Origin: a virus
DNA: 31,440 bases
Strand: one strand, 5' to 3'
IMG/VR virus record: IMGVR_UViG_3300046007_012561
Span: 1 to 31,440 of that record
The stretch's first letter is position 1; each line of letters begins with the position of its first letter. Shown piece after piece: positions 1-31,440 of the stretch. The notes beneath the pieces are model-generated. The model was given only the letters and a program-made list of their open reading frames with translations, did not search any database and was not told the DNA's origin. The translations under genes and the position numbers were made by a program.

Positions 1-2
1 AT

Positions 3-563
3 TTTCAGGCAAAGAATAAACTGCAGAAGGTGAATGTTATCTTCCTGACTGATGGTGAGGGATACCAGAATTCCGTGACGATTGCACGTAAGGGTCGTTA
101 TCCTGATTCTCCCGATTACATTGGCAATACAAAGTACAATCGCACTGCTATTCGTGATAGGAAGACTGGTCGTGTGTATGCTGCACTGGATTATGATAAC
201 TTCCCTCGTTATGCCAAGGTTCTCTTGCAAACTGTGAAAGACAGGTTCTCAACTGTGAATGTGATTAACTTCCGCATCACTCCTGGACGTGATTTCGCAA
301 TGTGTCATCGTTGGTATGGAACTGGTGTAGAGAACTATGAAAAAGTCAAGGGAGAGTTTCGCAAGCAAGGTTGTGTTCAATTCCAAGACACTGGATTTGA
401 CCAATTCAATGTGATTGCTGCCAACTCTCTTGCACAAGATGAGGAGTTCTCTGTTCCCGAGAATGCAACAAAGTCTCAGATTAAATCTGCGTTTACAAAA
501 GTCTTGAGTAAGAAGAAAACTAATAAGAAACTTCTTAGCAACTTTATCTCTCTAGTTGCCTGA
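3..563 (+). CDS. vWA-domain (CobT/MoxR-partner-like) protein, C-terminal part
   Basis: The reading frame is open to the left edge, so only the C-terminal part is seen; the GTG at 30 is internal. A hydrophobic strand followed by FLTDGEG resembles the TDG metal-site strand of von Willebrand A domains. In cyanomyoviruses a vWA 'peptidase/CobT-like' gene commonly lies just before the cobS-like ATPase, and one lies 0.9 kb downstream here. MoxR/CobS ATPases and vWA proteins act in pairs as chaperones or metal inserters; that role for the phage pair is inferred. The basic tail (SKKKTNKKL) ends just before a terminator. Family assignment rests on one motif plus context. Confidence 0.6.
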   Translation, partial: FQAKNKLQKVNVIFLTDGEGYQNSVTIARKGRYPDSPDYIGNTKYNRTAIRDRKTGRVYAALDYDNFPRYAKVLLQTVKDRFSTVNVINFRITPGRDFAMCHRWYGTGVENYEKVKGEFRKQGCVQFQDTGFDQFNVIAANSLAQDEEFSVPENATKSQIKSAFTKVLSKKKTNKKLLSNFISLVA

Positions 564-571
564 CCACCTGG

Positions 572-597
572 GGAGTATTAAATACTCCTCTTTTTTT
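572..597 (+). terminator. Rho-independent terminator fused to a late promoter
   Basis: GGAGTA/TACTCC stem (572-577 with 583-588), loop TTAAA, then a T run at 591-597. The last T of the run is the first base of the TATAAATA box that follows. Confidence 0.8.
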
Positions 598-604
598 ATA
601 AATA
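597..604 (+). promoter_or_regulatory. T4-type late promoter TATAAATA
   Basis: An exact copy of the T4 late -10 element read by the gp55 sigma. It lies 19 bases before the ATG at 624 and overlaps the T-tract of the terminator of the upstream vWA gene. Confidence 0.8.
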
Positions 605-623
605 TCTAAAAAGTATTTGTAAG

Positions 624-1349
624 ATGGACTCTAAAGACATTCGCAATCTTCAAGAAGCATATATGGAAGTTTATTCTGTTGATGAGGGACTTGGTTCTGC
701 AATCAAAAGGGTATTTGGTGGTAAAAAGAAGAAGGTAGAAGCACCTAAACCTGAAAGTAGAGGTGCTGAACTTCGTAGAAGATATAACGTAGGACCAGAA
801 AAAAGTGATACTTCTGCAAAGAGACAAATTCTTAATAGGTCTCGTGCAAGAAAAGAGAGAGACGAAGAAAGGTATGGTGATTCTGTATATACCAAAAAGG
901 TGGCTCAGCAATCTGCAGATGCACATGATCGTTATTTGAGAGCAGGTTATAGCAAGTATGGTGCTAGTGATGCAAGAGGAAGTGGTAATAAAGCAAGAAG
1001 AAGGGCAGCAGCACTTCAGAGAGAAGAGTATGATATTTACGACATCATCCTTTCACATTTACTTGATGAAGGATATGCTGAAACACCAGAATCAGCAGAA
1101 GTCATTATGGTAAATATGAGTGAAGAGTGGAGAGAGAATATTATGGAAAGGGAATATGGACCTGATGAAATATTACCAGGAAGTGGTAGGACTCCAAAAC
1201 AAAAATATAGAGCAAAACGTGGAAGGTTTATGAAATCAAAAAAACCTTCCCAAAATGAAACTGGAAGACAAAGAGCACAAAGAATGGCTCAAAATTATTA
1301 TATTGGCACAACAAAACAACAATATGATAATTTTGGAATAGGAAATTGA
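624..1349 (+). CDS. probable capsid-internal/structural protein with prohead-protease motif
   Basis: 241 residues, very rich in Lys, Arg, Glu and Ala. The N-terminus MDSKDIRNLQE-A contains LxE-A, the cleavage motif of T4 prohead protease gp21, at residues 9-12, so an 11-residue leader could be removed. A region at residues 134-169 (LLDEGYA, then SAEVIMVNMSEEW) is closely repeated in the 340-residue protein starting at 15303; both are 36 codons long at DNA positions 1023-1130 and 15876-15983. The gene has its own TATAAATA box and a terminator follows it, so it is a single late transcription unit inserted between the vWA and cobS-like genes. The structural assignment comes from motif, paralogy and late promoter; no enzymatic domain is visible. 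Confidence 0.65.
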   Translation: MDSKDIRNLQEAYMEVYSVDEGLGSAIKRVFGGKKKKVEAPKPESRGAELRRRYNVGPEKSDTSAKRQILNRSRARKERDEERYGDSVYTKKVAQQSADAHDRYLRAGYSKYGASDARGSGNKARRRAAALQREEYDIYDIILSHLLDEGYAETPESAEVIMVNMSEEWRENIMEREYGPDEILPGSGRTPKQKYRAKRGRFMKSKKPSQNETGRQRAQRMAQNYYIGTTKQQYDNFGIGN

Positions 1350-1414
1350 TACTTGTAATTTCAATAAACGGTATTTATTGGGAATTTAACTAAACCCACT
1401 TCCCAAACCGTCCC

Positions 1415-1440
1415 AAGGTGCTCCAGAGGCACCTTTTTTT
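1415..1440 (+). terminator. Rho-independent terminator
   Basis: AAGGTGC (1415-1421) pairs with GCACCTT (1429-1435) around loop TCCAGAG, followed by T to 1440. It ends the late unit before cobS. Confidence 0.85.
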
Positions 1441-1441
1441 G

Positions 1442-1450
1442 TGCTATGAT
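1442..1450 (+). promoter_or_regulatory. possible extended -10 promoter for cobS-like gene
   Basis: TGCTATGAT combines the TGn extension and TATGAT, 22 bases before the ATG at 1473 and directly after the terminator. No -35 box is visible, which is tolerated by extended -10 promoters. The site is weakly supported. Confidence 0.45.
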
Positions 1451-1472
1451 TACGGAGTAATCAAACAAACCG

Positions 1473-2636
1473 ATGCCTACCAAATCTAACATTATGATCG
1501 ACCAAGCAATCTCCATCCTGAAAGAAAAGTTTGGCACCGAGTTTGGTGTCGATGCAGTGAAAGAAGTTGCAAATGAAATTGGCACTTCGTATGCGACCCT
1601 TTCCAAATATCTGAATCAGTATAAAGTGGGTCGTGGCAAATGGAATCTGGAGGCAACCGTGCAAGAACTTGAAGAAACTTACAATTCTGCTGCTGTAGAG
1701 GGTTCCGATACGGTTCCTGGTGTGGCAACTATGAATTCTGTCGTGCAAAATCTTATTCCCAACAAAGATGCTACCTTCGTCAGCTTTGGTAATTTTTCGG
1801 ATATTAAAAAGGTTATTCAGTCTGGTCTATTCTATCCTGCTTTCATCACTGGTCTTTCTGGTAATGGAAAAACTTTCGGTGTGGAACAGTCTTGTGCCCA
1901 ACTTGGTCGAGAACTGATTCGTGTAAATATCACTATTGAAAGTGATGAAGATGATTTGCTTGGTGGTTTCCGATTGGTGAATGGTGAAACCGTGTGGCAT
2001 AATGGTCCTGTGGTAGAAGCAATGGAGCGGGGTGCTATCCTTCTGCTGGATGAGGTTGACCTTGCTTCTAACAAGATTATGTGTCTGCAGTCTGTCCTTG
2101 AGGGTAAGGGTGTCTTCCTCAAGAAAATCGGTAAGCACGTTGTTCCCAAGTCAGGTTTTAACGTGATTGCAACCGCAAACACCAAAGGTAAAGGTTCTGA
2201 TGACGGTCGGTTCATTGGCACGAATGTTCTCAACGAGGCATTCCTGGAACGATTCCCTATCACCTTTGAGCAGGAGTATCCTACTGTCAGTGTTGAGACT
2301 AAAATCTTGACTAAGGTTGCAGAATCACTTAACATTCCTATGATTGGTGAGCACACCGATTTCATCAAACACCTTTGTACCTGGTCTGAGATTATTCGTA
2401 AGACCTTCAACGATGGTGGTATTGATGAAGTCATCAGCACTCGTCGTCTGGTTCATATCATCAAGGCGTATTCTATCTTTGGTAAGAAGGACAAAGCAAT
2501 CAAGGTTTGTCTGAATCGTTTTGATGATGAAACCAAAGCAACTTTTGTTGAGTTGTATGACAAGATTGATGCAGAGTTCAAAACTGCTGAAGGTGAGTAT
2601 GTAACTTACGATCTTGACGCTCAGAAAGAAAACTGA
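1473..2636 (+). CDS. cobS: CobS-like/MoxR-family AAA+ ATPase
   Basis: 387 residues. The AAA+ core is complete: Walker A GLSGNGKT (127-134), Walker B LLLDEVD with D193-E194, sensor 1 around NVIATANT, and an arginine-finger-like LNEAFLERFP. This matches the cyanomyovirus protein annotated CobS, named after the cobaltochelatase ATPase subunit. No other cobalamin gene is here, so a role in B12 synthesis is not shown; a MoxR-type chaperone role with the vWA protein just upstream is equally possible. The N-terminal 100 residues contain a helix-turn-helix-like stretch (NEIGTSYATLSKYLNQY), which could be a DNA-binding or adaptor segment. A promoter for the next operon is embedded in its last 25 bases. 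Confidence 0.85.
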   Translation: MPTKSNIMIDQAISILKEKFGTEFGVDAVKEVANEIGTSYATLSKYLNQYKVGRGKWNLEATVQELEETYNSAAVEGSDTVPGVATMNSVVQNLIPNKDATFVSFGNFSDIKKVIQSGLFYPAFITGLSGNGKTFGVEQSCAQLGRELIRVNITIESDEDDLLGGFRLVNGETVWHNGPVVEAMERGAILLLDEVDLASNKIMCLQSVLEGKGVFLKKIGKHVVPKSGFNVIATANTKGKGSDDGRFIGTNVLNEAFLERFPITFEQEYPTVSVETKILTKVAESLNIPMIGEHTDFIKHLCTWSEIIRKTFNDGGIDEVISTRRLVHIIKAYSIFGKKDKAIKVCLNRFDDETKATFVELYDKIDAEFKTAEGEYVTYDLDAQKEN

Positions 2637-2642
2637 TATACT
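2614..2642 (+). promoter_or_regulatory. sigma70-type promoter inside 3' end of cobS-like gene
   Basis: TTGACG (2614-2619), a 17-base spacer and TATACT (2637-2642). Start of transcription would fall near 2649, inside the 5' arm of the terminator hairpin at 2643-2668. It would drive the DUF3310-like gene and gp45. Confidence 0.7.
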
Positions 2643-2670
2643 AAGGGGAGATAAAACTGTCTCCCCTTTT
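2643..2670 (+). terminator. Rho-independent terminator of cobS-like gene
   Basis: AAGGGGAGA (2643-2651) pairs with TCTCCCCTT (2660-2668), loop TAAAACTG, then a short T run. RNA started at the overlapping promoter would lack most of the 5' arm and should read through. Confidence 0.8.
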
Positions 2671-2673
2671 ATT

Positions 2674-3054
2674 ATGGATGAGTATCATTACGGAAAAGAA
2701 TTTATGTTCTCTATTAATTCAAACGATAAAATTGAAATTGAAAAAAAACCCGCGATTATGAAAGATCAAAATAATAATCATTTTTGGAAGTATAACGAAG
2801 ATAAAATTCTTAAACAACTTGAAGAATATATTGCCGGAACTTATAGTCAGCATTATGTCGATCGTACCGGAGGTGGAACTGAACAAACCCTAGATAAGAT
2901 CAAACACAATCGTCGTGAGGGTTTTTGTGCCGGTAATGTCACCAAGTATATTGACCGGTATGATACGAAAGGAACTCCTCGCGCTGATCTGTTTAAAGTT
3001 CTTCACTATACTATTCTCCTGATCAATCATCTCAATCTCATTGAAAATAAGTGA
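2674..3054 (+). CDS. DUF3310-like small protein
   Basis: 126 residues from this ATG. The C-terminal half has the DUF3310 pattern found in many phages: QHY near the start of the domain, then FCAGNVTKYIDRY, then a helix LFKVLHYTILLINHL. Biochemical function is unknown to me; such genes often sit in phage replication or nucleotide modules, as here directly before gp45. An alternative ATG at 2704 has a purine-rich GGAAAAG nine bases upstream and may be the true start. A longer frame back to 2614 would overlap cobS and cross the terminator, so it is unlikely. A sigma70 promoter at 2614-2642 precedes it. Confidence 0.7.
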   Translation: MDEYHYGKEFMFSINSNDKIEIEKKPAIMKDQNNNHFWKYNEDKILKQLEEYIAGTYSQHYVDRTGGGTEQTLDKIKHNRREGFCAGNVTKYIDRYDTKGTPRADLFKVLHYTILLINHLNLIENK

Positions 3055-3056
3055 TT

Positions 3057-3722
3057 ATGAAACTATCTGATAAAACCTTAACTCTCCTTAAGAATTTTTC
3101 TTCAATTAATCAATCAATTCTTTTTAAACAGGGAAATTGTCTGAAAACTATTTCTGTAATGAAGAATATCCTTGCAGAGGCGAAGATTGAAGAGGAAATT
3201 CCCAAAGATTTTGGAATCTATGATTTGAACCAGTTTTTGAATGGATTGAATCTGCATAAAAATGCAGAACTTGATTTTCAAAACGATAGTTATGTGGTTA
3301 TTAAAGAAGGTAAATCACGTTCCAAATATTTCTTTGCTGATCCTAATGTAATTGTTACTCCTCCAGATAAAGATATTGCTCTTCCTTCTGAAGACGTATG
3401 TTTCCTTCTTGATACCAAAGAACTTGATAAGTTGCTTAAAGCTTCTTCTGTTTATCAATTGCCTGACCTGTCTGTAGTCGGTGAATCGGGTGTAGTAAAA
3501 CTTGTTGTCCGGGATAAAAAGAACGATACTTCCAATGAATTTTCTGTAATTGTTGGGGAGACTAATGAGGTATTTACTTTTAACTTTAAGGTAGAAAATA
3601 TTAAAATTCTTCCTGGAAATTATGAGGTTGTAATTTCTTCTAAACTTCTTTCTCGATTTAAAAATACTGGATTTGATGTTACATATTGGATCGCACTTGA
3701 ACCAGACAGCACCTTTGGGTGA
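3057..3722 (+). CDS. 45: DNA polymerase sliding clamp gp45
   Basis: 221 residues against 228 in T4. The N-terminus MKLSDKTLTLLKNFSSIN closely follows T4 gp45 (MKLSKDTTALLKNFATIN), and the C-terminus VTYWIALEPDSTF parallels T4 VALEADST. gp45 forms the trimeric ring that tethers polymerase gp43 to DNA and, in T4, also activates late transcription with gp33/gp55, which fits the many TATAAATA sites here. The ATG at 3057 is chosen over a GTG six bases upstream because it matches the T4 start. The start context gattATGaaa is shared with other genes of this block and is a plausible RegA target. The upstream gene ends 2 bases before. Confidence 0.95.
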   Translation: MKLSDKTLTLLKNFSSINQSILFKQGNCLKTISVMKNILAEAKIEEEIPKDFGIYDLNQFLNGLNLHKNAELDFQNDSYVVIKEGKSRSKYFFADPNVIVTPPDKDIALPSEDVCFLLDTKELDKLLKASSVYQLPDLSVVGESGVVKLVVRDKKNDTSNEFSVIVGETNEVFTFNFKVENIKILPGNYEVVISSKLLSRFKNTGFDVTYWIALEPDSTFG

Positions 3723-3739
3723 TATACTACTAGTGAGTT

Positions 3740-3744
3740 GAGGA
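3740..3744 (+). promoter_or_regulatory. ribosome binding site GAGGA that points to an ATC start
   Basis: GAGGA ends 7 bases before ATC at 3752 but 19 bases before the first regular start codon (GTG 3764). The spacing decides for ATC. Confidence 0.6.
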
Positions 3745-3751
3745 ACCTACC

Positions 3752-4267
3752 ATCAATATCTTTGTGACTTCTCCCTGGCCTGCAGAGAGCGCCATTTGCC
3801 TTCCCGACAAACACATCGTTAAGATGCCCCTAGAGTGCTGCCAGATGCTCTCTATCGTTGCTTCCGAGAAGTGGGGTTATGGGTACGGCACTCTCCCTAA
3901 GGCAGATGGAACCCCCTACAAGACCGAGAAAGGAGCATTCCGCAATCATCCCTGCACCAAGTGGGCAATGGAGAGTATCCATAATGCCTACTGGTTAATT
4001 AAGTGGGGATTGAACTTGTCTGACGAATACTGCCTGCGGTATAATAAAACTCACTCTTGTTATAAAACTCTTGTGGAGGCATATTACTTGTTTCCAAAGG
4101 GTAAGATTACAGAAGTGACTCCATTTGCTCGTGCTATGCCTGAGGAATGGAAATTTGATAATACTATTGATACATTTGAGGCATACAAAAAGTACATCGC
4201 GTCCAAACCTTGGGTGAAGGATAACTATCTACGTATGCCCGAACGAAAACCTTCGTGGATAAATTAA
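3752..4267 (+). CDS. conserved phage protein (LPDKHIVKM family), possible ATC start
   Basis: 171 residues if ATC at 3752 is the start, 167 if GTG at 3764. The sequence (xNIFVTSP, then ESA..LPDKHIVKM, HPCTKWAMES, a C-terminal AMPEEWK and PERKPSW) fits a protein family common in T4-like marine phages; some automated annotations call it pyrimidine-dimer glycosylase-like, which I cannot confirm. The family usually begins MNIFVTSP; here the codon at the M position is ATC, preceded by GAGGA at ideal distance. A stop at 3734 and no ATG before 3764 exclude longer starts. It lies between gp45 and gp44, so a DNA-maintenance role is possible but inferred only. Confidence 0.75.
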   Translation: MNIFVTSPWPAESAICLPDKHIVKMPLECCQMLSIVASEKWGYGYGTLPKADGTPYKTEKGAFRNHPCTKWAMESIHNAYWLIKWGLNLSDEYCLRYNKTHSCYKTLVEAYYLFPKGKITEVTPFARAMPEEWKFDNTIDTFEAYKKYIASKPWVKDNYLRMPERKPSWIN

Positions 4268-4270
4268 ATT

Positions 4271-4516
4271 ATGAAACTCACACGAATGATATTTGACTAC
4301 TGGAAGAACTGGTTGAGAGTTCCAGAGAAAACTATCTTGTGGTCTCTTGAAGGAGATAAAGAAGGATTAGGATTTTATGATTGGTATTGTATGACCTTTT
4401 GGTATTGTCTCAACCACGATTGGTATAAGATGAATGACAAAATGTATGCCTATACTGGTTGCGAAGACCCTTATACTGAACCAAGAGATTTTGAAGATTA
4501 TACCAAACTACACTAA
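4271..4516 (+). CDS. small hypothetical protein
   Basis: 81 residues, rich in Trp, Tyr and Met (WKNWLRV, FYDWYCMTFWYCLNHDWYKM). The start is 3 bases after the preceding stop, in the context aaattATGaaac like gp45, so it is probably cotranscribed with the gene upstream. I do not recognise the family. No signal peptide or confident membrane segment, although the central aromatic stretch is hydrophobic. It is followed by a late promoter belonging to the HNH gene. Confidence 0.6.
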   Translation: MKLTRMIFDYWKNWLRVPEKTILWSLEGDKEGLGFYDWYCMTFWYCLNHDWYKMNDKMYAYTGCEDPYTEPRDFEDYTKLH

Positions 4517-4528
4517 ATGTCGTTTGAT

Positions 4529-4536
4529 TATAAATA
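4529..4536 (+). promoter_or_regulatory. T4-type late promoter TATAAATA
   Basis: Exact TATAAATA 21 bases before the ATG of the HNH endonuclease at 4558. It places a mobile nuclease gene under late control inside an early replication operon. Confidence 0.7.
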
Positions 4537-4557
4537 ATAATAGTTATTGCTCTTCTA

Positions 4558-5007
4558 ATGGAATTAAACGGAATTACCTACAAACAGTCAAAAACTTATC
4601 CAGACATTTATGTAAGTGCTTGTGGTAAAATTCTAAATGTAAAACCTATTGGAAGAGTTGATAAAAGAGATGGATATGTTGTAGTTCGTGAAAAACGACT
4701 TCATCAACTTGTGGTAGAATGTTGGGGAGAACCAAGACCAAAAGGTAAAGATTGGTGTATAGACCATATTGATGAGAACAAAACCAACAACAAAGTTGAA
4801 AACTTGAGATGGTTGCCTCGTTCAGAAAACACAAGAAGGTCTCAAATTGGAAAATCAAATCCAAGAAAAGCAGTCGTTCAAATGGAGAGTGAAGTAAAGG
4901 AAGAAATTGTTAATCTTTCCAATCAGGGATTGTCGCAAAGACAAATTGCTGATATTATGGGAAAAAGTCAAAGAAGTATTTGGAATGTATTAAATGGAGT
5001 TTATTGA
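4558..5007 (+). CDS. HNH homing endonuclease (free-standing)
   Basis: 149 residues. Domains in order: an N-terminal NUMOD4-like segment (YPDIYVSACGKILNV), an HNH_3-type core (RLHQLVVECWG, then CIDHIDENKTNNKVENLRWL), and a C-terminal helix-turn-helix (GLSQRQIADIMGKSQRSI) that would contact target DNA. Such genes move by cutting an uninterrupted site next to their insertion point; here that is the 45-44 junction. The stop TGA overlaps the ATG of gp44 (TGATGA), and gp44 uses the GGAG at 4996-4999 inside this ORF as ribosome binding site. It has its own late promoter, as known for some T4 homing endonuclease genes. The reading frame is intact. Confidence 0.85.
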   Translation: MELNGITYKQSKTYPDIYVSACGKILNVKPIGRVDKRDGYVVVREKRLHQLVVECWGEPRPKGKDWCIDHIDENKTNNKVENLRWLPRSENTRRSQIGKSNPRKAVVQMESEVKEEIVNLSNQGLSQRQIADIMGKSQRSIWNVLNGVY

Positions 5008-5951
5008 TGAGTGACAATTTTTTGTGGGTGGAAAAATGGAGACCAAAAAAGGTAGAGGATTGTATCCTTCCAGAGGACACTAAAAAAACCTTTTTGGATT
5101 TTATTGAAAAGGGAGAAATTCCTAACCTTCTTCTTTCCGGTCCTCCTGGTATTGGAAAAACTACTATTGCGAAAGCACTATGCGAACAACTTGGAGCAGA
5201 TTATTATGTCATCAACGGATCAGACGAAGGGCGTTTCTTGGATACTGTCAGGAACCAAGCAAAGAACTTTGCTTCGACCGTATCACTTCAAGGAAATGGT
5301 AGGCACAAAGTCATTATTGTGGATGAGAGTGACAACACAACCTCAGATGTTCAACTCCTACTACGGGCAAATATTGAGGCATTTTATAGCAACTGCCGAT
5401 TCATCTTCACCTGCAACTACAAGAACAAAATTATTGAACCTCTTCACTCCCGATGTGCAGTCATCGACTTCACAATCAAAGGAAAGCAAAAGGCACAACT
5501 CGCAGGAGCATTCTTCAAACGTCTCCAGACGATTCTGGATCAAGAAAAAATTGAGTATGATCAAAAAGTCCTTGCAGAACTTGTATCAAAGCACTTTCCT
5601 GATTTCAGGCGTGTTCTCAACGAATGTCAAAGATATTCTACGGGAGGAAAAATCGACGCAGGCATTCTTGCATCTTTCTCAGACATCTCTGTAAATGAAC
5701 TTATTAAATCTCTCAAAGACAAAAACTTTACAGAAGTTCGTAAGTGGGTGGTCTCCAACCTTGACAACGATGCTTCTGTTTTACTTCGCAGGGTTTATGA
5801 CGCCTGTTATGATTGCCTTACACCCCAATCTATCCCTGCTGCCGTTCTTGTTATTGCTAAGTATCAATACCAATGTTGCTTTGTGGTTGATCAAGAAATT
5901 AACCTACTAGCAGCATTAACTGAACTTATGTGTGAGGTTGAGTTTAAGTAA
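5007..5951 (+). CDS. 44: clamp loader large subunit gp44
   Basis: 314 residues against 319 in T4. AAA+ features: Walker A GPPGIGKT (45-52), Walker B VIIVDESD with D106-E107, sensor 1 FTCNYKN, and the SRC motif at 148-150 that supplies the trans arginine finger. With gp62 it loads the gp45 ring using ATP. The ATG at 5007 overlaps the HNH stop by one base and has GGAG seven bases upstream; longer starts inside the HNH gene lack homology. In T4 gene 62 follows directly; here two extra genes separate 44 from 62. Confidence 0.95.
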   Translation: MSDNFLWVEKWRPKKVEDCILPEDTKKTFLDFIEKGEIPNLLLSGPPGIGKTTIAKALCEQLGADYYVINGSDEGRFLDTVRNQAKNFASTVSLQGNGRHKVIIVDESDNTTSDVQLLLRANIEAFYSNCRFIFTCNYKNKIIEPLHSRCAVIDFTIKGKQKAQLAGAFFKRLQTILDQEKIEYDQKVLAELVSKHFPDFRRVLNECQRYSTGGKIDAGILASFSDISVNELIKSLKDKNFTEVRKWVVSNLDNDASVLLRRVYDACYDCLTPQSIPAAVLVIAKYQYQCCFVVDQEINLLAALTELMCEVEFK

Positions 5952-5957
5952 ATTATT

Positions 5958-6527
5958 ATGAAAACTAAAATTGAATTTGATTTTGAAATGGTAATGGGTG
6001 TAGTTGAATACACTCGCCGTCTTCGGTTTGGTGGGCAAAAATTTAGTCGAGCACTGTTTATTGAAAAGGCAATTGAAAAAACCAGCAAAAACTTAGTATA
6101 TGTTGGATTAAATGATTCTTTGGGGCATGATTTTACTACTAAAGTAAATGAAGAAGTTTGGCGACTAGAAGCAAAAGGTCTTGATGGGTTATTTCAAACT
6201 GATCGAACTTTTAATACCAAAGAAATTACTCTTAAAAACTTTCAAGGGAATGTAAACAATTATTTTCCAGAACAAAAGTTTGATGAAATGATTTTGATTG
6301 ATCAAACTCAACGCCATTTTGGCATTGTATCTTTTGAAAATGCTCTTAAAAATTTTGATCCTAAAAAAAATCTTAAAAAATCTGGATTGAAAATTGTTGT
6401 TGATAAGAGAGATGTTGAGTATATTGCTAAAAATGTTTCTCTTGCTCCTAAAAACCAAGTAAAAGAACTGTATCACGAAATTGTAGATGAACTTTATAAG
6501 TGGGAGGATGAATCGGATGAGTGGTAA
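5958..6527 (+). CDS. unknown protein between 44 and dam (possible nuclease fold)
   Basis: 189 residues, not recognised. Visible features: an early HDF-TTKVNEEVWRLEAKG segment with an acidic residue followed by E-x-K, then KEITLKNFQG, and a strand-like FDEMILIDQTQRHFGIVSF. That arrangement is compatible with a PD-(D/E)xK nuclease core, but this is only pattern inference. It starts 6 bases after gp44 in the context attattATGaaaa, and its end overlaps the start of a Dam-type methylase. Being paired with a methylase and inserted as a unit between 44 and 62, it could be a restriction-like partner; an unrelated function is equally open. Confidence 0.6.
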   Translation: MKTKIEFDFEMVMGVVEYTRRLRFGGQKFSRALFIEKAIEKTSKNLVYVGLNDSLGHDFTTKVNEEVWRLEAKGLDGLFQTDRTFNTKEITLKNFQGNVNNYFPEQKFDEMILIDQTQRHFGIVSFENALKNFDPKKNLKKSGLKIVVDKRDVEYIAKNVSLAPKNQVKELYHEIVDELYKWEDESDEW

Positions 6528-7401
6528 TATGAAATCTTTAAAAACTCCTCTTCGCTACCCTGGCGGTAAGTCCCGTGCTTGTGAAAAGATGGGACCTTAT
6601 TTTCCTGACCTTCGCAACTATGATGAGTTCCGAGAACCATTTCTTGGTGGTGGAAGTGTTGCTATTTATATTACCAAGAAATATCCTTACCTGGATATTT
6701 GGGTAAATGATCTATATGAACCTCTTGTAAATTTCTGGCAACAACTCCAGATGTTTGGGGATGATCTCAAGAATGAGTTGGTTGATTGTAAACTTGCTTA
6801 CAATACTCCCGAACTTGCCAAAGAACTTTTTTTAAAATCAAAGGAGAATATCAATGATGAGTCTGAAACGAACTTTAATCGTGCTGTCGCTTTCTATATT
6901 GTTAACAAATGCTCTTTTAGTGGTCTTACCGAAAGTTCATCTTTTTCAGGGCAAGCAAGTAACTCCAACTTTTCCCTGCGAGGAATTGAAAAATTGCCAG
7001 AGTATTCCAAGTTAATTACCAGTTGGCGTATAACTAACTATTCATACGATTATCTGATGGATGGGAACAAAGGTGCTTTTATGTATCTCGATCCTCCTTA
7101 TGATATTAAGGATAATCTCTATGGGAACAAAGGATCAATGCACAAAAGATTTGATCACGATAAGTTTGCTGTTGATTGCGATGCTAACAATATGGATCAA
7201 TTGATTAGTTATAATTCTGATCAACTTGTCAAAGATCGCTTTAAAAACTGGAACGCTGCTGAGTTTGATCTGACTTACACGATGCGTTCTGTTGGTGAAT
7301 ATATGCGCGAGCAAAAACAACGTAAAGAACTCTTGCTTTTTAATTATGGAATTGAAGGACTGGTTAAACTCGATCAATCAGACGAAGCAAAACCTAATTG
7401 A
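6517..7401 (+). CDS. dam: DNA adenine methylase, D12 class (Dam-like)
   Basis: 294 residues. Motif order of the D12 alpha class: N-terminal PLRYPGGKSR (SAM-binding FxGxK type), FREPFLGGGSV (motif II-like), and the catalytic DPPY at 192-195 (YLDPPYDIK). Methylates N6 of adenine; GATC is the usual target of this class but cannot be proven here. The ATG at 6517 is preceded by GGGAGG nine bases upstream; ATG 6508 and 6529 are alternatives. It overlaps the preceding gene by 11 bases and gp62 by 56 bases, a tight arrangement suggesting long co-residence. Possible roles are protection from host restriction or from a phage-encoded nuclease. Confidence 0.9.
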   Translation: MSGNMKSLKTPLRYPGGKSRACEKMGPYFPDLRNYDEFREPFLGGGSVAIYITKKYPYLDIWVNDLYEPLVNFWQQLQMFGDDLKNELVDCKLAYNTPELAKELFLKSKENINDESETNFNRAVAFYIVNKCSFSGLTESSSFSGQASNSNFSLRGIEKLPEYSKLITSWRITNYSYDYLMDGNKGAFMYLDPPYDIKDNLYGNKGSMHKRFDHDKFAVDCDANNMDQLISYNSDQLVKDRFKNWNAAEFDLTYTMRSVGEYMREQKQRKELLLFNYGIEGLVKLDQSDEAKPN

Positions 7402-7726
7402 CGAAGACCCTTCCCTTGAGAAGGAGTATGCACCTTATATTATTAATCGTTGTCTTTCTGGACAAGTTGATACAGTACTTTTTGCAAACGAAATGAATTT
7501 AAATCATCATCTTGATAAAGATATGCAATATTCATTTTATCTAAATAGTATCAGGAAAAGGAAGAGGTTTTCTCCCTGGATCCATAAGGATAAAGTCAAA
7601 GACTTAGAATGTGTAAAACAATACTATGGATATAGTAATGAAAAAGCATCTCAGGCATTGAAAATCCTAACAAAAGAACAACTTGCTTTCATTAAAAAAC
7701 GACTTGATATTGGCGGAACAAAATGA
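7346..7726 (+). CDS. 62: clamp loader small subunit gp62
   Basis: 126 residues, shorter than T4 gp62 (187) but similar to cyanomyovirus gp62. Typical stretches are MELKDWLNSIN, YIINRCLSGQVD, FANEMNLNHHLDK and RKRKRFSPW, then YYGYSNEKA near the end. It completes the gp44/gp62 clamp loader. The start is the ATG at 7346 inside the dam gene; an in-frame upstream extension to 7292 lacks similarity. It overlaps regA by ATGA. Confidence 0.85.
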   Translation: MELKDWLNSINQTKQNLIDEDPSLEKEYAPYIINRCLSGQVDTVLFANEMNLNHHLDKDMQYSFYLNSIRKRKRFSPWIHKDKVKDLECVKQYYGYSNEKASQALKILTKEQLAFIKKRLDIGGTK

Positions 7727-8163
7727 CTAACCAAACAATTGAACCTCAAGTAAATTGGTCTCCTAATATGATGGTGGAGGTCATTTTAAATGAACCAGAC
7801 GACTTTTTAAAAGTTCGTGAAACTTTAACTAGAATTGGAGTAGCTTCTAGAAAAGAAAAAAAACTATATCAAAGTGCTCACATTCTTCATAAACAAGGTA
7901 GATATTTCATCACTCATTTTAAAGAGCTGTTTGCTTTAGATGGTAAACATGCAAATCTTACTGTAAATGATGTGCAACGTAGAAATCGTATTGTACGTCT
8001 TCTTTCTGATTGGGGACTTATTACAGTAGTTGATTCTGATAAAATTCTTGATATAGCACCTCTCAACCAAATTAAAGTTCTTTCTTATAAAGAAAAGGGA
8101 GAATGGATTTTGGAGCAAAAGTATAATATAGGTAAAAAAGGAAAAGTTGAAGATGTTGATTGA
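7723..8163 (+). CDS. regA: RegA translational repressor of early genes
   Basis: 146 residues against 122 in T4. The core from about residue 18 follows T4 RegA: VEVILNEPDDFLKVRETLTRIG, LYQSAHILHKQGRYFITHFKE and RRNRIVRLLSDWGLI. RegA binds early mRNAs at start codons and blocks translation, and autoregulates. The N-terminal 16 residues are extra compared with T4. It starts in the ATGA overlap with gp62, with GGCGGA upstream as weak ribosome binding site. The shared ATTATGAAA-like starts of several upstream genes are plausible targets (inference). A strong terminator follows. Confidence 0.93.
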   Translation: MTNQTIEPQVNWSPNMMVEVILNEPDDFLKVRETLTRIGVASRKEKKLYQSAHILHKQGRYFITHFKELFALDGKHANLTVNDVQRRNRIVRLLSDWGLITVVDSDKILDIAPLNQIKVLSYKEKGEWILEQKYNIGKKGKVEDVD

Positions 8164-8200
8164 ATTTAAATAACTTTTTATAAAAGTGAAAATACCCTAA

Positions 8201-8236
8201 AGAGAAGTTCGGTTTTTACCGTTCTTCTCTTTTTTG
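8201..8236 (+). terminator. Rho-independent terminator after regA
   Basis: AGAGAAG...CGGT (8201-8213) pairs with ACCG...CTTCTCT (8218-8230), with a 2-base internal mismatch and a T-rich loop, followed by a T run to 8235. Confidence 0.85.
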
Positions 8237-8244
8237 ATTTATGG

Positions 8245-8251
8245 TTAAATA
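8245..8251 (+). promoter_or_regulatory. possible weak late promoter TTAAATA
   Basis: TTAAATAG resembles the late box but differs at its start, and it lies about 57 bases before the hsp20 ATG. Weak. Confidence 0.25.
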
Positions 8252-8308
8252 GTAATGGATGCCGAAAGGGTCCACAAAACACAAACTCGCTGTAAAGGAG
8301 CTACCATA

Positions 8309-8743
8309 ATGACTAATCTGATGAAATATCAGGCTGCGGATCTTCCTGCTTTGTTGGAAAGAATCAACCGCAATACTATTGGTATGGATGAATACTTTGA
8401 TCGTATTTTTAAAATTCACGAAACAACTTCTAATTATCCACCATATAATCTTGTTCAAGTTAGTAATGTAGAATCACGCCTTGAACTTGCACTTGCTGGA
8501 TTTAAAAAGAAAGAAGTTTATGTTTACACGCAAGATGGTAAACTTTTTGTTGAGGGTCAAAAAGAAGATAAAGAAACGGAGTCCAACTATATCCACAAGG
8601 GTTTGGCTCAACGGAGTTTTAAGAGAGCGTGGACACTCTCTGATGATACGGAAGTTAAATCAGTTGATTTTGAGGATGGACTTTTGAATATTACGCTTGG
8701 AAGAATTGTTCCTGACCATCATAAAAGAAAGGACTATCTATAA
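8309..8743 (+). CDS. hsp20: small heat shock protein Hsp20/IbpA
   Basis: 144 residues. The alpha-crystallin domain is visible: an N-terminal region with YFDRIFKI, then SRLELALAGFKKKEVYVYTQDGKLFVEG and a C-terminal AQRSFKRAWTLSDDTEVKSVDFEDGLLNITL, the standard edge strand. Small heat shock proteins hold unfolding proteins and are a core gene of cyanomyoviruses. The ATG at 8309 is chosen because AAAGGAG lies 8 bases upstream; an in-frame extension to 8255 lacks homology. It follows the regA terminator, so it is a new transcription unit. Confidence 0.92.
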   Translation: MTNLMKYQAADLPALLERINRNTIGMDEYFDRIFKIHETTSNYPPYNLVQVSNVESRLELALAGFKKKEVYVYTQDGKLFVEGQKEDKETESNYIHKGLAQRSFKRAWTLSDDTEVKSVDFEDGLLNITLGRIVPDHHKRKDYL

Positions 8744-8746
8744 ATA
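8739..8746 (+). promoter_or_regulatory. T4-type late promoter TATAAATA
   Basis: Exact box overlapping the hsp20 stop codon (TATCTATAAATA) and 12 bases before the ATG at 8759. Confidence 0.75.
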
Positions 8747-8758
8747 AAAGAAAAAACT

Positions 8759-8968
8759 ATGAAGTCCTTCACTGACTTTATTTCTGAAGCACAATTAATT
8801 GCATATAGGATGGCAGTACCTCATTATACTCAAGCGCCAAAATTAAAAATTCCTAAGGGAAAAGCACTTCCAAAAAAATCTGGTTCCAGTGCTGGGGGAG
8901 GGCATGGAGGAGCAGGATCTGGTGCTTCTGGCAACGGGGGCGGAGGTGGAGACGGTGATGGGGACTAA
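8759..8968 (+). CDS. small capsid-targeted protein with Gly-rich tail
   Basis: 69 residues. The N-terminus MKSFTDFISE-A matches the T4 capsid targeting sequence (MKTYQEFIAE-A in internal protein III), with the IxE-A cut site of prohead protease gp21 after residue 10. The mature part has a short middle (AVPHYTQAPKLKIPKGKALPKK) and an acidic, glycine-rich tail from residue 42 (GGGHGGAGSG and GGGGGDGDGD). It is expected to be packed in the prohead and injected with DNA. It has its own late promoter and terminator. The tail is low complexity, so the function of the mature peptide is unknown. Confidence 0.8.
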   Translation: MKSFTDFISEAQLIAYRMAVPHYTQAPKLKIPKGKALPKKSGSSAGGGHGGAGSGASGNGGGGGDGDGD

Positions 8969-8993
8969 ATAGAAATGAATATCGTCGGCGCAT

Positions 8994-9035
8994 GAGGAGT
9001 ACCTGGCAAAATCCAGGTTGACTCCTCCTTTTTTT
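8994..9035 (+). terminator. Rho-independent terminator
   Basis: GAGGAGT+ACCTGG (8994-9006) pairs with CCAGGT+ACTCCTC (9013-9027) with a TG bulge and a 6-base loop, then a T run to 9035. Very stable. Confidence 0.9.
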
Positions 9036-9045
9036 GTAGTAGAAT
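9018..9045 (+). promoter_or_regulatory. sigma70-type promoter overlapping the terminator
   Basis: TTGACT (9018-9023, inside the terminator 3' arm), 16-base spacer (the T-tract) and TAGAAT (9040-9045). It would drive 9067 through gp43, uvsX and gp41. Confidence 0.6.
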
Positions 9046-9066
9046 ACTAAGAGGTATGGAGTAAAA

Positions 9067-9450
9067 ATGACAGTAAGACTTTTGGTTTTGAAATCTGGGG
9101 AAGATATAATTTCAGATGTTTCTGAAATGGTAATTGGAGAAGAAGGAGAAGAAAAGGATTTTAGAAGAGTAGTTGGATATTACTTAGATAGACCTTGCGT
9201 GGTTAAAATTATAAATCAATCATTTTCTCCATTAACTGAGGACAAAAAACCGGGAGTTGAAGTTTCTCTTCATCCTTGGATTCCTTTGACCAGTGATAGA
9301 AAAATTCCTATTCCAGCAGATTGGGTAATTACAATGGTTGAACCAGTGTCCTCTCTAAAAGAAATGTATTTAAATAGCGTAAATAAAAATGGAAAAGATG
9401 ATCAAAGTATTAGTATTGATGAACAATCAGTTTCTAATCAGTCAGATTGA
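9067..9450 (+). CDS. conserved cyanophage protein upstream of gp43
   Basis: 127 residues, function unknown. The N-terminus TVRLLVLKSGEDIISDVSEM, then RPCVVKI and a region with HPWIPLTSDRKIPIPADWVIT, reads like a small all-beta barrel followed by a Ser/Asp/Gln-rich tail; an Sm-like fold is a guess. GGAG at 9058-9061 gives a good ribosome binding site 5 bases before the ATG. It is the first gene of the operon leading to DNA polymerase. Its 3' end overlaps the next ORF by about 50 bases. Confidence 0.75.
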   Translation: MTVRLLVLKSGEDIISDVSEMVIGEEGEEKDFRRVVGYYLDRPCVVKIINQSFSPLTEDKKPGVEVSLHPWIPLTSDRKIPIPADWVITMVEPVSSLKEMYLNSVNKNGKDDQSISIDEQSVSNQSD

Positions 9451-9655
9451 AGAAGTTGGTGCTGATATTGGAGAACCTGATTGTAAGTTAATTAAACCAT
9501 TCATTATCGATAATAATGGATTAAAAACTTTACAACCATTTTTGAGTGGTTATACTAAACAAGATACATTTATGATGAGTTCGGATAAGATTCTTACTCT
9601 TGCTGACCCGACTCCGACGCTTCTTGAAAAATATGAGGATTTAATTAAAGAATGA
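9398..9655 (+). CDS. small conserved protein overlapping gp43 start
   Basis: 85 residues from ATG 9398 (MIKVLVLMNNQFLISQIEEV); ATG 9389 and 9419 are alternatives. Visible: ADIGEPDCKLIKPF in the middle and a C-terminal ILTLADPTPTLLEKYEDLI. The pattern 'new value, old value, choose pole' is typical of a small conserved cyanomyovirus protein next to gp43 whose function is unknown. It begins inside the preceding gene and ends in an ATGA overlap with gp43, so translation is likely coupled. Confidence 0.75.
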   Translation: MIKVLVLMNNQFLISQIEEVGADIGEPDCKLIKPFIIDNNGLKTLQPFLSGYTKQDTFMMSSDKILTLADPTPTLLEKYEDLIKE

Positions 9656-12147
9656 ATTTTTACACTAATGTTCAGTTGATTGGAAATCAATTTTTGGTCC
9701 GTGGAGTACAAAATGGTAAAAGATTTGAAACAAGAGATGAGTTTTTTCCAACTCTTTATGTAAAAACTAAAAAGGAATCTAAGTATAGAACATTAAGTGG
9801 TGAAACAGTTGAACCAATAAATCCGGGAACAGTTAAAGATTGTCGAGAATTTTATAGTAAATATGAGAGTGTAGATGGATTTGAAATTTACGGAAACGAA
9901 CGTTACATATATCAGTATATTTCCGAAAAATATCCAGATGATGAAATCAAATTTGACATCAGCAAAATCAAACTTGTAACTCTGGATATTGAGGTTGCTT
10001 CTGAAGGTGGATTCCCAGATGTGGAGTCTGCTTCAGAAGAAATCCTATCTATTAGTATTCAGGATTATACTACTAAGAAGATTACAACCTGGGGAGTTAA
10101 ACCATTTAATAATACCCGTAAGGATGTAATTTATTACCATTGTCCTTCTGAGTATGAACTTCTTAATCATTTCATCAACTATTGGATGGTTGATGTGCCT
10201 GATGTGATTACTGGATGGAACATTCAGTTGTATGACGTTCCTTACATTTGTAAGCGCCTAAATCGTGTTCTTGGTGAGAAACTAATGAAACGTTTTTCTA
10301 ACTGGGGACTTGTGACTGAGGGTGAGATATTTATGAATGGACGTAAGCATACAACATTTGATGTGGGTGGTTTGACTCAACTTGATTACTTGGATCTTTA
10401 TAAAAAATTTACTTATAAGGTTCAGGAATCTTATCGTTTGGACTATATTGCTGAAGTTGAACTAGGACAGAAGAAACTAGATCACTCCGAATTTGATACA
10501 TTTAAAGACTTCTATACTAAAGGATGGCAAAAGTTTATTGAATATAACATCATTGACGTGGAACTTGTCGATCGTTTGGAAGACAAGATGAAACTCATTG
10601 AACTTGCTCTTACAATGGCGTATGATGCAAAGGTAAATTATGCCGATGTTTTTTACCAAGTTCGTATGTGGGATAATATCATTTACACATATCTCAAAAA
10701 GAAAAATGTTGTAATTCCACCACGAAATACAGAACGTAAAGATGAAAAGTATGAAGGTGCATACGTAAAAGAACCTATTCCTGGTATGTATGATTGGGTG
10801 GTGAGTTTTGACTTGAACAGTCTCTATCCACATTTGATTATGCAGTACAATATTTCACCAGAAACTCTTCTTGAGGAACGGCATCCTACTGTTAATGTCG
10901 ATAAGATTCTTAATCAAGAACTTACTTTTGAGATGTATAAAGATTATGCTGTATGCGCTAACGGTGCTATGTACCGTAAGGATGTTCGTGGGTTTCTTCC
11001 AGAATTGATGGAGAAGATTTACGATGAACGTGTAATCTTTAAGAAGAAAATGCTTACAGCAGAGCAAGAATACGAGAAGACAAAGAACAAAGAGTTGATT
11101 AAAGAGATTGCTCGATGCAATAATATTCAAATGGCACGTAAGATTCAACTTAACTCTGCCTATGGTGCCATTGGAAACCAATATTTTCGTTATTACAAAC
11201 TTGCAAATGCTGAAGCAATTACTCTTTCTGGTAAGGTTTCAATTCAGTGGATTATGAATAAGATGAATTCTTATTTAAATAAAGTTCTAAAGACGGATGG
11301 TGAAGACTATGTTATTGCTTCTGATACTGATTCCATCTATCTTAATATGGGTCCTTTGGTCGAAATTGTATTCAAGGGAAGAGAAAAAACTACTCAAGAC
11401 GTTATTTCGTTCCTTGATAAGATCTGTCAGATGGAACTTGAAAAATATATTGAAAGTTCTTACCAAGAACTGGCGAACTACGTGAATGCTTATGATCAAA
11501 AAATGGTTATGAAACGTGAGTGTATTTCTGAACGTGGTATTTGGACTGCAAAAAAACGCTATATTTTGAGTGTTTGGGATAGTGAGGGTGTTCGTTATGA
11601 GACTTCTAAACTTAAAATTAAAGGAATTGAAGCAATCAAATCTTCAACTCCTGCACCTTGCCGTAAAATGCTAAAAGAAGCATTTAATATTTTGATGAGT
11701 GGATCAGAAGATGATATGATTAAGTTTATTGAAGAATTTAAAGAAAGGTTTAAACAATTTTCTCCAGAAGAAATATCATTTCCACGTTCTGCTTCTGATG
11801 TTCAGAAATACACTTCATCCTCTCAAATTTATATAAAAGGAACTCCTATTCACGTTCGTGGAGCACTTCTTTTTAATTATTATATTAAACAAAATAAACT
11901 TACCGCAAAATATTCTCTTATTCAAAATGGAGAAAAGATTAAATTTGTTTATCTAAAGAAACCAAATACTATTCATGAAAATGTTATTTCATTCATTCAA
12001 GACTTCCCAAGAGAACTAAATCTTGGTAAATACATAGACTATGATTTGCAGTTTGAAAAGTCATTTCTAGAACCACTTAAAGTAATTCTTGATATTATTG
12101 GATGGAGAGTGGAGAAAAAATCATCTTTAGAATCATTTTTCATATAA
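9652..12147 (+). CDS. 43: DNA polymerase gp43 (family B)
   Basis: 831 residues against 898 in T4, undivided, with no intron or intein. 3'-5' exonuclease: DIE at 112-114 (TLDIEVASEGGFPD), and DVITGWNIQLYD. Polymerase motif A FDLNSLYPH with D387, motif B RKIQLNSAYGAIGNQ, motif C ASDTDSIY with D558/D560. The C-terminus ends WRVEKKSSLESFF, where the T4 enzyme binds gp45. It copies the phage genome with gp45/44/62, the gp41 helicase and gp61 primase, all in this window. It starts in an ATGA overlap with the upstream ORF. Confidence 0.97.
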   Translation: MNFYTNVQLIGNQFLVRGVQNGKRFETRDEFFPTLYVKTKKESKYRTLSGETVEPINPGTVKDCREFYSKYESVDGFEIYGNERYIYQYISEKYPDDEIKFDISKIKLVTLDIEVASEGGFPDVESASEEILSISIQDYTTKKITTWGVKPFNNTRKDVIYYHCPSEYELLNHFINYWMVDVPDVITGWNIQLYDVPYICKRLNRVLGEKLMKRFSNWGLVTEGEIFMNGRKHTTFDVGGLTQLDYLDLYKKFTYKVQESYRLDYIAEVELGQKKLDHSEFDTFKDFYTKGWQKFIEYNIIDVELVDRLEDKMKLIELALTMAYDAKVNYADVFYQVRMWDNIIYTYLKKKNVVIPPRNTERKDEKYEGAYVKEPIPGMYDWVVSFDLNSLYPHLIMQYNISPETLLEERHPTVNVDKILNQELTFEMYKDYAVCANGAMYRKDVRGFLPELMEKIYDERVIFKKKMLTAEQEYEKTKNKELIKEIARCNNIQMARKIQLNSAYGAIGNQYFRYYKLANAEAITLSGKVSIQWIMNKMNSYLNKVLKTDGEDYVIASDTDSIYLNMGPLVEIVFKGREKTTQDVISFLDKICQMELEKYIESSYQELANYVNAYDQKMVMKRECISERGIWTAKKRYILSVWDSEGVRYETSKLKIKGIEAIKSSTPAPCRKMLKEAFNILMSGSEDDMIKFIEEFKERFKQFSPEEISFPRSASDVQKYTSSSQIYIKGTPIHVRGALLFNYYIKQNKLTAKYSLIQNGEKIKFVYLKKPNTIHENVISFIQDFPRELNLGKYIDYDLQFEKSFLEPLKVILDIIGWRVEKKSSLESFFI

Positions 12148-12273
12148 ATGAATTTACCAGTTTCTCATAAAGAATTAAATGAAATACTTCAATCTATAAG
12201 ATATAAATACCCAGATTTATATGCTAAACTCTGGGCACATAAAATAAATGTTTTAAATGGAGATAAAAAATAA
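12148..12273 (+). CDS. 41-residue protein between gp43 and uvsX
   Basis: The ATG follows the gp43 stop without a gap, and the stop TAA shares its last A with the uvsX ATG (TAATG). The sequence begins [20 protein letters not shown] and continues [12 protein letters not shown], a short amphipathic helical protein. Similar tiny ORFs lie at this place in other cyanomyoviruses. GGAGAT near its end is the uvsX ribosome binding site, so the ORF also couples translation of gp43 and uvsX. Function unknown. Confidence 0.65.
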
Positions 12274-13280
12274 TGGATTTTCTTAAGGATATTATAAAAG
12301 AGATTGGTGACGACTTTACTAAGTTAGCGTCTGATATTGAAGAAACGGAAACTTATGTTGATACGGGTTCATACGTTTTTAATGCACTGGTCTCAGGTAG
12401 TATATTTGGCGGTGTATCTGGGAATAAGATTACTGCTATTGCTGGAGAGTCTTCTACTGGAAAGACTTTTTTCTCTCTCGCTGTGGTTAAGAACTTTCTT
12501 GATACTAATCCCGATGGTTACTGTCTCTACTTTGACACTGAGGCTGCTATCACTAAATCACTTATAGAATCTCGTGGAATTGATACTACTCGTTTGGTTG
12601 TTGTTAACGTTGTTACTATTGAAGAGTTTCGTACAAAGGCACTCAAAGCAGTAGATATGTATCTGAAAGCACCACTAGAAGATCGTAAACCTTGCATGTT
12701 TGTGCTAGACTCTTTAGGTATGCTCTCTACATCCAAAGAGATTACAGACGCACTAAACGAAAAAGAAGTTCGAGATATGACTAAATCTCAACTTATTAAA
12801 GGTGCTTTCCGAATGCTCACACTCAAACTAGGTCAAGCAAATGTCCCGCTCATTGTCACAAATCATACATACGATGTCATCGGAGCTTACGTACCAACTA
12901 AAGAAATGGGAGGAGGTTCTGGACTCAAGTACGCAGCAAGCACGATCATTTATCTCAGCAAAAAGAAAGAAAAAGATGGAACAGAAGTGGTCGGCAATAT
13001 TATCAAAGCTAAGACTGCTAAGTCGCGTCTGAGTAAAGAAAATAAAGATGTTGAAATTCGTTTGTTTTATGATGAGCGTGGTCTTGATCGATATTATGGT
13101 CTTCTTGAACTCGGTGAGATTGGTGGACTTTGGAAAAACGTAGCGGGACGTTATGAGATTGAGGGTAAAAAACTTTATGCTAAACAGATTCTAAAAGAAC
13201 CTGAAGTATATTTTACCGAAGAAGTAATGCAAAAATTGGATCAAATCGCACGTAAGGAATTTAGTTATGGAGAAGGTTGA
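12273..13280 (+). CDS. uvsX: UvsX recombinase (RecA-like)
   Basis: 335 residues, shorter than T4 UvsX (about 390). Walker A GESSTGKT (58-65), the strand FVLDSLGML as Walker B, and [11 protein letters not shown] as the RecA/UvsX L2-like region. It forms filaments on single-stranded DNA and drives recombination-dependent replication and repair. Ribosome binding site GGAG is 8-10 bases upstream. It overlaps the gp41 gene by 14 bases, a tight recombination-replication cassette. Confidence 0.93.
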
Positions 13281-14640
13281 GTTTCTAATTCTTAGAAACC
13301 TATTACATGATGAAGAATATTTAAGAAAAGTATTGCCATTCATTAAAAATGAATATTTTGATGATTCTGAACAAAAGATAGTATTTGAAGAAATAACAAA
13401 ATTTGTGTTGGAATATAATAATGTTCCAACTAAAGAAATACTTTGTATCGAGATTGAAAAGAGAATAGATATAAATGAAGACCAGTTTAAAAAATTAATT
13501 CATTTAGTATCAAGTCTTGAAAGTATTGTAGTAGAAAAAAACTGGTTATTAGATACCACCGAAAAGTGGTGTCGTGATCGTGCCATTTATTTGGCACTTA
13601 TGGAATCTATTCATATTGCTGATGGGGATGATAAAAAATCTCCAGACGCTATTCCATCAATACTTCAAGATGCTCTTGCAGTAAGTTTTGATAATCATGT
13701 TGGGCATGATTATCTTGAAGATTACGAAAAACGTTATGAATCTTATCATAAAAAGGAAGAAAAAATTGAATTTGATCTTGAATATTTTAACAAAATTACA
13801 AAAGGTGGGATCCCTAACAAAACTCTTAATATCGCTCTTGCTGGTACGGGTGTCGGCAAGTCTCTATTCATGTGCCATGTTGCTAGCTCCGTCTTGCTCC
13901 AAGGGAGGAACGTTCTGTACATTACGTTGGAAATGGCAGAAGAACGCATTGCTGAAAGAATTGATGCAAATCTCTTGAATGTTCCTATTCAAGATATCGT
14001 CAATCTTCCAAAACAAATGTTCGAAAGTAAGGTGACAAATCTTGCAAAGAAGACTCAGGGAACTCTAATCATTAAAGAATATCCAACTGCTTCAGCACAC
14101 GCTGGGCATTTTAAATCTCTTCTTAATGAACTTTCTCTTAAAAAGTCTTTTAAACCTGATATTATCTTTATCGATTATTTGAATATTTGTGCTTCTAGTA
14201 GATATAAGGGTAATAGTAGCATTAATTCTTATACTTTTGTAAAAGCAATTGCAGAAGAACTTCGAGGTCTTGCAGTTGAGTTTAATGTCCCTATTGTAAG
14301 TGCTACTCAGACAACTCGTTCTGGATATGGTTCTTCTGATGTGGAACTGACTGATACCTCGGAATCATTTGGTCTTCCTGCCACTGCTGACCTGATGTTT
14401 GCTCTGATTTCTACAGAAGAACTTGAAGGACTTGGACAGATTCTTGTTAAACAACTTAAGAATCGTTATAATGACCCTACCATCCATAAGCGTTTTGTGG
14501 TTGGTATTGATCGTGCTAAAATGCGTCTTTATGACTGCGAACAATCTGCTCAACAAGATATCCTTGACAATGGGAAAGATGAAGAGTATGATTATGAAGA
14601 AAAGAAACCTAAAAAAACTTTTGAGGGATTTAAATTCTGA
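13267..14640 (+). CDS. 41: replicative DNA helicase gp41 (DnaB family)
   Basis: 457 residues, near the T4 length (475). Helicase core: Walker A GTGVGKS (193-199), [15 protein letters not shown], Walker B-like [10 protein letters not shown], and [31 protein letters not shown], the typical DnaB/gp41 signature. The N-terminal 150 residues form the DnaB-type hairpin domain. It is the 5'-3' hexameric helicase that pairs with gp61 primase (encoded at 24013). The start lies in the uvsX end, and the stop TGA overlaps the next ATG (TGATG). Confidence 0.95.
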
Positions 14641-15059
14641 TGACTGATAAAAAAGTAATTGATTCTGATAAATACATTGATTTTGTTCGTCAAACTACAA
14701 GTCCAGCAAGTAGTGACTTTGCTCAACTTCTTTCACGAATGACTGAACTTGAAGCAAAACATGATGCTGATGTTCCTCGTCTTTTGACCGCTGCTCTTGG
14801 TATGACTGCAGAAGCTGGTGAATTTACTGAGGTTGTAAAAAAAATTATTCTTCAAGGTAAGCCTTATATTGAAGAAAATGTCTTTCATATGAAGCGTGAG
14901 CTTGGTGATATTTGTTGGTATATCGCTCAAGCTTGTATGGCACTTGATACCAACTTCCGTGAGATTATGGAAATGAACTATGAGAAATTGAGTGCTCGCT
15001 ACCCAGAAGGAACGTTTGATGTATATAGAAGTGAAAACCGTGTAGAGGGTGACCTATGA
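14640..15059 (+). CDS. mazG: MazG-like nucleotide pyrophosphohydrolase
   Basis: 139 residues. All-alpha NTP-PPase pattern: EAGEFTEVVKK (EExxE-type metal site) followed by MKRELGDICWYIAQAC (ExxD with W). These enzymes hydrolyse (d)NTPs to monophosphates; cyanophage MazG is proposed to affect host nucleotide or alarmone pools or recycle nucleotides, but the substrate cannot be read here. The gene starts one base inside the gp41 stop and overlaps the next ORF by ATGA. It belongs to the replication operon. Confidence 0.88.
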   Translation: MTDKKVIDSDKYIDFVRQTTSPASSDFAQLLSRMTELEAKHDADVPRLLTAALGMTAEAGEFTEVVKKIILQGKPYIEENVFHMKRELGDICWYIAQACMALDTNFREIMEMNYEKLSARYPEGTFDVYRSENRVEGDL

Positions 15060-15241
15060 CTAAAGAAAAACAAGTAACACTTAAACTTGATACTCGTACC
15101 GCTGCAGCAGTCCGACAAGTTTTATTTGATGCCCAAAAAGGATATACTTATGATGAAGTAAGTGTTCCTCCTCGTGTGACTGATATTCGTGAGGTAATTG
15201 GGCAACTTGATGATAATATTGGCGCTGTTTTTGGTGCTTGA
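15056..15241 (+). CDS. small conserved protein
   Basis: 61 residues, beginning MTKEKQVTLKLDTRTAAAVR and ending REVIGQLDDNIGAVFGA. It resembles small conserved cyanomyovirus proteins that follow MazG. The start overlaps the mazG stop (ATGA); a terminator with a TTCG tetraloop follows directly, so it closes the operon that began near 9040. Function unknown. Confidence 0.7.
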   Translation: MTKEKQVTLKLDTRTAAAVRQVLFDAQKGYTYDEVSVPPRVTDIREVIGQLDDNIGAVFGA

Positions 15242-15245
15242 ATTT

Positions 15246-15267
15246 GACTCCTTCGGGAGTTTTTTTG
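15246..15267 (+). terminator. Rho-independent terminator with UUCG tetraloop
   Basis: GACTCC / GGAGTT stem around TTCG (15252-15255), then a T run to 15267. Confidence 0.9.
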
Positions 15268-15270
15268 TTT

Positions 15271-15278
15271 TATAAATA
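15271..15278 (+). promoter_or_regulatory. T4-type late promoter TATAAATA
   Basis: Exact box immediately behind the terminator and 24 bases before the ATG at 15303. Confidence 0.8.
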
Positions 15279-15302
15279 AATAAAAAAGTATTCGTAAAAA
15301 AA

Positions 15303-16325
15303 ATGTCTAGAATTACTGGAAAACAAGCTCTTGGACTTTTTGAGGCTTATCAAGCAGTATATGCTCCCCAAGAATTATCTGAAGAACAGATTTGGGAAGA
15401 AGTGGAAGAGTGGGTAAATTCACTTCTAGAAGAAGGATATGACCTAAGTGGTTATACTTGGGAAGATATGTATGATGCTTATATTGAAGAAGCGAGAGCA
15501 GAAGGTGTAAAACCTTATAAAGCAGGACCAACTCAAGCAGATGTAAGAGCAAATGCTGCTGCTGCTCGTCAAAAGCACGTTGCGGGCGCTGCTGGACAAA
15601 AGGGTTATGGACCTGAAGATAAGTTTAAGAGTGATTGGAAACTGAGAGCAACCCCATCTTCAACAAGTAAGAGAAGAGATGGAAGTGTTGAAACTGTTTC
15701 TCAAAGAATGGATAGAGAACAACCTTATAAAAAGAGAATGACTGGAGAACTTGCTAGAAAGCAAGGAAGTCGTATTGCTTCTGCTGTTACTAGAACAATT
15801 GAAGGTCCTGGAGAACCTCAAGCAGTCACAATGCCTAGAATGAAGGCAAAAGTGTCTAAGGAAATTGTTAGAAAGGAAGAAGTAGATGTTTATGATGTAG
15901 TTCTTTCCCATCTTCTTGGTGAAGGATATGCTAATTCGGTTGAATCTGCAGAAGCAATTATGGTAAATATGAGTGAGCAGTGGATTGATACTATCATTGA
16001 AGATTTTGATCAACTTGATGAAGCAGAAGGTTCTTATGGTGAAACTCCAAAGGCATATAGTGCAGCAAGAAAAACCAAGATGACTGCAAAGAGAAAGCCC
16101 TTCCTCAAAAAGATGTTAAGCAGAACTAATCCTGCTAATAGAACAAGTACTTATGATTCTCCAAGAAAGGGTTTGACTGCTGACGATAGAGAAAGAGCAA
16201 GAGCAGGTTCTGCTTATGGTGTAGGTACTCGTGATGACCACGATTATCCTTCTCAGGGTGCTGGTGGTGTAACCAAGAGTGCTAAGAAACTCCGTAAGCA
16301 AAGAGCAATGGGAGAAATTGATTGA
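15303..16325 (+). CDS. probable capsid-internal/structural protein, paralogue of 624-1349
   Basis: 340 residues, charged and low in aromatic residues. The N-terminus MSRITGKQALGLFE-AYQAVY has the LxE-A prohead-protease motif at residues 12-15. Two helical modules of the type LLxEGY are seen: residues 41-65 (SLLEEGYDLSGYTWEDMYDA, ending IEEA, a second possible cleavage site) and residues 192-227 (SHLLGEGYA, then SAEAIMVNMSEQW). The second matches the gene at 624 over 36 codons. The C-terminal half is basic and disordered-looking. Late promoter and a very strong terminator frame it as its own unit. Structural or injected role inferred. Confidence 0.7.
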   Translation: MSRITGKQALGLFEAYQAVYAPQELSEEQIWEEVEEWVNSLLEEGYDLSGYTWEDMYDAYIEEARAEGVKPYKAGPTQADVRANAAAARQKHVAGAAGQKGYGPEDKFKSDWKLRATPSSTSKRRDGSVETVSQRMDREQPYKKRMTGELARKQGSRIASAVTRTIEGPGEPQAVTMPRMKAKVSKEIVRKEEVDVYDVVLSHLLGEGYANSVESAEAIMVNMSEQWIDTIIEDFDQLDEAEGSYGETPKAYSAARKTKMTAKRKPFLKKMLSRTNPANRTSTYDSPRKGLTADDRERARAGSAYGVGTRDDHDYPSQGAGGVTKSAKKLRKQRAMGEID

Positions 16326-16350
16326 AAATCTAAATTATAGAATTTATTGA

Positions 16351-16386
16351 CCCCCCTTTCTAAATATAAGAAAGGGGGGTTTTTTT
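16351..16386 (+). terminator. Rho-independent terminator, 11-bp stem
   Basis: CCCCCCTTTCT (16351-16361) pairs perfectly with AGAAAGGGGGG (16369-16379), loop AAATATA, T run 16380-16386. The next ATG is the base after the T run. Confidence 0.95.
16360..16366 (+). promoter_or_regulatory. possible late promoter CTAAATA inside the terminator loop
   Basis: CTAAATA (a form close to late boxes) spans the end of the 5' arm and the loop. It ends 20 bases before the ATG at 16387, the usual distance for late boxes here. A start there would lose the 5' arm. Confidence 0.35.
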
Positions 16387-17802
16387 ATGAAAAAAAGTTT
16401 CACAGCAAAAAATATTATATTATTTTTTAAAGATAAAGATAATATTTCTGGAACTAGATTTGATTATTTTATTTCTAATAAACTTGAAATAAAATTCGAA
16501 CCAAAAAATACTGTTTTGAAAAATATATTTAAGAGAGATCTTTTAAAATTATTTAAAGATAACTTTTTGCAAGAAAAAATACCTAAAGAAATTAAAAATG
16601 GAAAAAAATATATACTTGAATTTGAAGTAGAACAGGAATATGATACCTTCCAAGTTTCTACAGAAATACAAGAGAAAGGAACTGTTTGGATTTTTAATCA
16701 GGTGCTTAGAAATTCAGATAAAAATGCTAAATTTTCTTCGGTGGAAGATATTAAAAAACACCCAAAATATGGAGAGTTGAAAAAAATATTTGGTGGAGAA
16801 GTTCCTAGGGATTGGTTGGAATCATATTTAAAGCAGCAAGAAAAAATGATTCAGTTATTTAAAAGTCCAGAATGGGATTTATTTGAATATAAAGGATCTG
16901 GAACTTTTATGCAGTATATAATGGATTTGGTAAAAAAACTAGGGTATTCGTATCCTAGTTGGAATCCTTCTGATATATGGTTGGTTAAAGAGAAAGATGA
17001 GGTAAAAAAAGAAATAGATGAAAACCTTAAAAAAGATGGAAGAACACAAGGTCAAACCATATACGAATTGAATGATATATTAAGAAAATTGATAAGAGAA
17101 AAAAGAGTTATAGGTTTATCTTTAAAAAAAGTTTCTGGAAAAAAAGCAAAATTCGAATATGTTAATATTGATTCTAGGATATTTGATGATAAAATATTAA
17201 AAAGGGTAAAAAAGAAATATAATGTGCCTAGGTCAAATATAAAAATAAAATTAAACCTGTCTTTAAATAATGAAAAGAATTCTTTTAAAACACAGGATTT
17301 GACTATTAATGTTGGAAATAATTCTAGATTTCAAATTAAAGATAATGATGGTAGATTTAGAAATTTTGGCAATTTGAAGTTTGAATATAGTCCTTCGTCT
17401 TCTTCTGCAAGAGGTGGAAAAGCGCCTGTTGAAAAGGTTGAAGAATTAATGAAAGTAAATAATGTTTCATTTAAAAATAAATATCAAAATTATATAACAA
17501 GTTGGAGTAGTCAAGAAGATTTAAAAAATAAATTAAAAATCTATAAGAAAAAAATAGAACAGATAAAAAATAATGTAGAAATTGTAGTTAATACTTCAGA
17601 TGAAGCTATAGAAAATTTTGAATTAATGTTTGGTGAAGGTGGAAATAAGTACTTGGCAAACAGTAAATTAATGCAATTGGAATTTATATGGCAAGTATTG
17701 CAAATAACTCCTTCCAATAATTATGAAGAATTTTGGACAGATATGATTTGGATTTCTTTAAAGAAAGGAAAAGATTTTGCTCCACATGGAAAATTATTTT
17801 AG
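16387..17802 (+). CDS. AT-rich orphan protein with WNPSDIWLVK motif
   Basis: 471 residues, very rich in Lys, Asn and Ile, with heavy use of AAA and ATA codons, clearly more AT-rich than its neighbours, which suggests later arrival. Residues about 195-205 read YPSWNPSDIWLVK and, some 50 residues on, LIGLSLKKVSGKKAKFEYVN. An acidic residue in a W-x-P-x-D-I/V-W-x-x-K block followed by a strand with S-L-K resembles a divergent PD-(D/E)xK-like nuclease arrangement; that is inference. No capsid targeting sequence, signal peptide or membrane segment. It lies between late structural genes, directly behind a terminator. Confidence 0.6.
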   Translation: MKKSFTAKNIILFFKDKDNISGTRFDYFISNKLEIKFEPKNTVLKNIFKRDLLKLFKDNFLQEKIPKEIKNGKKYILEFEVEQEYDTFQVSTEIQEKGTVWIFNQVLRNSDKNAKFSSVEDIKKHPKYGELKKIFGGEVPRDWLESYLKQQEKMIQLFKSPEWDLFEYKGSGTFMQYIMDLVKKLGYSYPSWNPSDIWLVKEKDEVKKEIDENLKKDGRTQGQTIYELNDILRKLIREKRVIGLSLKKVSGKKAKFEYVNIDSRIFDDKILKRVKKKYNVPRSNIKIKLNLSLNNEKNSFKTQDLTINVGNNSRFQIKDNDGRFRNFGNLKFEYSPSSSSARGGKAPVEKVEELMKVNNVSFKNKYQNYITSWSSQEDLKNKLKIYKKKIEQIKNNVEIVVNTSDEAIENFELMFGEGGNKYLANSKLMQLEFIWQVLQITPSNNYEEFWTDMIWISLKKGKDFAPHGKLF

Positions 17803-17835
17803 TGTTAATTGAAATATATATTAAATTTATTACCA

Positions 17836-17843
17836 AATAAATA
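17836..17843 (+). promoter_or_regulatory. late promoter variant AATAAATA
   Basis: One mismatch to TATAAATA, 17 bases before the ATG at 17861. Confidence 0.55.
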
Positions 17844-17860
17844 GTTAGAAACACTATAAG

Positions 17861-19159
17861 ATGAAAAGATTTTCTCAATTTATATTAGAAGCAAAAGAAA
17901 CCAGGGCATCTGAGCAAGCTAAGAAACTTGGTTTGGTTGGTGATGGGCACGGGGATTGGTATAACTCCCAGGGAGAATTTATTGCTAAAACTGTAGATGG
18001 GCAATTAAAATTTTTTAATAAAGGACAAAGAGTTGGTCAGAGAGATATTCCACCAAAATCTGGACAAGGAAGAGGAGCATCTGCTACGGCACAACAGCAA
18101 GTATCTCCACAACAAACTCAAGGTCAGCAAATTTCTCCTCAAAGAATACCTATTGGTCAAGAAGATCAAATGCCTGCGGATGATGAGTTTTTGACAATTG
18201 TTCTTGCTAAATTTAATCCCCCATCAAAGGAGCATAAAAAATTATTTACTACTGCAAAAAGAGTTTCTTTGGGCGGAGAAGTAAGAGTTTATCCATCTAG
18301 AACTCAAGATAATAAATCTAATCCATTATCTGCAAATAGAAAAATTTATTATTTGAAAATGATGTTTCCTGAAATTAAAGATGATATTGTAAATAATCCA
18401 GAAATTAAAACAATATTTGATGTGCTAATTGCAGGAAATGAAGATGGATATTCGAATGTAAATATTGTTGTTGGGTCTGATCGCCAAGCCGAAATACAAA
18501 ATTTAGCAAATAAGTATAATGAAAAATTTTATCAGTACAATGAAATAAAAGTAATTCCTACTGGAAATTTTGATACAGAAAAGGATGTTTCGGGAATTTC
18601 TTCTGGTATGATGAGAAAAACTGCTGCAGATAATAATTTTAGAGAATTTAAAAGAGCCGTTACTAAAAATGTTGATGACCTTGATGCTAGAAAATTGTTT
18701 AACGAGCTCAGGAAAGCAATGGGATTTAAAGAAAATGTTAAGGAAAATTATAATCTTTGGGAAATTGCTCCAGAATTAGACTTTAAAAATTTAAGAGAAA
18801 ATTATATCCAAAATAAAATTTACAAAATTGGAGATATTGTGGAAAATGTGAATACTGGTCTGGTAGGTAAAGTTATACGTAGAGGAACAAATTATTTGAT
18901 TTGTGTTACTGAAGAAGATGTTATGTTTAAATCCTGGATAAAAGATATTGTTGAGTACAATGAAGTTAAAATGGATAGTTTAATGAGGGATAAAACTCAC
19001 CCAAATACTCTTGTTGGAACTTTAGGGTCATTTAAATATCACGCAAAAATGACTCCAGGTGCAATTGGAACTAATAAGAAAAATCTTCAGTATGGGGGTA
19101 AAGCATATGGAGTAAATTTTATAAATAAATATAAGGCAAAAAAAGCAAGTACTTTTTAA
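17861..19159 (+). CDS. capsid-targeted protein with nucleotidyltransferase-like domain
   Basis: 432 residues. N-terminus MKRFSQFILE-A is a T4-type capsid targeting sequence with an IxE-A gp21 cut site (FILE-A) after residue 10. A Gln/Pro-rich linker (about 65-100) follows. Residues about 108-285 look like a cytidylyltransferase/NMN-adenylyltransferase fold: KFNPPSKEH (117-125) at the HxGH position, VRVYPSRTQDNKSNPLS, a strand NVNIVVGSDRQAE, and ISSGMMRK (246-253) at the ISSTxxR position. In the HxGH-like motif only the last His (H125) is kept. From about residue 320 a KOW-like segment (KIGDIVENVNTGLVGKVIRR) begins the C-terminal domain. Related cyanophage proteins are annotated 'cytitidyltransferase'. 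Activity is unproven. Confidence 0.75.
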   Translation: MKRFSQFILEAKETRASEQAKKLGLVGDGHGDWYNSQGEFIAKTVDGQLKFFNKGQRVGQRDIPPKSGQGRGASATAQQQVSPQQTQGQQISPQRIPIGQEDQMPADDEFLTIVLAKFNPPSKEHKKLFTTAKRVSLGGEVRVYPSRTQDNKSNPLSANRKIYYLKMMFPEIKDDIVNNPEIKTIFDVLIAGNEDGYSNVNIVVGSDRQAEIQNLANKYNEKFYQYNEIKVIPTGNFDTEKDVSGISSGMMRKTAADNNFREFKRAVTKNVDDLDARKLFNELRKAMGFKENVKENYNLWEIAPELDFKNLRENYIQNKIYKIGDIVENVNTGLVGKVIRRGTNYLICVTEEDVMFKSWIKDIVEYNEVKMDSLMRDKTHPNTLVGTLGSFKYHAKMTPGAIGTNKKNLQYGGKAYGVNFINKYKAKKASTF

Positions 19160-19160
19160 G

Positions 19161-21737
19161 ATGACTAAAGCAAAACCCGATTATCTTGATTTTGATAGTG
19201 ATGGAAATACTAGAGAATCAATGAAAAAAGCTTTGAAAGATAAGAAAACAAAATCTGTTAAAGAAGGGTTGATTGGCGGTCAAACTAAAATTGATGTTGC
19301 CGCTCCTTATGGGAAATTGACTTCTGCAGATTTTAAACATCTTCGAAAATCAAAAAAGAAACTCACCAAAGAAGGATATTCAAATTGGAGAGAAGACCTG
19401 ATTGAAATTGAAGATAAAATTCCGGCAAAAAAGGAAAAAGAAGAAAAAATAACAGAAAAAGAAGTTAATAATAAAATTAAGATTAATCCAAAACTTGAAT
19501 TGGGGGAAGCACTAGAAAATCTTGGTGGAACTCTTATTGAAATGATTGAGATTGATGAAGTTGATTATATTGTTGAGAGTGTTTATAATGAACTTCTTGA
19601 TGAAGGGTATGACGATGACGAAATTGAAGAAGCACTTGAATATGCTTTAGTTGAGGCAAAAGTAACTTTTGGACACGATACTCCAACAGGACAAAAGAAA
19701 AAAGGTAATCTATTAAAAGCAGTTGGAAGACTTGCAAGACAAAAACTTTCCAGTAAAGTTCGTGGAGTTAAAAGATCAGTAGGTTCGGCAGCTGTCGGTG
19801 GATTAAGGAATGTTGCTAAAGGTGCTTTAGGTGTTGCTCGTAAAATTGAAGGCGATAAAAAACCAAGTACAGCACATACTAAAACAAGAACTGCATCAAC
19901 TTACCGTGGTGCTGGAGTTGGACAAAGAGAAAGAGTAAGTAGTGGATCTTATTCTGCCCCAAAACCAGAAGCACCAAAACCAGAAGCACCAAAACCACAA
20001 CAAAGAAAAGCATCAACTCCAGTTTCTGATCCTTGGGAGGGATCTTATACATCCCAATCACCAAAACCATCGCCAAAACCTCAAGCAAAAACTACAACAG
20101 TTGCACCAAAACCATCGCCAAAACCTCAAGCAAAAACTACAACAGTTGCACCAAAACCATTAACAAAAGAACAGCAACAAGCAGTAGTAAGAGCACAACG
20201 TAGAAATCCAAATCTTTCTAAAAGTGATGCAGAAAGAATTGCATCTACTACTCCATCTAAAGAAGAGAGACAAAGAGAAATGAGAGCAAGAATGGCTGCT
20301 GCAGCTTCTAAACGTGGTTTAGATGAATCTCATTATAGTTTAGATACAAGAAAAGTTGAACCAGGAGAACCTGGAGAAGCACAAGCAAATCAAGCATCTT
20401 GGGATGACTATTGGAGTTCTGCTGCAAAAGGATATAAAGAAGAATATCAATTAACTGAAAAAGCAGAAAGTGAGCAGCAGCAAAAGATTTTTGGTCTTGC
20501 TCTTTCAGTGAAAAGAGGTCAAACCCCAAGATCTGAAGTAAGTGATAGAGTTCTTAAAATTGTTGATGGAATGGGCGAAAAGGAAATTCGTAAGTTTGCT
20601 AAAACAAAGCACGAAGGACTTCCCCACAAAGTCGAAACAAAAGAAGAAGTAATAAGACAACAACTTATTGCTAGAATGATTAATAAAATTGAAGAACAAA
20701 GTGAGATTTGCGTAGATGAAGCAAAACTTCCAAGTTCAATGAAAAAAGGTAAAAAAAAAGTAGAAAGTAAAACCCAGGTCATTCACGATGTAGATGATAA
20801 TCTTGCAGATCAGAGACACCCTGATGCTGCTAAGATTGATGTGATGAGGAAGAAATCGGGTAAGTGGGAGAAGGTGCAATCATTAACACCTAGCCAGTTT
20901 GCCCATCATAAACTCAGAAAACCAGGAGAACCGGTAAAGGAAGAAAATGATCCTGGGGATAAGTATGGATTTGATCAATTTAGAAGTACTAAAAAGTTTA
21001 AAGAAACGACCAAACCAAACAAACCAGTAGTAAGGTTGGGAGACAGTCCAAGAAGACCTGCTCAAAAATCTGTTGTGACCGCTCGTGGTGGATCTGAATT
21101 TGGAAGTAAAAAACCAAGTACTCCTATGGATAAACCAGGAGAGTTTGCTAAAGATTTAAAATCCAGAATTGGGGTAAAAAATCTTGAGAGAAAGAATGTT
21201 CATTTTACTGGTGGAATGCGTACAGGTTCTGGTCCTGAGAAAAAGGCAGAAGTAGTTAAAAAGATTGTGAAACCTGATGCTAAAAAAGTAATTGCAACAG
21301 ACGATCATCTTCAAAATGTAAGGCATATGGCTGCTGCAGCATCTGAAACTGCACCTAAAGCAAAAGTTAGAGCATATCAATCAAAACCAGCGACAAAGGC
21401 AAAAGGTAAGGTTAAGACTGGAGATATTGTTCCAGTAAGAGTTGGTAAGGAAAAGGATTTAAGTGATACTAATATTGGTATAAGAAAGAATACCTCACCT
21501 TCATCATCTACTAAAGAAACTCAACGTAGAAGAAGAACTGCAAAACGTGGTATGAGAAGTGAAGCACTTGATGTAAATACTCAGCAACAAAATACTTCAA
21601 AGGATAATCAACCAACTTCAAACGAATTAAATCCTAAACAAAAGTCTGCTCTTTCTAAGTTAGTGCAGAGTAAAACGATGCAATTGATGGCAGCAAAAAG
21701 AGCAGTTTCTTCTGGAGTTTCTCCTGATATTAATTGA
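19161..21737 (+). CDS. large probable capsid-internal protein with HAD-like domain
   Basis: 858 residues. Order: DYLDFDSDGNTRESMKKAL near the start; an LLDEGYD module (about 148-165, followed by ALVEA, a possible LxE-A cut site); a basic Gly-rich part; a Pro/Lys/Gln-rich linker with two identical 15-residue repeats; then a HAD-phosphatase-like domain. HAD motifs: VIHDVDDN (D543, D545), VVTARGG (T640), GPEKKAEVVKK (K694/K695), IATDDHLQN (D714, D715). The domain has large insertions and motif I ends in N rather than T. The start is 2 bases after the previous stop, so both are one late transcript. Catalysis and cargo role are inference. Confidence 0.7.
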   Translation: MTKAKPDYLDFDSDGNTRESMKKALKDKKTKSVKEGLIGGQTKIDVAAPYGKLTSADFKHLRKSKKKLTKEGYSNWREDLIEIEDKIPAKKEKEEKITEKEVNNKIKINPKLELGEALENLGGTLIEMIEIDEVDYIVESVYNELLDEGYDDDEIEEALEYALVEAKVTFGHDTPTGQKKKGNLLKAVGRLARQKLSSKVRGVKRSVGSAAVGGLRNVAKGALGVARKIEGDKKPSTAHTKTRTASTYRGAGVGQRERVSSGSYSAPKPEAPKPEAPKPQQRKASTPVSDPWEGSYTSQSPKPSPKPQAKTTTVAPKPSPKPQAKTTTVAPKPLTKEQQQAVVRAQRRNPNLSKSDAERIASTTPSKEERQREMRARMAAAASKRGLDESHYSLDTRKVEPGEPGEAQANQASWDDYWSSAAKGYKEEYQLTEKAESEQQQKIFGLALSVKRGQTPRSEVSDRVLKIVDGMGEKEIRKFAKTKHEGLPHKVETKEEVIRQQLIARMINKIEEQSEICVDEAKLPSSMKKGKKKVESKTQVIHDVDDNLADQRHPDAAKIDVMRKKSGKWEKVQSLTPSQFAHHKLRKPGEPVKEENDPGDKYGFDQFRSTKKFKETTKPNKPVVRLGDSPRRPAQKSVVTARGGSEFGSKKPSTPMDKPGEFAKDLKSRIGVKNLERKNVHFTGGMRTGSGPEKKAEVVKKIVKPDAKKVIATDDHLQNVRHMAAAASETAPKAKVRAYQSKPATKAKGKVKTGDIVPVRVGKEKDLSDTNIGIRKNTSPSSSTKETQRRRRTAKRGMRSEALDVNTQQQNTSKDNQPTSNELNPKQKSALSKLVQSKTMQLMAAKRAVSSGVSPDIN
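20061..20150 (+). repeat. 45-bp perfect tandem repeat, two copies
   Basis: Copies at 20061-20105 and 20106-20150 are identical and followed by the first 10 bases of a third. They encode PKPSPKPQAKTTTVA twice in the linker of the 858-residue protein. Identity at every base points to recent slippage or duplication. Confidence 0.9.
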
Positions 21738-21758
21738 TTGTTAAAAATAGGTAGAATT

Positions 21759-21766
21759 CATAAATA
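21759..21766 (+). promoter_or_regulatory. late promoter variant CATAAATA
   Basis: One mismatch to the late box, followed by G; 29 bases before the ATG at 21796. Confidence 0.5.
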
Positions 21767-21795
21767 GTTTTGAATCCATTTATCCGGAGGTTATC

Positions 21796-21966
21796 ATGGG
21801 AGTATTAGTCGAAGTTGTAAAACCACTTCTTTTCGCAGCGATGAATTCCTGTCATACCAAGCGTCTTGTAGTTGAACTACTTGAGCGTTATGTAAATACC
21901 ACTGATAATGATATTGATAATGTAATCGCAGGATCTGTAAGATCAGCTCTTCTTAAGGGTTGCTGA
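21796..21966 (+). CDS. 56-residue conserved small protein
   Basis: The ATG has a strong ribosome binding site CGGAGG (21785-21790) five bases upstream. The protein begins MGVLVEVVKPLLFAAMNSCH, continues with TKRLVVELLERYV, and ends SALLKGC. It looks like a compact helical protein and resembles a small ORF widespread in cyanomyoviruses; function unknown. It has its own late-like box and a terminator 27 bases after the stop, so it is probably expressed late and well. Confidence 0.75.
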   Translation: MGVLVEVVKPLLFAAMNSCHTKRLVVELLERYVNTTDNDIDNVIAGSVRSALLKGC

Positions 21967-21992
21967 TTTTTTACACTTAACTTAATAATACT

Positions 21993-22026
21993 AATGGAGA
22001 CTTTAATTTATCAGTCTCCATTTTTT
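21993..22026 (+). terminator. Rho-independent terminator fused to a late promoter
   Basis: AATGGAGACT (21993-22002) pairs perfectly with AGTCTCCATT (22013-22022), loop TTAATTTATC, T run to 22026. The last T begins the TATAAATA box. Confidence 0.9.
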
Positions 22027-22033
22027 ATAAATA
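22026..22033 (+). promoter_or_regulatory. T4-type late promoter TATAAATA
   Basis: Exact box sharing its first base with the terminator T run, 32 bases before the ATG at 22066. Confidence 0.8.
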
Positions 22034-22065
22034 ATTTTTAGCAAATAACTTTTACGGGAAAAGAC

Positions 22066-22827
22066 ATGGCACTCTGGGGAAATAATGATGCTAAAGGATC
22101 TGGCGGTACAGTATCTTTAGACTATGGTACTTTAATTGTAACTGGAACTGGTACAACTTTTGGGCAGGTAGGTGCTGCTGCTACTGGAGATGTGATTCGC
22201 TTCGGTAATAGAACAGGAACTTATCATGGAGATGCTGTGATTGTTGGTATTGCAAGTACAACTCAATTGTCAATTGGAAGAACCTGTGGATTAAGTGGTG
22301 CTGCTATTTCCGGAGTTCAATTTGATATTAGCGAACTTCCAAAATATACTATTAAGGATAAGAGATATCAACAGATATTCACTGATCCAACTGAAACAAC
22401 TACTGAAGTATCTACTACAGCAGCTGCTACTGCTGGTATTGGTACCAACATTGTTGCTATTGCAAGTACAACTGGTATTTTAGTTGGTGATACTTTAGTT
22501 AGTGGAAGTGTTTCTAGAGTAGTTACTTCAATCGCATCAACAACGGTTTCTCTTGCTTCTACGATTGCATCCGCAATTACTTCTGGTACTTCTGTTGTAT
22601 TCAATAGAATAAGTGGTGGGTACGAAGCATCAATTTATGGTGTTGCTGATGCTGGAGTTGCTGATGCTGCAACTACTACTTACGAATTGACTCATTCTGG
22701 ATGGGTTGGTATTCAAACTTATAAAGATGCTGAAGGTAACTTGAGAGTTAAAAAAGAAGTTCTAGTTGCAATGTCTGGTATTACGACAGGAAATACTCCA
22801 CTTTATGATTCCAATCCTTTTGCTTGA
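22066..22827 (+). CDS. virion structural protein (MALWGN family)
   Basis: 253 residues rich in Thr, Ser, Ala, Gly and Val, starting MALWGNNDAKGSGGTVSLDY, a start I associate with cyanomyovirus structural proteins. Short repeated strands with IASTT (several copies), typical of beta-structured surface or fibre-like proteins, fill residues 60-190. The C-terminus has YELTHSGWVGIQTYKDAEGNLRVKKE. GGGAAAAG lies upstream as ribosome binding site. Late promoter directly before. Position in the virion (head decoration or tail) cannot be told from this sequence. Confidence 0.7.
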   Translation: MALWGNNDAKGSGGTVSLDYGTLIVTGTGTTFGQVGAAATGDVIRFGNRTGTYHGDAVIVGIASTTQLSIGRTCGLSGAAISGVQFDISELPKYTIKDKRYQQIFTDPTETTTEVSTTAAATAGIGTNIVAIASTTGILVGDTLVSGSVSRVVTSIASTTVSLASTIASAITSGTSVVFNRISGGYEASIYGVADAGVADAATTTYELTHSGWVGIQTYKDAEGNLRVKKEVLVAMSGITTGNTPLYDSNPFA

Positions 22828-22833
22828 TGATTT

Positions 22834-23226
22834 ATGATTTTTACTGAATTGAATGAGGACAATTTTATTTTATTTGCTATTAAAAATTATGAAAATCCTC
22901 AAGCAGTAACAAAAGAAGATTTTGAAAAAGATTTAAATCATTTCAAATATATTAAAAGGTTACTGAAAAGATATAAAAGAGAAGGTGAATTAAAAACTCA
23001 CCTTCTACTAAATCATTTTATTATTCTTTATAATATTTTTGGGGAAGCAACAACTCCAATGTTATTTTTTAAAATAGAGAAAGAACTTTGGTCTTCTTTA
23101 AAATCATTTATTATTTTTCTTGGTAGATTACCGGACTATCCAAAAACACCAATACATGATATTACGGTTGATATAAATTGCTTAACAAAGTTGTATAAAA
23201 TCTACAATGAATCAGAAAAAAATTAA
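22834..23226 (+). CDS. conserved cyanophage protein of unknown function
   Basis: 130 residues: ELNEDNFILFAIKNYENPQ at the start, FKYIKRLLKRYKREGELKTHLLLNH in the middle, then FGEATTPMLFFKIEKELW. It appears mostly helical. The same type of protein is widespread in cyanomyoviruses next to structural genes. It begins 6 bases after the preceding stop and overlaps the next ORF by 20 bases. Function not known to me. Confidence 0.75.
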   Translation: MIFTELNEDNFILFAIKNYENPQAVTKEDFEKDLNHFKYIKRLLKRYKREGELKTHLLLNHFIILYNIFGEATTPMLFFKIEKELWSSLKSFIIFLGRLPDYPKTPIHDITVDINCLTKLYKIYNESEKN

Positions 23227-23410
23227 TAGAATACTTGAAATATTTCGATCGCATTTAAATGAAGAACCTACTATGGCATTGAGTCATGGGCAAATTGCAG
23301 GAACAAAAGAATCCGGTGATGAACCTCCTGTAGATTTGAGGAAAGGAAAAATGAGAACCTGGAATCCTTTCTTTAAGAATCTTGTAAAAATGTATAGAAG
23401 AAAAAAATAA
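23207..23410 (+). CDS. small basic conserved protein
   Basis: 67 residues: IAGTKESGDEPPVDLRKGK in the middle, then RTWNPFFKNLVKMYRRKK at the strongly basic end. The GxIAG...PPVDLRKGK pattern resembles small structural-module proteins of cyanomyoviruses; function unknown. It overlaps the upstream ORF by 20 bases, so translation is probably coupled. Confidence 0.65.
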   Translation: MNQKKINRILEIFRSHLNEEPTMALSHGQIAGTKESGDEPPVDLRKGKMRTWNPFFKNLVKMYRRKK

Positions 23411-23415
23411 AAAAA

Positions 23416-23423
23416 AATAAATA
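23416..23423 (+). promoter_or_regulatory. possible late promoter variant AATAAATA
   Basis: One mismatch to TATAAATA in a very A-rich stretch, about 67 bases before the ATG at 23491; A-rich context makes chance occurrence likely. Confidence 0.3.
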
Positions 23424-23490
23424 TTTGTAGTACTACCCTGGATTTATTTTTTATTTTTGTAGTATATAAAAAAAATAAATCCTTAAAAAA

Positions 23491-23919
23491 ATGTTCAACC
23501 AAAACACAACTACCGATACTAAAATTGCTGTTTTAGAGGAACGTTTATCTTCTTACGAACTTTTATTAAAGAAGATAGATGAAGCAATTCAGATTATGGG
23601 TAAAACAAGTCAAAGTATTAGTAAAATGCTTGCTGTTCATGAAGAAAAAATCGAACAGTGTGTTAAATCAGATGATTTGATAGGTGGTCTTATTGGGGAA
23701 CTAAAAGAAGAAAATAAAGAACATCGTTTGCATATTGATAAAAAAATAGAGCATATGGAAGAAAAGATAACAGAAATTGATAAAATAAAGTGGATTACTG
23801 TTGGAAGTGGGGTAGTACTTGCAGTTGTTGCTGCTTCAATATCTACTCTTGCTTCTGGGTGGTGGACTCCTGCTGGAATGGAAACTCACAATAGAATAGT
23901 TAACGAAAAGATAAAATAA
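23491..23919 (+). CDS. coiled-coil protein with one C-terminal membrane segment
   Basis: 142 residues. Residues 10-100 have heptad-like spacing of Leu/Ile in charged sequence (VLEERLSSYELLLKKIDEAI; LHIDKKIEHMEEKITEID), a probable coiled coil. A single hydrophobic segment follows (ITVGSGVVLAVVAASISTLA, about 104-123), then a short WWTPAGMETHN tail. Phage XhlA-type and some holin or spanin partners have this layout, but so do tail chaperone-like proteins; no role can be fixed. It precedes the primase promoter. Confidence 0.65.
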   Translation: MFNQNTTTDTKIAVLEERLSSYELLLKKIDEAIQIMGKTSQSISKMLAVHEEKIEQCVKSDDLIGGLIGELKEENKEHRLHIDKKIEHMEEKITEIDKIKWITVGSGVVLAVVAASISTLASGWWTPAGMETHNRIVNEKIK

Positions 23920-23961
23920 GTAATAACAATCATCCCCCATTGTATAATATGGATACGCGCA

Positions 23962-23989
23962 TTGACAAAACCAAATATTCTGGTATGAT
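23962..23989 (+). promoter_or_regulatory. sigma70-type promoter for primase/nrdA
   Basis: TTGACA (23962-23967), 16-base spacer and TATGAT (23984-23989), preceded by TGG (extended -10). It is the strongest host-type promoter in the window, 23 bases before the primase ATG. A second TATAAT lies at 23943-23948 without a clear -35. Confidence 0.8.
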
Positions 23990-24012
23990 ACATAGACGTT
24001 AAATGTGTTGTC

Positions 24013-24981
24013 ATGGATTTTGTCGATATTAAATATCTCAATTTGATATCCGCTAAATTGTTAAAGTTTAAAAAAATAAAAAATAATCTTTATAATTGCC
24101 GTTGCCCAATTTGTGGAGATTCTAAGAAAAACAAAAATAAAGCAAGAGGTTATTTCTATCAAGTAAAGAATAATACAAATTTTAAATGTCATAATTGTGG
24201 GGCAAATGTATCATTTAATAATTTTTTAAAAGATTTTGATCCATTTACATACAAACAATATCAGCTTGAAAAATTTAAAGAAGGACACACTGGAAAAAAC
24301 TTTACTACAGAAGAACCTAAATTTGAATTTGAGTCTCCAAAATTTAAACCTAAACTAGATTTACCAAAAGCATCAGAAAATGAAATTTCTAAAAATTATC
24401 TAGAAAGTAGGAAATTAAACTCTTATAAATTTTATTACGCAGACAAATTTAAATCGTGGACAAATTCTTTAAAAAAGGTCTTCGATGATACTAGTAAAGA
24501 TGAACCTAGGATTGTTATTCCTTTGTTCTATCAAAATAATCTTGTTGGATTTCAAGGTAGAGCACTTGGTCCAAACAATATTAAATATATTACCGTAATG
24601 CTTAATGATGATGTACCAAAAATCTACGGTCTCGATGAGATTGAAAAAAGTAAAACTGTCTACATCACAGAAGGTCCCTTCGACTCAACTTTCATTCGCA
24701 ACTCAATTGCTCTTTGTGGAGCTGATGGTGATGTTAGTAAGTGGGGTATTAGCGATTGTGTTTGGATCTATGATAACGAACCACGTAACGCAGAAATCCA
24801 CTCAAGAATATCCCGTGCCATTAGTGGTGGACAAAAAGTTGTCATCTGGCCAACATCAATAAAAGAAAAGGATATTAATGATATGATTTTGTCTGGACTT
24901 GATGTTCAATCTGTGATAGAATCAAATACTTACTCTGGATTAGAAGCAAAACTTAAATTTACTACCTGGAAAAAAATATGA
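24013..24981 (+). CDS. 61: DNA primase gp61
   Basis: 322 residues against 342 in T4. A zinc ribbon opens the protein: C31-x2-C34 (CPICGDSKKN) and C59-x2-C62 (CHNCGAN). TOPRIM-type elements follow: VYITEGPFDSTFIRNS with the catalytic Glu, and WIYDNEPRNAE with the DxE. It makes RNA primers with the gp41 helicase. In T4 it lies near gp41 as well, but here it is 9 kb away and joined to nrdA by an ATGA overlap, under its own strong promoter. Confidence 0.92.
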   Translation: MDFVDIKYLNLISAKLLKFKKIKNNLYNCRCPICGDSKKNKNKARGYFYQVKNNTNFKCHNCGANVSFNNFLKDFDPFTYKQYQLEKFKEGHTGKNFTTEEPKFEFESPKFKPKLDLPKASENEISKNYLESRKLNSYKFYYADKFKSWTNSLKKVFDDTSKDEPRIVIPLFYQNNLVGFQGRALGPNNIKYITVMLNDDVPKIYGLDEIEKSKTVYITEGPFDSTFIRNSIALCGADGDVSKWGISDCVWIYDNEPRNAEIHSRISRAISGGQKVVIWPTSIKEKDINDMILSGLDVQSVIESNTYSGLEAKLKFTTWKKI

Positions 24982-27278
24982 GTAACGGAACAAAAGTACA
25001 AAAACGTGATGGAAGAGTTGAATCTCTTGATTTAGATAAAATGCATTTGATGGTCGAAGAAGCATGTAAAAATCTTGCAGGAGTTTCTGCTAGTCAAGTA
25101 GAGATGAAATCTGGTATTCAATTTTATGATGGAATTTCTACTGAAGAAATTCAAGAAATTTTAATTCGTTCCGCCTCAGATTTAATTGATTTGGATCATC
25201 CAAATTATCAATATGTTGCTGCTCGTCTTCTTCTCTTTTCTGTTCGCAAACAACTTTATGGAAAAATAAAGGAACTTCCCAATCTTGAGCAACATATTTA
25301 CAATTGCGTAAATGCAGAAGTTTACGATGGAGACATTTATACCAAATACTCTAAAGAAGAAATTACAAAAGCAGATTCGTATATTGTTCACGAACGGGAT
25401 ATGAACTTTACTTACGCAGGATTGCGTCAAGTCGTTGATAAGTACCTTGTACAAGATAGAAGTAGTGGTGGTGTGTATGAGACTCCACAATTTATGTACA
25501 TGATGATTGCTCTGACTATTTTTGCGGAGTATCCAAAAGAAACACGTCTTTCCTATGTAAAGAGATATTATGACGCAATCTCAAAGCACAAAATCAACAT
25601 CCCAACACCAATCATGGCGGGAGTGCGAACTCCGCTTAGACAATTTGCTAGCTGTGTCCTTGTTGACGTTGATGACACCCTCGATAGTATCTTTAGTAGC
25701 GATATGGCTATTGGCAGATACGTTGCACAGAGGGCGGGAATCGGCATCAACGCTGGTCGAATCCGTGGCATCAACAGCAAAATCCGAGGTGGAGAAGTTC
25801 AACACACGGGTGTTGTACCATTTCTCAAGAAGTTTGAAGCAACTGTCAGATGTTGCACGCAAAATGGCATACGAGGTGGATCCGCGACAGTCCACTTCCC
25901 AATCTGGCACCAAGAAATAGAAGATATCCTAGTTCTTAAGAATAACAAAGGTACGGAGGATAATCGTGTTCGCAAACTTGATTACAGCATTCAAATCAGC
26001 AAACTCTTCTATGAGAGGTTCATTCAGGACGGTGAAATCACGCTTTTCTCCCCGCATGATGTACCTGGACTTTATGATTCTTTCGGAACAGACAAGTTTG
26101 ACGATTTATACGTTGAATATGAGAATAATTCGTCCATTCCGTCGAAAACTATTAAGGCACAGGAACTCATTCTTAGTCTCCTTAAAGAACGCGCTGAAAC
26201 GGGTCGTATCTACATTATGAATATTGACCATTGCAACTCTCACTCTTCCTTTAAAGATAAAATTGAGATGAGCAATCTGTGCCAAGAAATTACTCTTCCA
26301 ACGTATCCAATTCAGCACATTGACGACGAGCATGGGGAAATTGCACTTTGTATTCTTTCCGCAATTAATGTCGGTAAAGTTAAGTCTGATGAGGAACTGG
26401 AAGAACTTTGTGACCTCTCAGTTCGTGGTTTAGACGAATTGGTTGACTATCAAAAATACCCCGTAAAGGCGGCAGAAATCGCCACCAAGGCGCGTCGTTC
26501 TCTTGGTATAGGGTTTATTGGTCTTGCACACTATTTGGCAAAACTTGGATTTAATTATGGTGAACAAGAAGCATGGGATGCTGTTCATGGACTTGCGGAA
26601 TCTTTCCAATATTATCTACTGAAAGCATCTAATCAACTTGCTAAAGAAAAGGGTCATTGTGAATACTTTGGACGCACTAAATATGCTGATGGAATTCTTC
26701 CAATTGATACTTATAAAAAAGATGTAGATGAAATTTCTTCTATTCCGTTAGAACATGATTGGGAAACTCTTAGAGCATCTATCTTGGAATATGGTCTCAG
26801 GCACTCAACACTGTCCGCACAGATGCCATCGGAGAGCAGTTCCGTTGTGTCAAATGCAACTAATGGAATTGAACCACCTAGAGATTACTTGTCCGTTAAG
26901 AAATCAAAAAAAGGTCCGCTCAAGCAAATTGTTCCTCAATATCATTCTCTCAAGAACAACTATACTCTTCTTTGGGAAATGCCTAGTAATACTGGTTATA
27001 TTAATATTGTTGCTGTGATGCAAAAGTTTTTTGACCAAGCAATTTCTGGTAACTGGTCTTATAATCCAGAAAATTATGATAATAATGAAGTTCCTACGTC
27101 GGTTATGGCAAATGACTTTTTGACTACGTATAAGTACGGGTGGAAAACTTCTTATTACCAAAACACTTATGATATTAAGACTGATGAGGTAGTAGAAGAA
27201 CCAAAACAAGACCTGCAATCACTCCTTCAAGAACTTTCTGGTGCCGAAGAGGAAGATTGCGAAAGTTGTAAAATTTGA
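24978..27278 (+). CDS. nrdA: ribonucleotide reductase class Ia, large subunit NrdA
   Basis: 766 residues. N-terminal ATP-cone (TKVQKRDGRVESLDLDKMH); active-site C226 (SCVLVD); N433-C435-E437 (NLCQE); radical-transfer tyrosine pair Y726-Y727 (SYYQNT); C-terminal redox pair C761/C764 (DCESCKI). All essential residues are present, so the enzyme should be active, reducing ribonucleotides to supply dNTPs for the phage replisome. ATGA overlap with primase. The stop codon TGA lies inside the TTGACA box of the nrdB promoter. Confidence 0.97.
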   Translation: MSNGTKVQKRDGRVESLDLDKMHLMVEEACKNLAGVSASQVEMKSGIQFYDGISTEEIQEILIRSASDLIDLDHPNYQYVAARLLLFSVRKQLYGKIKELPNLEQHIYNCVNAEVYDGDIYTKYSKEEITKADSYIVHERDMNFTYAGLRQVVDKYLVQDRSSGGVYETPQFMYMMIALTIFAEYPKETRLSYVKRYYDAISKHKINIPTPIMAGVRTPLRQFASCVLVDVDDTLDSIFSSDMAIGRYVAQRAGIGINAGRIRGINSKIRGGEVQHTGVVPFLKKFEATVRCCTQNGIRGGSATVHFPIWHQEIEDILVLKNNKGTEDNRVRKLDYSIQISKLFYERFIQDGEITLFSPHDVPGLYDSFGTDKFDDLYVEYENNSSIPSKTIKAQELILSLLKERAETGRIYIMNIDHCNSHSSFKDKIEMSNLCQEITLPTYPIQHIDDEHGEIALCILSAINVGKVKSDEELEELCDLSVRGLDELVDYQKYPVKAAEIATKARRSLGIGFIGLAHYLAKLGFNYGEQEAWDAVHGLAESFQYYLLKASNQLAKEKGHCEYFGRTKYADGILPIDTYKKDVDEISSIPLEHDWETLRASILEYGLRHSTLSAQMPSESSSVVSNATNGIEPPRDYLSVKKSKKGPLKQIVPQYHSLKNNYTLLWEMPSNTGYINIVAVMQKFFDQAISGNWSYNPENYDNNEVPTSVMANDFLTTYKYGWKTSYYQNTYDIKTDEVVEEPKQDLQSLLQELSGAEEEDCESCKI

Positions 27279-27303
27279 CAAATTCATAAACCTAGATTAT
27301 GAT
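27275..27303 (+). promoter_or_regulatory. sigma70-type promoter for nrdB
   Basis: TTGACA (27275-27280), 17-base spacer, TATGAT (27298-27303). The -35 box contains the nrdA stop codon. Transcription would start near 27310, giving an untranslated leader of about 60 bases. Confidence 0.8.
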
Positions 27304-27334
27304 GAAACTCAAATATTCTGGAGAGTTAAATAGA

Positions 27335-27388
27335 ATGTGTGAGTTAATTTCAGTAGAGGAGAGAAAGTGTGAATCCTGTGCAGTTTAA
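27335..27388 (+). CDS. possible 17-residue Cys-rich leader peptide before nrdB
   Basis: ATG at 27335 with GGAGAG about 9-10 bases upstream; the peptide reads MCELISVEERKCESCAV and stops at 27386-27388, 20 bases inside nrdB in another frame. It holds three Cys in 17 residues, and its CESC tail resembles the NrdA end DCESCKI. The nrdB ribosome binding site and start lie within it. It could be a coupling or leader peptide, or simple chance. Confidence 0.3.
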   Translation: MCELISVEERKCESCAV

Positions 27389-28559
27389 AATTTCTTCCAC
27401 AGAAGAACCACAAACAAATATTAAAGGTATGACTGTTTTTAATACTGATCAAGTGAATACCAAAAAACAACCAATGTTTTTTGGTAAACCTTTAGGAGTT
27501 CAGAGATATGATTCATACAAATATCCAATATTTGATAAACTAACCACTCAGCAACTAGGATACTTCTGGAGACCCGAAGAGGTGTCTCTCCAGAAGGATC
27601 GTGGAGATTATCAAACACTTCGTCCAGAGCAAAAGCACATCTATACTTCTAATTTAAAGTATCAGATTATGCTCGACTCCATTCAGGGTCGTGGTCCTGG
27701 TATGGCGTTTATTCCATATTGCTCTCTACCAGAACTAGAGGCATGTATGGAAGTATGGGGATTCATGGAGATGATCCATTCACGTTCATACACATATATT
27801 ATTAAAAATGTGTATTCTGATCCAAGTGAGGTGTTTGATAAAATTGTGACCGATGAGCGTATTCTGGAGCGTGCTAAAAGCGTTACAGAGTCTTATGATG
27901 ACTTCATTCAATCATCACAACAGTATGCTGTATCCGACACTTGGATGCATAATCTTGAAGGAGTATCATACGCAAAGGAAACACTCAATGATGTTAAACG
28001 AAAATTGTACAGAGCAATCGCAAACGTTAATATTCTTGAAGGTATTCGCTTCTACGTTAGTTTTGCTTGTAGTTTCGCCTTTGGCGAACTTAAGCTTATG
28101 GAAGGATCCGCTAAAATCATTAGTCTCATCGCAAGAGACGAAAATCAACACCTAGCCATTACTCAGAATATTCTGAATAAGTGGCGTGATGGTGATGATC
28201 CAGAAATGAAACAGATTATGAAAGAAGAGGAGGAATGGACATATGCAATGTTTGATCGTGCTGTAAATGAAGAAAAGAAATGGGCGGATTATCTGTTCAA
28301 AGATGGAAGCATGATTGGACTAAATGACAAACTTCTCCAACAATATGTTGAATGGATTGCAAATCGTAGGATTAAGGCAATCGGTCTTAAACCACAATAT
28401 GATATTGCAGCAAATAATAATCCTCTTCCTTGGACCCAGCACTGGATTAATTCTAAATCAGTCCAAATCGCACCCCAGGAGACGGAAATTACTTCGTATC
28501 TGATTGGTGGTATTAAACAAGATATGAAAAAGGATGAGTTTTCTGGTTTTAAACTTTGA
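27369..28559 (+). CDS. nrdB: ribonucleotide reductase class Ia, small subunit NrdB
   Basis: 396 residues from GTG 27369. The start is supported by GAGGAG 7 bases upstream; the T4-like start would be ATG 27429 (MTVFNTDQV), which has no well-placed site, so a 20-residue N-terminal extension is likely. Diiron ligands and radical tyrosine are visible: E134-x2-H137 and Y141 (MEMIHSRSYTYI), then EGIRFYVSFACSF and IARDENQHLAI. It houses the tyrosyl radical used by NrdA. Own sigma70 promoter inside the nrdA end. Confidence 0.95.
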   Translation: MNPVQFKISSTEEPQTNIKGMTVFNTDQVNTKKQPMFFGKPLGVQRYDSYKYPIFDKLTTQQLGYFWRPEEVSLQKDRGDYQTLRPEQKHIYTSNLKYQIMLDSIQGRGPGMAFIPYCSLPELEACMEVWGFMEMIHSRSYTYIIKNVYSDPSEVFDKIVTDERILERAKSVTESYDDFIQSSQQYAVSDTWMHNLEGVSYAKETLNDVKRKLYRAIANVNILEGIRFYVSFACSFAFGELKLMEGSAKIISLIARDENQHLAITQNILNKWRDGDDPEMKQIMKEEEEWTYAMFDRAVNEEKKWADYLFKDGSMIGLNDKLLQQYVEWIANRRIKAIGLKPQYDIAANNNPLPWTQHWINSKSVQIAPQETEITSYLIGGIKQDMKKDEFSGFKL

Positions 28560-28572
28560 CTTATTCATTATT

Positions 28573-28722
28573 ATGACTCCAAAAATACTTTTGCAGGATT
28601 CCAATTATGATGAATGGTGCGAGCAGGAAATCCTGAACGCATATAAAGAAGCAGCGGAATGTGATGAATATTTGTTTGGAGATTATGATTATTGTAAAGA
28701 GTGGATTAATATAATTGATTAA
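28573..28722 (+). CDS. small acidic protein after nrdB
   Basis: 49 residues from ATG 28573 (MTPKILLQDSNYDEWCEQEI), 13 bases after the nrdB stop. Very acidic and rich in Tyr and Cys (ECDEYLFGDYDYCKEW). An in-frame start at 28534 would overlap nrdB and is less likely. A terminator follows directly, so it ends the nrdB transcript. Function unknown. Confidence 0.6.
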   Translation: MTPKILLQDSNYDEWCEQEILNAYKEAAECDEYLFGDYDYCKEWINIID

Positions 28723-28734
28723 AATATTATAGAT

Positions 28735-28759
28735 ATGGGAGAGTAATCTCCCATTTTTT
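28735..28759 (+). terminator. Rho-independent terminator with GTAA tetraloop
   Basis: ATGGGAGA (28735-28742) pairs perfectly with TCTCCCAT (28747-28754) around GTAA (GNRA type), then T. The next ATG follows at 28760. Confidence 0.9.
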
Positions 28760-28921
28760 ATGCCTAAAAATCAACTTAATAAGGACGAACTTAAAGTTCG
28801 GGTATTAAAATTAAAAGACAAACTTTATAAAGACCATATTCGTCCAGAAATGGATATGAAAGGACTTGCTCATAAATATCTGAACGAAGTTCTTGATATA
28901 ATTGATGAGTACAGATATTGA
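28760..28921 (+). CDS. 53-residue conserved small protein
   Basis: Starts directly after the terminator T run: MPKNQLNKDELKVRVLKLKD, then HIRPEMDMKGLAHKYLNEVL, ending DIIDEYRY. Helical and charged. A small protein of this type with the ELKVRVLKLKD start is common in cyanomyoviruses; function unknown. It has no ribosome binding site apart from the T-rich leader. It overlaps the next ORF by 17 bases. Confidence 0.7.
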   Translation: MPKNQLNKDELKVRVLKLKDKLYKDHIRPEMDMKGLAHKYLNEVLDIIDEYRY

Positions 28922-29348
28922 CTATGAAAATCCATGGAGTTATAATGGAAATCCTTTTACTAGTGCTGATATAGGAGACTACTTTGGTTTTGTTTATTTA
29001 ATAGAAAATAAACAAAACGGTAGAAAATACATAGGAAGAAAGTACCTCTGGCAGTTTAGAACACCAAAAGGTAAAAAACGCAAAGTAAAATCAGAGTCCA
29101 ATTGGAAGGAATACTATGGGTCTTGTCCGGAACTTAAAGAAGACATTGCTAAATTTGGCAGAGAAAATTTTAGTCGAACTATCTTATCATTACATAAAAC
29201 AAAGGGCAAAACAAACTTTGAGGAGACCAGACGACTCTTCACCAATAATGTCCTCACCGAATCCCTTGACTGCGGAGAACCAGCGTTCTACAATAGCAAC
29301 ATCCTCAATAGGTACTTCCGAAAAGATTATTATGGAAACAACGACTGA
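28905..29348 (+). CDS. GIY-YIG-like endonuclease
   Basis: 147 residues from ATG 28905. GFVYLIENKQNGRKYIGRK is a GIY-YIG-type core (G-F-V-Y then Y-I-G), followed by the conserved R region, SNWKEYYGSCPELKEDIAKFG as typical of phage GIY-YIG proteins, and EETRRLF as the possible catalytic Glu. T4 Seg-type homing endonucleases and repair or recombination nucleases share this fold; no DNA-binding tail is visible after residue 140, so homing is uncertain. It overlaps the preceding ORF by 17 bases and the next by 17 bases. Confidence 0.7.
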   Translation: MSTDIDYENPWSYNGNPFTSADIGDYFGFVYLIENKQNGRKYIGRKYLWQFRTPKGKKRKVKSESNWKEYYGSCPELKEDIAKFGRENFSRTILSLHKTKGKTNFEETRRLFTNNVLTESLDCGEPAFYNSNILNRYFRKDYYGNND

Positions 29349-29505
29349 AGATATTGTGGCGCACGTAAGAACTTGGTCTCTTGATCGTGCAGCAGATATG
29401 AATATCAATAAAGAAGATGCTCGTGCTATTCTTGCGGAGTTTTATGAATGGATTGAACCTGAAGGAGATGAACTTGAGATTGTTTCCCTGGAACCTGAAT
29501 CTTGA
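29332..29505 (+). CDS. small acidic conserved protein
   Basis: 57 residues from ATG 29332 inside the end of the GIY-YIG-like gene: METTTEDIVAHVRTWSLDRA, then EDARAILAEFYEWIEPEGDE. Acidic helical protein. A longer in-frame start at 29116 reads through the nuclease gene without homology and is unlikely. Its TGA stop lies inside the TTGACA of the next promoter. Function unknown. Confidence 0.65.
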   Translation: METTTEDIVAHVRTWSLDRAADMNINKEDARAILAEFYEWIEPEGDELEIVSLEPES

Positions 29506-29530
29506 CAAATCCTAAATATTAACTTATTAT
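29502..29530 (+). promoter_or_regulatory. sigma70-type promoter upstream of RlpA-like gene
   Basis: TTGACA (29502-29507), 17-base spacer, TATTAT (29525-29530). The predicted start near 29537 gives a leader of about 120 bases that contains a weak hairpin and overlapping hairpins. Confidence 0.75.
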
Positions 29531-29537
29531 GTAAAAT

Positions 29538-29560
29538 CCCTGTTATGAGTAGGGTTTTTT
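29538..29560 (+). terminator. weak terminator or attenuator-like hairpin
   Basis: CCCT (29538-29541) and AGGG (29551-29554), then a T run to 29560. The stem is only 4 bp. It lies just behind the predicted promoter start, so it would be in the new transcript too. Confidence 0.35.
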
Positions 29561-29592
29561 GTTATGAGATTTTGAGTGCGATTTAGAGCCGT

Positions 29593-29622
29593 GGGTGCTG
29601 CCCCTGAGAAGGGGAACTTCTC
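29593..29622 (+). promoter_or_regulatory. overlapping alternative hairpins in the RlpA-like leader
   Basis: CCCCT-GAGA-AGGGG (29601-29614, GNRA loop) and GAGAAG-GGGAA-CTTCTC (29606-29622) share bases and cannot form together. GGG-TGCTG-CCC (29593-29603) competes with the first as well. This may be an RNA switch or only GC-rich structure. Confidence 0.35.
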
Positions 29623-29658
29623 CTTTACCTATACGGATGTAGAGTTCTATTAAAATTA

Positions 29659-30021
29659 ATGCTTTTTAAAACACTTTCAATTCTTGCTATTGCTACTGTA
29701 GGATTGGCACCCCTTCAAGCAAAAGCAGCGAGCGGATGTTCCCTCGCATCACATTATGGAATCGGTGATGGATATCACGGGCAGACAACTGCCAATGGCG
29801 AACGGTATAATGCTTACGGAAAATCAGTAGCACATCGTTGGCTTCCATTTGGAACAAAACTAAGAATTACAAATCAATCTAATGGAAGATCGGTAATTGT
29901 GCGTGTAAATGATCGCGGTCCTTATATCGCGGGTAGAGACCTTGACCTTTCTTATGGTGCATTCTCTACTATTGCTTCACCAAGTCAAGGTGTTGCTACA
30001 ATTTGCTACTCGCGGGTATGA
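29659..30021 (+). CDS. secreted RlpA-like double-psi beta-barrel protein
   Basis: 120 residues. Signal peptide about residues 1-23 (MLFKTLSILAIATVGLAPLQAKA) with an AxA-type cleavage site and no lipobox Cys. The mature part is an RlpA/DPBB domain: SHYGIGDGYHGQTTANGERYNA, LPFGTKLRITNQSNGRSVIVRVNDRGPY and GRDLDLSYGAF. The YG-(x)n-G-x-x-TANGE, H-R-x-LPFGT and VNDRGPY motifs are complete. RlpA family members cut denuded peptidoglycan or act in the cell envelope, so this could assist lysis or alter the host wall. Own sigma70 promoter; late-type box only after it. Confidence 0.88.
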   Translation: MLFKTLSILAIATVGLAPLQAKAASGCSLASHYGIGDGYHGQTTANGERYNAYGKSVAHRWLPFGTKLRITNQSNGRSVIVRVNDRGPYIAGRDLDLSYGAFSTIASPSQGVATICYSRV

Positions 30022-30038
30022 TTGGATGAAAACTAAAT

Positions 30039-30046
30039 AATAAATA
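30039..30046 (+). promoter_or_regulatory. late promoter variant AATAAATA
   Basis: One mismatch to TATAAATA, 30 bases before ATG 30077; CTAAATAA just upstream is a second weak form. The box runs into the 5' arm of the terminator at 30046-30076. Confidence 0.5.
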
Positions 30047-30076
30047 GAGGAGAGCGGTTGCTACTCCTCTTTTTTT
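30046..30076 (+). terminator. Rho-independent terminator between RlpA-like gene and next ORF
   Basis: AGAGGAG (30046-30052) pairs with CTCCTCT (30064-30070), 11-base loop, T run to 30076, and ATG follows at 30077. Confidence 0.85.
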
Positions 30077-30481
30077 ATGTTTAATTTTAACTTCGGTAAA
30101 AAGAAACCAGATAAGAAGCAGATAATCCTTATAAGCGTCATACTCAGTGGTATCGTAGCGACCCTCTCCCAATGCTCAGGAGTCCCTTCAGAGCGTCTCT
30201 GGGACCTTCTAGACGAGGTTCAGAGGTCTCTGTTCCCACAGACCATAATCAACGATGTGCTTCTTCAAGACCCTTCTGTTGTAAAGAGAAGAGTTGAAAG
30301 AGATGTAGATAAAGCAATCAGAGAATATGAACGCTTGACAAGAGACTCAGAACCACCTAGAGTACCTTTGCCCAGGTTGATAGAGAAAGATCTAGATACT
30401 TCTAAGTGTTATACTAAAGAATGTAAGTCTTTAGGTGGAGAAATGAGACTTTGTGCTCCTTGGAAAGAAGACTGTATCTAA
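30077..30481 (+). CDS. membrane-anchored Cys-rich protein
   Basis: 134 residues. Basic N-terminus (KKKPDKKQ) then one hydrophobic segment IILISVILSGIVATLSQC (15-32), giving an N-in anchor; C32 could be a lipobox-like Cys only weakly (LSQCSG). The following part is charged and helical (RVERDVDKAIREYERLTRD), and the end holds four Cys (CYTKECKSLGG...LCAPWKEDC). Such a layout is seen in spanin-like lysis proteins and in conserved cyanophage membrane proteins; role undetermined. It lies just after the RlpA-like gene. Confidence 0.7.
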   Translation: MFNFNFGKKKPDKKQIILISVILSGIVATLSQCSGVPSERLWDLLDEVQRSLFPQTIINDVLLQDPSVVKRRVERDVDKAIREYERLTRDSEPPRVPLPRLIEKDLDTSKCYTKECKSLGGEMRLCAPWKEDCI

Positions 30482-30485
30482 AATG

Positions 30486-30493
30486 TATAAATA
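30486..30493 (+). promoter_or_regulatory. T4-type late promoter TATAAATA
   Basis: Exact box 29 bases before ATG 30523, just after the preceding stop. Confidence 0.75.
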
Positions 30494-30522
30494 ACTCATC
30501 CTTATTTTTATTAAAGGTTATT

Positions 30523-30711
30523 ATGTCTGTATCACAAGATCTCTTAAATGCTGTTGAACTGTGGAAAGTAGAAGATGAGAAATTTTCTAAAGGAAACAAT
30601 TCTGCAGGAACTCGTGCTCGTAAAGCACTTCAAGAAATTGCTAAATTAGTTAAATCCCGTAGGGCAGAAATTACAGAGGAAAAAAATTCCCGTAAAGAAG
30701 CAAAGGGTTGA
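30523..30711 (+). CDS. histone H1/Hc1-like small basic protein
   Basis: 62 residues from ATG 30523; an in-frame start at 30451 overlaps the previous gene and is unlikely. NNSAGTRARKALQEIAKLVK then SRRAEITEEKNSRKEAKG, a Lys/Arg-rich helical pattern resembling Hc1-type histone-like proteins, where an AGxRARKxLxEIxKLxKxxR stretch is typical. It could bind phage or host DNA. The late promoter directly upstream suggests packaging or late chromatin role; unproven. Confidence 0.6.
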   Translation: MSVSQDLLNAVELWKVEDEKFSKGNNSAGTRARKALQEIAKLVKSRRAEITEEKNSRKEAKG

Positions 30712-30730
30712 AAATTGATAAGCAAACTCT

Positions 30731-30738
30731 TATAAATA
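30731..30738 (+). promoter_or_regulatory. T4-type late promoter TATAAATA
   Basis: Exact box 21 bases before ATG 30760 of a 33-residue ORF. Confidence 0.7.
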
Positions 30739-30759
30739 AAAACACTTAGGTCGAAAACA

Positions 30760-30861
30760 ATGTCTTTTCCATTACCCATTAAACAGATTAGTATTCTTGA
30801 TTGCCAATATTGGCATATTGAGGGTACTCCCCTGTTTGCGGATATGGAAAGACATATGTAA
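30760..30861 (+). CDS. possible 33-residue late peptide
   Basis: Begins MSFPLPIKQISILDCQYWHI and ends DMERHM. It is supported only by a TATAAATA box at normal distance and a strong terminator 25 bases after the stop, which make a complete small late unit. No family recognised; it may be a non-coding late RNA instead. Confidence 0.35.
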   Translation: MSFPLPIKQISILDCQYWHIEGTPLFADMERHM

Positions 30862-30887
30862 GATGTAATCCATAAAGCAAAATACAG

Positions 30888-30920
30888 GGGAGAGAAACCA
30901 AAAGTTTCCTCCCTTTTTTT
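30888..30920 (+). terminator. Rho-independent terminator
   Basis: GGGAG+GAAAC (30888-30898, one bulged A) pairs with GTTTC+CTCCC (30904-30913), then a T run to 30920. Confidence 0.85.
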
Positions 30921-30924
30921 ATGC

Positions 30925-31102
30925 TTTGTGCCACTTGTTCAACTGGTCGTATCATTTGCCATTGGGGTCCAAACCCTGGTATATTACTTGAGTCGGTGGG
31001 GGAACGAGACCCCAAGTGCCTAGGACCACTTCTGGAACTGGCACAAACCACTTGCTCCTCAACGGGTTCTGTGGTATTCTTAAGGAGTGGTTGAGAGACC
31101 AC
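30925..31102 (+). ncRNA. structured non-coding stretch before tRNA cluster (candidate)
   Basis: More GC-rich than its surroundings and without a convincing gene (a 57-codon frame from 30921 has no recognisable features). Inverted repeat TTTGTGCCA (30925-30933) / TGGCACAAA (31039-31047) encloses hairpins GGGT-CCAA-ACCC (30965-30976) and ACTT...GGGG-AACGAGA-CCCC-AAGT (30986-31017); GTGGT-TGAGAG-ACCAC (31087-31102) follows. It could be a small RNA or part of the tRNA transcript leader. Confidence 0.4.
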
Positions 31103-31137
31103 CAGCACCTTGACAACTGAATAATTACCACATTATT

Positions 31138-31209
31138 GGGACATTAACTCAGCGGTAGAGTATTCGGCTTTTAACCGATTAGTCCTCGGTTCGAATCCGA
31201 GATGTCCCA
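31138..31209 (+). tRNA. tRNA-Lys (anticodon UUU)
   Basis: 72 bases. Acceptor GGGACAT/ATGTCCC with discriminator A, D stem ACTC/GAGT, anticodon loop CTTTTAA with TTT at 31170-31172, T arm CTCGG-TTCGAAT-CCGAG. The anticodon stem has one T-T mismatch at its outer pair. No CCA end is encoded. It could help read AAA, a frequent codon in these AT-rich genes. Confidence 0.93.
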
Positions 31210-31213
31210 TCGT

Positions 31214-31295
31214 GGGAGGATTTCCGAGTGGTTAAAGGAATCTGACTGTAAATCAGACGGCTCTGCCTTCACAGGTTCAAATCCTGTTCCTCCCA
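31214..31295 (+). tRNA. tRNA-Tyr (anticodon GUA)
   Basis: 82 bases, class II with a long variable arm. Acceptor GGGAGGA/TCCTCCC, discriminator A, anticodon stem TCTGA/TCAGA with GTA at 31248-31250, T arm ACAGG-TTCAAAT-CCTGT. No encoded CCA. It starts 4 bases after tRNA-Lys. Confidence 0.93.
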
Positions 31296-31299
31296 CCTT

Positions 31300-31373
31300 G
31301 ACCCATTAGTCTAGCGGTCTATGACGCCACCCTGTCACGGTGGAGATCACGGGTTCAAATCCCGTATGGGTCG
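31300..31373 (+). tRNA. tRNA-Asp (anticodon GUC)
   Basis: 74 bases. Acceptor GACCCAT/ATGGGTC with discriminator G as expected for Asp; anticodon stem CCACC/GGTGG with GTC at 31334-31336; T arm ACGGG-TTCAAAT-CCCGT. Starts 4 bases after tRNA-Tyr, so the three are one transcript. Confidence 0.93.
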
Positions 31374-31418
31374 TTGCTACGCTGCCGATGGAGTGTCCCT
31401 CCTTGGTGGTTGTAGCAA
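31374..31418 (+). other. 45-base rod-like inverted repeat after tRNA-Asp
   Basis: TTGCTAC (31374-31380) pairs with GTAGCAA (31412-31418); inside, CCGA/TTGG (with G-T) and GGAG (31390-31393)/CTCC (31399-31402) continue the rod around TGTCC. It has no cloverleaf and no T-tract, so it is neither a tRNA nor a normal terminator. It may be a processing spacer or small RNA. The last 22 bases of the window show nothing clear. Confidence 0.5.
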
Positions 31419-31440
31419 TCAAGTTCCTATCGACTAGTCC

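Follow-up and report, generated by a model that had tools for sequence, protein, structure and literature searches.

A T4-like cyanophage protein that is most likely packed into the phage head appears to carry a divergent HAD phosphatase (residues 538–745) as a swappable C-terminal cargo, a reading to which we assign a probability of roughly 0.6. The domain (20772..21395, plus strand) was delimited by homology, motif conservation and dN/dS, and lies in a large, basic, modular protein, referred to here as the carrier.

Genomic context and modules of the carrier

The window, meaning the whole 31.4 kb stretch of DNA that was analysed, is a fragment of a T4-like cyanophage (Kyanoviridae), with its genes in the order typical of such phages: DNA polymerase, UvsX, gp41 helicase, MazG, gp61 primase and NrdA/B. 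The nearest isolate seen was the freshwater Synechococcus phage S-SRM01, also a member of the Kyanoviridae, with identities of 78% for the DNA polymerase, 85% for UvsX and 82% for NrdA.

The carrier ORF (19161..21737, plus strand) encodes 858 aa and is Lys/Pro-rich, basic (pI 9.8; Lys+Arg 20%; net charge about +57) and mostly unstructured. Residues 67–211 are homologous to gp280 of phage S-SCSM1 (39% identity over 155 aa), and within them an LLDEGY-type helical module was recognized from the sequence and from this homology (residues 131–165; 19551..19655, plus strand). The LLDEGY string itself is at residues 145–150. The sequence-only reading of a HAD domain embedded in a modular, basic protein of head type is supported. 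Further downstream is a DUF3008 domain (residues 435–491; 20463..20633, plus strand; Pfam PF11450, 7.5e-12), fused into the carrier in the window and in S-SRM01 and encoded in S-SCSM1 by a separate virion-annotated gene, gp279, beside the carrier counterpart. Counterparts of the carrier, most of them with common modules, occupy the same position in S-SRM01, P-SSM2, S-SCSM1, S-SM2, Bellamy and P-TIM68, and the HAD domain is absent from all six.

Two genes precede the carrier on the plus strand. ORF16387 (16387..17802) encodes a phrog_1462 protein that is a weak homologue of the S-SCSM1 virion protein gp282, and is followed by the gene for a cytidyltransferase/NMNAT-like protein (17861..19159; phrog_395, 4.4e-85), homologues of which are virion-associated in several cyanophages. 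The latter is the nucleotidyltransferase-like gene that the sequence-only reading took to be co-transcribed with the carrier; a single nucleotide separates its end from the carrier start, and it is near-universal among cyanophages, with the HAD present or absent. A terminator-like hairpin (16349..16381, plus strand) lies upstream of this block and a second at 21944–21962, so that the two flank ORF16387, the cytidyltransferase gene and the carrier as though these formed a single operon. Elsewhere in the window, ORF15303 (15303–16325) and an ORF at 624–1349 also encode proteins with an LLDEGY/LLEEGY module; ORF15303 contains nine L/I-x-E motifs where 2.6 are expected, and may be a head protein that undergoes extensive processing.

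Evidence for a HAD fold

The sequence-only reading had assigned HAD motifs to D543/D545, T640, K694/K695 and D714/D715, and all of these residues were found at those positions. Motif I, D543-V-D545 (20787..20795), with the predicted nucleophile and general acid/base, is invariant in all relatives, as are the motif III residue K695 (21243..21245) and the motif IV pair D714-D715 (21300..21305), the predicted Mg2+ ligands; motif II, T640-A641-R642 (21078..21086), was placed by alignment. Alignment also located an insert between motifs I and II, at about residues 550–635 (20808..21065; like the motifs, on the plus strand), which holds the conserved residues F580, L585, F604, F607 and T616 and, from its position, may act as a cap. 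An Asp at position +2 of motif I points to the phosphatase/phosphomutase class of HAD enzymes. As a pattern alone, the motifs are weak evidence, because a loose version that occurs in 0.02–0.09% of shuffled domains nevertheless also matches nrdA.

The distant relatives, reached both via conserved stretches of the domain and via the carrier, argue strongly for a HAD fold, because those in the same carrier slot (L109, L111, L115 and L121–L129) are textbook HADs that align with the window domain. Their motifs are of the canonical type (YDVDETLF, LVTAR or IITAR, GKKK and MYDD), and their identity to the window domain is about 30–39% over 150–210 residues; with L127, for example, BLASTP gave 35% over 178 aa (74 bits). 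An intermediate version, L108, is 44% identical. Relatives at 85–100% and at 60–75% identity retain all of the motif residues, and none of the 16 relatives aligned lacks D543 or D545. Of 176 ungapped columns in the 16-sequence alignment, 17 are invariant: D543, D545, F580, L585, F604, F607, T616, R632, T640, A641, R642, G671, G684, K695, K708, D714 and D715. The six catalytic positions (D543, D545, T640, K695, D714 and D715) are all among them, an outcome with P of about 3e-7 for six random columns if columns are independent and the sequences are treated as unrelated. We regard this conservation, read from aligned sequences, as the decisive check on the motifs, and conclude that the domain almost certainly has a HAD fold.

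This assignment is supported by homology and motifs, and not by structure. Two AlphaFold2 runs gave models of low confidence (pLDDT 53 and 56), in which the alternation of strands and helices is consistent with a HAD Rossmannoid. In the second, made for the relative L028 (pLDDT 56, pTM 0.45), strands 8–11, 98–103 and 161–167 end at motifs I, II and IV, and a hairpin/helix insert lies between motifs I and II, as would be expected of a HAD core and cap. Foldseek searches with these low-confidence models returned only non-specific Rossmann-like folds. The L028 contig has frameshifts that disrupt its carrier and primase genes, probably assembly errors; its HAD part is intact.

A Rossmannoid of another kind, such as a phosphoribosyltransferase-like domain with its PRPP loop at VITTDDHLQN, would account for the weak similarity that a profile search gave to a ribose-phosphate pyrophosphokinase chain (E 0.6–1.1). 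The phosphoribosyltransferase profile PF00156 gave no match, and the invariance of motif I and of TAR, together with relatives that read DVDETL, fits a HAD; we consider such a fold highly improbable.

Family libraries mostly passed over the domain. HAD models in Pfam and NCBIfam did not match it, a PDB sequence search likewise returned no HAD, and individual tests with PF00702, PF08645 and PF18143 were negative; we count the lack of a curated-library HAD match as a point against a HAD phosphatase. The only library match was to PHROG 415, a broad phage HAD family labelled polynucleotide kinase; it was weak (8.8e-4) and spanned motifs II–IV, and it recurred in five to six relatives; L127 matched the family at 1.1e-4. 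Members of PHROG 415 in the same genomes differ from the window domain in being separate proteins of about 110–195 aa with no carrier, and a profile of the domain scored against the small HADs that these phages encode as separate proteins did not exceed column-shuffled controls.

The PHROG 415 label, and the adjoining of the two genes in the window, would suit a polynucleotide 3′-phosphatase that acts together with the nucleotidyltransferase-like protein in end processing, much as the sequence-only reading had envisaged. This idea is not supported: there is no kinase, PNK3P (PF08645) had no match in seven records, the cytidyltransferase gene occurs in isolated cyanophages that lack the HAD, and the cassette mostly lies after nrdB, distant from the cytidyltransferase gene. 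We therefore rate an end-processing pair as very unlikely.

Selection and probable catalytic competence

The HAD domain is under strong purifying selection. In comparisons with those relatives of the carrier that have diverged further (L004, L005, L024 and L026), dN was 0.03–0.10 against a dS of 0.46–0.88, whereas the linker that precedes the domain had dN/dS ratios of 0.4–0.9. Two more strongly diverged versions of the HAD occupy a similar slot in other loci (L118:3379–4023 and L108:3692–4330), which suggests repeated replacement or fast divergence.

A catalytically dead HAD fold could be retained as a phosphate- or nucleotide-binding module, or as the compact core of a head protein. Two features are in keeping with this: the window domain is strongly basic (pI 10), and residue 547 of motif I, commonly T or V in HADs, is Asn in the window clade and either A or C in the versions L118 and L108. 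Dead HADs usually lack the nucleophile or the metal ligands, however, and here, among sequences about 30% identical, the six catalytic positions do not vary, when few other residues are so constant. Residue 640 is Ser in one close relative (L001/L020), and Ser is also usual at this position of motif II. A dead fold accordingly seems quite unlikely, and we think it quite likely that the domain is a competent enzyme. In such an enzyme D543 would attack the substrate phosphate with D545 as acid/base, T640 and K695 would hold the phosphate, D714 and D715 would bind Mg2+, and the 550–635 insert would serve as the cap that determines specificity. Our default guess for the substrate is a small metabolite, either a phosphorylated nucleotide or a phosphorylated sugar.

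Distribution of the HAD cassette

About 110 environmental loci carry the HAD family. The window type occurs on two unrelated carriers, the first downstream of the cytidyltransferase gene (the window, L001–L009, L024, L026 and L028) and the second a different protein directly downstream of nrdB (L031–L040). At least 80 further loci have a HAD of the canonical type; of the 80 that were examined, 72 have nrdB upstream, and the carrier sequence around the HAD is highly variable. Twelve virus records, the longest of 247 kb, have exactly one HAD of the family each, and S-SRM01 and S-SCSM1 have none. On sequence grounds, the HAD is a swappable cassette. Many of the post-nrdB carriers (L132–L208) have a C-terminus that reads M[TS]SYEYWKQFI or similar, as if a targeting-type peptide sat at this end of the protein.

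Beyond these loci, tblastn with several versions of the domain gave no credible match in 50,697 isolated-phage records, and the search of bacterial and archaeal genome contigs, as far as it reached, did not find the domain either. In S-SRM01, a weak match (E 0.007) fell on a baseplate-region protein and was set aside as chance.

A putative release site and probable head packaging

In T4, the first ten residues direct internal proteins into the head, with residues 4 and 7 important for targeting and residues 8 and 10 for processing, and the prohead protease gp21 cleaves after L/I-x-E (PMC9026906). Upstream of the HAD domain, the window carrier has a predicted match to this cleavage motif, I-E-E, at residues 510–512 (20688..20696, plus strand). 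The site nearest the domain is V-D-E↓A at residues 518–520 (20712..20720, plus strand; the arrow marks the putative cut); it is off-consensus, with V at P3, and is equivalent to I-E-E↓A, I-D-E↓A or [LI]xE↓K in relatives. Among the relatives of the window this position reads IEE↓A, IDE↓A or VDE↓A. Canonical HADs are immediately preceded by L/I-x-E in 12 of 12 distinct hexamer contexts, many of the compared sequences being closely related; the variants are YIEE, YLLE, YLEE, NLEE, NLDE, YLQE, YLDE and LILE, and K-[AES]-R-G follows. The placement of the motif is consistent with a possible release of the HAD by the prohead protease, to which we give slightly less than an even chance. The companion idea that the domain itself avoids protease motifs was rejected, since seven divergent representatives had two such motifs against 3.5 expected.

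Packaging is suggested by the company that the carrier keeps. The syntenic S-SCSM1 proteins gp089, gp282, NMNAT, gp280 (the carrier counterpart) and gp279 (DUF3008-like) are all annotated as virion proteins, and NMNAT was named among the proteins detected by mass spectrometry in CsCl-purified S-SCSM1 virions (PMC9602691). Virions of S-SZBM1 contain the cytidyltransferase homologue and the preceding ORF (PMC9146016), and those of S-CREM2 contain the cytidylyltransferase and both ORFs after it (PMC10665884). The window cytidyltransferase begins with MKRFSQFILE↓A (17861..17890, plus strand), a candidate capsid-targeting sequence found by pattern match that fits the T4 targeting and cleavage rule exactly. 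The same pattern fits 19 of 20 homologous loci and only seven of 139 background ORFs, of which the cytidyltransferase gene itself accounts for six. The window carrier (which starts MTKAKPDYLDF) has no clear T4-type N-terminal targeting sequence, and its clade lacks the NPLNDIS-type start found in relatives, from which we infer its head targeting. This start, N547 and the V in place of L/I at the nearest site are among the points that we count against our best explanation. By analogy with the virion-annotated S-SCSM1 counterpart and neighbours, and with the targeting start of the cytidyltransferase, the HAD-bearing carrier is likely to be packaged. The earlier suggestion of a head-associated protein has indirect support, from HAD-less counterparts that are virion-annotated in isolated phages.

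The virion detections cover HAD-less carriers only, and the S-SCSM1 and S-CREM2 authors allow that such proteins possibly co-purified as contaminants (PMC9602691, PMC10665884). Both points would suit a HAD phosphatase that is active but performs its task inside the infected cell, late in infection or while heads are being assembled, and that the virion does not deliver. Its carrier would then resemble a core or scaffold protein and be degraded or lost, and the L/I-x-E motifs in the N-terminal part of the carrier could mean destruction. The virion annotation of the HAD-less S-SCSM1 counterpart and its neighbours argues against such a role, as does the T4-type targeting start of the partner cytidyltransferase, and we judge it unlikely. 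For a packaged HAD phosphatase, we propose that the carrier, the cytidyltransferase and further internal proteins would enter the prohead core together, that the prohead protease would cleave directly upstream of the HAD domain and free it, and that the enzyme would be injected into the host with the DNA and be active at the start of infection.

More broadly, environmental T4-like cyanophages may possess polyprotein-like head proteins with exchangeable enzyme cassettes, in which a packaged HAD is released at L/I-x-E and injected as an early effector. Cassette swaps between carriers, and divergent replacement at one slot, are as expected of an arms race with host factors. We hold this wider model tentatively, at somewhat below even odds. 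If it is true, the virus may inject a HAD enzyme into its cyanobacterial host alongside the DNA, and the work adds a family of head-carried phosphatases that is common in environmental cyanophages and that has neither been seen in isolated phages nor been picked up by the standard family libraries. It would also suggest that cyanophages use their large, disordered head-type proteins as delivery platforms whose cargo can be exchanged.

Comparison with known systems

The HAD superfamily is known, and so are enzymes that are ejected from the head. Head-carried phage enzymes include T4 Alt and the N4 RNA polymerase, although to our knowledge few classes have been described. A divergent HAD family, absent from Pfam and NCBIfam, that serves as a mobile cargo cassette of head-type proteins appears to be new in the material searched; in the part of the literature covered, only reviews and a bioreactor metagenome paper matched a search on cyanophage virion haloacid dehalogenases.

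With HAD phosphatases of the DxD class, the window domain shares a DxD motif I, T/S in motif II, the Lys of motif III and the DD of motif IV, in that order, as well as the insert at the cap position. It differs in having diverged so far that no Pfam or NCBIfam model recognizes it, in the Asn of its clade for T/V after DxDx, and in its fusion into a disordered virion-type protein. The S-SCSM1 set of gp089, gp282, gp280 and gp279 has the same gene order and homologous modules as the window, but is without the HAD. The T4 proteins IPI–III and Alt are basic, co-packaged with DNA, cleaved by gp21 after L/I-x-E and ejected; a HAD cargo is not described for them, and the window carrier differs from them in having no clear N-terminal targeting sequence, whereas the cytidyltransferase encoded beside it fits the T4 targeting rule.
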